Shown here piece by piece: positions 1 through 53,606 of a stretch of DNA of 53,606 nt. The notes below the pieces were generated by a model. That model ran no database searches and was not told the origin of the DNA. It saw only the letters and a program-made list of their open reading frames with translations. Positions within the stretch are counted from its first letter, which is position 1. Each line of letters begins with the position of its first letter. Source of the DNA: Bacteroidales bacterium (GTDB lineage: Bacteria; Bacteroidota; Bacteroidia; Bacteroidales; UBA12170); assembly GCA_016933745.1 (NCBI GenBank), contig JAFGAK010000107.1, positions 1 to 53,606 of the forward strand, given 5' to 3'. Made by a program: the position numbers and the translations under genes.

Positions 1-287
1 TCATAATCATAACGAATTGCTAAGAAAATAAATCCCAAACCAATGAATATCATTACAATATGTCCGATGGTAGCATGTTCAAATCCTGAGTAACCCATAA
101 ATTTCTCAATCCCATCGGAAGCTGTATTCCATGCACTTTGCAAACTGCTAGCCTCATGTTCAATACTTGTTTGCTGAGTGGAAATAGAATCTGTTTGATT
201 GGCAGAGGACTCAAAAGAAAAAATTGAGGAAGCGATTGCAATAATAAAAATTGCACCTATAACCGTAAGTAACTTTCTTAAATACAT
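1..287 (-). CDS. Sodium-translocating decarboxylase beta subunit (OadB/MmdB-like), 5' part only
   Basis: This gene is cut by the window edge; only the first 95 codons are present. Reading the minus strand from the ATG at 287 gives a hydrophobic N-terminal segment (about residues 4-22), a Ser/Gln-rich linker, and a second membrane segment ending FLAIRYDYE. That ending matches the LAI..(D/E)YEP region near the start of the beta subunit of oxaloacetate and methylmalonyl-CoA decarboxylases. The beta subunit is the integral membrane part that removes CO2 from carboxybiotin and pumps Na+ out of the cell. The start lies 1 bp after the stop of the biotin carrier gene, so it is the last visible gene of the mce-mmdA operon. 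The family call rests on this short N-terminus plus context. The extra N-terminal hydrophobic segment looks like a signal-type extension. Confidence 0.78.
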   Translation of the reverse strand, partial: MYLRKLLTVIGAIFIIAIASSIFSFESSANQTDSISTQQTSIEHEASSLQSAWNTASDGIEKFMGYSGFEHATIGHIVMIFIGLGFIFLAIRYDY

Positions 288-288
288 A

Positions 289-702
289 CTAATGAATTTC
301 GAGTAAAAGTTCGTCTTGCAAAATACTTTCTCCTGCGTTCACACGAATGTTTTTAACAATTCCTTGTTTCTCCGCCAATATTTTGTTTTCCATTTTCATA
401 GCTTCATAAATCAAAAGTACATCTCCAATTTTTACTTCCGAATTTTCGTTCACGAACACCTTTACAATGGTTCCTGGTAAGGGGCAATTCACTTTAAATG
501 CGGCCGATTCCGTTTTAGTCAATTCTTTGTGTGTTTTAATGGCCGGGCGGATGAGTTTGGGCGTTTTAGTTGTTTTAACTTCTTGCTCCAGTTCTACTTT
601 ATAAACGGTACCATTCACATCTACTTTAGCCGTATTTCCTTCTACTTTTTTTATTTCGACACTGTAGTTATTACCGTATATGCTAAATTTGAATTTCTTC
701 AT
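289..702 (-). CDS. Biotin carboxyl carrier subunit of methylmalonyl-CoA decarboxylase/carboxylase
   Basis: Encodes 137 residues from the ATG at 702. The open frame extends upstream to a TTG at 756, but that would overlap the preceding gene. Residues 1-45 form a small beta-rich start typical of Bacteroidota carriers, followed by a Lys/Thr/Pro linker (about 40-65) and a C-terminal biotinyl/lipoyl domain (about 68-137). The biotin attachment motif EAMKMEN is intact, with Lys103 the expected biotinylated residue. The swinging biotin carries CO2 between the carboxyltransferase (mmdA) and the membrane beta subunit. It sits 8 bp after the OadG-like gene and 1 bp before the beta-subunit gene, so translation is probably coupled. 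Confidence 0.93.
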   Translation of the reverse strand: MKKFKFSIYGNNYSVEIKKVEGNTAKVDVNGTVYKVELEQEVKTTKTPKLIRPAIKTHKELTKTESAAFKVNCPLPGTIVKVFVNENSEVKIGDVLLIYEAMKMENKILAEKQGIVKNIRVNAGESILQDELLLEIH

Positions 703-710
703 GATGATTC

Positions 711-1070
711 TTATTTGTTTAAAGGAGTGCGCATTCCGTAAATTTTCGAACTCCAAGGCGAATACCTTCTTGTTACTTCTTTGATGGTTATTTTTCCACT
801 TTCTTGATCATGCTGTTCATTTAAATACAAATACAAAGCAGCGCTGATTGCAGCTGTTACTTCGCCACTAATTTGACCTTGAAACTCTTCAGAATCTTCG
901 GTATTTCCGCGTCTTCGACGAAAGGATTGGTTGGTAAAAAAATGAATTGCTTTGGGGATTAGCGTATAAATTAGCCAAAGAAACATCAAAGAAATCAACA
1001 CGATTAAATAACCTATGATGCTCAGACTGATTGCAAAATCCCACTGTACTATTAATATTGATAAATTCAT
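711..1070 (-). CDS. OadG-family small (gamma/delta) subunit of the decarboxylase complex
   Basis: A 119-residue protein with one N-terminal membrane segment (about residues 15-38), a basic stretch (RRRRG, about 51-55), and a soluble tail containing GEVTAAISAALYLYLNE and YSPWSSKIYG. Both tail motifs are characteristic of the Bacteroidota version of OadG-like subunits. In oxaloacetate and methylmalonyl-CoA decarboxylases this subunit anchors the soluble carboxyltransferase to the membrane and stabilises the complex. It lies 12 bp downstream of mmdA and 8 bp upstream of the biotin carrier. The precise subunit name (gamma or delta) cannot be decided from sequence alone. Confidence 0.85.
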   Translation of the reverse strand: MNLSILIVQWDFAISLSIIGYLIVLISLMFLWLIYTLIPKAIHFFTNQSFRRRRGNTEDSEEFQGQISGEVTAAISAALYLYLNEQHDQESGKITIKEVTRRYSPWSSKIYGMRTPLNK

Positions 1071-1082
1071 AATTAAAAATTT

Positions 1083-2639
1083 CTACAAAGGAATATTACC
1101 ATGTTTCTTGGGTGGATTATTTTGTTTTTTGGTTGCTAAAGTTCGGAATGCACGAATCACTCTAAAACGGGTATTGCGTGGTTCAATTACATCATCGATA
1201 TAACCATAGCGAGCCGCTTCGTAAGGATTTGCAAATAATTCTTTGTATTCGGCTTCCTTTTCGATCATAAAAGCTTTTGCTTCTTCAGGAGAAAGGGATG
1301 CTAATTTTTTTCCTTCCAAAACCTCAATGGCACCTTGAGCGCCCATAACGGCAATTTCAGCCGTTGGCCAGGCATAATTAAAATCTCCTCTTAACTGTTT
1401 GGAACTCATTACATCATGAGCACCACCATAGGATTTACGTAAAGTAACGGTAACTTTTGGGACGGTTGCCTCTCCATAAGCAAAGAGTAACTTAGCACCA
1501 TGTGTGATAATTCCATTGTGCTCTTGAATACTTCCGGGCAAAAATCCGGGAACATCTACCAATGTTAAAATGGGAATATTAAAAGCATCGCAAAAGCGAA
1601 CAAATCGAGCGGCTTTTCTCGATGCATTGATATCGAGTACTCCAGCCAAATAATTAGGTTGATTTGCAACAATCCCAACAGGCATTCCATCAAATTTTGC
1701 AAAACCAGTTATGATATTTTTAGCCCAACGGCGCTGCGATTCCAAAAACTCTTGATTATCTACCAAACGATAAATCACGTCCATCATATCGTAAGGCTGA
1801 TTTGGATTATCAGGAATAATTTCATTTAAAGCATCTTCAAGTCGATCTATTGGATCATCACATACGGTTTGTACCGGATCTTCCAAGTTGTTTTGCGGAA
1901 AATATTCGATTAGTTTTCGGATAATTAAAATACCTTCTTCTTCATCGTCGGCGCGGAAATGAGCGACTCCCGATTTTGCCGCATGCACATTTGCACCACC
2001 CAAATCTTCGGTCGAAATTTCTTCGCCAGTAACTGCTTTGGCCACTTTTGGTCCGGTAACAAACATATTGCTGGTTTTGTTACTCATGATCACAAAATCT
2101 GTCAAAGCAGGCGAATAAACTGCACCTCCCGCACAAGGCCCGAAAATGGCTGAAATTTGAGGGATTACACCACTAGCCATAATATTTCGCTGAAAAATTT
2201 CGGCATAACCTGCCAAGCTATTAACCCCTTCCTGAATACGTGCTCCCCCACTATCGTTGATGCCAATTAATGGCGCTCCAACCAACATAGCCTGATCCAT
2301 AATTTTACAAATTTTCTTAGCATAAGATTCTGATAAGGAACCTCCAAAAACCGTAAAATCTTGAGAATAGACGTAGACTACACGCCCGTCGATTGTACCA
2401 TGACCGGTGATTACTCCATCTCCTAAGAAATGGGTTTTATCCATATCAAAATTAGTACTTCGATGTGTCACAAACATATCAAACTCCTCAAAGCTACCTT
2501 CATCCAAAAGAGCATCAATTCGTTCACGAGCCGTAAATTTCCCGCGTTCATGCTGAGCATTAATTCTGTTTTCTCCACCACCTTTAGCAGCTTCTTCGCG
2601 CAAGGCGATCAATTTGTTAATTTTAGATTTTATCTGCAT
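1083..2639 (-). CDS. mmdA: Methylmalonyl-CoA decarboxylase alpha / acyl-CoA carboxylase carboxyltransferase subunit
   Basis: A 518-residue carboxyltransferase of full family length (about 510-520). It has the two crotonase-like halves of this family: the N-terminal half includes [27 protein letters not shown] and [18 protein letters not shown], and the C-terminal half includes VDVPGFLPG, the [18 protein letters not shown] region and [12 protein letters not shown]. These glycine-rich loops form the oxyanion holes that bind acyl-CoA and biotin. The enzyme moves a carboxyl group between (S)-methylmalonyl-CoA and biotin. The same fold serves propionyl-CoA carboxylase; the neighbouring membrane subunits favour the Na+-pumping decarboxylase, which completes propionate formation. 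It lies 16 bp downstream of the epimerase gene. Confidence 0.93.
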
Positions 2640-2655
2640 AATTATTTTTAAAGTC

Positions 2656-3066
2656 TTACAACTTATTTTTTCCGCAAAATTCTGTTAAAACGCCACCTGT
2701 AGATTTCGGATGCAAGAAACCGATCTGTAATCCTTCCGCTCCGGGCCTTGATTTTGAATCAATTAACTTTACACCTTTCTCTTCTACTTCTTGTAATGCT
2801 TGGTCAACATCTTCCACAGCAAAAGCAATGTGGTGAACTCCAGGTCCTTTTTTGGCAATGTACTTTCCAATTGGGCCTTCCGGATCTGTTGATTCGAGGA
2901 GTTCAATTTTGGTTTCGCCAATTTTAAAGAAGGCTGTTTTTACTTTCTGATCGGCAACCTCTTCAATAGCATAGCATTTTACACCAAGTATTTGCTCATA
3001 ATACGCGATGCTTGTTTCTAAATTTTCGACAGCTATTCCGATGTGTTCAATTGATTTTGGTATCAT
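2656..3066 (-). CDS. mce: Methylmalonyl-CoA epimerase
   Basis: A 136-residue VOC-fold protein of normal epimerase length, interconverting (R)- and (S)-methylmalonyl-CoA. Two beta-alpha-beta-beta-beta units are visible (about residues 5-60 and 75-135). Likely metal ligands are His8 ([12 protein letters not shown]), His79 ([15 protein letters not shown]) and Glu129 (GGVLTEFCG). It is the first gene of the mce-mmdA operon and links methylmalonyl-CoA mutase, which is not in this window, to the decarboxylase. The operon is read from a promoter-like sequence at 3116-3123. Confidence 0.95.
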
Positions 3067-3096
3067 ACTATTATTTTAAGATAAACGAGTTTTTGA

Positions 3097-3153
3097 TCTA
3101 TTGTTTTTCAGTTCACAAAATTAGCTCTTATTTGTTAATCAAAAAACAATAGA
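3097..3153. repeat. 12-bp inverted repeat flanking the mce promoter
   Basis: The left arm TCTATTGTTTTT (3097-3108) is the exact reverse complement of the right arm AAAAACAATAGA (3142-3153), with 33 bp between them. The centre falls beside the -7 box of the mce operon. The geometry would suit a pair of regulator half-sites around the promoter or a long stem in DNA; no regulator gene is adjacent. Confidence 0.5.
3116..3123 (-). promoter_or_regulatory. Bacteroidota -7 box for the mce-mmdA operon
   Basis: Read on the minus strand this is TAATTTTG, a perfect match to TAnnTTTG. It lies about 50 bp upstream of the mce start. It sits almost exactly at the centre of an inverted repeat with arms at 3097-3108 and 3142-3153. 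The -33 element is not clear. Confidence 0.55.
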
Positions 3154-3454
3154 CATCTAATTATCCAAATTTAAGCATAAAATAGAATAAATTTAGATTG
3201 ATTCTCTTAGATGCTTTATTTCAGCGCCTTAGTCTTTTCTTTTACAATCACAAATCGAACTATTCGATGGCATTTGAATGAAACATGCTGATTTTCAATC
3301 AAAATATCTATGCATACATAAGGAATTCAAGCCCGATTTGAGCCTATTTTCGGACAATTCTAATTTTTTGATAATTATGTATTCACCTTCTTTTTAATAA
3401 TTGAACAATTTTTTATTTCTTTGCATTTATTTATAATTAATCTAAATAAACCAC

Positions 3455-3649
3455 ATGCACGATATAAAAAACCCTTGTATAAACGTATGCCGAACTGACT
3501 CAAATGGCATTTGTATTGGTTGTAAAAGAAGCCTGGATGAAATAGGAGATTGGTCGAAATACACGAATGAAGAAAAAATGACTGTTCTCGAAAAGATCAG
3601 TGGAAGACGAAACGACACCCAAGATTATTACGGAGGATTTTCTTTTTAG
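3455..3649 (+). CDS. DUF1289 family small cysteine protein
   Basis: A 64-residue protein with the four-cysteine pattern C-x3-C-x7-C-x2-C (Cys8, Cys12, Cys20, Cys23) in NPCINVC and GICIGC, followed by the helix DEIGDWSKYTNEEK. This is the standard layout of DUF1289, a family of unknown function whose cysteines probably bind zinc or an Fe-S cluster (inference). It is a single gene, divergent from the mce operon, with no obvious partner. The last 12 residues are variable. Confidence 0.85.
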   Translation: MHDIKNPCINVCRTDSNGICIGCKRSLDEIGDWSKYTNEEKMTVLEKISGRRNDTQDYYGGFSF

Positions 3650-3671
3650 GAATTCCCAACTTACGATTTCC

Positions 3672-3845
3672 TTATTTTTTTGCGCTCACTTTTGATTTAG
3701 AGGTTAAAGCAATTAAAAGTCCAAGCAGTGGCGTAAGAAATACACTAAGTAAAAAGCCTCCCCAAAATCCGAGTTTCGTTGTTTTGGTAATCAAACCTAT
3801 AACAAAGGCCAACGCAATCCAAGTTAACCAAAAATATAAAGTCAT
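3672..3845 (-). CDS. Small hydrophobic membrane protein, 57 residues
   Basis: A short gene read on the minus strand from the ATG at 3845 to a TAA at 3672. The product has two likely membrane helices (about residues 4-20 and 28-48) joined by a short basic loop (TKTTKLGFWG), and a Lys/Ser-rich tail. The pattern of a Trp-rich first helix, K-x-G-F-W-G, then SVFLTPLLGLLIAL resembles short conserved membrane proteins common in Bacteroidota genomes, of unknown function. It runs convergent with the DUF1289 gene and divergent from tRNA-Arg. Support comes from the composition and the intact frame; no ribosome site is evident. Confidence 0.65.
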   Translation of the reverse strand: MTLYFWLTWIALAFVIGLITKTTKLGFWGGFLLSVFLTPLLGLLIALTSKSKVSAKK

Positions 3846-3960
3846 AACGCTATGTTTTTAAGCGAATATAACTAAAATTCGAATAGCAATTAACTACTTT
3901 CTTTAAGCAAATGTTTTAGCATTTTGTAAAATCAGCTAAATTCCTTTCAGAAAAAAGGTG

Positions 3961-3968
3961 TAAATTTG
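3961..3968 (+). promoter_or_regulatory. -7 box of the tRNA-Arg promoter
   Basis: TAAATTTG, a perfect TAnnTTTG match, ends 11 bp before the mature tRNA 5' end. This fits a short 5' leader. Confidence 0.65.
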
Positions 3969-3979
3969 CCGACTAAATT

Positions 3980-4054
3980 GCCCCCATAGTTCAAGGGATA
4001 GAACGGAAGTTTCCTAAACTTTAAATACAAGTTCGAGTCTTGTTGGGGGTACCA
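3980..4054 (+). tRNA. tRNA-Arg (anticodon CCT)
   Basis: A full cloverleaf can be drawn. The acceptor stem is GCCCCCA with TGGGGGT (the outermost pair is G-U), the D arm is GTTC/GAAC, and the anticodon stem is GAAGT/ACTTT. The loop TTCCTAA places CCT at positions 34-36. The T arm is ACAAG/CTTGT with loop TTCGAGT. The discriminator is A and CCA is encoded (4052-4054). It reads AGG arginine codons. It is a lone tRNA with its own promoter and terminator. Confidence 0.95.
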
Positions 4055-4060
4055 AACGAG

Positions 4061-4092
4061 ACAAGAGGTCGAAAACGATCTCTTGTTTTTTT
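4061..4092 (+). terminator. Rho-independent terminator after tRNA-Arg
   Basis: The 11-bp stem ACAAGAGGTCG / CGATCTCTTGT (one G-T pair) closes an AAAA loop and runs directly into seven T residues. It begins 6 bp after the tRNA CCA end. Confidence 0.92.
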
Positions 4093-4429
4093 CAGACCTT
4101 TCGAAAACCTACTTGGCCAAAATGATACACTTTATCCCTGAGCTCAAAATAGGATTGAAATTTTCAAATAATAATCATTTAAAGAAAATATTTGCTTAAC
4201 AAACAAGTTTATATTACTTCCTTAAATATAGCTATCCGCTATTCTTTTGTAGGCATGTCTACAATATGTCTATAATTTCAAAAAAGAAATCTGTTATTAA
4301 ATATGTATTTTTGTTTGTTTACATAATAATAATTTTAGATACTATTCTATAAGAAAATTATAACAATTCATTCTTCAAGAAAAGCGATGATCGTTACTCA
4401 ACATTTTATAAGCGAAGTAATAAGAATTC
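4093..4429. other. 337-bp intergenic region before the FIST gene, with promoter
   Basis: AT-rich with no gene visible. TATTTTTG at 4306-4313 matches the TAnnTTTG -7 box and would start transcription about 110 bp before the FIST start codon. A CAATATGT core at 4262-4269 lies upstream of it and recurs in front of other genes of the sensory island. Confidence 0.55.
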
Positions 4430-5551
4430 ATGAGATACATAAAAAAACCAAGCAACCAAATAATTATTAAAGAACTTTTATCTTTAATGAAAGAAAGTAC
4501 AGATGTATTTCTTATTCTGGCGGGGGAAAAAACAGAATGGAATATTGATGAGTTTATCAGTATAGCAAATAATCAGGGCATCGTTTTTATGGGTGGCGTA
4601 TTCCCAGGATTAATAATTGGCAACACAAAAACTGATGAAGGAGTACTTATTAAGAAATTCAGGGCTAATGGAGCCCCTATCCTTATTAGCGAATTAAACA
4701 AGTCAAAGATCGATCTCCCTAAAATACCTAATTTCGTTTTTGAAGGTAAGAATAACAGGCAGACTGCCTTAATTTTAGCAGATGGATTATCAAGTGGAAT
4801 TACTTTATTCTTAAAAGTACTATTTCATAAGCTGGGAAACACCGTAAATTATATAGGGGGAGGCGCAGGCTTGATCTCGTTAAAACAAGAGCCATGTGTA
4901 TTTTCTAACGAGGGTTTTTTTAAAGATGCTGCAATAATATTATTTACAGAACAAACAATTAACCTTGGAATTAAACATGGATGGACATATGTTTACGGCC
5001 CTATTATAGCCACTCGAACAAACAAAAACATTATACTTGAATTGAACTGGCAAAATCCATTTGAAGTTTATAAAAAAATAATTGACAGTGACAATAATGC
5101 GTCTATTAGCTCGGAGAATTTTTTTGAAATCTCAAAAGGATACCCTTTTGGCATAAGTAAAGATAACTGTGAATACATTGTTAGAGACCCTCTTAAGGTA
5201 AACGATCTAGGCCATATTATTTGCGTTGGTGATATTCCTGTAAATTCAGCACTTGATATACTTAAAGGAAACCAAGTGAGTTTATTAAGCGCTGCAGTTG
5301 ATGCAACGAATGAAGCCGCAGAGCAAATTTCACAAGCTAAGTCATCGCTTATTTTTGATTGTATTTCAAGAACTCTTTTCCTAGAAAACGGTTTTAAGCT
5401 GGAATTAGAATTCATAACTGACGCATTTAAACACAAGAACCTTGATATTAAACTTGAAGGCGCACTAACTTTAGGCGAGATTTCATCTTATAATCAATCG
5501 AATCTTGAATTTTTTAATAAAACCATCTTACTGGGCTTGTTTAATGAGTAA
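4430..5551 (+). CDS. FIST-domain sensory protein (FIST_N + FIST_C)
   Basis: A 373-residue cytoplasmic protein without signal peptide or membrane segment. Residues about 25-215 fit the FIST_N domain (GIVFMGGVFPGLI, ALILADGLSSGI, VNYIGGGAGLISL). Residues about 225-360 fit FIST_C, with the typical IFDCISRTLFLEN stretch and the closing GALTLGEISSYNQSNLEFFNKT. FIST proteins are proposed intracellular small-molecule sensors (amino acids have been suggested) found next to chemotaxis or two-component genes. The gene overlaps the following histidine kinase by 8 nt, so the two are probably translated together. The likely role is to supply a ligand signal to that kinase (inference). Confidence 0.9.
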   Translation: MRYIKKPSNQIIIKELLSLMKESTDVFLILAGEKTEWNIDEFISIANNQGIVFMGGVFPGLIIGNTKTDEGVLIKKFRANGAPILISELNKSKIDLPKIPNFVFEGKNNRQTALILADGLSSGITLFLKVLFHKLGNTVNYIGGGAGLISLKQEPCVFSNEGFFKDAAIILFTEQTINLGIKHGWTYVYGPIIATRTNKNIILELNWQNPFEVYKKIIDSDNNASISSENFFEISKGYPFGISKDNCEYIVRDPLKVNDLGHIICVGDIPVNSALDILKGNQVSLLSAAVDATNEAAEQISQAKSSLIFDCISRTLFLENGFKLELEFITDAFKHKNLDIKLEGALTLGEISSYNQSNLEFFNKTILLGLFNE

Positions 5552-7946
5552 TCAAAAAAAAGAAAATTTATTTAAAGATATATCCTTGCTATACGAATTA
5601 GCATTGAATATGGGGCAATCTCTTAATCTACATGAGACTATTGTCGATTTTGCCGATCTAATTTTGTTTAGGAAGAACTTCACAAATGTTTCTGTATGGT
5701 TAAATCGAATTACTGCCACTTTTGATACCCACAAAAAATCTGAAGAATATTTTTTATATTATTCAACACCTTTAAATTATACAAAAACTACTAAAATTCC
5801 AAAACACCATATAATCTATAATTTACTAACAAAAGACAAAATCATTCACTCGAAGTATGGAGAAGAGCTATTTGATCAATTAACTTTCGAAAATAACGTA
5901 AATACAGGCTCTTTTGTAATTTACAAACTGCAAGATTTTGGATTTATAAAGCTATATTCTTTTAACAACCATGGCTTTACATTGCCAGAAATAAATAAAA
6001 TGAGGGCGATAATGGAAATGTTTGGAAACAGCATTAAAGCCTGCTTGGTTTATGAAAAAGCAAAAGATCAATATTATAAGCAGGCTATATTGGTTAAACA
6101 AAAAGACTTTTCCATTGAGCAATTAAATACTCTAATAGATAACTTACAAATAGGTATCCTATTTGAAGATGCGAACAGAAACATTACACATATAAATAAA
6201 CCTTTTTGTGAAATATTTCAAATTCCGGAGGCCCCAGAAAATTTGATCGGCATTAATTGCGCGAGTTCTGCCGAAAATTCAAAACATTTAGTCGCAGATC
6301 CTCAAGGATTTGTTGATAATATCGACCTTATTTTGAACCAAAGCAAATCTGTTATAGATGAAGAAATCTTATTTCGGGATGGGCAAATATTTGTGCGTGA
6401 TTACATCCACATGAAGAAAGATGGAAAATTAAATGGCCACCTTTGGTTATATCGTAACATCACAAAAAAAAATCATCAAGAAGCTACTTTACGGCTTCAA
6501 AATGTTGCATTTGAAAGTATAACATATAGCGTTTGCATTGCAAATAACAAAGGGGAAATTGAGTGGACTAACAAGGCGTTTAATAGACTAACCGGTTACT
6601 CTCCCCAAGAATTAGTTGGTAAAAATTTTAAAATTTTTAATTCCGGTATTCAATCCAAACTTTTTTATAAAGGATTATGGAAAACTATAAAAGCAGGAGA
6701 AACATGGCAAGGACATCTAGTAAATAAAAGAAAAGACGGAAGCCTGTACTACGAAAATCAAATCATTACTCCTGTAATAGGGAAACACGGAGAATTATCA
6801 CATTTTATTGTTGCTAAAAATGATATTTCCGAACAAATCGCCCTTCAAAAATCTTTGCAAGAAAGTGACCAAAGGTGGATGTATGCTCTAGAAGGTGCTG
6901 GTGATGGTGTGTGGGATTGGAATTTATTAACAGATGAGGTTTTTTATTCCAATTCTCTTAAAAGGATGTTGGGCTATGAAACTGACGAATTTGGCTCTTC
7001 TATTTCAGAGTGGTCAAAACGAGTGCATCCGGATGATCTACAAGAATGTTACACGTATCTTAACGACCACTTTTCCGGCAAAACGAAAAACTATCTTTCT
7101 GAACACCGAATGAAACATAAATCGGGAAATTATATTTGGGTTCTTGATCGAGGAAAAGTGATTACTAGGGATAGTAAAAACAGGCCAACGCGTATGATTG
7201 GAACGCATACCGATATCACTTATAATAAAGAAGTTGAAGCAAAACTCCATCATACGATAGAAAAAGAACGTGAACTCGTTGAATTAAAATCTCGTTTTGT
7301 TTCTATTGCTTCACACGAATTCAGAACTCCCTTATCTACTATCTTAGCCGCTACAGAAGTACTTTCTGATTATAGAGCAAAAATGACCGAAGAAGACATA
7401 AATAAAAGGTTGACTAAAATAAAAGAACAAGTAAATAACCTCACAATTATTGTTGAAGATATATTAGGTCTCAGCCGATTACAAGAAGGGGCTCAAAATT
7501 TAAACCTAAGCACTTTTGATTTGATTGAATTTTCAAAATCACTTGCAGTAGAAATTGAAGAATCCAAAAAAGTGAAACGCATTATTTTTTCTTCTTTTTC
7601 TCCATCTTTCATCATAAATCTAGACATAGGCTTAATGCGCCAAATAATAATGAATCTACTTTCTAATGCTTTAAAATTTTCGAGGAGTAAGGTGTTTTTA
7701 AATATTGAAGAGTCTGAAAAAAACATCCTTATAAAAGTGGCTGATAAAGGAATTGGGATACCTGCCACCGAAATAAAGAGTATACTTGATCCATTTACCC
7801 GAGGAAATAATACTACAGGCATTCCAGGAACAGGTTTGGGACTTAGCATTGTAAATGAGGCAGTTAAAAAGCATGGAGGAAAGATGCTCATTTATAGTAA
7901 AATTAAAAAAGGTACAACGGTAAGCATTTATTTACCTCTAAACTAA
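5544..7946 (+). CDS. Multi-PAS sensor histidine kinase
   Basis: Encodes 800 residues from the ATG at 5544, which overlaps the FIST stop codon. The frame reaches back to a TTG at 5505, which is less likely. No membrane segment is visible, so it is a soluble kinase. The order is a GAF-like N-terminus (about 1-175), PAS (about 200-310), PAS with ITYSVCIANNKGEIEWTN (about 325-440), PAS/PAC with GAGDGVWDWN and the HPDD motif (about 450-565), HisKA with SHEFRTPLST (phospho-acceptor His591), and an HATPase domain with an N box (IMNLLSNALKFS), ADKGIGIP and GTGLGLSIV. All catalytic motifs look intact. The regulator gene follows 6 bp downstream. It is closely similar to the kinase at 11336 through the last PAS and kinase core. 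Confidence 0.94.
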   Translation: MSNQKKENLFKDISLLYELALNMGQSLNLHETIVDFADLILFRKNFTNVSVWLNRITATFDTHKKSEEYFLYYSTPLNYTKTTKIPKHHIIYNLLTKDKIIHSKYGEELFDQLTFENNVNTGSFVIYKLQDFGFIKLYSFNNHGFTLPEINKMRAIMEMFGNSIKACLVYEKAKDQYYKQAILVKQKDFSIEQLNTLIDNLQIGILFEDANRNITHINKPFCEIFQIPEAPENLIGINCASSAENSKHLVADPQGFVDNIDLILNQSKSVIDEEILFRDGQIFVRDYIHMKKDGKLNGHLWLYRNITKKNHQEATLRLQNVAFESITYSVCIANNKGEIEWTNKAFNRLTGYSPQELVGKNFKIFNSGIQSKLFYKGLWKTIKAGETWQGHLVNKRKDGSLYYENQIITPVIGKHGELSHFIVAKNDISEQIALQKSLQESDQRWMYALEGAGDGVWDWNLLTDEVFYSNSLKRMLGYETDEFGSSISEWSKRVHPDDLQECYTYLNDHFSGKTKNYLSEHRMKHKSGNYIWVLDRGKVITRDSKNRPTRMIGTHTDITYNKEVEAKLHHTIEKERELVELKSRFVSIASHEFRTPLSTILAATEVLSDYRAKMTEEDINKRLTKIKEQVNNLTIIVEDILGLSRLQEGAQNLNLSTFDLIEFSKSLAVEIEESKKVKRIIFSSFSPSFIINLDIGLMRQIIMNLLSNALKFSRSKVFLNIEESEKNILIKVADKGIGIPATEIKSILDPFTRGNNTTGIPGTGLGLSIVNEAVKKHGGKMLIYSKIKKGTTVSIYLPLN

Positions 7947-7952
7947 ATCGCT

Positions 7953-8921
7953 ATGGAAATTAACAAGATACTTATTATCGAAGATGAAAATGATTTAAGA
8001 AATGAAATAGTTGATATACTAAATTTTGAAAACTTCATTGTTTTTGATGCCGCTAATGGGAAAGAGGGGCTTAATATAGCCTTTAGTCAATTGCCTGATT
8101 TAATTATTTGTGATATTATGATGCCAGAGATGGACGGTATGGAAGTGCTTAAAAAAATAAGAAGCACACCCGAAACTATTTTAACTCCTTTTATTTTTAT
8201 TACTGCGCTGGCCGATCGGAATTTTTCGCGAAAAGGAATGGAAATGGGTGCTGATGATTATATCACCAAACCTTTTACAATAAAAGAATTGCGTGCCGCA
8301 ATTAAAGCAAGAGAAAAGCGTGAATACCGAATTCAAGATAAAATAAAACAAGGGATAGAATCCGTAAAGGCTTCTTTAGAACAACGTGCTGCAGAACTAG
8401 AAACTTTATTAAATAACAAACAGGATGCTGTCGATCTGTTAGAGCGAAAATCGGTTGATTTAGAAATGAAATTGAATTTTCAGAATTTTGAAAACAACAA
8501 TAATATACTGAAAACTTTTGAAGTTGTGAATATCATAAATCAACTCAAAAACTTAGTGGAAACAGAACTTGAAAAACCACAACTGTCATCTTCAGAAGAA
8601 TTACTTCTAGTGCAATTACGCAACGAAATAAAAAACCCTAACCTCTTAACTACAAATATTAATTTACTTCAGTTAAAATTTAATCAAACCAATCCTTTTT
8701 TTATAAATCAGTTATTAAAAGTCTACCCCCAGTTAACTCAAAATGACTTAACGCTATGTACTGCAATTATTTTAAACTTAAATACACAGCAAATTTCATC
8801 TCTCTTAAATATCGACTCATCCAGTGTACGGAAGAACAAATATCGTTTAAAAAAGAAAATGGGGCTAAATAAGGAAGACAAGCTGGGCGCAAAATTACAT
8901 GCATTAAATAATAATATTTAA
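7953..8921 (+). CDS. Response regulator with receiver and C-terminal LuxR-like HTH
   Basis: A 322-residue regulator. The receiver (about 1-120) has the acidic pair Glu10/Asp11, phospho-acceptor Asp54 in ICDIMMPEMDG, Thr84 in FITAL and Lys106 in ITKPF. A coiled-coil stretch (about 125-185) links it to a C-terminal DNA-binding region (about 255-310) of the form LTQNDLTLC, LNTQQISSLLNIDSSSVRKNKYRLKKKMGL. This is the Bacteroidota type of LuxR-like helix-turn-helix. It lies 6 bp after the PAS kinase, its probable phosphodonor. It is the only clear DNA-binding output in the sensory island. Confidence 0.9.
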   Translation: MEINKILIIEDENDLRNEIVDILNFENFIVFDAANGKEGLNIAFSQLPDLIICDIMMPEMDGMEVLKKIRSTPETILTPFIFITALADRNFSRKGMEMGADDYITKPFTIKELRAAIKAREKREYRIQDKIKQGIESVKASLEQRAAELETLLNNKQDAVDLLERKSVDLEMKLNFQNFENNNNILKTFEVVNIINQLKNLVETELEKPQLSSSEELLLVQLRNEIKNPNLLTTNINLLQLKFNQTNPFFINQLLKVYPQLTQNDLTLCTAIILNLNTQQISSLLNIDSSSVRKNKYRLKKKMGLNKEDKLGAKLHALNNNI

Positions 8922-9162
8922 GCATTTTATCTGGTTGGTTTAAATAGTTAAATGCGTAATTATTCTTCTAATGCTCTGGTTTCTGAAACTTCCTTTTAGA
9001 AAGTTGAATAAAAATACTAATCGAAATAAACGACACAATTCACTTTGTATGAATTAGCCTTATTTGAAGCAATAAGCATAAGACACAATATGGACATTAC
9101 AAATTTGGCTTAAATTTTATATAAAACTATTTTTCTTTTTTTCATACTAAAATCTTTTTTGA

Positions 9163-9177
9163 GTCCACATATTGCCC
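9163..9177. promoter_or_regulatory. Candidate operator, copy 1 (GTCCACATATTGCCC)
   Basis: An exact 15-bp match to 11244-11258. It is centred about 43 bp upstream of the -7 box at 9213, a typical place for an activator site. Its reverse-complement half GGGCAATAT also occurs at 9800-9808, before the receiver-kinase gene. The regulator at 7953 is the obvious candidate to bind it (inference). Confidence 0.35.
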
Positions 9178-9212
9178 TCGTAATGAGCATCCTATTTCGA
9201 AAATAACGGGCG

Positions 9213-9220
9213 TATATTTG
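9213..9220 (+). promoter_or_regulatory. -7 box upstream of the pseudo-receiver gene
   Basis: TATATTTG matches TAnnTTTG and lies 116 bp before the ATG at 9337, leaving a leader of about 110 nt. Confidence 0.5.
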
Positions 9221-9336
9221 TTTTTTGGATTTCAAATATTAACTACATTACACATATACAACTATACTCCTCTATTCTAAAAGAAGTCTTCAAGTAAAAT
9301 TAAGTTAAAATAATTAATCTTAACTATCAATTCAAT

Positions 9337-9792
9337 ATGGAACTCACAAAGGAACACAAGCAAAAAACATCTAATTTCAGAAAAAAGTTATCTTTTCAGA
9401 AAAAAAAATTGATTTTACTCATTGAAAAGGATGAATATAAACAAAAAACAATGCAAAAACACCTTCAAATAGAAGGCTTCAATGTATTCTCAGAAATATC
9501 AGGAAGCAAAGCCATTGAAATAATTAACGCACTGCTTCCTGATATTGTACTGTGTAATGAAAAAACGAAAGAATTAAGTGGTTACGATATTTATAACAGC
9601 ATTCAAAAAGAATCAAGAACAAAAAATATCCCATTCATTTTTTTATCTGACTTTAATTTATTTAACACGCCGTCAGATAAGTTAGTTGATGATCAGCAAA
9701 TCCATTTGAAATATCCCAGTTTAGTTTTTCATATTAATAAGCGTTTAAGCCAAGCCGGTTTATATAAAAAGAAAGACTATTATTTTACATAA
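9337..9792 (+). CDS. Degenerate stand-alone receiver (pseudo-receiver) protein
   Basis: A 151-residue protein: a Lys-rich N-terminal tail (about 1-23) and one receiver fold (about 24-140). The pattern LILLIEKDEY, LPDIVLCNEKTKELSG, IPFIFLSDF and HLKYPS follows a receiver. The phospho-acceptor Asp is replaced by Asn74 (LCN instead of LCD), the conserved Thr by Ser104, and the Lys (Lys125) is kept. It should therefore not be phosphorylated in the normal way. It may act by protein contact, for example as a connector or competitor for the neighbouring kinases (inference). It has its own promoter-like sequence and is followed by the receiver-kinase gene. Confidence 0.8.
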   Translation: MELTKEHKQKTSNFRKKLSFQKKKLILLIEKDEYKQKTMQKHLQIEGFNVFSEISGSKAIEIINALLPDIVLCNEKTKELSGYDIYNSIQKESRTKNIPFIFLSDFNLFNTPSDKLVDDQQIHLKYPSLVFHINKRLSQAGLYKKKDYYFT

Positions 9793-9799
9793 AATTTTT

Positions 9800-9808
9800 G
9801 GGCAATAT
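9800..9808. promoter_or_regulatory. Candidate operator half-site GGGCAATAT
   Basis: Nine bases identical to the reverse complement of the right part of the repeated 15-mer, located 74 bp before the receiver-kinase start. On its own it is weak; it gains weight from its position. Confidence 0.25.
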
Positions 9809-9881
9809 TATAATCCAATCTTAGTGTATTTTCACTTGTTTAACTAAATAAATGCTACAATCCCCCCATAATTAAAAATTT

Positions 9882-10970
9882 ATGAATACACCAAGAATAT
9901 TAGTAATTGATGATGAAAAGGAATTAAGGGAAGAAATTATAGACATTCTGCGTTTTGAAGGCTATGAAACCCTTGAGGCAAAAAATGGGAAAGAGGGAAT
10001 TGAAAAAGCAAAAAGACATCGTCCCGATTTAATATTATGTGATATATTAATGCCTATAATGGACGGCATTTCTGTTTATAAAAATCTAACAAAAGATATT
10101 TCTTTTCTTTTTACACCCTTTATCTTTCTAACCGCTCTAGCTGAAAAAGAAAAAATTCGTGAAGGGATGATTTTAGGTGTAGATGACTATATTACAAAAC
10201 CATTCCAGAAAGAAAAATTATTGGAGGCAATAAAAATACGTTTACAAAAGTCTAACCATTTCATTCAAGAAACTTCAAAGAAGAATGATCAACTTAGAAA
10301 CAACATTCTTAAACATTTGCCACATGAACTTAGGACGCCACTGAACGGTATTGTAGCTTTTGGCCCCACACTAAAAGATTATTCTGATACGCTTACTCCG
10401 AATGAATTAAAAGAAATCGGCTCTATTTTAGAATTGAGTGGCAATAGATTAATACATATTATTGAGAAATACATCTTTTACCTTCAATTATTGGCAAGGC
10501 CCGAAAAAGAGTATACAGGACCTCTTTTAACCCAAATTCCAGATACGGTCTCCTGCGTTGCAAACGCAATAGCCAAGAAAAACGAAAGATCAGATGATCT
10601 TGTATTAAGAATTAAAGATGCTTATGCAAAAATAGAATTTGAAGAGTTTAATATACTATTGAAAGAACTTATTGAAAATGCATTTAACTTTTCAGAAAAA
10701 GGCACTCCTGTCACGATAGAAGGAGAGCTAGATAGAAATCTTTACCTTTTTTCTATTTCCGACGAAGGCGTAGGCTTTCCAAAAGAGGAGGTAAATTCTA
10801 TAGAGGCCTTTATGCAGTTTAATCGTACAGAGCAAGAACAACAAGGACTTGGACTAGGCTTAGCTACTGTAAAGAAAATTGTTGAATCGCATAGTGGCCG
10901 TTTGGTTATAGATACGACAGTTGAAAAAGGCACACATATTATAGTAAGTATTCCAGCAAATAAAGCTTAA
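9882..10970 (+). CDS. Receiver-histidine kinase hybrid (REC-HisKA-HATPase)
   Basis: A 362-residue soluble hybrid with the receiver at the N-terminus. Receiver residues are Asp10/Asp11, Asp54 (LCDILMPIMDG), Thr84 and Lys106, all intact. HisKA follows with LPHELRTPLNG (His148), then an HATPase domain with LIENAFNFSEKG, SDEGVGFP and GLGLGLATVKKIVESH. There is no sensor domain, so input probably arrives by phosphorylation of its own receiver. That makes it a middle step in a phosphorelay, or a kinase gated by another kinase (inference). The receiver closely resembles that of the regulator at 7953. The likely donors are the PAS kinases at 5544 and 11336. Confidence 0.92.
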   Translation: MNTPRILVIDDEKELREEIIDILRFEGYETLEAKNGKEGIEKAKRHRPDLILCDILMPIMDGISVYKNLTKDISFLFTPFIFLTALAEKEKIREGMILGVDDYITKPFQKEKLLEAIKIRLQKSNHFIQETSKKNDQLRNNILKHLPHELRTPLNGIVAFGPTLKDYSDTLTPNELKEIGSILELSGNRLIHIIEKYIFYLQLLARPEKEYTGPLLTQIPDTVSCVANAIAKKNERSDDLVLRIKDAYAKIEFEEFNILLKELIENAFNFSEKGTPVTIEGELDRNLYLFSISDEGVGFPKEEVNSIEAFMQFNRTEQEQQGLGLGLATVKKIVESHSGRLVIDTTVEKGTHIIVSIPANKA

Positions 10971-11335
10971 AAAGTACAAGGATAAAGTTTAAAACAAGAA
11001 ACTAGAACCCTTTCAACAATTTACTAATAACCCTAAAACACAAAAACGCGCTAGATTAATCATGCAATCTAAAGCAAAACGATAATATCATAGATTAATT
11101 TGGTCGGCATATTCCACAATCTATTATTTCTTGCGGTAAGATTTCCTTTTTTACAGAAATAGTTATTAAAAAAAGCGATTTGATAATTGGGACCTCATCG
11201 ATGAATCAAAAAAAATCATTTTTTATAACTTATCCTCCTTTTTGTCCACATATTGCCCACATAAAATACGAATCAAAGTTTAATTGTGTTGCCAATAGAA
11301 GTCAAACTTTTATAAACTTTACGAATTCTTACAAC
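10971..11335. other. 365-bp region before the second PAS kinase
   Basis: No gene visible. An open frame runs from a TTG at 11180 into the kinase, but the repeated 15-mer at 11244-11258 lies inside that extension, which favours a regulatory role and the downstream ATG at 11336. A small inverted repeat (TAGATT, 8 bp, AATCTA) sits near 11051-11070. No TAnnTTTG match is clear. Confidence 0.5.
11244..11258. promoter_or_regulatory. Candidate operator, copy 2 (GTCCACATATTGCCC)
   Basis: Identical to 9163-9177. Similarity extends to a preceding CTTTTT(T)G run and a following TAA-rich tail. It lies 78 bp before the chosen start of the second PAS kinase. Confidence 0.35.
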
Positions 11336-13753
11336 ATGAGCAAACAAAATGATGTTCCTTATTATAAAACACAATATCCTATGAATTTGGATCAAAGTAT
11401 ATCACCAGCACAAAATCATGCCATAACGTTAGAATCTTTAGGCGATATGGCTTTTATACTTGATATGGAAGGTAAAATTATTTATGTAAATGACGCCGTT
11501 ATTCATGTACTAAAATATCCTTATAGAAATCTCATAAACAAGCACATAATAGAAATACACCCTCCCGAGTATCAGTCTAAAGCCTCAGAATTAATCAAAC
11601 TCATGTTAGAAGATAAGGAGCGTTATTGCAGATATCCATTAATCTCGAATGATGGGACTTATATTCCAGTGGAAACCACTGTTTTTAAAACCACTTGGTA
11701 TGGAAAAGATGTGTTGATAGGAATTAGCAGAAATATGGCTGTAGTAAAAAAAGTTTTCAAACAATCCTCAGCAGGCATTGAACTATTTAATCCACAGCTA
11801 TTTATATACAATTTAGAAACAGAAAGATTTGTAGGAATAACCGATACTGCACTAAAATTATTGGGATTTACAAAAATGGACTTTCTCTACCAATCGATAA
11901 ATGATATAGACATTTTTCATATTCCAAGTCAGATTAATCAACTGCGCGAAATGATTAATATAAAACTAAGTATAAAAGACTTTGATCTGTTTGTGAATAG
12001 TAAGCAAGGCCTTGTTTTTCATTTGATTGTGGATATAAACCCATTCGATATAAATAAACAACCGTATTTATTTGTTACAATTAATCAAATTGAACGATAC
12101 GGAAATAAGGAAGCGAAAATACAGCATCAAATGCTGCAACAAAGACTATTGGCAAACGTTTCCCAAGAATTAAACAATCCAAATTTTTACGATCGTTTAG
12201 GCATAATACTGAAATGGATTGGTGAACATACGAACGTTAGTCGCACTTATATTTTTGAAGATAACAAAACTGGTACTCATACAAACAATACATTTGAATG
12301 GTGTAATTACGGAATAGAATCTGTAATAAATGATTTGCAAGAAATTCCGTACAAAATAATACCTTCTTGGAAAAATATGCTACTAAATGAAGGGAGAGTT
12401 TTTTCAACAGACATTTATACTTTACCAGAAGACCTGCTTGCAATATTAGAACCACAAAATATTAAATCCATATTGGTATATCCTCTTTATAATCAGAAAG
12501 ATTTTTATGGCTTTGTAGGGTTTGATGAGTGCGCTAGAAACAAAGTATGGGAAACAGACGAAGTAGAGCTTTTAAGGTTGTTATCGCATATTATTTCCAA
12601 CGCATTTGAGCGTCGACAAATGCTAAATACTATTTTGGAAAACGAAACACGTTTAAAACTTGCAATTGGGAATGCAAGAGAAGGCGTTTGGGAATTAAAT
12701 ATACAAACAAGGAAAATGGTTTTTGATGATGATTGGCGTTCTAATCTTGGCTATGAACCAGGAGAAATTAAAGATAATTTTGACGGCTATTTAGCGTTGA
12801 TTCATCCGGAAGATCATATCTTGATTCAAAACCAATTAGAAGAACATGTATTAGGGAAAACAAGTTATTTTGATTGTACTTGTAGAATGATTACAAAAAC
12901 AGGCTCTATTCGCTGGGTGCAAAATAAAGGAAAGCTCGTTACGTTTGAGAAAGATAAAAAAACGCAACGTATAGTAGGCAAATTTAACGATTTAACCCAA
13001 TTTAAATTGGCAGAAGAAAGTTTAATACAAACAATTCATAGAGAAAAAGAACTCAACGATCTAAAGTCGCGATTTGTTTCAAACGCTTCGCATGAGTTCA
13101 GAACACCGCTTGCAAACATCCTAATTACCAGCGATTCGCTAGATGAATTTTGGAGTAAAATGAGCGAAGATCAAATAAAACTTCGAATTCAAAAAATCAA
13201 ACAACAAGTGATACATCTAACAGGTATTGTTGAAAATGTTTTGCAAATTTCTCAAGCCCAACAAGGAAAAATGAAATTTAATCCACAAAATATTGATATA
13301 GTAAAGCTGCTTAAAATCATTATAGGAGAATTCAAAGAAATTGCAAAAGAAAATACAGTCATTGAGATAATAAAAAATATCGACAACTGTGAAATATATG
13401 CAGATCCCGAGCATATTCGCCAAATATTAAATAATTTGCTTTCTAATTCGATTAAATACAGTATTAAAGATCCAAAAATAGAATGCCACCTTATTAAAAA
13501 AGAAGAACTATTAACAATTCTTGTTCGAGATAATGGCATAGGTATTCCCAAAAATGATCAACAGTATCTATTTACGCCGTTTTTCAGAGCCTCAAACACA
13601 ATTGAATATACAGGAAACGGGTTAGGATTAAGTATCGTTAATGAATCGGTAAAACTTCATGGTGGCAAAGTGAAAATTTATAGTAATGTTGGTGAAGGAA
13701 CAACAATTAGTATCTCAATCCCACTCACAAAGAGTCAAATTATTCCTTCATAA
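11336..13753 (+). CDS. PAS/GAF sensor histidine kinase
   Basis: Encodes 805 residues from the ATG at 11336. The frame is open from a TTG at 11180, but the extra 52 residues lack domain character and cover a likely operator. No membrane segment. Domains: PAS (about 25-140, ILDMEGKIIYVND), a second PAS-like region (about 145-260), GAF (about 275-430, ILVYPLYNQKDFYGFVGFDE), PAS/PAC (about 440-555, HPEDH), HisKA with SNASHEFRTPLAN (His586), and HATPase with NNLLSNSIKYS, RDNGIGIP and GNGLGLSIV. From the last PAS to the end it is collinear with the kinase at 5544, so the two are probably duplicates with different sensory ends. No regulator follows it; it may feed the regulator at 7953 or the hybrid at 9882 (inference). 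Confidence 0.92.
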   Translation: MSKQNDVPYYKTQYPMNLDQSISPAQNHAITLESLGDMAFILDMEGKIIYVNDAVIHVLKYPYRNLINKHIIEIHPPEYQSKASELIKLMLEDKERYCRYPLISNDGTYIPVETTVFKTTWYGKDVLIGISRNMAVVKKVFKQSSAGIELFNPQLFIYNLETERFVGITDTALKLLGFTKMDFLYQSINDIDIFHIPSQINQLREMINIKLSIKDFDLFVNSKQGLVFHLIVDINPFDINKQPYLFVTINQIERYGNKEAKIQHQMLQQRLLANVSQELNNPNFYDRLGIILKWIGEHTNVSRTYIFEDNKTGTHTNNTFEWCNYGIESVINDLQEIPYKIIPSWKNMLLNEGRVFSTDIYTLPEDLLAILEPQNIKSILVYPLYNQKDFYGFVGFDECARNKVWETDEVELLRLLSHIISNAFERRQMLNTILENETRLKLAIGNAREGVWELNIQTRKMVFDDDWRSNLGYEPGEIKDNFDGYLALIHPEDHILIQNQLEEHVLGKTSYFDCTCRMITKTGSIRWVQNKGKLVTFEKDKKTQRIVGKFNDLTQFKLAEESLIQTIHREKELNDLKSRFVSNASHEFRTPLANILITSDSLDEFWSKMSEDQIKLRIQKIKQQVIHLTGIVENVLQISQAQQGKMKFNPQNIDIVKLLKIIIGEFKEIAKENTVIEIIKNIDNCEIYADPEHIRQILNNLLSNSIKYSIKDPKIECHLIKKEELLTILVRDNGIGIPKNDQQYLFTPFFRASNTIEYTGNGLGLSIVNESVKLHGGKVKIYSNVGEGTTISISIPLTKSQIIPS

Positions 13754-14058
13754 GGAACGAAAACTATTAATTTCCTACAAAAATAATTTGTAACACTTTA
13801 ATAGACATGTGGTGGGAGTATAATTTTATTCTTTTTAGACAACGTTTTCTTTTAATAATCTATTTTTTTAATAAGTAAATATATGCCTTAGTTCCATCAA
13901 ATAGGACTTCTGGTTGCAACTTTTGATCGTTCGGGGTACTTTTTTAAACTCGATACGCTTAGTTTATAATTACAACCATTAAGTTTTGTTTATTTCCTTT
14001 TTTTGTAACCGCCAATTAATTAATTTAACGCATTATTTATCCGTAAAGAAACCCAAGC
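13754..14058. other. 305-bp intergenic region before psuK
   Basis: AT-rich. I see no gene, terminator or convincing promoter box. Confidence 0.4.
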
Positions 14059-14970
14059 ATGTCAAAGGTCTTAGTAATCGGCGCACAGAACATTGATATT
14101 TTTGCAAATTCAGATCATGCCTATACTTATCAGGATTCCAATCCCGTAAAGATCCATATCGCTTTTGGTGGAGTGGGAAGAAATATTGCCGAAAACCTTA
14201 GTCGCTTAGAAAACGAAGTTCATTTTTTGACTGTTTTTGGAGATGACGTTTTTTCTGTCGCCGCGAAGGATAGTCTAGAAAAGTTAGGGATAAACATTTC
14301 CAGTTCGCTTTTTCTTAATAATCAATCGAACAGCGTTTATCTAGCTATCATGGATCAGAAAAATGATTTATTGTTGGGATTAAATGATATGGACATTACC
14401 AAAGAGATGAATATTTCTTTTCTTAAAACCAAAGAGGAATACATTCGTGAATTTGATTTTATCATCATCGATACCAATTTAGAAACGGAAGCCCTGCACT
14501 ATCTTTTAATTACTCATCACGATAAAACTATTATTATGGAAGGAGTAAGTACCAAGAAGGTGAAAAAATTGGAAGAGCATTTAGATCAAATCTCGATTCT
14601 CAAATTAAATCAAATCGAATTAAGCACCCTATCAACAGAAATCGAAACAGAAAAACAATTAGCAGACCTTCATCATAAAGGAGCAAAAACCCTTTTAATC
14701 ACCAATAAAGACCAAGATATTATTTTAAGTAAGAACTCTATTTTGCTAAAAAAACCCGTACTTGCTATTGAGCGAATTGTCAACTCAACCGGAGCAGGTG
14801 ATGCTTTTTTAAGTGGATATGTGCACGGAATGCTTCATCATTTCACCGACGATCAAAAACTCGATTACGCCAATCGAGTTGCTCATATTACCTTAAAATC
14901 GAATAACTCCACTAGCGAACTATTAAACATCAAAGAAGTAGAAAACTATGAACAAATACATCGAATTTAA
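14059..14970 (+). CDS. psuK: Pseudouridine kinase (PfkB family)
   Basis: A 303-residue sugar kinase of PfkB/ribokinase type. The N-terminal region has the GGVGRNIAENLSRLE helix of the substrate-binding side. The C-terminal signature STGAGDAF carries the catalytic base Asp248 and the anion hole. Kinases of this group phosphorylate ribosides; the pseudouridine assignment rests on the 23-nt overlap with psuG, the next enzyme of the same pathway. PsuK makes pseudouridine 5'-phosphate in the cytoplasm. Length is normal for the family. Confidence 0.9.
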   Translation: MSKVLVIGAQNIDIFANSDHAYTYQDSNPVKIHIAFGGVGRNIAENLSRLENEVHFLTVFGDDVFSVAAKDSLEKLGINISSSLFLNNQSNSVYLAIMDQKNDLLLGLNDMDITKEMNISFLKTKEEYIREFDFIIIDTNLETEALHYLLITHHDKTIIMEGVSTKKVKKLEEHLDQISILKLNQIELSTLSTEIETEKQLADLHHKGAKTLLITNKDQDIILSKNSILLKKPVLAIERIVNSTGAGDAFLSGYVHGMLHHFTDDQKLDYANRVAHITLKSNNSTSELLNIKEVENYEQIHRI

Positions 14971-15868
14971 CGAAGAAGTTCTTCACGCCACAGAAAACGA
15001 AATCTCCATTGTAGCGTTAGAATCGACGATCATTTCGCATGGAATGCCTTACCCGAAAAACGTAGAAACAGCCATGCGTTGCGAAGCAATTGTACGCGAA
15101 AACGGAAGTGTTCCGGCAACTATTGCCATTCTAAACGGCAAGTTAAAAGTTGGACTTTCGAAAGATGAGTTAAACTATTTAGGAAAAACAGGAACTCAAA
15201 TTGTTAAAACTTCTAGAAGAGATATTGCTGTTAATGTTGCAAATAAAATTGATGGAGCAACTACGGTTTCTGCAACCATGTATATTGCAAGTTTGGCCGG
15301 CATAAAAGTTTTTGCAACCGGCGGAATTGGAGGCGTACACCGCGGAGCAGAAACCAGTTTTGATATTTCTGCCGATCTAGAAGAACTTGCAATCACCAAT
15401 GTGCTTGTGGTTTGTGCAGGTATCAAATCAATTTTGGATTTAGGCCTAACTATGGAATATTTAGAAACAAAAGGCGTTCCTGTAATTGGTTACCAAACAA
15501 AAAAATTGCCTGCATTTTACAGCAGAACCTCTGATTTTAACGTGAATTTCCAAATTGACACGCCCAAAGAAATTGCCAATGTGCTAAAAACGAAATTAGC
15601 ACTTTCGCTAAATGGTGGAATGTTAGTAACGAACCCGATTCCTGAAGAGTATTCGTTGGAGAACGAATTCATCAACAAAGCGATTGACCAAGCATTACTC
15701 GAAATGGATCAATTGGGAATTAAAGGCAAAGAACAAACACCCTATTTACTAGGAAAAGTAGTTGAACTTACTGATGGAAAATCCTTAGAATCGAATATTG
15801 CCTTGGTTTATAATAATTGTCAACTAGCAAGTAAAATTAGTGCCGAGTTGAATGCTTTAACTGATTAA
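14948..15868 (+). CDS. psuG: Pseudouridine-5'-phosphate glycosidase
   Basis: A 306-residue protein with the family hallmarks ALESTIISHGMPYP near the N-terminus, GTQIVKTSRRDI, and the glycine-rich FATGGIGGVHRGAE with the following SFDISADL. The enzyme splits the C-C glycosidic bond of pseudouridine 5'-phosphate to give uracil and ribose 5-phosphate. It overlaps psuK by 23 nt, indicating coupled translation. Full length for the family, no missing motif seen. Its stop lies only 3 bp from the stop of the convergent fucose-isomerase-like gene. Confidence 0.95.
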   Translation: MNKYIEFNEEVLHATENEISIVALESTIISHGMPYPKNVETAMRCEAIVRENGSVPATIAILNGKLKVGLSKDELNYLGKTGTQIVKTSRRDIAVNVANKIDGATTVSATMYIASLAGIKVFATGGIGGVHRGAETSFDISADLEELAITNVLVVCAGIKSILDLGLTMEYLETKGVPVIGYQTKKLPAFYSRTSDFNVNFQIDTPKEIANVLKTKLALSLNGGMLVTNPIPEEYSLENEFINKAIDQALLEMDQLGIKGKEQTPYLLGKVVELTDGKSLESNIALVYNNCQLASKISAELNALTD

Positions 15869-15871
15869 ATC

Positions 15872-17032
15872 TTAAACAACTCGTTTAACTTGCAATTGAT
15901 CCATCATTCGCTCAACAAGGGGAATGAAGGCTGCCGGAAAAATTAAATGGTGATTCCCCAACGCTTTGTTTTTTAATAATTTAGCTTGATCTTTTGTTGT
16001 TGCAAATTCAATCTGGGTACGACAAGCAAAGGAATGTCTTGGTGTTTCGGTTACTTCGCCCTCTATTAACATATATTGATCTAAAGTAGCATTTATGCGA
16101 AAAGCACCCACTTTTCCTCTTTTAAAAGCTCCTTGAATGGCTGTGCCTACATTGGTTTCGAAATGAGTTGTAATACTAAAGGATGAAAGTAAGTTGAGCG
16201 GCGCCGTGCAATGTGCAAATAGAATCTGACTTTCTTTGATTTCTGCTACGTTGGCTTGCCAAGGAATTATTTGAGTAAGTGATCTGATAATCATTTTACC
16301 AATTAGACTGCAAATATCGCCTTCGCAAGCAGCAACGACATTCCTTTTATTTAAAACCGCCAACGGCAAACAAGCAGTTACTCGATCTCTTTTCACCATC
16401 GAAAAACATTCCACGCTAATTGCTGAAAGCTTGTGCTCTTTAATCACTTCATCTAATAAGGAATATACTTTAGCGCTATGCTGCAAAGGTTTTGGATCAA
16501 AATCAGAAAAGTGCTTCAAAAATTCTTCGGAAGAAGTTTTTGTATTATAATCGCCTAAATCATTCCACGGCAATCGCTCTAAATCAACTCCCAACTTTGA
16601 TTTGATAAGTTGATCCTCGATATCCGAATTGATTAACCAATCCGAAACTTCGCCGATTAAAGCTGCTTTTTGCGAATACAAACTCGCTATGGCCTTATTT
16701 ACTTGGATTATTTCTTTAAAATCCGAATTCGCATTGGGCGCAAATACATCAATAAAGGACACTCGCACTTCTTTATTTCTTAAAAAAGAAGCTATTTCCA
16801 TTGCTGCCGCGAAGGAATTATTTTCTCGGTGACAAAGCAAAATTACGTCTTTTTGATTTTGTACATTTTCGATTGCAAAGTTTTCCGAACCTCCACTTGC
16901 AATAAATAAAACCGATGCATTTTGATCGAAATCATAGCTATCATCCGCAAAGAAATCATTCAATATAGCAACTGAACGCTCTTTAATTGTTTTATCCTCG
17001 CAACAAGCAAAATAGGCTATCGTGTATTCCAT
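15872..17032 (-). CDS. L-fucose/L-arabinose isomerase-like protein
   Basis: A 386-residue protein. The N-terminal half (about 1-130) has an alternating Rossmann-like pattern. The C-terminal half (about 180-380) carries the signatures of the fucose isomerase-like C-terminal family: AISVECFSM, TACLPLAVLN, ACEGDICS and FAHCTAPLNL. The acidic and His residues in these stretches would bind a divalent metal. Substrate is unknown; the family includes many uncharacterised members in Bacteroidota. It faces psuK-psuG and ends 3 bp from psuG, so it is not in that operon, although both could act in sugar salvage. A terminator upstream (17128-17153) separates it from the porin gene. Confidence 0.72.
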   Translation of the reverse strand: MEYTIAYFACCEDKTIKERSVAILNDFFADDSYDFDQNASVLFIASGGSENFAIENVQNQKDVILLCHRENNSFAAAMEIASFLRNKEVRVSFIDVFAPNANSDFKEIIQVNKAIASLYSQKAALIGEVSDWLINSDIEDQLIKSKLGVDLERLPWNDLGDYNTKTSSEEFLKHFSDFDPKPLQHSAKVYSLLDEVIKEHKLSAISVECFSMVKRDRVTACLPLAVLNKRNVVAACEGDICSLIGKMIIRSLTQIIPWQANVAEIKESQILFAHCTAPLNLLSSFSITTHFETNVGTAIQGAFKRGKVGAFRINATLDQYMLIEGEVTETPRHSFACRTQIEFATTKDQAKLLKNKALGNHHLIFPAAFIPLVERMMDQLQVKRVV

Positions 17033-17127
17033 TTTATTCTTTTTTGATTAGGTAATTTACATTAAGTCGTTTCCTTGGTAAAGGTACTCATTCCTGTGTT
17101 TTTTTTTAATATCTCAGGCTGAAACAT

Positions 17128-17153
17128 AAAAAAAGCCCCGCCTAGCGGAGCTT
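17128..17153 (-). terminator. Rho-independent terminator after the FadL-type gene
   Basis: The stem arms are AAGCCCCGC (17133-17141) and GCGGAGCTT (17145-17153), with one mismatch and a 3-base loop. On the minus strand they run into seven T residues (complement of 17128-17134). The site lies 25 bp past the porin stop. Confidence 0.85.
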
Positions 17154-17177
17154 CTTTTATTAATTTGTTGAGAAAGA

Positions 17178-18878
17178 CTATTCTGATTTCTTTCCACCTA
17201 AGCTAATATCAACACCTAGAGAAAAAGCCCAAGTTTTTTTAGCATATGTTTCAGTATAAGGAACTGCTGTTACGCCATCTAACAAAGTGTAGCTTTTATT
17301 GTAGGTTGCATCTTTATACTGAGTTGAGAAAGCACCAAACTGAACAGTAAAAGTATCGCTCAATTTGAAAGCTCCACCACCACCAATGGTATAAGTATCA
17401 AGACTGTAACTTAAATCATCTTGGTAAAATTCAGTAGCATTTGTTTTGGTTCCTAAATAACCAGCGCTTAATAAGAATTTATCAGTAATTGCATATTCTA
17501 AACCAAGACCATACTCCAAGAAGTTTCCATTTACCATTGCGTTTCCATCATCATTGGTTGCCCAATTGGCATTTTCATCAAAATAAGTATGAACACCAAC
17601 AGTCACATTCAATTTATCAGTTGCTTGATAAGCTGCACCAACAGATAAGAAAGCAGGAATATCAGCTTTGGTTAAATTTCCGTCTTGGAACATGTAGGTA
17701 GGCATACCTGTATTCATGTCAACACCGTCGATAAAACCCAATTCTTTACCACCAACATTGGCAACATTGTCAACCAAATTCATTTTAGTATGGAATTCAT
17801 ATTTGATACCAACGTTTAATTTATTATTCATAAATGATAGGTTTGCACCAATAATTGGAGTAAAACCATCGCCTTTTTGAACAACATCTGCTTCTTGATC
17901 AGCAGTAACTACATTTAAAAGAGAAGCGATACCACTAAGTTGAGCAGAGGCAGCGCTTAATTGAGCAGCAATACCATAAAAAGTAGCTTGAGCTACAGCA
18001 GCCGACATCGCATCAATAGATGTTTGAGGAACACCCATAGCTAATAAACCGCCTTCAATTTGAGCACGTTGAGTTGCTGTAATAAAACCAGCACCTTCTA
18101 GTTGTGCAAATGTATAAGCGCCACCGCCACCAGCGATAATTGGGCTTAATCCATCTCCTCCACCTGTTGCCAAAACAGCATTTGCAGCAGCAGCAGATGC
18201 ATAACTTCCAACATAAACACCAGGAGCTAATTCACCTGCATTTGTTGTTAAGGTAACATCTTTGATGTATCCATTATAAGTGTTTTTAGCCATGATATAT
18301 CGACCACCAAGATACACAGAAAGCCAATCGTTTACTTCGTAAGTAACACCAGCTTGAAGACCAAAATAAACCGAAGAACCTTCAAAGAACATATTCATAT
18401 TATATCCTGTTACAGAACCTCCTAAAGGTGCAAGAGCTCCGCCTAAAGCGGGAACTAAACCGGCAAAAGGAATTTCCATCGAAGGTAAACCAGCATCAAA
18501 AGTGGCTCCTCCTCCTCCTCCTACTGGATTAAATCCAAAAGAAAGGGCTACTTTGCCTGTTTTGTAAACTCCATAAACACCTGGAAACATAGGTGCTTTA
18601 ACAGTACCCTCGTAATCTTGTCCATTTAAGTAAGGAAATGTACTCGTAATGTTTTGAGTTTGAAATAATGATTGATTGTTGATTGAGAAATGAAAACCAT
18701 CAGATAATTTTGATAAACCGGCTGGATTATAGAAAACAGCATCGATGCCGGTAGATGCGTCACGAACAAGCATTCGTGTCCATGCTGTACTCTGATTGGT
18801 ATTTGTTACCAAGCCTCCGGAAAAAGCAAAAGTACTAGCGAGAAATAAACTTACAAAAAGCAGTAATTTTTTATTCAT
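17178..18878 (-). CDS. OmpP1/FadL-family outer membrane transporter
   Basis: A 566-residue outer membrane protein with a signal peptide (about 1-20, cleavage near TFAFS/GG). The FadL signature follows: NTNQSTAWTRMLVRDASTGIDAVFYNPAGLSKL, the Asn-Pro-Ala-Gly hatch-domain motif being diagnostic. The remainder has alternating polar/aromatic strands and ends in a Phe-rich strand (AFSLGVDISLG). FadL proteins let long-chain fatty acids or other hydrophobic compounds cross the outer membrane. An unusual Ala/Gly/Gln-rich stretch of about 100 residues (roughly 225-335) interrupts the barrel and may form a long external loop. Terminator present; single-gene transcript likely. Confidence 0.9.
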   Translation of the reverse strand: MNKKLLLFVSLFLASTFAFSGGLVTNTNQSTAWTRMLVRDASTGIDAVFYNPAGLSKLSDGFHFSINNQSLFQTQNITSTFPYLNGQDYEGTVKAPMFPGVYGVYKTGKVALSFGFNPVGGGGGATFDAGLPSMEIPFAGLVPALGGALAPLGGSVTGYNMNMFFEGSSVYFGLQAGVTYEVNDWLSVYLGGRYIMAKNTYNGYIKDVTLTTNAGELAPGVYVGSYASAAAANAVLATGGGDGLSPIIAGGGGAYTFAQLEGAGFITATQRAQIEGGLLAMGVPQTSIDAMSAAVAQATFYGIAAQLSAASAQLSGIASLLNVVTADQEADVVQKGDGFTPIIGANLSFMNNKLNVGIKYEFHTKMNLVDNVANVGGKELGFIDGVDMNTGMPTYMFQDGNLTKADIPAFLSVGAAYQATDKLNVTVGVHTYFDENANWATNDDGNAMVNGNFLEYGLGLEYAITDKFLLSAGYLGTKTNATEFYQDDLSYSLDTYTIGGGGAFKLSDTFTVQFGAFSTQYKDATYNKSYTLLDGVTAVPYTETYAKKTWAFSLGVDISLGGKKSE

Positions 18879-18946
18879 TGCAATTGGTTTTTTAGTTAAT
18901 AATGGAGCGAATATAAAAAAATATTGAATGCAAGCCTCTATTCCTC

Positions 18947-18973
18947 AAAAAAACCTTGTTTAGATAAGGGTTT
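18947..18973 (-). terminator. Probable terminator downstream of metG
   Basis: Read on the minus strand, AAACCCTT and AAGGTTT form a 7-bp stem with one bulged base and an 8-base loop, followed by a run of seven T. It is about 70 bp past the metG stop. Confidence 0.5.
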
Positions 18974-19041
18974 AGAAGAAATTGAAAATCGGGCTTTTAA
19001 AAAATCAAAAAACGATGAGTTCCTGTTTTTTTAAGAAAATG

Positions 19042-21108
19042 TTACTTTATTTCACTACCATTTTTGGTGGTGGAGATTGGAGCTACAAACTTTAAGGAGC
19101 CATCTGCATCTTCCGCCATGAGAATCATTCCTTGTGATTCAATACCGCGTAAATCTTTTGGAGCAAGATTAACCAGCACACTCACTTGTTTCCCAATAAT
19201 ATCTTCGGGCTGAAAAAACTCTGCAATACCAGAAACAATGGTTCTTTGATCAATTCCCGTGTCTATTTTTAATTTTAGCAACTTTTTCGTTTTAGCAACT
19301 TTTTCTGCTTCTAGAATAGTTCCCACACGAATATCCATTTTGCTAAAATCCTCGTAATTGATATTCTCTTTTGCCGGAGCCGCAATAGCTGCTTGAGCAC
19401 TATTTTCCTTTTTTGTATTTAAAAGCTTCTGAACCTGGGCTTCAATTTCTAGGTCTTCGATGCGCTCAAACAAAAGTTCTGGTTTTGGCAAAATAACTCC
19501 AGACTGAATTAAGTCCATCTTTCCGGCTTCTTCCCATTTTATTTCTTTCTTCATGCCTAGCATTTGAGCTAGTTTGTTTGCTGAAAAAGGAAGAAAAGGA
19601 CTTGATAAAACAGCCAGGTTTGCACTGATCTGCAAAGCGATATTCAAAATCGTTTCCACTCTTTTTTCGTTGTGCTTAATGGTTTTCCAAGGCTCTGTTT
19701 CAGTTAGGTACTTATTTCCCAAACGAGCAAGATTCATCAACTCGGTAATTGCTTCGCGGAAGCGATAATTTTCAATACTTTTTCCAATTATACTCGGATA
19801 GCTATCTATTTCTGAAATTGTTTCCCGATCCAAATCTGTTAATTCTCCTCGTTCAGGAACTTTGCCTTCGTAATATTTTTGTGTTAAGACAAGCGTTCTA
19901 TTGACAAAATTGCCAAAAATGGCCAAAAGTTCGTTGTTATTTTTTGCTTGAAAATCTTTCCAAGTAAAATCATTGTCTTTGGTTTCCGGGGCATTTGCAG
20001 TCAATACATATCTTAATACATCTTGCTTTCCCGGAAAATCTTCTAAATATTCATGCAACCAAACCGCCCAATTGCGCGAAGTTGAAATTTTATCGTTTTC
20101 CAGATTTAAAAACTCATTTGCGGGCACATTATCAGGCAAAATATAAGATCCTTCTGCTTTTAACATGGCCGGAAAAATAATACAATGGAATACAATATTG
20201 TCTTTCCCTATAAAATGAACCAATTTTGAAGAATCGTCTTTCCAAAATTTTTCCCAGTCGCCGCCTGTTTTTTCTGCCCACTCTCTACTGGCCGAAATGT
20301 ATCCAATCGGCGCATCAAACCAAACATAAAGCACTTTGCCATCTGCTCCTGCTACCGGAACTTTTACGCCCCAATCCAAATCGCGGGTAACAGCTCTGGG
20401 TTGTAAACCATTGTCGATCCAGCTTTTGCATTGTCCATAAACATTTGGACGCCAATCATTTTTATGTCCTTCTACAATCCACTCTTTTAACCAAGGTTCG
20501 TACTCATTTAAAGGAAGATACCAATGTTTAGTTTCTTTTAATTGAGGAATATTTCCACTAAGTGCAGATTTTGGATTGATTAAATCCGTTGCACTAAGCG
20601 ATGTTCCGCAACTTTCGCACTGATCGCCATAGGCTTTTTCGTAAGCGCAATGCGGACAAGTTCCTGTAATATATCGATCAGCTAAAAACTGCTTATTCTC
20701 TACATCGTAATATTGCTCTGTACTTTGCTCAATAAACTTTCCATTGTTGTACAATTTCTTAAAAAATTCAGAAGCAGTTTCATGATGAATTTGCTTGGAA
20801 GTACGAGAATAAATATCAAATGAAATTCCTAATTCTTGAAACGACTTTTCGATAATTGCATGGTATTTATCTACAATATCTTGTGGACTAACACCTTCTT
20901 TTCTGGCTTTGATTGTGATTGGAACACCATGCTCATCTGATCCGCCAATAAACAAAACCTCTTTGTTATTTAATCGAAGATAGCGCGCATAAATATCGGC
21001 TGGTATATAAACTCCTGCTAGATGTCCAATATGTATTGGTCCATTGGCATATGGCAAAGCCGAAGTAATTGTATATCTTTTAAATGGGTTGTGCAATTGA
21101 TCAGTCAT
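19042..21108 (-). CDS. metG: Methionyl-tRNA synthetase with C-terminal tRNA-binding domain
   Basis: Encodes 688 residues from the ATG at 21108. An upstream TTG at 21126 lies within the promoter -7 box and cannot be used. Class I signatures are HIGH (PIHIGHLAG) and a KMSKS variant (DKISTSRNW). The connective-peptide zinc knuckle shows CPHC and CESC. The anticodon-binding helical region follows (about 390-545). The C-terminal 110 residues ([14 protein letters not shown] to the end) form the EMAP/Trbp111-like tRNA-binding and dimerisation domain. It charges initiator and elongator tRNA-Met. It lies downstream of the MFS gene but has its own promoter. Confidence 0.97.
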
Positions 21109-21123
21109 TTTACTATTTTTTGG

Positions 21124-21131
21124 CAAAGATA
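21124..21131 (-). promoter_or_regulatory. -7 box of metG
   Basis: Minus-strand TATCTTTG, a perfect TAnnTTTG match. Transcription would begin about 9 bp before the ATG at 21108, which settles the start codon choice. Confidence 0.6.
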
Positions 21132-21168
21132 AGGCGAAAAGTATTTTGCATGCTTCTGTTCCTCGGAT

Positions 21169-22404
21169 TTATTCGCTTAATTTTGGTTTTGCATCTTTAA
21201 ACAAAAAAGCAAATGGAATAGCCAAGGCAGCAAAAAGTGGTGCTAATTGAAAAGTTTGTGCTAAACCAATATAATCAGAAAGCCAACCCACAAGCAAAGC
21301 AGCAATTGCTCCGAGTGCAAAATTAATGGTCATGTAAACACCGTTTGTAAAACTTGGTCGTTCGGAGTTTTTTTCCTGAACAAGCGCAAGTAAAACCGGT
21401 CCAGATCCAAAAATGAAAAATCCGATGAGCATGAGCATAAAAATATTCAACAATCCTTCTGTTTGATTGTAAAACAACATCAAAAAAGGAGTTACTACTG
21501 CTATAGACACCAAGGTGTTACGGCGTCCGATTTTATCAGAAACACCCCCAGCTACCAAGCTTCCGGCTGCGCCTGCAAATTCTAAAATCGACAAGGAATA
21601 AGCAGCAACCCATAAACTCTCTCCTTTGCTTGTTAAATAAACAGGCAAAAACGTAATCAATAATCCGCGCATCAATCCTCTGGTAAAAGAATAACCCGTT
21701 AGCACGATAAAAAAACCTTTTAATTCTTTGAGCGTTTGCTTCAAATTGACAGATGAAGAGGGCTTTTTAAAATCAAAATCCTTCAACTTTCTTAATCGAA
21801 AAAACAATATAACCGAAGCAATAATCCCGGCAGGAATTAATCGATAGGTATTTTCCAGTCCCCACCACGAAACAGCTGAAACAATGATGATTGGGCCAAT
21901 TGCTCTTGCCAATTCTCCCGCTAGCATATAAAAACTCATACCCAGTCCGGTTTTATTGCCTGATACCTTTTTGATTAGAACAGGACCAGGTACATGAAAA
22001 AAAGCAGAACTGATTCCCATGATCATAAGCAAACCTGCCAATTGCCAAAAAGTGGTAACGAGCCCAATCATACTCATGCTAATTGCAGTAACTGCAGGCG
22101 TTAAAATAATAAAGTAGCGCAATTCTTTTTTGTCGACGATGATGCCAATCAATGGGTTCAGCAAAGAGGCCGAACGTTGAATAACCGTTAAAAGGCCAAT
22201 TAAAAAGAAATTGAGACTCAATTTTTCAATCAATATTGGGGTTAGAGGAGCAAGAAAGGAAGAATAAATATCATGAAGCAAATGAGCCGCAGAGATATCA
22301 GCAACTTTGGTAAATTGGAATTTTGTGTTTTTCAATGTTTTGGTTTTTGGCTGCAATTTTACGGTTTTTTTTGCTTTACTAGGTACTAAAAAGGAGAAAC
22401 ACAT
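21169..22404 (-). CDS. MFS transporter, fosmidomycin-resistance-like
   Basis: Encodes 411 residues from the ATG at 22404; the codon before it is a TTG. Twelve membrane helices can be placed. The N-terminal DISAAHLLHDIYSSFLAPLTPIL motif is typical of the Fsr (fosmidomycin resistance) subgroup of the major facilitator superfamily. The loop between helices 2 and 3 has GIIVDKKELRYF, and the equivalent in the second half is GGVSDKIGRRNT, the family D-(K)-x-G-R-R motif. It probably exports a drug or metabolite; substrate unknown. It is divergent from the YkoF-like operon, with 45 bp between start codons. Confidence 0.88.
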   Translation of the reverse strand: MCFSFLVPSKAKKTVKLQPKTKTLKNTKFQFTKVADISAAHLLHDIYSSFLAPLTPILIEKLSLNFFLIGLLTVIQRSASLLNPLIGIIVDKKELRYFIILTPAVTAISMSMIGLVTTFWQLAGLLMIMGISSAFFHVPGPVLIKKVSGNKTGLGMSFYMLAGELARAIGPIIIVSAVSWWGLENTYRLIPAGIIASVILFFRLRKLKDFDFKKPSSSVNLKQTLKELKGFFIVLTGYSFTRGLMRGLLITFLPVYLTSKGESLWVAAYSLSILEFAGAAGSLVAGGVSDKIGRRNTLVSIAVVTPFLMLFYNQTEGLLNIFMLMLIGFFIFGSGPVLLALVQEKNSERPSFTNGVYMTINFALGAIAALLVGWLSDYIGLAQTFQLAPLFAALAIPFAFLFKDAKPKLSE

Positions 22405-22419
22405 CAAGCTAAAATTAAT

Positions 22420-22427
22420 TACATTTG
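22420..22427 (+). promoter_or_regulatory. -7 box of the YkoF-like/pnuC/NadR-like operon
   Basis: TACATTTG matches TAnnTTTG and lies 22 bp before the first start codon. The gap between the divergent genes is too small for a TPP riboswitch. Confidence 0.55.
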
Positions 22428-22449
22428 CTCTTTATTAATTCTAAATGGC

Positions 22450-22713
22450 ATGCTTGTCTCCGTTGAGATTTCTTATTATCCGCTACAAGAAGAGTTTATT
22501 CCTCCCATTTTGGTTTTTGTTTCTCGGCTAAAGACTTATCCTGAAATGAAAGTTGTTTCCAATAGAATGAGCACTCAAGTTTTTGGAGAATTTTCAGTTA
22601 TTATGAAGATATTAACCAAGGAAATTGAACAAGCATTTGAAATTCCTAATTCCGTTTTTATTATAAAAATCATCAATTCAGACCAACAAATTCATCTTAA
22701 TACAAATGAATGA
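22450..22713 (+). CDS. YkoF/MTH1187-like thiamine-binding family protein
   Basis: An 87-residue protein with a single ferredoxin-like beta-alpha-beta fold: VSVEISYYPL, then a helix, then MSTQVFGEFSVIMKILTKEIEQAF and SVFIIKI. This order fits the YkoF/MTH1187 family, whose members bind thiamine or its pyrimidine part (family knowledge). No signal peptide, so cytoplasmic. It overlaps the pnuC-like gene by 8 nt, tying it to vitamin uptake. The similarity is through pattern and context and is moderate. Confidence 0.7.
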   Translation: MLVSVEISYYPLQEEFIPPILVFVSRLKTYPEMKVVSNRMSTQVFGEFSVIMKILTKEIEQAFEIPNSVFIIKIINSDQQIHLNTNE

Positions 22714-23416
22714 AATCTACGATTTTCTAATTTCGCCTTACCAAAACTCGACTGTATTTAGCATTCTGCTTGAATTTTTAGCAGCTCTTTTTGGTGTTAT
22801 TAGCGTTTATTATGCTCGTAAAGAAAATATCTTGGTTTATCCAACCGGTATCATCAGCACAGCCATTTATGTGTATTTGCTTTCACAATGGTCTTTATAT
22901 GGCGATTTGATTATTAACATCTACTATACTTTGATGAGTATTTACGGATGGTACATGTGGGGGAAAATAATTGATCAAGACCAGAATCACATTAAAATCA
23001 GTAGAACTTCTAAAAAAGATAAGCTGAAAGCTTTGGGGATTTTTATTTTTACTTCTGCTTTTGTGATATTCGTTTATCGTTATTACAATGTAATGCCTTC
23101 AGATCTAAATTTTAAGGAGAGCATTGACTTTGCATGGAGAAATTTAACTTCCGGATCGCTTGCCGACTTTAGGACAGCAACACCTTTTTTAGACACTTTT
23201 ACAACAGGCGTGTTTTTTGCCGCCATGTGGTTAATGGCCAATAAAAAAATAGAGAACTGGACTTTATGGATAGCAGGAAATATCGTTTCTATTCCGCTGT
23301 ATTTTGTGAAAGGCTATGGATTTACAGGAATTCAATACATCCTCTTTTTAGTTTTAGCTATCATGGCCTACTCCAGTTGGTATAATAAAATTAAAACGCA
23401 AAACGATGCTTTATAA
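22706..23416 (+). CDS. PnuC-family vitamin transporter (nicotinamide riboside or thiamine)
   Basis: A 236-residue membrane protein with about seven helices. It shows the PnuC traits FLAALFGVISVYYARKENILVYPTG near the start, the aromatic YGWYMWGK motif after helix 3, and WTLWIAGNIVSIPLYF late in the protein. PnuC proteins carry uncharged vitamin nucleosides by facilitated diffusion; Bacteroidota relatives include PnuT for thiamine. The upstream YkoF-like gene argues for thiamine, the downstream NadR-like kinase for nicotinamide riboside, although a similar kinase also occurs in thiamine operons. Substrate left open. Overlaps both neighbours (8 and 11 nt). Confidence 0.9.
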   Translation: MNEIYDFLISPYQNSTVFSILLEFLAALFGVISVYYARKENILVYPTGIISTAIYVYLLSQWSLYGDLIINIYYTLMSIYGWYMWGKIIDQDQNHIKISRTSKKDKLKALGIFIFTSAFVIFVYRYYNVMPSDLNFKESIDFAWRNLTSGSLADFRTATPFLDTFTTGVFFAAMWLMANKKIENWTLWIAGNIVSIPLYFVKGYGFTGIQYILFLVLAIMAYSSWYNKIKTQNDAL

Positions 23417-23924
23417 ACTTGCTATTGTTGGGCCTGAATCTACTGGTAAAAGTAAGCTAGCAGAACAACTTGCAGCTTACTACAATACTAAGTTTGTACC
23501 TGAAATTGCTCGTGATTATTTAAATGGCTTAGGTAGAAATTACACCGAAAATGATTTGCTGCAAATTGCAAAAAAACAACAAGATGCTATCACAAAAGCT
23601 CAGAGTCAAGCGAATACATTCCTCTTTGTCGACACAGAACTCTTAGTTATAAAAATTTGGAGTCAAGTCAAATACAAAAAAGTTCACCCATGGATTCTTG
23701 ATCAATTCAAAGAACAAGATTTCGATTTATTTCTGTTAACAAATAACGATATTCCTTGGGAAGCCGATCCGCTGCGAGAGCATCCAAACAAAAGAGAATA
23801 TTTATTTAAGCTGTACGAAAAAGAATTAAAAAAAGAAGGATTGCACTATAAAATAATTGGTGGCCAAGGACAAGAAAGAATTCTAAATGCAATAAAGATA
23901 ATCGACGATTTCTTTCAAAACTAA
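23406..23924 (+). CDS. NadR-like P-loop nucleoside kinase
   Basis: A 172-residue ATPase with the P-loop GPESTGKS (residues 9-16), and the ribosylnicotinamide-kinase-like features PEIARDYL, FVDTELLVIKIW and WEADPLREHP. It matches the C-terminal kinase domain of NadR standing alone, without the adenylyltransferase or HTH parts. The reaction would be phosphorylation of the imported vitamin, trapping it inside: nicotinamide riboside to NMN, or thiamine to its phosphate. It overlaps the transporter gene by 11 nt and closes the operon. Confidence 0.85.
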   Translation: MLYKLAIVGPESTGKSKLAEQLAAYYNTKFVPEIARDYLNGLGRNYTENDLLQIAKKQQDAITKAQSQANTFLFVDTELLVIKIWSQVKYKKVHPWILDQFKEQDFDLFLLTNNDIPWEADPLREHPNKREYLFKLYEKELKKEGLHYKIIGGQGQERILNAIKIIDDFFQN

Positions 23925-24068
23925 TCACCTCTTTTCTCCCTCATTTCCTTTTCCCTATTTAGAACTTTATAAACGCTAAATTTTGGATCTTTGAACATCT
24001 AAAATTTCATGTTAAGAATAACCTATAAACAAACAACCCGCATCTACTTTTTGTTTTGTAAGATTTCT

Positions 24069-24076
24069 TATTTTTG
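24069..24076 (+). promoter_or_regulatory. -7 box of the YggS-family gene
   Basis: TATTTTTG, matching TAnnTTTG, 14 bp before the start codon. Confidence 0.45.
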
Positions 24077-24090
24077 CAATAAACAGACCA

Positions 24091-24765
24091 ATGGCTATTC
24101 AAGAAAATTTAGCACGCATAAAAAATTCAATCCCAAGTTCAACTAAACTTGTCGCTGTTTCGAAAACCAAGCCCGAAGCAGATCTCATGGAAGCTTATCA
24201 TGCCGGACAAAGAATCTTTGGCGAAAATAAAGTACAAGAATTGGTAGCAAAACAAGAATCGTTGCCTAAAGACATCGAATGGCACTTTATTGGACACCTG
24301 CAATCCAACAAAGTAAAATACATAGCTCCTTTTGTGGATTTAATTCACGGAGTGGACAGTTTGAAATTGTTAGTTGAAATAAATAAACAAGCTCTTAAAA
24401 ATAACCGGATTATCAATTGCTTGCTGCAATTTCATATTGCTAGCGAACAAGCCAAATTTGGGTTAACAATGAGTGAAGCTATGAACTTGATCAACGATCC
24501 TATCTATAAAACGCTGCAGAACATTCGCCTAGTTGGAGTAATGGGAATGGCTACCTATACCGACGATGAAAATCAAATTCGTTCAGAATTTAAGACCTTG
24601 AGAAGCTTTTTCGATACCCTAAAAAATGAGCATTTACAAGGAAATAGTTTTGAAGAAATATCGATGGGCATGTCTGCCGATTACAAAATTGCCATCCAAG
24701 AAGGTAGTACAATGATTCGATTGGGGAGTTCCATTTTTGGCGCACGATTTAAATCCCCTTTTTAA
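24091..24765 (+). CDS. YggS/PLPBP family pyridoxal phosphate homeostasis protein
   Basis: A 224-residue single-domain alanine-racemase-like barrel of normal length. VAVSKTKP holds the PLP lysine (Lys25); FGENKVQEL, WHFIGHLQSNK and the closing SMGMSADYKIAIQEGSTMIRLGSSIFG are family signatures. It binds PLP and helps keep the cell's PLP and amino acid pools in balance; no catalytic reaction is known for the family. It is preceded by its own promoter-like box and stands alone. Confidence 0.95.
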   Translation: MAIQENLARIKNSIPSSTKLVAVSKTKPEADLMEAYHAGQRIFGENKVQELVAKQESLPKDIEWHFIGHLQSNKVKYIAPFVDLIHGVDSLKLLVEINKQALKNNRIINCLLQFHIASEQAKFGLTMSEAMNLINDPIYKTLQNIRLVGVMGMATYTDDENQIRSEFKTLRSFFDTLKNEHLQGNSFEEISMGMSADYKIAIQEGSTMIRLGSSIFGARFKSPF

Positions 24766-25082
24766 GACACTGTTTAATTATTCACAAGATTGATCTTTCA
24801 AATTATTGATTGACAATACTCTAAACAAATTCATTTAAACAACCAGTCTGACTTAAAACCACAACAACTCTTGTTAATTTTATGTTAATATTACTTACAA
24901 AACAGGTCTTTTTTCTAAACTTATTAGTTGTATTTTCAATAAAAACACTATTTTTGTGCTTAGTTTGGATGGATATTACTTAAAAAGGACGAAAAATATT
25001 GACAGAGTTCGTATTTTTTAGTACATTTACTAGCTTAACTCTGATGTATTCTAGGGTAAAGTTTTGATAAAAACATTAACGT
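24766..25082. other. 317-bp region upstream of the type IX-secreted protein cassette
   Basis: AT-rich, no gene visible. TATTTTTG at 24949-24956 is a good -7 box, with a TTG about 18 bp upstream, and would give a leader of about 120 nt before the ATG at 25083. No terminator after the YggS gene is visible. Confidence 0.5.
24949..24956 (+). promoter_or_regulatory. -7 box of the secreted-protein operon
   Basis: TATTTTTG, with TTG at 24928-24930 in the -33 position. It is the best candidate to drive the four genes 25083-28984. Confidence 0.45.
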
Positions 25083-26882
25083 ATGAAAAGATATTTCCTA
25101 TTATTTGCAATGATAGTTTTAGCCCACGGGACTATGATTGCACAAACATATCTGGTAGGTGATTATAGAACTCTCACATTCTATGACGACACCTATCTGC
25201 AATGGGAAGACCCTGTAAACTGGGAAGAATGCACCGTTGCAGGTTCCCCTGGAACCTGGGTTCCCGCATCTGGATACCCAAATGGTTCTGAAGCCAATAT
25301 ATATATTCGACAAAATACTGTTTTAACGGGTGATTTCACTTTAGAAGTAGGCTCTAAAATTTGGATTACTGACAATGGAATAAATCCGCAAACGCTATTT
25401 ATTGGCTTTAACGTTCCCCCAGATTTTGTTCTCCCTATCTACTTTGACTTATATGGTGAAATCGATATTGAGCTAGGAGACTTTGGTTTACTTAATATAC
25501 CTGACGGCTCCAGTATGATTATTCATCCTGAAGGAAAAATAACCGATCATGCTGCGAATATTACGAACGAAAATACAGCTGGTGGTATTTATATTATTGC
25601 ATCTACGGGCAATTTAACAGGATCTTTAATCACCTCAACTTCTGGTTTGACAGGATATTACGATCAAAAGATCTCCGCTGGGAGATGGCATATGATTTCC
25701 TCCCCGTTTAATAACACAATCGCTGGCGATTTTAGTAATGGAGCGAATAATGCCTACATAAAGACTTGGTCACCCAACGTTGGATGGGAAAATTATATTT
25801 CTAGTTTAACAACAGACATTACTGAAGGAAGAGGATATTTATTATGGGAAAATGCCGCACTTACTTTCTCAAAAAACGGTGTTTTTAATAACGGAACGAT
25901 GAATCTACCAATAAGTGCAGGAGTTGCAGGAGATAATTGGAATTTTCTAGGAAATCCTTACCCTTGCGGGTTGGATTGGTCGAGCATCTCTGAAAAAACA
26001 AACGCCGAAGGTGGTGCATTTATGATTTATGATGGAACACAATACATTAGTAATAATGGAACATTCTCAACTGCGGTTACTGATGCTGATCCAATCATAC
26101 CTCCCTTTCAAGGCTTCTTTATTCGTTATGCCAGCGGTTCAGATATAACAATCGATGCATCAAACAAAGTGCATACTTCCAATGTATTATATAAAAAACA
26201 ACAAATCGAAAACTGGACCAATCATATAAAGTTAGTCGCAGAATTTGGCGACCAATCTGCCAGAACTGTATTTTATCAGCAGAATGAAGCCACTAACGGT
26301 AAAGATGAGGCTTTCGATGCACCAATGATGTTTAGTGGTAGCGAATCAACACTTGATGTGTATAGTTTTGCCGGAGATCAACCAACGAGCATTAACGCAT
26401 ACGGAGAATACCCCTATGTGATGGAACTGGGAATAAAAGTTCCAACTGGTGGTGGAGAAATTACGCTAAGACCTACCGATTTAAGAAACATTGATGCAAA
26501 TCTACTTGTCTACTTGCAAGATAAAGAAACTGGCGATTATTTCAATTTTATCGACACTCCTTCATATACTTTCAATGCAATGGGAGGTGATGTTATTGAC
26601 CGTATCTTCTTAATTTTCAACAACAATGTAGGCGTCGGTGACTTAGATAAAGAAGCTATCCATATCTACTCCCACAAAAAAAACATTTACTTAAATTTTA
26701 CGAACAATCAATTTAAAGGTACGCTGAAAGTTTATAATCTGCTCGGACAAACAGTTTATTCAAATGAAGTAAGCAATGCAACCTATAGTCCCATACATTT
26801 AGATCAATCTTCAGGATATTACTTAGTTGAGCTAATTACTGAAAATGAAAACATTACTCAAAAAGTATTTATTCAACAGTAA
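25083..26882 (+). CDS. Secreted protein with type IX sorting domain (cassette A, large)
   Basis: A 599-residue exported protein. Signal peptide about 1-21 (cleavage near MIAQ/TY). The middle has an aromatic module WHMISSPFNNT ... WNFLGNPYPCGLDW (about 200-310), seen in many Bacteroidota surface proteins and also in the protein at 27127. The last 75 residues (from about 525, with LKVYNLLGQTVYS and SGYYLVELI ... KVFIQQ) form a type A T9SS C-terminal sorting domain. The product should cross the outer membrane by type IX secretion and be released or anchored there. Function of the body is unknown. It is followed after 12 bp by the small gene of the cassette. Confidence 0.88.
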   Translation: MKRYFLLFAMIVLAHGTMIAQTYLVGDYRTLTFYDDTYLQWEDPVNWEECTVAGSPGTWVPASGYPNGSEANIYIRQNTVLTGDFTLEVGSKIWITDNGINPQTLFIGFNVPPDFVLPIYFDLYGEIDIELGDFGLLNIPDGSSMIIHPEGKITDHAANITNENTAGGIYIIASTGNLTGSLITSTSGLTGYYDQKISAGRWHMISSPFNNTIAGDFSNGANNAYIKTWSPNVGWENYISSLTTDITEGRGYLLWENAALTFSKNGVFNNGTMNLPISAGVAGDNWNFLGNPYPCGLDWSSISEKTNAEGGAFMIYDGTQYISNNGTFSTAVTDADPIIPPFQGFFIRYASGSDITIDASNKVHTSNVLYKKQQIENWTNHIKLVAEFGDQSARTVFYQQNEATNGKDEAFDAPMMFSGSESTLDVYSFAGDQPTSINAYGEYPYVMELGIKVPTGGGEITLRPTDLRNIDANLLVYLQDKETGDYFNFIDTPSYTFNAMGGDVIDRIFLIFNNNVGVGDLDKEAIHIYSHKKNIYLNFTNNQFKGTLKVYNLLGQTVYSNEVSNATYSPIHLDQSSGYYLVELITENENITQKVFIQQ

Positions 26883-26894
26883 AAAGATTTAAGC

Positions 26895-27137
26895 ATGAAA
26901 AATAAACGCAAAGCACTATTTCTTCTACTCTTTTTTGTCAGTTTTGTATCGATAACTTATGCAGTAGACCCTCCTCCAATTGACGCAGGCGGACCAGGAG
27001 GGGGAGCAACTCCCCTTGGAGGCAGTGCACCTATAGATGGAGGATATATTATTAGTATTATTCTAGCTCTAAGCTATGGGATATCAATTTATTTAAAAAA
27101 AATTATTCACTTAAGATTTTCTAACCATGAAGAATAA
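26895..27137 (+). CDS. Small Gly/Pro-rich exported membrane protein (cassette A, small)
   Basis: An 80-residue protein with a signal peptide (about 1-23, cleavage near ITYA/VD), a Pro/Gly linker ending in PLGGSAPIDGG, one hydrophobic segment (YIISIILALSYGISIYL) and a basic tail. The APIDGG + hydrophobic + YG + basic plan resembles the PID-type C-terminal sorting or anchor segment reported for Bacteroidota proteins (recall, not checked). Almost nothing besides this segment is present. It lies between two large T9SS genes, 12 bp after the first and overlapping the second by 11 nt. Possible roles are a membrane anchor, assembly partner or sorting substrate (inference). Confidence 0.8.
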   Translation: MKNKRKALFLLLFFVSFVSITYAVDPPPIDAGGPGGGATPLGGSAPIDGGYIISIILALSYGISIYLKKIIHLRFSNHEE

Positions 27138-28749
27138 GATAATATTATCCATTGTATTGCTATTCTCGTCAAGCACAATGCTTTATTCACAATATGTAAA
27201 TGGCGATATTAGAACAAATTCTGCAGGAGCTTGGAATTACGCATTTTTAAATACAGAAACCGATTGGGAAGTATATAACTCAGGCAGTTGGTCAGATGTA
27301 ACAGCACCATCAACGATTACAAGCAGAGTTTTTATCAATCATGATATAGCTATCGGATCAGGCACTGTGACACCTATTACGATAAGCACCGGAGGTCAGA
27401 TTATTATAGCAACTGATGCTTCTTTAAGAGTATTGAAAGGTGGAGTATTTTCGAATTCAGATGTAAGCAAAATAATTATCAATGCCGATGCTACAGGTGC
27501 TGGCCAATTATTGCTTTATACTGGTGAAAATGCCGCTGCAACACAAAAAGTATACTTAACTGCAAACAAATGGCATTTAATCGGCAGCCCTTTTGCTTCA
27601 ACGCCAGTATCAGCATTTACTGGCAACTACATGCAAAAGTACAATGAAAGTGATAATACTTGGTTATGGAATTACGAGTCTGGATTCCCTACCACTTTGA
27701 CTAGAGCGCAAGGATACAGTGCATGGCGAGATGCCTCTGCAACTTATACCCTGACAGGAACTTCTTATGCCGCTGATGTGGTTGTTCCTTTAACTTTTTC
27801 TGGAGGTACAGTTGCAAATTATGGCTTTACCTTGCTTTCAAACCCCTATACTTGCGGAGTTAGATATACTTCATCTTGGGATATGACAGGTTTATCTTCA
27901 AACATAGCTGTGTGGAACCAAATCTCAGGAAATTATGATTATTATGGAGCAAATGCTTATACAATTCCTTCAGGTGCTGGATTCTTTGTAAAAGCCAATT
28001 CTTCTGGACAAAGCATCAAGATAGCCGCATCGAGTAGAAGTTACACTGTTAATTCCAATCCGCTTAAAAATGCAAACGAAGACATTGTTCAACAAGTAAA
28101 GTTAACCGTCAAGAATATTGATAATGATTATTTAGACAGAGTACTTATTAATGTAGCAAATGAGGGTGCAGTTAATTATGTTCCTTCTTGTGATTTCCCA
28201 AAAATGTTTGGATCAGACGATAGCCCGGCACTATTTATTAAAACACAAGATGATGTTGATATAGCAGTTAAAGGAATTAATTCAAGTGAAACATATTCAT
28301 TCGACCTACAACTCAAACCAAACGTAGATGCGACTTATGTAATTACTACAAGTGATTTTAGCTTCGACGCAAAGACGGAAATGTTATTAGAAGATTTGTT
28401 TACCTCACAAATCTTTACCATAGATGAAAACCTGAATTATACATTCACATCGAATGCAAGTGATATTGAAGATCGCTTTAAAATTCATATTACACCCACT
28501 GCAAATGCAATCGCAGAACCTAACGAAAATCAATTTAAAATATTTGGAAATAATTATCAACTAAGTATCTATTCGGAAGAAAACAATTACAAAATGACCG
28601 TATATAATTTGCTCGGTCAAAAAATGACGGATTATGATAATCTTCAAGGGAATCAATCTATAGATTTATCCGCTTATCATCAAAAAATTGTAATTGTCAG
28701 TATTCAAACTGAAAATGAAATTATTTCAAAAAAAATCCAATTAAAATAA
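27127..28749 (+). CDS. Secreted protein with type IX sorting domain (cassette B, large)
   Basis: A 540-residue exported protein, signal peptide about 1-21 (LYSQ/YV). It shares with the protein at 25083 an N-terminal W-x-x-x-x-S region leading to a beta-helix-like stretch (ITISTGGQIIIATDASLRVLKGG), and the module WHLIGSPFAST ... FTLLSNPYTCGV. The C-terminal 80 residues (YKMTVYNLLGQKMTDY ... IISKKIQLK) are a T9SS sorting domain. The two large proteins are therefore diverged paralogues with the same domain order. Function unknown; adhesin or surface-layer roles are plausible. It overlaps the preceding small gene by 11 nt and is followed by another small gene after 4 bp. Confidence 0.88.
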   Translation: MKNKIILSIVLLFSSSTMLYSQYVNGDIRTNSAGAWNYAFLNTETDWEVYNSGSWSDVTAPSTITSRVFINHDIAIGSGTVTPITISTGGQIIIATDASLRVLKGGVFSNSDVSKIIINADATGAGQLLLYTGENAAATQKVYLTANKWHLIGSPFASTPVSAFTGNYMQKYNESDNTWLWNYESGFPTTLTRAQGYSAWRDASATYTLTGTSYAADVVVPLTFSGGTVANYGFTLLSNPYTCGVRYTSSWDMTGLSSNIAVWNQISGNYDYYGANAYTIPSGAGFFVKANSSGQSIKIAASSRSYTVNSNPLKNANEDIVQQVKLTVKNIDNDYLDRVLINVANEGAVNYVPSCDFPKMFGSDDSPALFIKTQDDVDIAVKGINSSETYSFDLQLKPNVDATYVITTSDFSFDAKTEMLLEDLFTSQIFTIDENLNYTFTSNASDIEDRFKIHITPTANAIAEPNENQFKIFGNNYQLSIYSEENNYKMTVYNLLGQKMTDYDNLQGNQSIDLSAYHQKIVIVSIQTENEIISKKIQLK

Positions 28750-28753
28750 AGCT

Positions 28754-28984
28754 ATGAAATCACTATACAAATTATTCCTTACCGCGATTATATTGATTTT
28801 TAGTGTCTCGTTCTCAATGGCACAATTAACAGAACCAGGTGATGGCGCTGGAGGAGATCCAACTGGCGGCGGAGGTTACCCCATTGGAGGAAGTGCTCCA
28901 ATTGGTAATGGTCTCATAGTTCTTATTTCTCTAGGAGCAATCTATGGATCTAAAAAAATTTACGAGATAAAATTTCAAGCTTAA
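28754..28984 (+). CDS. Small Gly/Pro-rich exported membrane protein (cassette B, small)
   Basis: A 76-residue paralogue of the protein at 26895: signal peptide (about 1-23, FSMAQ/LT), Gly/Asp/Pro linker, the shared P-I-G-G-S-A-P-I block followed by GNG, a hydrophobic segment (LIVLISLGAIYG) and a short basic tail (SKKIYEIKFQA). The Asp of the PID motif is replaced by Gly here. It starts 4 bp after the second large secreted protein and a strong terminator follows, so it closes the four-gene operon. Confidence 0.8.
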   Translation: MKSLYKLFLTAIILIFSVSFSMAQLTEPGDGAGGDPTGGGGYPIGGSAPIGNGLIVLISLGAIYGSKKIYEIKFQA

Positions 28985-29002
28985 CGGGACAAAACTTATA
29001 AA

Positions 29003-29034
29003 AAAACCTGAAGTTAAACCTTCAGGTTTTTTTT
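29003..29034 (+). terminator. Terminator of the secreted-protein operon
   Basis: An 11-bp perfect stem, AAAACCTGAAG / CTTCAGGTTTT, loop TTAAAC, followed by a T run to 29034. Confidence 0.93.
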
Positions 29035-29239
29035 ATTGATCCAACCTGCTATCGAATAATCATATCCGTTATTCGATTAACACCAAGAAATCAGTAGGTT
29101 ACAAACACATAAAATAAACTATGTAAGCATATCAATTTAAATTCCTTCTAAATTATCAATTCCTTAATAAATAAAGAATTGAGCAAAAGAAGTTCACATA
29201 TTTTTTAAGTAATTTCGCGTAAAATATAAAAAAAAAGGT

Positions 29240-29467
29240 ATGGCAAAAATTATAGGTGCAATAGAAGTGGATGTTGAAAAGTGCAAAGGCTGTGGCGTTT
29301 GTATTCCTGCATGTCCTACGGATGTAATATTGCTTGCAAAAAAAGTAAATGGCAAAGGCTATCATTATGCGTATATGGAAAATCCAGAAGCATGTATTGG
29401 TTGCACAAACTGCGCAGTGGTTTGTCCGGATGGTGTAATCTCTGTTTACAAGGTAAAAGTTGCCTAA
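29240..29467 (+). CDS. korD: 2-oxoacid:ferredoxin oxidoreductase, ferredoxin (delta) subunit
   Basis: A 75-residue two-cluster ferredoxin: CKGCGVCIPACP and CIGCTNCAVVCP each supply the C-x2-C-x2-C-x3-C set for a [4Fe-4S] cluster. It is the first gene of a four-gene set with the alpha, beta and gamma subunits, and takes electrons from the TPP-dependent core to soluble ferredoxin. The ATG at 29240 follows a poly-A stretch and GGT. The gene symbol follows the 2-oxoglutarate enzyme; a branched-chain 2-oxoacid (Vor) role is equally possible. Confidence 0.9.
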   Translation: MAKIIGAIEVDVEKCKGCGVCIPACPTDVILLAKKVNGKGYHYAYMENPEACIGCTNCAVVCPDGVISVYKVKVA

Positions 29468-29498
29468 TTTATAAAAATCTCAAAAAAATTTAGAAGAT

Positions 29499-30584
29499 AT
29501 GGGCGAAGTTAAATTAATGAAAGGTAACGAAGCTATCGCGGAAGCAGCAATCAGAGCTGGAGCCGATGCTTATTTTGGTTACCCTATTACTCCTCAATCG
29601 GAAGTCATAGAATATTTAATGGTTGAACGCCCTGAAGATAGAACCGGAATGGTTGTTCTTCAGGCCGAAAGCGAAATCGCTGCAATCAACATGGTGTATG
29701 GAGCAGCCGGAGCAGGTAAAAAAGTAATGACCTCTTCATCTAGTCCGGGTGTGAGTCTTAAACAAGAAGGTATTTCCTATATTGCAGGTGCTGAGTTACC
29801 CTGCGTGATTGTTAATGTTGTGCGCGGAGGACCAGGATTGGGAACGATTCAACCTTCTCAAGCAGACTATTTTCAATCAACCAAAGGCGGTGGACATGGA
29901 GATTATAAATTGCTTGTTCTTGCTCCTGCTTCCGTTCAGGAAATGGCTGATTTTGTAGATCAAGCATTTGATCTGGCTTTTAAATATCGCAATCCCGTTT
30001 TGATTTTGTCGGATGGTGTTATTGGGCAAATGATGGAAAAAGTGGTTATGCCGGAACAGAAGCCTAGATTAACCAATGATGAAATCATTGAACGTTACAG
30101 TGATTGGGCTACAGTTGGCAAAAAGAAATCTCGCGAAAGAAACATCATCACTTCCTTAGAACTCGATCCTTACCGTCAAGAAGCACATAATTTAAAGCTT
30201 CAAGAGAAGTATAAAAAAATGGAAGAAAACGAAGTTCGCTATGAAATGATTAATTGCGAGGATGCAGATTATATCATTGTTGCCTATGGATCTAGTGCGC
30301 GAATAGCTCAAAAAACAATGGATCAAGCGAGGGCTAAAGGTTTAAAAGTTGGTATTTTCCGTTTAATTACCCTCTTCCCTTTCCCAAAAAACGAAATAAA
30401 TAAGTTGGCTGATCGCGTAAAAGGATTTTTAGCAGTAGAAATGAGTGCCGGACAAATGATCGAAGATGTTCGTTTGGCAGTGAATGGAAAAGTGCCTGCA
30501 GAACATTACGGACGTTATGGTGGTGTAATTCACTCTCCTGAGGAAGTATTAGCAGCTCTTGAACAAAAAATTATTGGAGGTTAA
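29499..30584 (+). CDS. korA: 2-oxoacid:ferredoxin oxidoreductase alpha subunit
   Basis: A 361-residue subunit with the pyrimidine-binding N-terminal domain (KGNEAIAEAAIRAGADAYFGYPITPQSEVIEYL, then ESEIAAINMVYGAAGAGKKVMTSSSSPGVSLKQEG) and a transketolase C-terminal-like domain (YIIVAYGSSARIAQ ... GIFRLITLFPFP). The YPITP motif binds the substrate carboxylate. With beta and gamma subunits it converts a 2-oxoacid plus CoA to acyl-CoA, CO2 and reduced ferredoxin, or the reverse. Substrate (2-oxoglutarate or branched-chain 2-oxoacid) is not decidable from sequence. It starts 31 bp after the ferredoxin gene. Confidence 0.93.
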   Translation: MGEVKLMKGNEAIAEAAIRAGADAYFGYPITPQSEVIEYLMVERPEDRTGMVVLQAESEIAAINMVYGAAGAGKKVMTSSSSPGVSLKQEGISYIAGAELPCVIVNVVRGGPGLGTIQPSQADYFQSTKGGGHGDYKLLVLAPASVQEMADFVDQAFDLAFKYRNPVLILSDGVIGQMMEKVVMPEQKPRLTNDEIIERYSDWATVGKKKSRERNIITSLELDPYRQEAHNLKLQEKYKKMEENEVRYEMINCEDADYIIVAYGSSARIAQKTMDQARAKGLKVGIFRLITLFPFPKNEINKLADRVKGFLAVEMSAGQMIEDVRLAVNGKVPAEHYGRYGGVIHSPEEVLAALEQKIIGG

Positions 30585-30587
30585 AGT

Positions 30588-31364
30588 ATGGATATTAAAG
30601 AAATAATAAAACCCGAAAATTTAGTCTATAAAAAGACGGAATTAATGACGGATGCCCCACTAAGCTATTGCCCAGGTTGCGGTCATGGTACAGCTCACCG
30701 AATTACCATGGAAGTAGTTGAAGAAATGGGAATTTGGGAAGATACCATTGGTGTTGCTCCTGTGGGCTGCTCGGTATTGGCTTACGATTTCATGAACATT
30801 GATATGACGCAAGCAGCACACGGTAGAGCACCGGCAGTTGCCACAGGAATTAAAAGAGTTTGGCCAGAAAAATACGTATTCACCTATCAAGGCGATGGAG
30901 ATTTAGCTGCAATTGGCGGAAATGAAACTTTACATGCTTGTAACCGTGGAGAAAATATCGTTATCATCTTTATTAACAACGGTATTTACGGAATGACCGG
31001 TGGACAAATGGCGCCAACCACACTTCCCGGAATGAAATCCTCTACCTCTCCTTATGGTCGCGTTATCGAAACCATGGGACATCCACTAAAAATGACCGAA
31101 TTAATTGCTCAATTACCAGGAACTTATTTTGTGACCAGACAAGCAGTTCATACTGCAGCTGCTGTTCGTAAAACAAAAAAAGCAATCCGCAAAGCATTCG
31201 AAATTCAAAAAGAGAAAAAAGGACTGGCTTTTATCGAAATTGTTTCGAACTGTAATTCCGGTTGGAAAATGAATCCGGTAGATGCCAATAACTGGATGGT
31301 AGACAATATGTTCCCTTATTTCCCTCTTGGAGATATTAAAGTGGATGGTGAACTAGTTAAATAA
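30588..31364 (+). CDS. korB: 2-oxoacid:ferredoxin oxidoreductase beta subunit (TPP-binding)
   Basis: A 258-residue subunit. LSYCPGCGHGTAHRI carries the cluster/TPP-proximal cysteines. GDGDLAAIGGNETLHACNRGENIVIIFINNGIYGMTGGQ is the TPP diphosphate and Mg2+ motif (GDG through NN). The length is usual for the KorB/VorA group without a fused ferredoxin domain. It lies 3 bp after the alpha subunit, so the two are expected in equal amounts. Confidence 0.94.
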   Translation: MDIKEIIKPENLVYKKTELMTDAPLSYCPGCGHGTAHRITMEVVEEMGIWEDTIGVAPVGCSVLAYDFMNIDMTQAAHGRAPAVATGIKRVWPEKYVFTYQGDGDLAAIGGNETLHACNRGENIVIIFINNGIYGMTGGQMAPTTLPGMKSSTSPYGRVIETMGHPLKMTELIAQLPGTYFVTRQAVHTAAAVRKTKKAIRKAFEIQKEKKGLAFIEIVSNCNSGWKMNPVDANNWMVDNMFPYFPLGDIKVDGELVK

Positions 31365-31385
31365 TCTTTCAAAAAAATACCTATT

Positions 31386-31934
31386 ATGACTGAAGAAATG
31401 ATTATTGCAGGTTTTGGTGGACAAGGTGTTCTTTCCATGGGAAAAATCCTTGCCTATTCCGGAATAATGCAAGACCAAGAAGTAAGCTGGATGCCTTCGT
31501 ATGGACCTGAAATGCGCGGAGGAACGGCCAATGTTACTGTTATCATAAGTGATGAAAGAATCAGCTCTCCTATCTTAGCTAACTTCGATACGGCAATTAT
31601 ATTAAATCAACAATCGATGGATAAATTTGAAAAATCGGTTAAACCTGGTGGAGTTCTAATTTATGATCCAAACGGAATCATTAAACATCCTACACGCACA
31701 GATATTTCGATCTATACCATCGAAGGAGCAAAACTTGCATCCAAAATGGGCAATCCGAAAATTTTCAACATGATTGTTTTTGGCGCTTTTTTGGAAGTGA
31801 AACCGATTGTGAAACTTGAGAATGTAATCAAAGGATTAAAAAAATCACTTCCCGAAAGACATCATAAATTAATTCCTTTGAATAAGGATGCAATAACGAT
31901 GGGAATGCAAAATGTAGTAAAAGCTAGTATTTAG
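31386..31934 (+). CDS. korC: 2-oxoacid:ferredoxin oxidoreductase gamma subunit
   Basis: A 182-residue gamma subunit with the opening GFGGQGVLSMGKILAYSG and SWMPSYGPEMRGGTANVTVIIS, both diagnostic of the CoA-side gamma domain. It completes the D-A-B-C set and is followed at once by a terminator. Linked to anaerobic energy metabolism: reductive carboxylation or oxidative decarboxylation depending on ferredoxin state. Confidence 0.95.
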   Translation: MTEEMIIAGFGGQGVLSMGKILAYSGIMQDQEVSWMPSYGPEMRGGTANVTVIISDERISSPILANFDTAIILNQQSMDKFEKSVKPGGVLIYDPNGIIKHPTRTDISIYTIEGAKLASKMGNPKIFNMIVFGAFLEVKPIVKLENVIKGLKKSLPERHHKLIPLNKDAITMGMQNVVKASI

Positions 31935-31941
31935 AAATAGA

Positions 31942-31970
31942 AAGGTCGCATTTGCGGCCTTTTTTGTTTT
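31942..31970 (+). terminator. Terminator of the kor operon
   Basis: An 8-bp stem AAGGTCGC / GCGGCCTT (one T-G pair), loop ATTT, followed by a T-rich run, 7 bp after the gamma subunit stop. Confidence 0.88.
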
Positions 31971-31998
31971 ATCGAATAGTGGCTTCGGAAGCAATGTG

Positions 31999-32006
31999 TA
32001 TCTTTG
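31999..32006 (+). promoter_or_regulatory. -7 box of the TlpA-like gene
   Basis: TATCTTTG matches TAnnTTTG. Transcription would begin near 32013, so the in-frame TTG at 32004 is excluded and the ATG at 32022 is the start. Confidence 0.6.
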
Positions 32007-32021
32007 AAGCAAAAATATTTC

Positions 32022-32624
32022 ATGTCGTTTCTAGATAAATACAAAAACAAATTAAAGAAGAAAAGTAAATGGAGCTGGGCTAGCGACCTTGTTTTTATCC
32101 TATTCCTTATCGCTTTGCTTATTCCAAGCACACGAACCCCTTTAATTGTTTTTATAAAAAAAGCTACTTTAATCGGGCCTTCGGTTAGTAAAACGGATAA
32201 TTACGGGAAACTTACTTCCGATGATTTGCAATGGAAAGTCATCGACAAAGATGGAAATACAGTGCGATTGTCAGATCTTTCTGACAAGCCAATTTTTATC
32301 AATTTCTGGGCAACTTGGTGCGCACCTTGCATTGCAGAAATGCCATCCATCGAAAAACTCTATCTGGATTACAAAGAGGATGTACATTTTCTTTTGGTTA
32401 GTTACGAAGAATATCAACTGGTTCAGAAATTTCTACAAAAGAATGAGTTTCGATTTGAAACCTATCGATATGAATCTAAAGAGCCTTTGCTTTTACAATC
32501 CAAAACAATTCCGGCTACCTTTATCATTGATCGAAAAGGAAATATCATTGCCAACGAAAAAGGAACAAGTAATTGGAACAGCAAGCGAGTAAGGGAATTA
32601 TTAGATCAACTAGTTGCTAAATAA
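32022..32624 (+). CDS. Membrane-anchored TlpA/thioredoxin-like thiol oxidoreductase
   Basis: A 200-residue protein with a basic N-terminus, one membrane anchor (about 21-37), and a thioredoxin-like domain (about 65-200) facing the periplasm. FWATWCAPCIAEMPS carries the active-site Cys100-Ala-Pro-Cys103, and the cis-proline loop is TIPATFIID. It probably reduces periplasmic disulfides, for example during cytochrome or envelope protein maturation (family role). It follows a terminator and has its own promoter. Confidence 0.9.
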   Translation: MSFLDKYKNKLKKKSKWSWASDLVFILFLIALLIPSTRTPLIVFIKKATLIGPSVSKTDNYGKLTSDDLQWKVIDKDGNTVRLSDLSDKPIFINFWATWCAPCIAEMPSIEKLYLDYKEDVHFLLVSYEEYQLVQKFLQKNEFRFETYRYESKEPLLLQSKTIPATFIIDRKGNIIANEKGTSNWNSKRVRELLDQLVAK

Positions 32625-32676
32625 AATCTCCACTAATAAGAATAAAATTGAAAAAAGGGGACGATCAATCTGCAAA

Positions 32677-33720
32677 TTAATACTCTTCGTTTTTCTGCTG
32701 TTTGACCAATTCCTTGGTTGATAATAAACCACATGCGGCAAAAATATCTTCACCACGCGAAGCTCTGATTGTAGTCACAATTCCTTTCTTTTTTAAACCT
32801 GCTTGAAATGCTAAAATCGTTTCGTTCGAAGAAGTTTCGAGCGGGGTACCAGGAATTGGATGAAAACGAATTAAATTAATTCTACATTTAATTCCATTTA
32901 AGATTCGGGCCAATTCATTGATATGCCGCGTTTGATCGTTTACGCCATTAAACATAATGTATTCAAAAGAAACTCGACGTTGATTATTAAAATCAAAAGA
33001 TCGGATTTCATCAAGCACTTTGGGCAAATGGTACACATTTTCGATCGGCATTAATTGTTTTCTTTCCGCTTCGAAAGGATTGTGCAAACTAACTGCCAAA
33101 TGCGCATTGGATTGATTCAAAAATTTACGAATGCCAGGAATTATTCCAATCGTTGAAACGGTTATCCGCTTGGAACTCCAACCCAATCCATAATCTGCAG
33201 TTAATATTTCGATGCTTTTCAAAACTTCATCCAAATTATCAAAAGGTTCGCCCATTCCCATATAAACTATATTAGTCAGTTTATCAAATTCGGGCAAACT
33301 GAAAATTTGATTAAGAATTTCGCCAGAAGTAAGATTCCCTTGAAAACCTTGTTTCCCTGTCATACAAAACAAACAACCCATTTTACAACCAACCTGAGAG
33401 GAAACACAGAGTGTCGCGCGATCGTTTTCCGGAATATAAGCCGCTTCGATAAATTGCATCGGCTTGACCGGAAACAAATATTTCTTGGTTCCATCCATCG
33501 ATTCCTGAACATTCGAGAAAGAAGTAAACGATACTTTGTGCTTTTCTGCCAGAAGTTCTTTTGCTTGTTTCGAAATATTTCGCATTTCATCCAAAGAGCT
33601 AACGCGTTTTTTGTACATCCAATCGCTTATTTGTTTTGCTACAAATTTCGGCAAATTCAAATCAGCCACAATTGCTTGAAGCTCCGTTAAGGTCTTTCCA
33701 AATAAATTCTCTTTTTCCAT
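32677..33720 (-). CDS. rlmN: 23S rRNA (adenine-C2)-methyltransferase RlmN
   Basis: A 347-residue radical SAM enzyme of normal length. Cys112-x3-Cys116-x2-Cys119 (GCKMGCLFC) binds the [4Fe-4S] cluster. The catalytic base lies in YIPENDRATLCVSSQVG, and the methyl-carrying Cys is in the C-terminal FAACGLL. It methylates A2503 of 23S rRNA (and A37 of some tRNAs) through a methyl-cysteine intermediate. Its start directly abuts the stop of the upstream reductase gene, so both are co-transcribed. Confidence 0.97.
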   Translation of the reverse strand: MEKENLFGKTLTELQAIVADLNLPKFVAKQISDWMYKKRVSSLDEMRNISKQAKELLAEKHKVSFTSFSNVQESMDGTKKYLFPVKPMQFIEAAYIPENDRATLCVSSQVGCKMGCLFCMTGKQGFQGNLTSGEILNQIFSLPEFDKLTNIVYMGMGEPFDNLDEVLKSIEILTADYGLGWSSKRITVSTIGIIPGIRKFLNQSNAHLAVSLHNPFEAERKQLMPIENVYHLPKVLDEIRSFDFNNQRRVSFEYIMFNGVNDQTRHINELARILNGIKCRINLIRFHPIPGTPLETSSNETILAFQAGLKKKGIVTTIRASRGEDIFAACGLLSTKELVKQQKNEEY

Positions 33721-34386
33721 TTAAAAGTATATTTCGGCAATAATTTTATTGTATGCAACACCTCTATTTATTAATATATCTCTCACATCTACAATCAATT
33801 GTGAGCTTCCGCATATATAATAGTTCTTATCTGTAGGCAAATATTCTAGGTTCTCTAAATAAGTAGTAAGACGATCGGGATATATTCCTTCTTGCTTTAA
33901 TACAGATGAACATTGTATGTAATTTCCATCTAATAACGCTCTAATTCGATCTGCAAAATAAAACGATTCCTTGCTTCTTCCTCCGTGAATCAATGTTTTA
34001 TTTTTTCCCATTCCTGATTCCAACATCGAGATAAATGGTGCAATTCCTGTTCCTGCAGCTATCCACCAATCGTTTTCCAAAGTTCCGTAGAAAGAACCAA
34101 ATGGTTTGGAAATATAGACCGTTTGTCCCGCTTTTAACTCAGCTAACTTTGGAGTTAAAAAACCTTCGGTTTGAATATTGAATAAAATTCGATATTCGTT
34201 TTGAGTATTACCACTTGCAATACTGTACAATCGAAAGGGTTCATTTGGATTCAAAGCGAGCGCCACCATTTGTCCCGGGCGGAAATCTTCTGTCCTTGAA
34301 AATGAAAGCACAAACACATGCTTCGCTATTTCAATCGAAGATAAGAGTGTTGTTTTTTGAAGTGCTATTTTTTCGGCTTTGCCCAA
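33721..34386 (-). CDS. Ferredoxin-NADP reductase-family flavin oxidoreductase
   Basis: A 221-residue FNR-type protein, beginning with a TTG codon because no ATG exists before residue 40. FAD domain about 1-95 with PFRLYSIAS (R-x-Y-S flavin motif) and the KPFGSF loop. NAD(P) domain about 100-215 with WIAAGTGIAPFISML and YYICGSSQLIVDV. The last residues end in an aromatic (IAEIYF), as in ferredoxin/flavodoxin reductases. It likely passes electrons between NAD(P)H and a ferredoxin or flavodoxin. It lies immediately before rlmN, which needs reduced flavodoxin or ferredoxin to work; it could supply that electron (inference). Confidence 0.85.
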   Translation of the reverse strand: MGKAEKIALQKTTLLSSIEIAKHVFVLSFSRTEDFRPGQMVALALNPNEPFRLYSIASGNTQNEYRILFNIQTEGFLTPKLAELKAGQTVYISKPFGSFYGTLENDWWIAAGTGIAPFISMLESGMGKNKTLIHGGRSKESFYFADRIRALLDGNYIQCSSVLKQEGIYPDRLTTYLENLEYLPTDKNYYICGSSQLIVDVRDILINRGVAYNKIIAEIYF

Positions 34387-34403
34387 GAGAACTTATTTTT
34401 TTG

Positions 34404-34411
34404 CAAAAATA
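34404..34411 (-). promoter_or_regulatory. -7 box of the reductase-rlmN operon
   Basis: Minus-strand TATTTTTG, matching TAnnTTTG. It lies 18 bp upstream of the TTG start at 34386 and supports that start. Confidence 0.5.
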
Positions 34412-34437
34412 CAGAAAGCAAGTTGAATTCTGTTCAA

Positions 34438-34471
34438 CAAAAAATGCATCACCCAAAAGGCAATGCATTTT
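34438..34471 (-). terminator. Terminator after the Cys/Met lyase gene
   Basis: A 9-bp stem AAAATGCAT / ATGCATTTT with a 13-base loop, followed on the minus strand by a short T run. It lies 19 bp past the stop of the gene at 34490. Confidence 0.65.
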
Positions 34472-34489
34472 ATTTATTTTAGATCCGAA

Positions 34490-35671
34490 TTAAATTTGAG
34501 CAAGAGCTTGATCGAGATCAGCAATGATATCTTCTACATCTTCGATACCAACCGCCAAACGAATTAATCCTTTGGTAATACCACCTTCCAGCTGTTTTTG
34601 ATCACTCAATTTTGAATGAGTCATGCTAGCAGGATGCTGAATAAGCGTTTCTATTCCACCCAAAGAAACAGCGAGTAATGCCATTTTTACGGAATTCATA
34701 ACTGTTTTTCCACTAACCAAACCACCTTTTACTTCGAAAGAAATCATGGTTCCAGGACCTTCCATTTGTTCTAAACCCAATTGATATTGCGGATGAGATT
34801 TTAAACCAGGATAACGCACCCATTCTACTTTTGGATGATTTTCGAGAAAATCTGCCACTTTGATCGCATTTTCTTGAGCACGCTCAATACGTATAGCCAG
34901 TGTTTTTAATCCTCTACGTGTTAACCAAGCTTGGTGAGGATCCATATTGCAACCAATATTCATCATTACCGGCTTGAGTAATTTATAATCTTCTTCTGTT
35001 TTAGTAACAACCATTCCGGCAACAATATCCGCATGGCCATTGATAAATTTAGTCATCGAATGAAGCACAATATCAGCACCCAAATCCAAAGGTTTTTGTA
35101 AATAGGGCGAACAAAAGGTGTTATCAACAACTAATTTTAAATTATGCTCTTTGGCTATTTTAGCCATCGCTTTTAAATCCGTAATTCCGATCGTTGGATT
35201 GGCAGGAGTTTCAACATAAAGCACTTTGGTATTCGGTTTAATCGCTTTCAAAACATTGTTGATATCCGTGGCATCTACATAGGTAGATTCTACTTTAAAT
35301 TTCGGATACAAACTTTCCATGATGCTTCTGGATGGACCATAAACAGCGTTATGACTAACCATATGATCACCAGCACTTAACAACCCTAAATAAACAATAT
35401 TTACAGCAGCCATTCCGGAAGAAGTTGCAATGCCACCAAATCCATTTTCCAATTCAGCGACTGTTTTTTCTAATTCAGCGATATTTGGATTTCCAAGTCG
35501 AGTATAAATATAACCATCGCTTTCGCCTGCAAAACATGCTGCGCCATGATCTGCACTTTGAAAAGAAAAAGTAGATGTTTGATAAATTGGTGTTACTGCA
35601 CTTCCATTTACATCGTGAAATCCACCACCATGGATTAATTTTGAGTTGAAACCTACATTTTTAGTATCCAT
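34490..35671 (-). CDS. Cys/Met-metabolism PLP enzyme (methionine gamma-lyase or cystathionine gamma-lyase/synthase type)
   Basis: A 393-residue enzyme of normal length for the cystathionine gamma-synthase family. Lys208 in HSMTKFINGHADIVAG is the PLP-binding lysine. YTRLGNPN, ATSSGMAA and VDNTFCSP are shared motifs. At the substrate site, methionine gamma-lyases usually have YGCT; here it reads YGPS (Tyr111, Pro113). The Cys linked to methionine specificity is therefore missing, and the substrate stays open among methionine, cystathionine and O-acylhomoserine. It is a single gene with its own promoter and terminator. Confidence 0.85.
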   Translation of the reverse strand: MDTKNVGFNSKLIHGGGFHDVNGSAVTPIYQTSTFSFQSADHGAACFAGESDGYIYTRLGNPNIAELEKTVAELENGFGGIATSSGMAAVNIVYLGLLSAGDHMVSHNAVYGPSRSIMESLYPKFKVESTYVDATDINNVLKAIKPNTKVLYVETPANPTIGITDLKAMAKIAKEHNLKLVVDNTFCSPYLQKPLDLGADIVLHSMTKFINGHADIVAGMVVTKTEEDYKLLKPVMMNIGCNMDPHQAWLTRRGLKTLAIRIERAQENAIKVADFLENHPKVEWVRYPGLKSHPQYQLGLEQMEGPGTMISFEVKGGLVSGKTVMNSVKMALLAVSLGGIETLIQHPASMTHSKLSDQKQLEGGITKGLIRLAVGIEDVEDIIADLDQALAQI

Positions 35672-35703
35672 CCTGTAATTTTTAAATGTTATTAACTGAT
35701 AAA

Positions 35704-35711
35704 CAAATATA
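35704..35711 (-). promoter_or_regulatory. -7 box of the Cys/Met lyase gene
   Basis: Minus-strand TATATTTG, 32 bp before the ATG at 35671. Confidence 0.55.
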
Positions 35712-35732
35712 TAAACTTCTCCAATATGTTTC

Positions 35733-36605
35733 TTACACTTTATCCAAAATCAATCGATTCCAAACTGTGTGTAATGTTTTACTCAAATCGGAATCAGGTG
35801 CAAATTCGATAAGCGTCTTTTGATTTACCATGGCATCTACAAATGATCGGTTGAAAGGAATTTTAGCAAGTACCTCCATTTCATTTGCGATGCATAATTG
35901 TTCAATACGATTACTTATTTCATCGTTCAAGTCGCTTTTATTGATCAATACATAAGATTTCAATTTAAAGCCTTTTGCAAGTTCGATCAGGCGATTCAAA
36001 TCGTGCATTCCAGAAAGTGTTGGTTCGGTTACCATCAAAGCAATATCGATTCCTGTTAAAGTAGAAATTACCGGACAACCTATTCCTGGAGGGCCATCAA
36101 TCAAAACAATATCCAAATTTTTCTCTTGGGCTATTTTTTTTGCTCGATCGCGAATTTGAGTGACGAGTTTTCCCGAATTATCTTCTCCTATTCCCAATTT
36201 AGCGTGTACCATGGGTCCAAAACGAGTATTTGATTCAAACCAATTGCTATTAAAATTTTCCTCCATTTGAATTGCTTTCTCTGGGCAAGCCAACTCACAT
36301 AAGCGACAACCATCGCATGAAAATTCCGAAATTGTGGTTTGTTCTTCAATCAAACGAATGGCATCAAAGCGACATAAATCGATACAAACACCACAATTGG
36401 TACAAGTTTCTTGATTGATAACAGCAATTTCGCCACCTTTGTATCTATGTTTTATCTCTATTGTTGGATTCGTAACTAAAAACAAATCGGCTGCATCTAC
36501 ATCGCAATCCACTAAAATTTTACTCTTTGCAATGGCAGCAAAAGCAGACGTAATACTTGTTTTGCCGGTTCCTCCTTTTCCGCTAACGATGGCTATCTGT
36601 TTCAT
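35733..36605 (-). CDS. MinD/Mrp-type P-loop ATPase with inserted ferredoxin domain (copy 2)
   Basis: A 290-residue ATPase. The deviant Walker A motif SGKGGTGKTS (about residues 8-17) is at the N-terminus. Residues about 60-115 are an inserted two-cluster ferredoxin (CTNCGVCIDLCRF and CDGCRLCELACP), and the switch region contains LIDGPPGIGCPV. This is the COG1149 architecture. It probably uses ATP to move or assemble an Fe-S or metal centre; members sit next to NifX-like proteins in anaerobes. It overlaps the start of its paralogue's end by 23 nt. Last gene of the DUF134 operon. Confidence 0.9.
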   Translation of the reverse strand: MKQIAIVSGKGGTGKTSITSAFAAIAKSKILVDCDVDAADLFLVTNPTIEIKHRYKGGEIAVINQETCTNCGVCIDLCRFDAIRLIEEQTTISEFSCDGCRLCELACPEKAIQMEENFNSNWFESNTRFGPMVHAKLGIGEDNSGKLVTQIRDRAKKIAQEKNLDIVLIDGPPGIGCPVISTLTGIDIALMVTEPTLSGMHDLNRLIELAKGFKLKSYVLINKSDLNDEISNRIEQLCIANEMEVLAKIPFNRSFVDAMVNQKTLIEFAPDSDLSKTLHTVWNRLILDKV

Positions 36606-37470
36606 TTAAATTTTGTTTTACTTTTTCAAACAATTGCAAATATTTAGCATTTAGCTCTGGAAATTCATCGACCATAATTTTACCTTCTGAATAAATTTTA
36701 GCGAGGGTTTTATCGAATGGTATTTCCATTAATAGTTCGATGTTTTCATCGGCGAGGTATTTATAAATGGTTTTGTCGCCGAGGCCAGATCGGTTAATAA
36801 CTACACCAAACTTCCCGCCCAATTTCCGCATGGTTTCTACCATTAATTTAAGATCATTTACACCAAAGGGCGTTGGTTCTGTAACCAAAATAGTGTAATC
36901 TACATCTTTAATGGTTTCCATTACCGGACAAGAAGTTCCAGGAGGAGCATCAATGATTCGAAGTGCATTGGAATCTGTTGATTTAAGCGTTTTCCCAATG
37001 ACCGGGACGGCTAATGCAGCACCAATTTCTATTCTACCCTCTATCAATTCTGCTTGATCAGCTAATTCATAGCGATTCACTTGACCAAGTTTTTTGTCCT
37101 TTTCAACAATGATATCCTCCTGTTTACAAGCATAAGAACAAGCGCCGCAGCCGTGACATAAATCTTCTAAAACAGCAATATGAGAAATCGATTTTACAAA
37201 AAGGATGGCATTGTATGCACATGCCGATGCGCAATCGCCACAATACAAACAATTTTCTTTATCAATAACCGGAATTTTGATATTGACATCGTCTTCCGAT
37301 ACGAGTTTTCCATTCGTAAACAATTGCAAATTAGGTTCTTCCACATCGCAATCTACCAATTGAATTTTTTGATTTAAGCTTTTTTGCAGCGCATAAAACA
37401 AATTGAGAGAAACCGTTGTTTTTCCGGTTCCTCCTTTTCCACTTGCAACAGCAATTTTATAATTCACCAT
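36583..37470 (-). CDS. MinD/Mrp-type P-loop ATPase with inserted ferredoxin domain (copy 1)
   Basis: A 295-residue paralogue of the next gene with the same order: Walker A ASGKGGTGKTT, inserted ferredoxin with CLYCGDCASACAY and CHGCGACSYACK, then IIDAPPGTSCPV and VTEPTPFGVNDL. The pair probably works as a heterodimer, as ParA/MinD-type ATPases dimerise across the nucleotide (inference). It starts within the stop of the upstream NifX-like gene (1-nt overlap). Confidence 0.9.
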   Translation of the reverse strand: MVNYKIAVASGKGGTGKTTVSLNLFYALQKSLNQKIQLVDCDVEEPNLQLFTNGKLVSEDDVNIKIPVIDKENCLYCGDCASACAYNAILFVKSISHIAVLEDLCHGCGACSYACKQEDIIVEKDKKLGQVNRYELADQAELIEGRIEIGAALAVPVIGKTLKSTDSNALRIIDAPPGTSCPVMETIKDVDYTILVTEPTPFGVNDLKLMVETMRKLGGKFGVVINRSGLGDKTIYKYLADENIELLMEIPFDKTLAKIYSEGKIMVDEFPELNAKYLQLFEKVKQNLNETDSHR

Positions 37471-37811
37471 TAATGATCACAATAATTTGCACCTTTTTCT
37501 AGGCGATTCTTAACTAAATCTAAGGCCAAATCTCGAGCAGGTTTTTGCATAACACCAACGAAAACATTGATTCCGTTATTTAAAAACAATTGAATCGCAC
37601 GTTGACCCATGCCACCCGAAACTATATCCGTTGCTCCTAATTGATGTAACCATGCAGGAAGCACACCAGGTTCGTGAGGAGGAGGAGTTAATAATTCTTC
37701 ACTAAGAATATTTTCGCCTTCCATTGTTACAAGGGCAAACTGAGGTGCATGACCAAAATGACCAGTCATAATTCCGTTTTCTACCGGAACAGCAATAATC
37801 TTTTTTTCCAT
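37470..37811 (-). CDS. NifB/NifX-family iron-molybdenum cofactor-binding-like protein
   Basis: Encodes 113 residues from the ATG at 37811; the frame is open from a TTG at 37838. The RNase H-like NifX fold is visible: IIAVPVENGIMTGHFGHAPQFAL at the start, LHQLGATDIVSGGMGQRAIQLF in the middle, and a C-terminal His/Cys pair (NYCDH). GHFGHA is the typical metal or cofactor contact. Proteins of this family carry iron-sulfur or heterometal cofactors; outside nitrogen fixers their cargo is unknown. Nothing nearby suggests nitrogenase. Confidence 0.88.
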   Translation of the reverse strand: MEKKIIAVPVENGIMTGHFGHAPQFALVTMEGENILSEELLTPPPHEPGVLPAWLHQLGATDIVSGGMGQRAIQLFLNNGINVFVGVMQKPARDLALDLVKNRLEKGANYCDH

Positions 37812-37844
37812 TGATTTGTGTAAATTAGAGTTATTCAATTCGTT

Positions 37845-38108
37845 TTATTTATTTCTTCGACCTAAACCATTTCTAAGTCCTAATCCGAGACCTTTTCCAT
37901 TACCGCGTCCAAAACCCTGTCCGCGTCTTTGTTGAAAATCCTCTTCTGATTGCTGTGTTGCAGCAAATCGATTTCGACCAAATCCCTGACCTCTTCCTCT
38001 CAAAGACGATTCCGTTTCATTGGTACTTTGAGGAGCTCTGCAATTACCGGCACCTCTTCCTGTTCTTGGTCCTTCATTATTCGGACCTTTGTGATTTAAT
38101 CCGGGCAT
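37845..38108 (-). CDS. Gly/Arg-rich DUF5320-like small protein
   Basis: An 87-residue low-complexity protein. It begins MPGLNHKGPNNEGPRTGRG, matching the start of the DUF5320-type proteins that accompany NifX-like and Fe-S ATPase genes, with a single Cys in GAGNCRAP. The rest is Gly/Arg/Gln-rich, with repeated RGQGFGR units. Function unknown; the companion role in metal-cluster handling is drawn only from context. It sits between the two NifX-like genes with gaps of 4 and 33 bp. Confidence 0.75.
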   Translation of the reverse strand: MPGLNHKGPNNEGPRTGRGAGNCRAPQSTNETESSLRGRGQGFGRNRFAATQQSEEDFQQRRGQGFGRGNGKGLGLGLRNGLGRRNK

Positions 38109-38112
38109 AACT

Positions 38113-38433
38113 TTATTTTTTTATGTTTTCTAAAAGAATTTCTTCTACTGTTTTCTCCTCATTCGAATATAAAACCATTTCGATTCCAAACGAATCTAAG
38201 GCCGATTTGGCTTTTGGACCAAAATCTGATGATAATAGTTTATTTATCCCAAGTTCAGCAATTTGTTCCGCTGCTTTTGGTCCGGCTCCACCGTCCGCAT
38301 CTTTAGCTTTATTTTCATAGAAATTAAATGCTTTGGTATCCGTATCGTAAACGGCAAAATTTGCGCCACGACCAAAGCGAGGATCCATTTTTGATTTGGT
38401 ATTCTTTTCGAGTGATGTAACTGCTATTTTCAT
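38113..38433 (-). CDS. NifB/NifX-family protein (second copy)
   Basis: A 106-residue NifX-like protein: MKIAVTSLEKNTKSKMDPRFGRGANFAVYD is the characteristic opening with D-x-R-F-G-R, followed by GGAGPKAAEQIAELGINKLLSSDFGPKA. It is a distant paralogue of the protein at 37470. The gene begins 1 bp after the DUF134 stop and shares its transcript. Confidence 0.88.
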   Translation of the reverse strand: MKIAVTSLEKNTKSKMDPRFGRGANFAVYDTDTKAFNFYENKAKDADGGAGPKAAEQIAELGINKLLSSDFGPKAKSALDSFGIEMVLYSNEEKTVEEILLENIKK

Positions 38434-38434
38434 T

Positions 38435-39055
38435 TTACTTATTATTTTGGTTGTTTTTTATTTGTTTAATATTGAAATGATGAGCTGAATTTTCGCGGAT
38501 TAAATGAACATGACATTTTTGACAAAAGATAGATTTACAAGGAATACCAGCTAGATGTTGCTGTTTTCCTCCACAAGCGGGACAGATACAAAAGCCTAAA
38601 TCATCTTGAACAGCTTTTGGAGCTTCCGCTCTTCGAACGGGCTGATGCAAAGTTCCATTGATATGTTCAATTTTTTCTGATTTACAAACCGGACAAAACT
38701 TTCCGTTATTATGAGCTGATTCCCGAAATGTAGTATCGCAATCTAAACAACGAAACCACTCATGATCGAACTTAACATTGCCACCGGCTACATTTAATAA
38801 TAGATTATCGACCAAAGCTTTGGCAACTTTAGCCCGAGCAGTATCGTAAATACGAGTTAAGGTGGGTCTAGAAATATTCATGATTTCAGCTGCTTCTTCT
38901 TGAGACATCCCTTCATAGTCTGCCAAACGAATAGATTCGTATTCTTCAAATAAAAGCTGGACTCCTTTTTCTTCATCCAAATTCTGCCGAATAGGTCGAA
39001 AACCATAACCAACAGGTGGTGATTGCAATCGTCTTTGTCTTTTGGGTCGGGGCAT
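38435..39055 (-). CDS. DUF134 helix-turn-helix regulator with extra zinc-ribbon tail
   Basis: Encodes 206 residues from the ATG at 39055; the frame is open to a GTG at 39100, but that lies upstream of the predicted transcription start. Residues 1-85 match DUF134: MPRPKRQRRL, then a sigma-region-4-like HTH (MSQEEAAEIMNISRPTLTRIYDTARAKVAKAL, about 50-81 in total). The C-terminal half adds cysteine pairs (Cys103/106, Cys121/124, and Cys156-181 in several pairs) that look like zinc ribbons or redox sites. It probably represses its own operon by binding the palindromes at its promoter (inference). First gene of the operon DUF134-NifX-DUF5320-NifX-ATPase-ATPase. Confidence 0.88.
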   Translation of the reverse strand: MPRPKRQRRLQSPPVGYGFRPIRQNLDEEKGVQLLFEEYESIRLADYEGMSQEEAAEIMNISRPTLTRIYDTARAKVAKALVDNLLLNVAGGNVKFDHEWFRCLDCDTTFRESAHNNGKFCPVCKSEKIEHINGTLHQPVRRAEAPKAVQDDLGFCICPACGGKQQHLAGIPCKSIFCQKCHVHLIRENSAHHFNIKQIKNNQNNK

Positions 39056-39067
39056 ATTTAAATCTTT

Positions 39068-39083
39068 ATGAACATATGTTCGT
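39068..39083. promoter_or_regulatory. Operator O1 of the DUF134 operon
   Basis: ATGAACATATGTTCGT, a 16-bp palindrome with one departing base (core GAACATATGTTC is perfect). It covers the predicted transcription start. Confidence 0.75.
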
Positions 39084-39086
39084 TTG

Positions 39087-39094
39087 CAAAAGTA
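39087..39094 (-). promoter_or_regulatory. -7 box of the DUF134 operon, with matching -33 element
   Basis: Minus-strand TACTTTTG matches TAnnTTTG. A TTTG -33 element lies at 39115-39118, exactly 20 bp away, the usual Bacteroidota spacing. The two operators lie on either side of this box. Confidence 0.8.
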
Positions 39095-39110
39095 ATGCAC
39101 ATATGTTCAT
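39095..39110. promoter_or_regulatory. Operator O2 of the DUF134 operon
   Basis: ATGCACATATGTTCAT, the same palindrome as O1 with one different base in the other half. It fills the spacer between -33 and -7. Centre-to-centre distance to O1 is 27 bp. Confidence 0.75.
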
Positions 39111-39171
39111 TATGCAAATTTTAATGCACTTTTATTTGAAAATTAACGAAACAATAAACTGGGCTTATTGA

Positions 39172-41160
39172 TTAAACTCTTTCTTTGATAAGTCCTTTTC
39201 GGTAGGCAGCCAAAAGCATCAATAAATCTTGGACTTGCTCTTTTAATTCTGTTCCAATATCCGTATCAGCAACTCGTTTTCGTTTTGCATTTGTTTCCAC
39301 TATATGTCGAGCCGAAACAATATCGATGTTATTTTTAACAGCTTCTTCGATGGATTTAAAATGCTTATGATCAACCAAAACCAATCCGTAGGAATTGTAA
39401 ATGAGCGTATAACCTGATAATCCGGTTACTTTTTGATACGGAATGGACATGCCTCCGTCGATGACAAATAACTTTCCGTTTGCTTTGATCGGGCTTTCTC
39501 CTTTTACTGCCTTTACGGGAACGTGACCATTGATGATATGAGAAGTTTCCGGCACCAGACCAAACTCCTTAAATATCTGATTACAAGTTTCTTCTTGATC
39601 GCGAAATTTATAATATGGGTTTCTCTTTTCTTCGTGTGTGAATTTATCAGCAATAAAGTAACGTTCAAAGGTTGTCATTCTGTGCTTTCCAAATAGCGGC
39701 GAATTTGGGCCAGTCCATAAATACCACATATAGGCGGTATCAACCGGGTTTGAAGTTGATTTAGAACAAGTAAAATAAGCTCTCCTAGCAATGATATCCA
39801 GCTTATCCAAAAGCTCTTTTCCTCTGTAATTTTTACCTTCAATTTCCATTTCGAAAAAAGAGCCATCGTCATTCATAGGAATACAACCGTGATACATTAG
39901 ATTTGAATTGTAGGTTAAATACATACTTCCTTTTGCGTAAAGCACTTCGATGTGTTTTTGGAGTAATTCGCTATTTCTAAACGAAGACTGCAAACGATTC
40001 ATCAATTCATCTTCTGCTTCCGTTAATTTGAATGGATCTTTTGGATCGACTGTTGGGAAAAAAGTATCCAGCATTTCATAGCTTATTCCGTCGATAAGAA
40101 TTGTTCCTTCTTCAAAATTAACTTTATCTAGAAGTAAGCGATCTTCCATTCGAAATTGTGGGTTATTCCTAATTATTTCCGCTTCCAATTTAAATTGAAT
40201 AATTGCAATTGCTTTGTGCATTTGCTTTATCAATTCGATACTTTTTCCATTTCTATTTCCAACGCCTTTGGGTTCAAACACATCGGCCGGATCAATTCCG
40301 TAATATTCCATGGCGAAAGTGGCAAGTGGCAATAAATTGATTCCATAAGCATCTTCAATGGTATCGAGATTGACATAGCGAGCACTAATTCTTAAAACAG
40401 TTGCAATTAAAGCTTTACAACCTGCTGCAGCTCCCATCCAAATTACATCGTGATTACCCCACTGAATATCGACAGCATGATGATTCTGCAGGACATCCAT
40501 TACTTTTTCGGCTGATGGACCTCGATCGTAAATATCGCCAATTATATGTAAACGGTCGATCATTAATCGCTGAATAAAATGAGCTATTTCGATTACAAAT
40601 TCTTTCGCTCGATCAACTTCGATGATTGTCCGAATAATACCATTGTAGTACTCATGCTTTTCTTGTCCACTTTCATTTAGTAGCTCATCAATAATATAAG
40701 CATAATCTACCGGCATGGTTTTTCGCACTTTGGATCTGGTATATTTATAGCTAGCAGAACGAGCAAGAATAGCGAGTCGCTGCAAGGTAATCATATACCA
40801 TTCGTCGAGTTCGTCTTTTTCCTCCTTCAGGATCATTTCCATTTTTTCTTCCGGATAATAAACCAAAGTAGCCAAAGCGTCTTTTTCACTTTTGCGAAGA
40901 CTCATTCCAAAAACATCGTCGATTTTTCTCCGAACAACACCAGAAGCATTTCTTAGAACATGGGTAAATGTTTCATATTCACCATGAATATCTGTTAAAA
41001 AATGCTCCGTACTCTTAGGCAAACGCATAATTGCTTCTAGATTAATGATTTCCATACTTGCTTTTTGTATGCTCGGAAAATTATCGGCAAGTAATTCTAA
41101 ATAACGCTTTTCTTTAAGGAGTTCTTCGGTTGAAAATTCTCTACTTGAAATGGGGCTCAT
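39172..41160 (-). CDS. fbp: Fructose-1,6-bisphosphatase class III
   Basis: A 662-residue enzyme, the usual length for class III. The calcineurin-like metallophosphatase signatures are visible: IIGDIYDRGPSAEKVMD, QWGNHDVIWMGAA and IINGHVPVK, supplying the Asp/His/Asn metal ligands. It removes phosphate from fructose 1,6-bisphosphate in gluconeogenesis. This class is found in Firmicutes and Bacteroidota. Single gene, no partner; divergent from the unknown gene at 41276. Confidence 0.97.
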   Translation of the reverse strand: MSPISSREFSTEELLKEKRYLELLADNFPSIQKASMEIINLEAIMRLPKSTEHFLTDIHGEYETFTHVLRNASGVVRRKIDDVFGMSLRKSEKDALATLVYYPEEKMEMILKEEKDELDEWYMITLQRLAILARSASYKYTRSKVRKTMPVDYAYIIDELLNESGQEKHEYYNGIIRTIIEVDRAKEFVIEIAHFIQRLMIDRLHIIGDIYDRGPSAEKVMDVLQNHHAVDIQWGNHDVIWMGAAAGCKALIATVLRISARYVNLDTIEDAYGINLLPLATFAMEYYGIDPADVFEPKGVGNRNGKSIELIKQMHKAIAIIQFKLEAEIIRNNPQFRMEDRLLLDKVNFEEGTILIDGISYEMLDTFFPTVDPKDPFKLTEAEDELMNRLQSSFRNSELLQKHIEVLYAKGSMYLTYNSNLMYHGCIPMNDDGSFFEMEIEGKNYRGKELLDKLDIIARRAYFTCSKSTSNPVDTAYMWYLWTGPNSPLFGKHRMTTFERYFIADKFTHEEKRNPYYKFRDQEETCNQIFKEFGLVPETSHIINGHVPVKAVKGESPIKANGKLFVIDGGMSIPYQKVTGLSGYTLIYNSYGLVLVDHKHFKSIEEAVKNNIDIVSARHIVETNAKRKRVADTDIGTELKEQVQDLLMLLAAYRKGLIKERV

Positions 41161-41275
41161 AATTTTAGGCGGTTTTTCAGTGTTGATTTTATTAAGATGC
41201 CTTCACGAAGTGAAATAAATAAAGATTAACTTTACAAAGATGCTAATTTAAGTTTTTAATGCCAAATAAATACTC

Positions 41276-41953
41276 ATGAATATTCAATCTCAAAATTTAT
41301 TTAATAACCTGATTAACAAAGGAGTACTAAAGCAAAAAGTTTATACTAACACTTTAGAATCGATGCGCTTGTTTAAAAATGAAGTTCTCAAGCTAAAAGA
41401 TGAATACGATAAAATAGCCCAAGACGATCAAGTTGTATTTGAATTTACTGATCGGGGCGATTTTGAATTTGAATTGCAGTTTGCCGGCGACATTCTTGTT
41501 TTTTTGATGCACAGCAATGTTTTTGAAATTCCAAGACACGATGCAATACTTAACACAAGCTATTTAAAAGCCGATAAAACCCGATCGTATTGTGGTATCA
41601 TTCATATTTATAATTTTTTAGCAGATTCCTTTAAATACGATCGTGATAATGATTTAGGCTATTTGATAGGGCGGATTTTTGTGAATCACGAAATGCACTT
41701 CCATATAGAGGGGAAAAAAGAGATTGGCATGATTTACAATAATTTTGAACAGTCGGTTTTAAATGAGGAATCAGCGAGAGAAATTGTTTCTTCAGCAATT
41801 GTCTATACAATCAATTTTGATCTTCTTGTGCCGCCTTTCGAAGCCGTCAAAATGGTAAGTGTATTTGATATCAGAAAACATACGCAAAGTTTGTCTTTAC
41901 GCACCGCCAAACGTTTGGGCTATAAATATCAAGCAGATTCCAAAAACGAATAA
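41276..41953 (+). CDS. Conserved hypothetical protein of Bacteroidota type
   Basis: I do not recognise a characterised family. The 225-residue soluble protein has no signal peptide or membrane segment. An N-terminal helix region (about 1-50) is followed by an alternating strand pattern rich in aromatic and acidic residues (VVFEFTDRGDFEFELQFAGD, ILVFLMHSNVFEIP), then GYLIGRIFVNHEMHFHIEG and a helical C-terminus ending FDIRKHTQSLSLRTAKRLGYKYQ. A motif such as NHEMHFHIEGK could be a ligand or metal site, but this is speculation. Gene-like composition and uninterrupted length make it a real gene. Confidence 0.75.
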   Translation: MNIQSQNLFNNLINKGVLKQKVYTNTLESMRLFKNEVLKLKDEYDKIAQDDQVVFEFTDRGDFEFELQFAGDILVFLMHSNVFEIPRHDAILNTSYLKADKTRSYCGIIHIYNFLADSFKYDRDNDLGYLIGRIFVNHEMHFHIEGKKEIGMIYNNFEQSVLNEESAREIVSSAIVYTINFDLLVPPFEAVKMVSVFDIRKHTQSLSLRTAKRLGYKYQADSKNE

Positions 41954-41982
41954 AAAGGGATTGAAGATTTGGAAAAACCAAA

Positions 41983-42009
41983 CAGGTCTTAAGCTACGCT
42001 TAAGACCTG
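41983..42009. other. Perfect 12-bp hairpin after the hypothetical gene
   Basis: CAGGTCTTAAGC and GCTTAAGACCTG are exact inverted repeats around TAC. There is no T run on either side, so it is not a standard terminator. It sits between a plus-strand stop (41953) and a minus-strand stop (42176); it may stabilise mRNA ends. Confidence 0.6.
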
Positions 42010-42175
42010 AAATCATCTATATGATATAAATTTGTAAAACCAAAAAGAATCCATCTAAAAGCATGCCAACATCTACATCCATCTAAATGTCAATAACTTA
42101 AAATATTTCCAATTATAAAAAGCCCTTTAAAGCTGTTCGTTTTCGTATGTACAGCGTACAATATCGGACAATTAA

Positions 42176-42466
42176 TTACCGATAAAGACAACGGTAGCTT
42201 GTGTCTCCACTAACTTTAACACCAAATTTTTGATCTTTTTCTACGATAAAGGTTTCGAATTCACCAAATATTTTCCACTCTTCTTGTCCTGGAAGTTTCA
42301 CATTCATTTTACCACTGGTAACGGTCATATACTCAACAGTTGAAGTTCCAAATTCATATTCGCCTTCAGCCATTACACCTATGGTAGCCTCGCCACCTTT
42401 GGTTTTAAATGCAATCGACATTACTTTACCTTCAAAATACTCGTTTGTTTTAAACATATCCTTCAT
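42176..42466 (-). CDS. ppnP: Pyrimidine/purine nucleoside phosphorylase (DUF1255)
   Basis: A 96-residue small cupin of PpnP type: FKTNEYFEGKVMSIAFKT, then EGEYEFGTSTVEYMTVTSGKMNVKLPG and FIVEKDQKFGVKVSGDTSYRCLYR. The usual length is 94-96. It phosphorolyses nucleosides to base and ribose 1-phosphate. An alternative start is the ATG at 42457 (residue 4). Single gene. Confidence 0.93.
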   Translation of the reverse strand: MKDMFKTNEYFEGKVMSIAFKTKGGEATIGVMAEGEYEFGTSTVEYMTVTSGKMNVKLPGQEEWKIFGEFETFIVEKDQKFGVKVSGDTSYRCLYR

Positions 42467-42540
42467 TTGAATTAAAAATTAATGCTCAAAATTACTCAAA
42501 TTAAAAATTCTAATAGTATGCTATTGAATTTAAAAATAAA

Positions 42541-42548
42541 TATATTTG
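42541..42548 (+). promoter_or_regulatory. -7 box of the lysC-lysA transcript
   Basis: TATATTTG matches TAnnTTTG; transcription would start near 42555, almost at the leader-peptide ATG. Confidence 0.6.
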
Positions 42549-42556
42549 CAGCCGAA

Positions 42557-42622
42557 ATGAAAAAAATGATAAAACATAGCAAACATATGAAGGCGATTGG
42601 AAACAACCGTGGTTTGTTATAG
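42557..42622 (+). CDS. Lys/Met-rich leader peptide upstream of lysC
   Basis: A 21-codon frame from ATG 42557 to TAG 42620-42622. It starts MKKMIKHSKHMK and contains five Lys and three Met (one the initiator) within the first 12 residues; the end reads NNRGLL. It lies between the lysC promoter and a strong terminator that precedes lysC. Lysine and methionine are end products of the aspartate pathway that lysC begins, so ribosome stalling at these codons could control read-through. The peptide would be nearly leaderless. Expression is not proven. Confidence 0.55.
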   Translation: MKKMIKHSKHMKAIGNNRGLL

Positions 42623-42680
42623 TAGGATATAAAACACTAAATAAAACGCCCGGTTGAACAGCTCAATCGGGCGTTTTTTT
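42602..42680 (+). promoter_or_regulatory. Probable transcription attenuator of lysC-lysA
   Basis: Three elements are visible. (1) A hairpin AACAACC-GT-GGTTTGTT at 42602-42618 with one bulged base. (2) CAACCG at 42604-42609, complementary to CGGTTG at 42651-42656 in the 5' arm of the terminator, a possible antiterminator. (3) The terminator itself. CAACCG lies inside leader codons 16-18, so a ribosome at the end of the peptide would mask it and favour termination. Confidence 0.5.
42645..42680 (+). terminator. Strong intrinsic terminator in the lysC leader
   Basis: A 13-bp stem AACGCCCGGTTGA / TCAATCGGGCGTT (one G-T pair), loop ACAGC, ending in seven T (42674-42680). It lies 16 bp upstream of the lysC start, so it must be bypassed for lysC to be expressed from the upstream promoter. 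Confidence 0.93.
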
Positions 42681-42696
42681 AATACATTAACTAAAG

Positions 42697-44022
42697 ATGA
42701 TTGTACAAAAATTTGGAGGAACTTCGGTAGGAAATGCGGATCGGATTAAAAACCTCCTCAACCTGATTCAAACAGACAAACCAAATATAGTTGTTCTTTC
42801 CGCAGTAAGCGGAACCACGAATAAACTGGTTGAAATAACTGAAAACCTGTATCAGCAAGATAAAAATGCAGCATGCCAAAACATGGAAGCTTTGCAAAAA
42901 GAGTATTTTCAGCTTGTGGATGAGCTCTACGATACGGAAAATAAAAAAAGTGAAGCGATTGAATTAGTAAAAGCTCATTTTACCTACTTAAAACGATTTA
43001 CAGAAAGAGTATTTACCATTCTTCAAGAAAAAGCCGTTTTGGCGCAAGGCGAATTACTTAGTACAGCTTTATTCCAAGGACTTTTAGAAGAAAGATCTAT
43101 CAATTCCGTATTGCTTCCTGCCTTGGATTTTATGCGAATTGATAAAAATCTCGATCCGGATGAATATTATATCAAAGAAAACCTAAACCGTATTCTAAAA
43201 AATAACGCCAACACCAAATTATTTGTAACTCAAGGATATATTTGCAGAAATGCCTATGGCGAAATAGATAACCTCAAAAGAGGCGGGAGCGATTATACAG
43301 CATCTCTGATCGGTCAAGCAATTCAAGCAGAAGAAATTCAAATCTGGACGGACATCGACGGATTGCATAACAACGATCCTCGCTATGTAAAAAACACACA
43401 ACCCGTAGCAAATCTCTCTTTCGAAGAAGCGGCGGAATTGGCCTATTATGGTGCTAAAATTCTTCATCCATCGAGTATATTACCAGCTAAAAAAGCAGAT
43501 ATTCCCGTTCGATTAAAAAACAGCCTGAACCCAAATCGGCCCGGAACAATCATCCAAAATAGTACTCCAATTCCAGGGATCAAAGCTATTGCCGCAAAAG
43601 ACAATATCACGGTAGTGCGAATTAAATCCGACCGAATGTTGTTTGCTTATGGATTTTTAAGAAAAGTGTTTGAAGTATTCGAGATTTACAAAACACCGAT
43701 TGATATGATTACTACTTCGGAAGTTGCTGTATCGATGAGCATTGACGATACCACGCATTTGAATGATATTATGATCGACTTGAAAAAATTTGGTCAAGTT
43801 GAAATAACACCAAATCAAGTGATTATTGCCATGGTAGGTTATATTCCTCACTCTGAAAAAGGATATGCTTCGAAAGTTTTTGATGCATTGCTTCCTGTTC
43901 CAATCCACATGATTTCTTACGGAGCTAGCAATCACAATATCTCTTTAATCATCGACCAAAATAATAAATTGGAAGCTTTGAATGCACTTCATTTAAAACT
44001 CTACAGAAACAACGAAGCATGA
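42697..44022 (+). CDS. lysC: Aspartate kinase (monofunctional, with ACT domains)
   Basis: A 441-residue kinase. Catalytic signatures are VQKFGGTSVGNADRI near the start, VTQGYICRNAYGEI, LKRGGSDYTASLIGQA and WTDIDGLHNNDPR. Two ACT domains follow (about 300-440: ITVVRIKSDRML and VIIAMVGYIPHS), typical sites of lysine or threonine feedback. It makes aspartyl phosphate, the first step to lysine, methionine, threonine and meso-diaminopimelate. It overlaps lysA by 4 nt. The upstream terminator and leader peptide point to attenuation. Confidence 0.95.
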   Translation: MIVQKFGGTSVGNADRIKNLLNLIQTDKPNIVVLSAVSGTTNKLVEITENLYQQDKNAACQNMEALQKEYFQLVDELYDTENKKSEAIELVKAHFTYLKRFTERVFTILQEKAVLAQGELLSTALFQGLLEERSINSVLLPALDFMRIDKNLDPDEYYIKENLNRILKNNANTKLFVTQGYICRNAYGEIDNLKRGGSDYTASLIGQAIQAEEIQIWTDIDGLHNNDPRYVKNTQPVANLSFEEAAELAYYGAKILHPSSILPAKKADIPVRLKNSLNPNRPGTIIQNSTPIPGIKAIAAKDNITVVRIKSDRMLFAYGFLRKVFEVFEIYKTPIDMITTSEVAVSMSIDDTTHLNDIMIDLKKFGQVEITPNQVIIAMVGYIPHSEKGYASKVFDALLPVPIHMISYGASNHNISLIIDQNNKLEALNALHLKLYRNNEA

Positions 44023-45161
44023 AAAACAAAGTAGACTTTACGAACATTAAAACGCCGGCTTATCTCTACAATATTTCATTGTTAGAGCAAACGCTAAATT
44101 CCATACAAAAACTAGCTAATCAATACAAATACCACGTTCATTATGCATTAAAAGCAAATAACAACCCTCGAATTTTACAAACAATTTCCGGGTTTGGTTT
44201 TGGCGCTGATTGTGTGAGTGGAAATGAAATAAAAGAAGCTATTAAACAAGGATTTAAAACGTCGCAAATTGCTTTTGCAGGTGTTGGAAAGACCGACGAA
44301 GAAATTAACTATGCGCTTGAACAAGAAATCTTTAGTTTTAATTGCGAATCCTTGCCTGAGATTGAAGTGATTAATGAGCTCGCACAGAAAATGCAAAAAA
44401 CGGCATCGCTAGCCTTACGTATTAATCCGAATGTGGATGCAAATACGCACAAATACATCACCACTGGATTAGAAGAAAATAAATTCGGCATTAATCTTTG
44501 GGACATTGATTCTATTTTGGATGCAATGGAAGGAATGCAAAATGTGAAGCTAACTGGAATTCATTTTCATATTGGCTCACAAATAACCGATCTCGACACT
44601 TTCAAAAACCTCTCCAATAGAATCAATCAGATCCAAGAGAAACTCTATGCTCGACAGCTAATTGTGGATCACATTAATGTTGGTGGTGGTTTGGGAATTA
44701 ATTACCACCAGCCCGACGAAGATCCTATTCCTGATTTCGAGTCTTACTTTAAAATTTTCCACGATTTTCTGGAATTAAGACCTAAACAACAATTGCATTT
44801 TGAATTGGGACGTTCGATTGTTGGACAAATGGGAAGCTTATTGAGCAAGGTTATTTATGTAAAAAAAGCAAGCAAGAAAGATTTCTTAATCATTGATGCT
44901 GCCATGACTGATTTAATTCGCCCGGCTCTTTATCAAGCTTATCATAAAATAGAGAACTTAAGTTCAACTTGTGAGGAAAAACAAAATTACGATGTGGTTG
45001 GTCCGGTTTGTGAATCGGCTGATATATTTGCCAAAGCAGTTTCGCTCCCAAAAAGTCAGCGTGGAGATTATATCTTAATTCGATCGGCTGGAGCCTACGG
45101 ACAAGTCATGTCGTCGAATTACAACATGAGAGACAACGCGCAAGTTGTTTTCGTTGACTAA
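44019..45161 (+). CDS. lysA: Diaminopimelate decarboxylase
   Basis: A 380-residue fold-type III PLP enzyme. YHVHYALKANNNP carries the PLP lysine (Lys45). GIHFHIGSQI, NVGGGLGINY and the C-terminal GPVCESADIFAK (active-site Cys) are family motifs, with YGQVMSSNYN at the end. It converts meso-diaminopimelate to lysine in the cytoplasm. The ATG overlaps the lysC stop by 4 nt, so both enzymes are made together. Pairing of the first and last lysine-pathway enzymes supports lysine-specific control. Confidence 0.96.
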   Translation: MKNKVDFTNIKTPAYLYNISLLEQTLNSIQKLANQYKYHVHYALKANNNPRILQTISGFGFGADCVSGNEIKEAIKQGFKTSQIAFAGVGKTDEEINYALEQEIFSFNCESLPEIEVINELAQKMQKTASLALRINPNVDANTHKYITTGLEENKFGINLWDIDSILDAMEGMQNVKLTGIHFHIGSQITDLDTFKNLSNRINQIQEKLYARQLIVDHINVGGGLGINYHQPDEDPIPDFESYFKIFHDFLELRPKQQLHFELGRSIVGQMGSLLSKVIYVKKASKKDFLIIDAAMTDLIRPALYQAYHKIENLSSTCEEKQNYDVVGPVCESADIFAKAVSLPKSQRGDYILIRSAGAYGQVMSSNYNMRDNAQVVFVD

Positions 45162-45168
45162 TAACAAG

Positions 45169-45202
45169 ATCCCTTCGAGCGTAAAAATACCCTCGAAGGG
45201 AT
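45169..45202. terminator. Shared hairpin between lysA and ygeW
   Basis: An 11-bp perfect stem ATCCCTTCGAG / CTCGAAGGGAT around a 12-base A-rich loop, between convergent genes. No clear T run on either strand, so it may work as a weak bidirectional terminator or mRNA end. Confidence 0.55.
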
Positions 45203-45221
45203 TATCAGGATTTATAAAAAA

Positions 45222-46412
45222 TTACATTTTTCTTTTCTCGCCTTTTTTAAGCAATTCCGACAATACTCTTCCCGGATCTTTGAAACGATTGCTAAGCATC
45301 ATTGCAGCAATGATATACGGTTTGTAGCCGGCTTCCTTATAGGTTTCGATGCGATATTTTTCAAAAACTTCGGCACTAACTTCACCTCTTTCACAAGAAA
45401 TTCCTGATATATCCGCTGGTAAGCAATGCATATACAATGCTTCTCCATTTTTTGTCAGTTTCATCTTTTCTGCATCTGCTTCCCAATTCATGAATTTCGC
45501 ATTGTTTGCAAGCGCAGCTTGTTCTAGAGCTTTAAGTCCATCGCGATCGTTTTTCCGCAGCAATTCCGTACGTTGTCCCATTACAGCATAAGGAGCCCAA
45601 CTTTTTGGATAAACAATATCCGCATCTTTAAAAGCTTCGTCCATGCTATTGACAATTTTAAAACTGCCACCTGTTTCTTGCGCTTGTTTTTGTGCTTGTT
45701 GAATCACATCCGGAATTAATCCATAACCTTCGGGATGAGCTAATTCCACTTCCATTCCAAATCGCGTTAGCAAACCAATGATCCCTTGTGGCACACTCAA
45801 AGGTTTACCATAACTAGGAGAATAAGCCCAAGTCATTGCAAGTTTTTTGCCTTTCAGATTTTCGAGCGATCCAAAATAATTTTTCAGATGCATCAAATCT
45901 GCCATGGATTGAGTTGGATGATCGATATCGCATTGCAAATTAATAATTCCAGGACGTTGAGGAAGAACGCCTTGCGCAAACCCATCGTCAAGAGCTTCTC
46001 CAACTTCGCGCATATAGGCATTTCCGGCACCTAAGTACATATCATCACGGATTCCGATAATATCTGTCAAAAACGAAATCATATTTACAGTTTCGCGCAC
46101 GGTTTCGCCATGAGCAATTTGTGATTTTCCTTCTTCCAAATCCTGCATTTCCAAGCCGAGTAAATTGGCAGCAGAGCTGAAAGAGAATCGAGTTCGGGTT
46201 GAGTTATCGCGAAATTGAGAAATTGCCAAACCCGATTTAAACACATTGGTTGAAATATTATGATTGCGCAGCGATTGAAGCGCTTTGGCAATATCTAGTA
46301 CTTGTTCAATATCTTGTCTGGATTTTTCCCAAGTGAGTAAAAAATCGGTTTCGAAAAGATGGTTCGTATCGCGTAATACAATATCGTTGATGAGCTTTTG
46401 CAAATTTTCCAT
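45222..46412 (-). CDS. ygeW: Knotted carbamoyltransferase YgeW
   Basis: Encodes 396 residues from the ATG at 46412; an in-frame TTG at 46442 would overlap ygeY. The trans-carbamoylase signatures are FRDNSTRTRFSF (carbamoyl phosphate site), CDIDHPTQSMADL and MHCLPADISG. The long, strongly conserved stretches (EGKSQIAHGETVRET, GIRDDMYLGAGNAYMREVG) are those of YgeW, a knotted-fold carbamoyltransferase whose substrate is unknown. It follows ygeY, its usual partner; the ammonia-lyase ygeX often found with them is not in this window. Confidence 0.93.
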   Translation of the reverse strand: MENLQKLINDIVLRDTNHLFETDFLLTWEKSRQDIEQVLDIAKALQSLRNHNISTNVFKSGLAISQFRDNSTRTRFSFSSAANLLGLEMQDLEEGKSQIAHGETVRETVNMISFLTDIIGIRDDMYLGAGNAYMREVGEALDDGFAQGVLPQRPGIINLQCDIDHPTQSMADLMHLKNYFGSLENLKGKKLAMTWAYSPSYGKPLSVPQGIIGLLTRFGMEVELAHPEGYGLIPDVIQQAQKQAQETGGSFKIVNSMDEAFKDADIVYPKSWAPYAVMGQRTELLRKNDRDGLKALEQAALANNAKFMNWEADAEKMKLTKNGEALYMHCLPADISGISCERGEVSAEVFEKYRIETYKEAGYKPYIIAAMMLSNRFKDPGRVLSELLKKGEKRKM

Positions 46413-46431
46413 AGTACGTTTCGTATTCGTT

Positions 46432-47625
46432 TTATTTTTCAATTAAGTAAGCATAAAGAGCATAAAAAGCGGAGGCTTGAACCAAATCAGTTACAGGAAC
46501 TTTTTCATTTGGAGCGTGTGCCATGACTTCATTACCCGGACCAAATCCAATCATCGGAACTTTATAATATCCATTGATTGTAACTCCATTGGTAGAAAAA
46601 GTCCATTTATCAACCAATGGTTTTTTATTGAATAAATGCTCAAAAGCCTGAACCCCAGTTTGAACTACCGTAGAATCCTCTTCCATTTTCCAGGTTGGAA
46701 AATATTTTTCCATGCCATATTTCAATCCTGTATAAGCCGTTTCTTCGTAATGAAGAACTTCTACAGTTGCATCTAAATCTTTTACAATAGCCTGAATTTC
46801 AGCAACTGCAGATTCTTTTGTTTCGCCCCAAGTTAATCTACGATCGAGGTGGATCCGAGCATAATCGGAAACAGCACAAAGCGATGGACTTCCTGATTTG
46901 ATTTCAGAGATTGTAACGCTTCCTCTTCCTAAAAAGGGATCGAAGGCTAATTTTTCGTTTAATTTTTCAATTTCTAAAGCAGCTCTAGAAGCATTGTAAA
47001 TTGCATTTACGCCGCGTTCAGGAGCAGATCCGTGAGCAGATAAACCTTTAAAACTAACAGCAATTTCCATTCTACCACGGTGACCACGATAGATATTTAA
47101 ATTAGTAGGTTCGGTACTAATGGCAAAATCAGGATGAATGCCTCCTTCTTCATAAATATATTTCCAACACAAACCATCACAATCTTCTTCCATGACGGTT
47201 CCTGTAAAATAGATGGTCCAGTCTCTATCAAAACCTAATTCTTTCAAGATCCGACCTGAAGTAACAAAAGCAGCAGGACCGCCTTCTTGATCCACAGTCC
47301 CTCTTCCGTGAACAAAACCATCTTTTATTTCGCCGGATAAAGGGTCAAAATCCCAATTATCCATATTGCCAAAATCGACGGTATCCATATGACCATCGAT
47401 AGCTAAAATGTTCTTCCCATTTCCTATTCTGCCAATAACATTTCCTAAACCATCGATCCAAACTTCATCAAAATTGGCTTCTTCCATTTGCCTTCTCAAC
47501 TCCAGCATTACCTCTTTTTCGCCGAGGCTCAACGACTTAATTTTTACAAGTTTTGATAAGTTCTCTGCAGTATAACTACTGTATTTTTCTGCTAAATTGT
47601 TTATTTGTGCTGCTAAATTTTTCAT
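46432..47625 (-). CDS. ygeY: YgeY-type M20 metallohydrolase
   Basis: A 397-residue M20-family peptidase/deacylase. AIDGHMDTVDFG gives the first metal ligands, HGRGTVDQEGG the bridging Asp, and MEEDCDG the catalytic and metal Glu pair, with GHRGRMEIAVSFKG opening the dimerisation lid domain. YgeY proteins are annotated as selenium-metabolism-linked hydrolases by neighbourhood; the true substrate is unknown. It is upstream of ygeW with a 19-bp gap and shares a promoter at 47642-47649. Confidence 0.92.
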   Translation of the reverse strand: MKNLAAQINNLAEKYSSYTAENLSKLVKIKSLSLGEKEVMLELRRQMEEANFDEVWIDGLGNVIGRIGNGKNILAIDGHMDTVDFGNMDNWDFDPLSGEIKDGFVHGRGTVDQEGGPAAFVTSGRILKELGFDRDWTIYFTGTVMEEDCDGLCWKYIYEEGGIHPDFAISTEPTNLNIYRGHRGRMEIAVSFKGLSAHGSAPERGVNAIYNASRAALEIEKLNEKLAFDPFLGRGSVTISEIKSGSPSLCAVSDYARIHLDRRLTWGETKESAVAEIQAIVKDLDATVEVLHYEETAYTGLKYGMEKYFPTWKMEEDSTVVQTGVQAFEHLFNKKPLVDKWTFSTNGVTINGYYKVPMIGFGPGNEVMAHAPNEKVPVTDLVQASAFYALYAYLIEK

Positions 47626-47641
47626 TCAATTATATTTTTCT

Positions 47642-47649
47642 CAAATTTA
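47642..47649 (-). promoter_or_regulatory. -7 box of ygeY-ygeW with -33 TTTG
   Basis: Minus-strand TAAATTTG matches TAnnTTTG; a TTTG lies at 47671-47674, 21 bp upstream. Good spacing. Confidence 0.65.
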
Positions 47650-47704
47650 AGAAAGCTATCGGATTAAAATCAAAATGTGAATAAAATCATTTGATAAATC
47701 TTCT

Positions 47705-47712
47705 TATTTTTG
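47705..47712 (+). promoter_or_regulatory. -7 box of the MscS gene
   Basis: TATTTTTG, matching TAnnTTTG, 22 bp before the start codon and back to back with the ygeY promoter. Confidence 0.5.
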
Positions 47713-47734
47713 CAGAAATTAAAATCAAATTAGT

Positions 47735-48538
47735 ATGGAAAACTTATGGAATGAATACTCCCCACTTATTATTGAATATGGCACGGGTTTAATTTACGCA
47801 ATTCTGGTTCTTGTAATTGGCTTATACATTGTAAGTTTAATTACCAAATCAGCAAAAAAATTAATGATGAAAGGAGCTTTGGATATCTCTCTTGTCCCTT
47901 TTCTTACTTCGTTAATTAATATTGGATTAAAAATTTTAGTGGTTATTTCTGCATTAAGTATGCTTGGTATCGAAATGACTTCGTTTATTGCACTTTTAGG
48001 CGCTGCTGGTTTAGCTGTTGGTATGGCTTTGAGTGGAACGCTACAGAATTTTGCAGGAGGAGTCATTATCTTGATCCTTAAACCATTTAAAGTAGGCGAT
48101 GTTATTGAAGCACAAGGTTATATAGGTTCTGTGAAAGAAATTCTGATTTTTAATACGATACTTACCACTTTCGATAATAAATCTATTATCCTACCAAATG
48201 GAAGCTTAGCAACAGGTTCCATGGTAAATTACACCTCTCAAGAAACACGTAGAGTGGATTGGAAATTTGGCATTGCCTATGGCGACGATTCTGATCATGC
48301 AAAAAAAGTAATGATGGATTTGATTACTGCTGATGAACGAGTTTTGCAAGATCCTCCTCCATTTGTAGCACTCAGCGAATTAGGCGATAGCAGTGTGAAT
48401 TTTGTTGTGCGGGCATGGGTAAATGCTGGAGATTATTGGCCAGTCTTTTTTGAAATGAATGAAAAAGTATATAAAACCTTCTCGAAAGAAGGATTGCATA
48501 TCCCATTTCCACAAATGGATATTCATTTGGATAAATAA
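47735..48538 (+). CDS. Small-conductance mechanosensitive channel (MscS family)
   Basis: A 267-residue channel. Three membrane helices (about 15-35, 60-80, 88-115) include the pore-lining helix with its Gly/Ala pattern (LGAAGLAVGMALSGTLQNFAGG). The beta domain follows (FKVGDVIEAQGYIGSVKEI) and a C-terminal alpha-beta domain ending FPQMDIHLDK. It opens under membrane tension to release solutes in hypo-osmotic shock. Length is normal for the short MscS type. Single gene with a terminator. Confidence 0.95.
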   Translation: MENLWNEYSPLIIEYGTGLIYAILVLVIGLYIVSLITKSAKKLMMKGALDISLVPFLTSLINIGLKILVVISALSMLGIEMTSFIALLGAAGLAVGMALSGTLQNFAGGVIILILKPFKVGDVIEAQGYIGSVKEILIFNTILTTFDNKSIILPNGSLATGSMVNYTSQETRRVDWKFGIAYGDDSDHAKKVMMDLITADERVLQDPPPFVALSELGDSSVNFVVRAWVNAGDYWPVFFEMNEKVYKTFSKEGLHIPFPQMDIHLDK

Positions 48539-48560
48539 ATTTCAAGAAATCTTATATTGG

Positions 48561-48599
48561 AATCGGGTTAAATTAAATTTTAACCCGATTTTATTTTTT
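48561..48599 (+). terminator. Terminator after the MscS gene
   Basis: A 12-bp perfect stem AATCGGGTTAAA / TTTAACCCGATT, 6-base loop, then a T-rich tail. The tail overlaps the stop region of the convergent polyprenyl synthase gene. Confidence 0.88.
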
Positions 48600-49565
48600 C
48601 CGTTCGCAGGTATAATTTACCAAACTCTCCAAAGCAACTTTATATTTACTTGAGGGGAAGTCACCTAACACAGCCAAAGCCTTGTCTCTGTATTTATACA
48701 TCTGTTTTTCAGCGTATTGTATTCCTCCACTGGAATTCACTTGATCGACCAAATCAGACACTTTTTCGGGATTATCGTGGTGTTTTTTTACGGTTCGTAT
48801 TGCCTTTTTTCTTTCAGATGACGAACTTATATTGAGCATATAAATCAATGGCAAAGTCATTTTTTGTTCTTTGATATCAATTCCTTGCGGTTTACCAATG
48901 GCATTGGTTTTTTCAAAATCAAAAATATCGTCTTTAATCTGAAAAGCAATGCCAACGTATTCGCCAAATTGCCTAAGTTTTTCCACGGTTTCTAGATCTG
49001 CATGCACAGATTGAGCACCAACAGCACAACAAGAAGCAATTAATGTTGCTGTTTTTTTTCGGATTATTTCGTAGTAAATTTCCTCTTTGATATCTAAACG
49101 ACGCGCTTTCTCGATTTGCAACAATTCGCCTTCGGCCATTTCGCGTGTTGCTTCCGAAACGATTTCCAAAACCTCATAATCTTTGTGTACCATAGCTAAT
49201 GACAAGCCTTTTGAAAGTAAAAAATCTCCGGCAAGAACTGCTATTTTATTTTTCCACAAAGCATTTACCGAAAATAAGTTTCTTCTTTTATCGGCATCAT
49301 CCACTACATCATCGTGTACCAAAGTGGCCGTATGAAGCAGCTCGATCAAACTGGCTGCACGTGCCGTTGCTTCAGTAACTTCGCCAACTAAATGAGCGGA
49401 TAAGAAAACAAACATTGGGCGCATTTGCTTTCCTTTTTGCTTATGGATGTAGCGCAATACAAAATCAAGTAATTTGATATTGGATTGCATGGCGGATTTA
49501 AAAACAGAATTAAATGTTTCTAAGTCACTGCTCAATAATTCTTTTAGCTCCTTATTTACACTCAT
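48591..49565 (-). CDS. Polyprenyl diphosphate synthase (octaprenyl-type)
   Basis: A 324-residue trans-prenyltransferase. The first Asp-rich motif is HDDVVDDADKRR (D-D-x4-D form), the second is KDDIFDFE; GKQMRPMFVFLSAHL near the start binds the isopentenyl diphosphate. It lengthens farnesyl diphosphate to a long chain for menaquinone or ubiquinone side chains; chain length is not readable here, but the size fits IspB-like octaprenyl or heptaprenyl enzymes. Single gene. Confidence 0.92.
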   Translation of the reverse strand: MSVNKELKELLSSDLETFNSVFKSAMQSNIKLLDFVLRYIHKQKGKQMRPMFVFLSAHLVGEVTEATARAASLIELLHTATLVHDDVVDDADKRRNLFSVNALWKNKIAVLAGDFLLSKGLSLAMVHKDYEVLEIVSEATREMAEGELLQIEKARRLDIKEEIYYEIIRKKTATLIASCCAVGAQSVHADLETVEKLRQFGEYVGIAFQIKDDIFDFEKTNAIGKPQGIDIKEQKMTLPLIYMLNISSSSERKKAIRTVKKHHDNPEKVSDLVDQVNSSGGIQYAEKQMYKYRDKALAVLGDFPSSKYKVALESLVNYTCERKK

Positions 49566-49655
49566 AACACCTTCAAAATTAAAAATAATGCGGACACCGA
49601 TGATTTTAAAGCAAAAATCTTCATCTTTTTCTGTTATTTTGCAAAAAAAATAATC

Positions 49656-50432
49656 ATGGGTGGATTTTTATTCGACGATATCATATTTGGGCCTGTAAAA
49701 AGCAGACGTTTAGGTGTTTCGCTTGGAGTGAATCTTTTACCAACTGATTATAAGTTTTGTACGTTTGATTGCATTTATTGCGAATGTGGTTGGTCTCAAA
49801 AAGCAACCAAAAAAATCGACCTACCAACACGAGAAGAAATTAAAACTCGTTTAGAAACCGTTTTAAAACAACGCTATCGCGATCAGCAAGTCATTGATTC
49901 TATAACATTTGCCGGAAACGGAGAGCCAACTATTCATCCAGAATTTGCTGCAATTATAGATGATACCATCGCTTTGCGGGCTACTTATTTTCCTCAAGCA
50001 TTGATAACTGTTTTATCCAATGCTTCGTTGGTAAATAACAATCAAGTTATTAGCGCTTTACAAAAAGTAGATAAAAATATTTTAAAACTCGATGCCGGAA
50101 CGGAATCTACTTTTCAAGCAATTAATCAACCCAACGGAAAGCTAACTTTACAACAGGTGGTAGATTACTTGAAAAAGTTCGAAGGGAATTTGATTATTCA
50201 AACTTTATTTTTGAAAGGCTATGGCCAACACAAAGGAATAGATAATACTACCGATTCTGAAGTGGCGGCTTGGTTGGAACTTCTTAAGGAAGTAAAACCT
50301 AAAAGTGTAATGATTTATCCGATTGAGCGCGAAACACCGGAAGCAAGCATTTATAAAGTTGATTCAATTCAACTTGATCAAATTGCCGAACAAGTGAAAA
50401 TGCTAGGATTTACTGTGGAAGTTTTCGGCTAA
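49656..50432 (+). CDS. Radical SAM protein (COG0731-type)
   Basis: A 258-residue radical SAM protein. FGPVKSRRLGVSLGVNLLP precedes the cluster motif Cys35-x3-Cys39-x2-Cys42 (CTFDCIYC); ITFAGNGEPTIHP is the GGE-like SAM-binding segment, and LKLDAGTE follows. The layout resembles tRNA wyosine-type (Taw1-like) radical SAM proteins, but bacterial members have no assigned substrate. Single gene, downstream of nothing obvious and just upstream of the TPP riboswitch. Confidence 0.85.
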   Translation: MGGFLFDDIIFGPVKSRRLGVSLGVNLLPTDYKFCTFDCIYCECGWSQKATKKIDLPTREEIKTRLETVLKQRYRDQQVIDSITFAGNGEPTIHPEFAAIIDDTIALRATYFPQALITVLSNASLVNNNQVISALQKVDKNILKLDAGTESTFQAINQPNGKLTLQQVVDYLKKFEGNLIIQTLFLKGYGQHKGIDNTTDSEVAAWLELLKEVKPKSVMIYPIERETPEASIYKVDSIQLDQIAEQVKMLGFTVEVFG

Positions 50433-50461
50433 TTTTTCTCCTTCTTATATCTTTTTGTTTG

Positions 50462-50469
50462 TATATTTG
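50462..50469 (+). promoter_or_regulatory. -7 box of the TPP riboswitch transcript
   Basis: TATATTTG matches TAnnTTTG; the riboswitch begins about 12-20 bp downstream, at the expected transcription start. Confidence 0.65.
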
Positions 50470-50479
50470 CAACGATAAT

Positions 50480-50560
50480 TCACAATAGGGGTGCCTTAAT
50501 ATTACGGGCTGAGAACATACTCTTTAAACCTGACACGGGTAATGCCGACGTAGGGAAAAA
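50480..50560 (+). ncRNA. TPP (thiamine) riboswitch
   Basis: The THI-element signatures are in order: GGGGTGCC (50488-50495), CTGAGA (50509-50514), ACCTGA (50528-50533) and GGGTAATGCCGACGTAGGG (50537-50555), with the short variable arm between them. This is the conserved pyrimidine- and diphosphate-binding core. No T-rich terminator follows before the start codon, so control is more likely at translation (inference). It precedes the TonB-dependent receptor gene. Confidence 0.96.
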
Positions 50561-50614
50561 AGACTTCATTTGATCGTTTTCTCTCTATTGATTTTTAATT
50601 TAAAAAGTCAAAAG

Positions 50615-53059
50615 ATGATAAAAAAATTTATTTTAATGAGCATGATGAGCATTCCAATGCTCTTGTTTGCACAATTTCAAATTCAAGGAAAAGTACTTGA
50701 TTCAAAATCACAATCCGCTCTGGAGGGAGCGAGTATTCAGTTAAGCGGATCTTCCTTTCATACCGTAAGCGACCAACAAGGCGATTTTACTTTAAACAAC
50801 TTACCAAAAGGAAATTACAATCTGTTAGTCCAGTATTTGGGTTATGCGCCTTACGAAATAAACGTCAACTTAAATGAAAACAAATCCCTTCAAATTCAGC
50901 TTAAAGAACGAATGATTCTGAGTGAAGAGGTCATCGTTTCGGCAACAAGAGCAAGCACAAAAACACCAAGTACATTTACCGATTTATCAAAAAAAGAATT
51001 AGAAGAAAACAACCAAGGAAAAGCACTGCCTTTTTTGCTGAATACAAGTCCATCCGTTGTGATTACATCGGATGCCGGAGCAGGAATTGGGTACACTAAT
51101 TTTAGCATTCGTGGCACTGATATTAGTCGAATTAATGTGACTATCAATGGTATTCCAATGAATGATGCTGAATCGCATAGCGTATATTTTGTGGATTTAC
51201 CTGATTTAGCAACTTCGTTGGATAATATTCAGATACAACGCGGAGTTGGAACTTCAACCAACGGATCAGCTGCTTTTGGAGCTAGTGTTAATTTGCAAAC
51301 CAAACAATTAAATCAAGATCCTTATGCAAGTTTGCATTCGGGAGTAGGTTCTTTCAATACGTTTAAAAATGATGTCAGTTTTGGAACCGGATTATTAAAA
51401 AACAAATTGGCTTTTGATGGCAGGTTATCCAAAATAACTACCGATGGTTATATCGATAGAGCATTTTCCGATTTAAAATCGTTGTACTTCTCCGGAGGAT
51501 ATTACGGTAAAAATGATATTGTTAAATTCACTTTACTAAGCGGGAAAGAGCAAACGTATCAAGCTTGGAATGGCATACCAAAAGTACGCTTAAACAATGA
51601 TGTTGCAGGAATGCTTGATCTTGCAACCGATAATTGGTGGGATACAGAAACCACTGACAATCTGCTTAATTCCAATGCGAGAACTTATAATTATTATACT
51701 TACGATAATGAAATAGACGATTATCAACAAGATTATTATCAATTGCATTATTCACATTATTTTAATAATTCGCTCCAATTAAATACGGCGTTATTCTATA
51801 CACTTGGAAAAGGTTTTTATGAGCAATTTAAAAAGGACCGGAAATTTGCCGATTATGAATTGGAAAATGTAGTTATTGAAACCGAAACGATTAATCGTTC
51901 GGATTTGATTCAAAGAAAATGGCTCGATAATCGTTACTATGGCGCAACAATCTCTTTAAATTATAGTCAGAACAAGCTAGAAAGCGTTCTTGGAGGATCA
52001 ATTACGCAATACGATGGAGATCATTTTGGCGAAATTATTTGGCTTGAATACGCTGGGAATAACCAAATTCGAACTCCTTGGTATTTTAATAACGGCTTAA
52101 AAACCGATGGAAATATTTTCACAAAATCAACCTATAGTTTATCAGAAAAACTGACTGCCTATGTTGATTTACAATATCGTTTTGTAAATTATATCATTGA
52201 AGGAACTCACGATGATTTACGCGATATTTCGCAAAGCAATCAGTTTCATTTTTTTAATCCCAAAGCCGGATTATTTTATCAGTTGAACACCAAAAATCAA
52301 CTCTATTTTTCGTTTGCTGTGGCAAACCGCGAACCAAGTAGAGGAAACTACCGTGATGCGGACGAAAATTATCAGCCAAAACCGGAACGATTGACCGATC
52401 TTGAACTGGGTTATAATTATCAAGGAATTCGATTTGCCTTTTCATCGAATGTTTATTTCATGAACTACAAAGATCAATTAATTGCCACCGGAAAAATTAA
52501 CAATGTTGGCGATGCTATTATGACAAACGTTGAGAATAGCTACCGATTGGGAATTGAATTTTCGACTACATTAAAAATCAACAAGAAGTTAAGTTGGAAC
52601 GCTAATCTAACACTCAGTCAAAACAAAATCATCGACTTTGTGCAGCATATCGATGATTGGGACAATTGGAATCAACAAGCCCTTGATTTAGGAACGACTG
52701 ACATTCTTTTATCGCCCAATCAAATTGCTTCGTCGAATATTCAATACCTCCCATTTAAAAACGTGCGAATTGCGTTGATTTCCAAATTTGTTGGAAAGCA
52801 ATTTATCGACAATACAAGCAACGATTACAACAGCATAGATTCTTATTTTGTAAACGATTTGCTTCTTGCATATGAATTGAAACCTAAATTCTTGAAAAAA
52901 GTAGAGTTTACTTTGTTGGTTAACAATCTATTGAGCGAGAAATACGAGACCTATGGTTGGGCTTACAATTATATCTACAATCAACAACAAAAAGTGATGG
53001 ACGGCTATTTTCCTATGGCTCCACTAAACTTTTTAGTTGGGATAAATATTAATTTCTAG
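50615..53059 (+). CDS. TonB-dependent outer membrane receptor under TPP riboswitch control (thiamine uptake)
   Basis: Encodes 814 residues from the ATG at 50615; the frame is open to a TTG at 50570 that abuts the riboswitch. Signal peptide about 1-19 (MLLFAQ/F). A carboxypeptidase-regulatory-like domain (about 22-100, GKVLDSKSQSALEGASIQL) is followed by the plug (about 110-220, NFSIRGTDISRINVTINGIPMND) and a 22-stranded barrel ending MAPLNFLVGININF, with the C-terminal Phe expected for barrel insertion. The receptor imports a substrate with TonB energy. The TPP riboswitch points to thiamine or a thiamine precursor, as for the OMthi receptor of Bacteroides (family knowledge). No inner-membrane transporter is next to it. 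Confidence 0.93.
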   Translation: MIKKFILMSMMSIPMLLFAQFQIQGKVLDSKSQSALEGASIQLSGSSFHTVSDQQGDFTLNNLPKGNYNLLVQYLGYAPYEINVNLNENKSLQIQLKERMILSEEVIVSATRASTKTPSTFTDLSKKELEENNQGKALPFLLNTSPSVVITSDAGAGIGYTNFSIRGTDISRINVTINGIPMNDAESHSVYFVDLPDLATSLDNIQIQRGVGTSTNGSAAFGASVNLQTKQLNQDPYASLHSGVGSFNTFKNDVSFGTGLLKNKLAFDGRLSKITTDGYIDRAFSDLKSLYFSGGYYGKNDIVKFTLLSGKEQTYQAWNGIPKVRLNNDVAGMLDLATDNWWDTETTDNLLNSNARTYNYYTYDNEIDDYQQDYYQLHYSHYFNNSLQLNTALFYTLGKGFYEQFKKDRKFADYELENVVIETETINRSDLIQRKWLDNRYYGATISLNYSQNKLESVLGGSITQYDGDHFGEIIWLEYAGNNQIRTPWYFNNGLKTDGNIFTKSTYSLSEKLTAYVDLQYRFVNYIIEGTHDDLRDISQSNQFHFFNPKAGLFYQLNTKNQLYFSFAVANREPSRGNYRDADENYQPKPERLTDLELGYNYQGIRFAFSSNVYFMNYKDQLIATGKINNVGDAIMTNVENSYRLGIEFSTTLKINKKLSWNANLTLSQNKIIDFVQHIDDWDNWNQQALDLGTTDILLSPNQIASSNIQYLPFKNVRIALISKFVGKQFIDNTSNDYNSIDSYFVNDLLLAYELKPKFLKKVEFTLLVNNLLSEKYETYGWAYNYIYNQQQKVMDGYFPMAPLNFLVGININF

Positions 53060-53083
53060 CATTTAGTACATATCTGAAAATAC

Positions 53084-53485
53084 TTATTCACTGATACTTC
53101 CAAGATAAAATCGTATTTCAATTTCTTCATTGGGTAGTAATGAAATATTATCTAAGGTTGCGATAAACCTTTCATCACTAGAGAGCCCCAGACATTTTAT
53201 TTTATATGTCCCTGGCAATATTTGAAGACTATAATGTCCCCAAACGTCGCTAGTTGTTTTAATATCGGTTCCTTCTATCCATATGCTCGCGCCAGGTTCA
53301 GGCATATTTTCAGTTCCTGCAAAAATTACTGAGCCATAAATTAATGCTGAATCATTAAGCGCTATATTGGTACCCCTGCTGACTATTTCTGTACTGCTCT
53401 CAATAATAGCTATTTGACGACATGAACTTGCAAAGATTAAGAGAAGGGCAAGAACTAGGAATCCTATTTTGTTATTTGTTTTCAT
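53084..53485 (-). CDS. Small lipoprotein with carboxypeptidase-regulatory-like domain
   Basis: A 133-residue exported protein. The signal peptide ends in a lipobox (FASSC), with Cys22 the likely lipidated residue. The rest (about 50-132) is a beta-sandwich of carboxypeptidase-regulatory type: IYGSVIFAGTENMPEPGASIWIEGTD, WGHYSLQILPGTYKIKC and a terminal PNEEIEIRFYLG. It resembles the SusC/TonB N-terminal domain standing alone. Function unknown. A second gene with the same C-terminal pattern follows at the right edge. Confidence 0.8.
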   Translation of the reverse strand: MKTNNKIGFLVLALLLIFASSCRQIAIIESSTEIVSRGTNIALNDSALIYGSVIFAGTENMPEPGASIWIEGTDIKTTSDVWGHYSLQILPGTYKIKCLGLSSDERFIATLDNISLLPNEEIEIRFYLGSISE

Positions 53486-53542
53486 ATTATCTATTTTTAA
53501 AATCTTAAGAAAACTCGTAATTTAAATCAAATAAAAATCAGG

Positions 53543-53606
53543 TTAGAATTCATCGCTACTTCCATGTAAAAATTTTATTTCAACTTTTTCATTAGGAAGC
53601 ACTAAA
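53543..53606 (-). CDS. Paralogue of the small lipoprotein, 3' end only
   Basis: Only the last 20 codons and the TAA are in the window. The residues LPNEKVEIKFLHGSSDEF align with the end of the protein at 53084 (LPNEEIEIRFYLGSISE). This marks a tandem pair of related genes on the same strand; the start lies outside the window. Confidence 0.7.
   Translation of the reverse strand, partial: LVLPNEKVEIKFLHGSSDEF

Follow-up and report, generated by a model that had tools for sequence, protein, structure and literature searches.

The lysC-lysA operon in a 53,606-nucleotide stretch of Bacteroidales DNA (the window; from a MAG of 2.45 Mb in 368 contigs) is preceded by an element that we consider very likely to be a ribosome-mediated transcription attenuator sensing charged tRNA-Lys. 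The basis from sequence is conservation, pairing potential and geometry, from which we infer the transcription start, translation, stalling and read-through. Such a mechanism would be classical; its amino acid specificity and operon appear new as far as we could find. An earlier note on this DNA had read the region as peptide-based attenuation, and this proposal gains support from a leader frame and Lys codons conserved in six species of the genus as well as from different-looking versions before lysC in other Bacteroidota. The features of the locus are the following:

42541..42548, plus strand: -7 promoter box TATATTTG of the Bacteroidota TAnnTTTG type, recognized from the sequence
42557..42622, plus strand: leader peptide ORF MKKMIKHSKHMKAIGNNRGLL with its stop, 21 codons, ATG at 42557 and TAG at 42620-42622, recognized from the sequence
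42576..42583, plus strand: strand 1, ATAGCAAA, within the Lys codon region and partner of strand 2, from pairing in six species
42604..42615, plus strand: putative antiterminator 5' segment CAACCGTGGTTT, leader codons 16.7-20.3, directly before the stop codon
42613..42620, plus strand: strand 2, of the TTTGTTAT type, at the leader end and partner of strand 1, from folding and six-species pairing
42643..42680, plus strand: predicted intrinsic terminator, arms 42643-42657 and 42663-42677, from folding and six-species pairing
42645..42656, plus strand: putative antiterminator 3' segment, also most of the terminator 5' arm, from the six-species register
42697..44022, plus strand: lysC, aspartokinase of 441 aa, with its ATG 16 bp past the T run
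44019..45161, plus strand: lysA, diaminopimelate decarboxylase, with a 4-bp overlap with lysC

The interval from promoter to terminator spans approximately 130 nt and is mostly filled by the leader ORF, whose Lys codons lie at 42560-42565, 42572-42574, 42581-42583 and 42590-42592 (codons 2, 3, 6, 9 and 12) and whose Met residues are at codons 1, 4 and 11. The promoter box, the 21-codon leader with five Lys and three Met in its first 12 residues, and the distance from the T run (ending at 42680) to the lysC ATG (42697) are all as the earlier note had described them. It had likewise correctly placed seven T (42674-42680) at the terminator; the stem, given there as 13 bp, in fact comprises 15 pairs including one G-U. 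No clear -33 box is present at the usual spacing from the window promoter box. A longer leader starting from an upstream TTG was rejected, as its start would fall inside the promoter box.

The region from leader to terminator has a predicted folding energy of -33.6 kcal/mol versus -18.1 for shuffled sequences (z -5.5), a difference mostly due to the terminator. Nine terminators were detected in the window, and this one has the most GC pairs; the other eight are each 3' of a same-strand gene or tRNA, and the lysC terminator alone is not. We rejected the possibility that it terminates an upstream gene: the closest gene on that side is divergent (42466-42176, minus strand), and on the plus strand the last gene before it ends at 41953. 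With the left-hand gene being divergent, the terminator can act only on transcripts entering lysC. Across six congeneric species 92.2% of the cells of the terminator stem are paired in a single register, with three pairs showing double-sided changes, and slid registers fare worse.

A scan of 11 genomes of the genus with an RNA model of the element recovered it in six of the eight genomes with a close lysC (LysC 76-100% identical), the complete element being found once per genome and always 5' of lysC. The two remaining congeners (G295 and G296; lysC upstream L036), where LysC is 57-59% identical, gave no leader/terminator element, which points to either loss of the element or replacement of the operon. 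The other three genomes (G199, G298 and G301) have no close lysC; G301 lacks a match to the LysA-type decarboxylase family and the other two have distant ones only, and it is possible that these organisms are lysine auxotrophs or use another lysine route. No leader with terminator was seen in those upstream regions of dapA and of the other two aspartokinases that were read.

In the DNA alignment of the six species the promoter box, the leader start and the TTGTTAT at the leader end are invariant, and the distance from box to ATG is 8-9 nt in all, suggesting a nearly leaderless leader mRNA. The leader in the genus is of the type MKKxKKYNKQKK, in which Lys6 and Lys9 are invariant even as codon 9 swaps between AAA and AAG. 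Differences over codons 1-12 number 10, 37 and 49 at codon positions 1, 2 and 3, respectively. The conservation of frame and Lys codons is what an alignment of relatives, proposed as a check in the earlier note, had been meant to examine. The Lys richness of the window leader on its own (5 Lys in 12 codons, p 0.07 versus shuffles) is at most suggestive because the DNA is A-rich, and gains strength only once relatives are compared.

The second pairing on which the proposal depends is that between the leader end and the terminator 5' arm. The earlier note had located its core, CAACCG (42604-42609), and regarded an antiterminator of only 6 bp as a weak point; the pairing is in fact longer, being extended by GG:CC and U:A pairs to a duplex of -13.5 kcal/mol (p 0.036 versus shuffles), or -14.4 kcal/mol as a hairpin in the nascent RNA. 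The window version has mismatches and is the second weakest among the six species, and the relative L040 has a perfect 12-bp antiterminator. In a single register, 80.6% of the cells are paired in the six species as against 31-60% in slid registers. As with the terminator, three pairs show double-sided changes, so that both competing stems display covariation of the kind the earlier note had suggested looking for; the antiterminator count was reached in 35 of 500 shuffles, a modest control given six related sequences, and we take these changes as support for the predicted antiterminator and not as proof of it. The combined p values for the pairing of leader end and terminator arm versus shuffles are 7e-8 for the genus, 4e-7 for nine other loci and 6e-4 for 15 Hymenobacteraceae, though with related rows these are not strict probabilities. 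By the same shuffle measure the antiterminator is not significant in Ancylomarina, one Flavobacteriales locus and two other loci. A further stem joins the Lys codon region to the leader end and has 95.8% of its cells paired in the six species (slid controls 33-60%), with one-sided changes only and no double-sided ones; it probably serves as the classical 1:2 hairpin.

We also folded the nascent RNA not occupied by the ribosome, at the stage when the terminator 3' arm has yet to be transcribed. With the ribosome on the Lys codons the window RNA folds the antiterminator (-14.4 kcal/mol), but a ribosome at the stop codon prevents it from forming (-0.4 kcal/mol). Most other lineages show the same contrast, Ancylomarina excepted; in part this contrast is built in, because less RNA always folds less. 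In nearly all lineages the antiterminator segment is at the leader end or across its stop codon, with the Lys codons upstream. A conserved, in-frame short ORF with cognate codons lies between promoter and terminator, and an intrinsic terminator precedes the first structural gene. By pairing potential and geometry, antiterminator and terminator would exclude each other; a ribosome at the stop codon would mask the antiterminator, and one stalled on the cognate codons would leave it exposed.

These observations suggest the following course of events. Going by the promoter box, RNA polymerase would start a few bases 5' of the leader ATG, and the nearly leaderless leader would be translated at once. 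When lysine is sufficient, the ribosome would reach the stop codon at 42620 and cover the antiterminator segment (codons 17-20), allowing the 15-bp terminator to form. When lysine is short, it would stall on one of the Lys codons (2-12), leaving the antiterminator segment free to pair with the newly synthesized terminator 5' arm before the 3' arm exists, and transcription would continue into lysC-lysA.

Comparable arrangements were found in lysC upstream regions collected from the window's order, from the phylum and from GTDB genome contigs. A Lys-codon leader with a terminator 5' of lysC is present in Ancylomarina (KQIKHNKHY), in the Bacteroidales MAG locus L046 and in CG2_30_33_31 (L053, KKSNRRFKKFCL), G018 (L140), G132, G184/G080, G234/G024 and G089 of the same order, so that several families besides the window's own are represented. 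In Flavobacteriales, Avrilella and its relatives have the leaders IKKQKKS, LKKAKKQ and LKKGKKQ with a terminator 5' of lysC. In the GC-rich DNA of Hymenobacteraceae, 33 of 37 loci have a Lys-rich leader (ending in KKSKKRNPT), a predicted antiterminator GACCGTCGC and a terminator arm GCGCCGGTC. Most relatives with a checkable flank retain the gene order lysC-lysA (Bacteroidales, Hymenobacter and Avrilella). A large majority of the sampled lysC upstream regions have no such terminator, indicating that the device is patchy. Among 57 distinct upstream regions, selected by the presence of a terminator irrespective of Lys content, Lys ranks first in enrichment among the 20 residues (mean Z 2.73; p<0.05 in 34), and Met is second (mean Z 1.89), a value inflated because every leader ORF has an ATG by definition. 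The 28 regions outside Hymenobacteraceae give a weaker signal (Lys Z 1.15, Met Z 1.20), since A-rich DNA yields Lys by chance and some of the terminators belong to upstream genes. Four lysC leaders from two other families (L165, L166, L167 and L168 in G184, G080, G234 and G024) combine a high content of Met, Thr and Lys with antiterminators of 7-10 bp that are strong in three of the four; these leaders may jointly sense several amino acids of the aspartate family.

A weak RNA-model match led us to metY, which in G295, G296, G297, G300 and the window's own assembly is preceded by two tandem Met-rich leaders, each with a terminator (loci L294, L295, L296 and L266, and L297 on the own-genome contig G000:C366, where metY occupies 15402-16355 on the minus strand). 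Examples are MKKQNTMMRSMMMCEEIPAKSTRV and MKQNTLIRNIQMMRMHWMMQMMRWYYLD, and MKIIMANTMMMNMFMMMYMMMQHMLRYCLK in G295, each followed by a stop codon. Between the end of the second leader and the loop side of its terminator there is a pairing of 9-13 bp, which shows compensatory changes. The tandem leaders are probably a double methionine attenuator, and their presence in the same genome suggests that amino-acid-specific leader attenuation is probably used in this lineage.

The lysC leader might sense methionine, or several of the aspartate-family amino acids (Lys, Met, Thr, Ile), and not lysine alone, which we regard as unlikely. The earlier note had left the choice between lysine and methionine open. 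The window leader has two internal Met, LysC also supplies the routes to Met and Thr, and Met stands beside Lys and Thr in L165-L168 and second in the overall enrichment. However, within the genus codon 4 reads M/T/M/N/M/M and the Met at codon 11 is likewise variable, as against the invariant Lys6 and Lys9; we accordingly rejected Met as a conserved signal in the genus, although it may matter in the two other families. Furthermore, the downstream partner lysA makes lysine only, and metY has Met leaders of its own.

Less probable still is that the ribosome is slowed by the A-richness of the Lys codons or by the positive charge of the nascent chain and not by a lysine shortage, with read-through being fixed or dependent on growth rate. 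Pausing and sliding on poly-lysine/poly-A are documented (PMC4363877, PMC9207662), and Hymenobacter leaders carry Arg alongside Lys (KKRKGAKRVKH). Nevertheless, Arg shows no overall enrichment (mean Z 0.12 in the 57 regions), the Lys codons of the genus are interrupted (KKYNKQKK), and the element sits on lysine genes while metY of the same genomes has uncharged Met runs. Slightly less probable again is that the terminator acts as a constitutive brake or is governed by another factor (Rho, a protein or an sRNA) with the reading frame incidental to it: Lys-rich frames arise easily in A-rich DNA, as the p value of the window leader illustrates, and leader translation is itself deduced, but the leader frame, the Lys codons and the pairing of leader end with terminator persist across several lineages whose sequences differ.

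Lysine riboswitches control the aspartokinase gene lysC in other phyla, but the chance of such an element or another metabolite-binding RNA here is negligible, as the approximately 130 nt from promoter to terminator are mostly leader ORF and neither the window region nor 18 related loci have an Rfam match at the gathering score. Consistent with the earlier note, no lysine riboswitch (RF00168) appears in the window region even among weak matches at a permissive Rfam threshold, and neither a lysine nor a SAM riboswitch has Rfam support there or in the related loci. The Rfam scans of the window and of the related loci gave no match to Bacteroid-trp (RF01692). The best sub-threshold match is the His operon leader (His_leader, RF00514; 42571-42682) at 30.2 bits against a gathering score of 49, and with only two His in the leader, which are not enriched, we do not assign the element to that family. 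Elsewhere in the window, the Rfam scan detected a TPP riboswitch aptamer at 50477-50573, just 5' of an ORF starting at 50570.

Leader-peptide attenuators are textbook cases for Trp, His, Thr, Leu, Ilv and Phe, mostly in Proteobacteria. The proteobacterial his, trp and thr attenuators (RF00514 His_leader, RF00513 Trp_leader, RF00506 Thr_leader) resemble the lysC element in having a leader ORF with end-product codons, alternative stems and an intrinsic terminator ahead of the operon. The window element differs from them in amino acid (Lys), operon (lysC-lysA) and phylum, and in its leader ATG lying just 8-9 nt past the -7 box; no sequence homology is claimed. The Bacteroid-trp RNA, reportedly interpreted as a Trp leader attenuator, is a precedent within the phylum, with Trp there and Lys in the window. 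It was described as a cis-regulatory RNA 5' of amino acid genes in Bacteroidetes (Weinberg et al., 2010; PMC2864571). According to a passage in PMC4833913, attenuation was proposed for the leader of Lactococcus lactis lysQ (Lopatovskaya et al., 2010), which like the window element precedes a gene named for lysine; however, lysQ is a Firmicutes permease gene whose product has altered substrate specificity according to that passage, unlike lysC-lysA. The lysine riboswitch RF00168, which controls lysC in, for instance, Shewanella (PMC2659441), differs in binding lysine directly. According to a 2010 survey, leader peptides had until then been known only from Proteobacteria and Actinobacteria, to which it added Firmicutes (PMC2965389). 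Work on B. thetaiotaomicron pointed to short ORFs within long 5' UTRs as possible leader peptides (PMC7366714). In the open-access literature, a scope that could miss older subscription papers, we found no earlier report of a lysine leader peptide.

Taken together, we lean toward the view that control of the aspartate family in Bacteroidota is exerted partly by leader peptides and is split by end product, with lysine leaders on lysC-lysA in Bacteroidales/Marinilabiliales, Flavobacteriales and Hymenobacteraceae, tandem methionine leaders on metY, and lysine and methionine riboswitches seemingly absent from these genes. Lysine would then extend the list of amino acids served by leader-peptide attenuators, and its leaders occur in culturable organisms such as Hymenobacter, Ancylomarina and Avrilella. 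The many short ORFs in the long 5' UTRs of Bacteroidota would thereby gain a testable role, and the element would offer a natural lysine-responsive expression part for the phylum.
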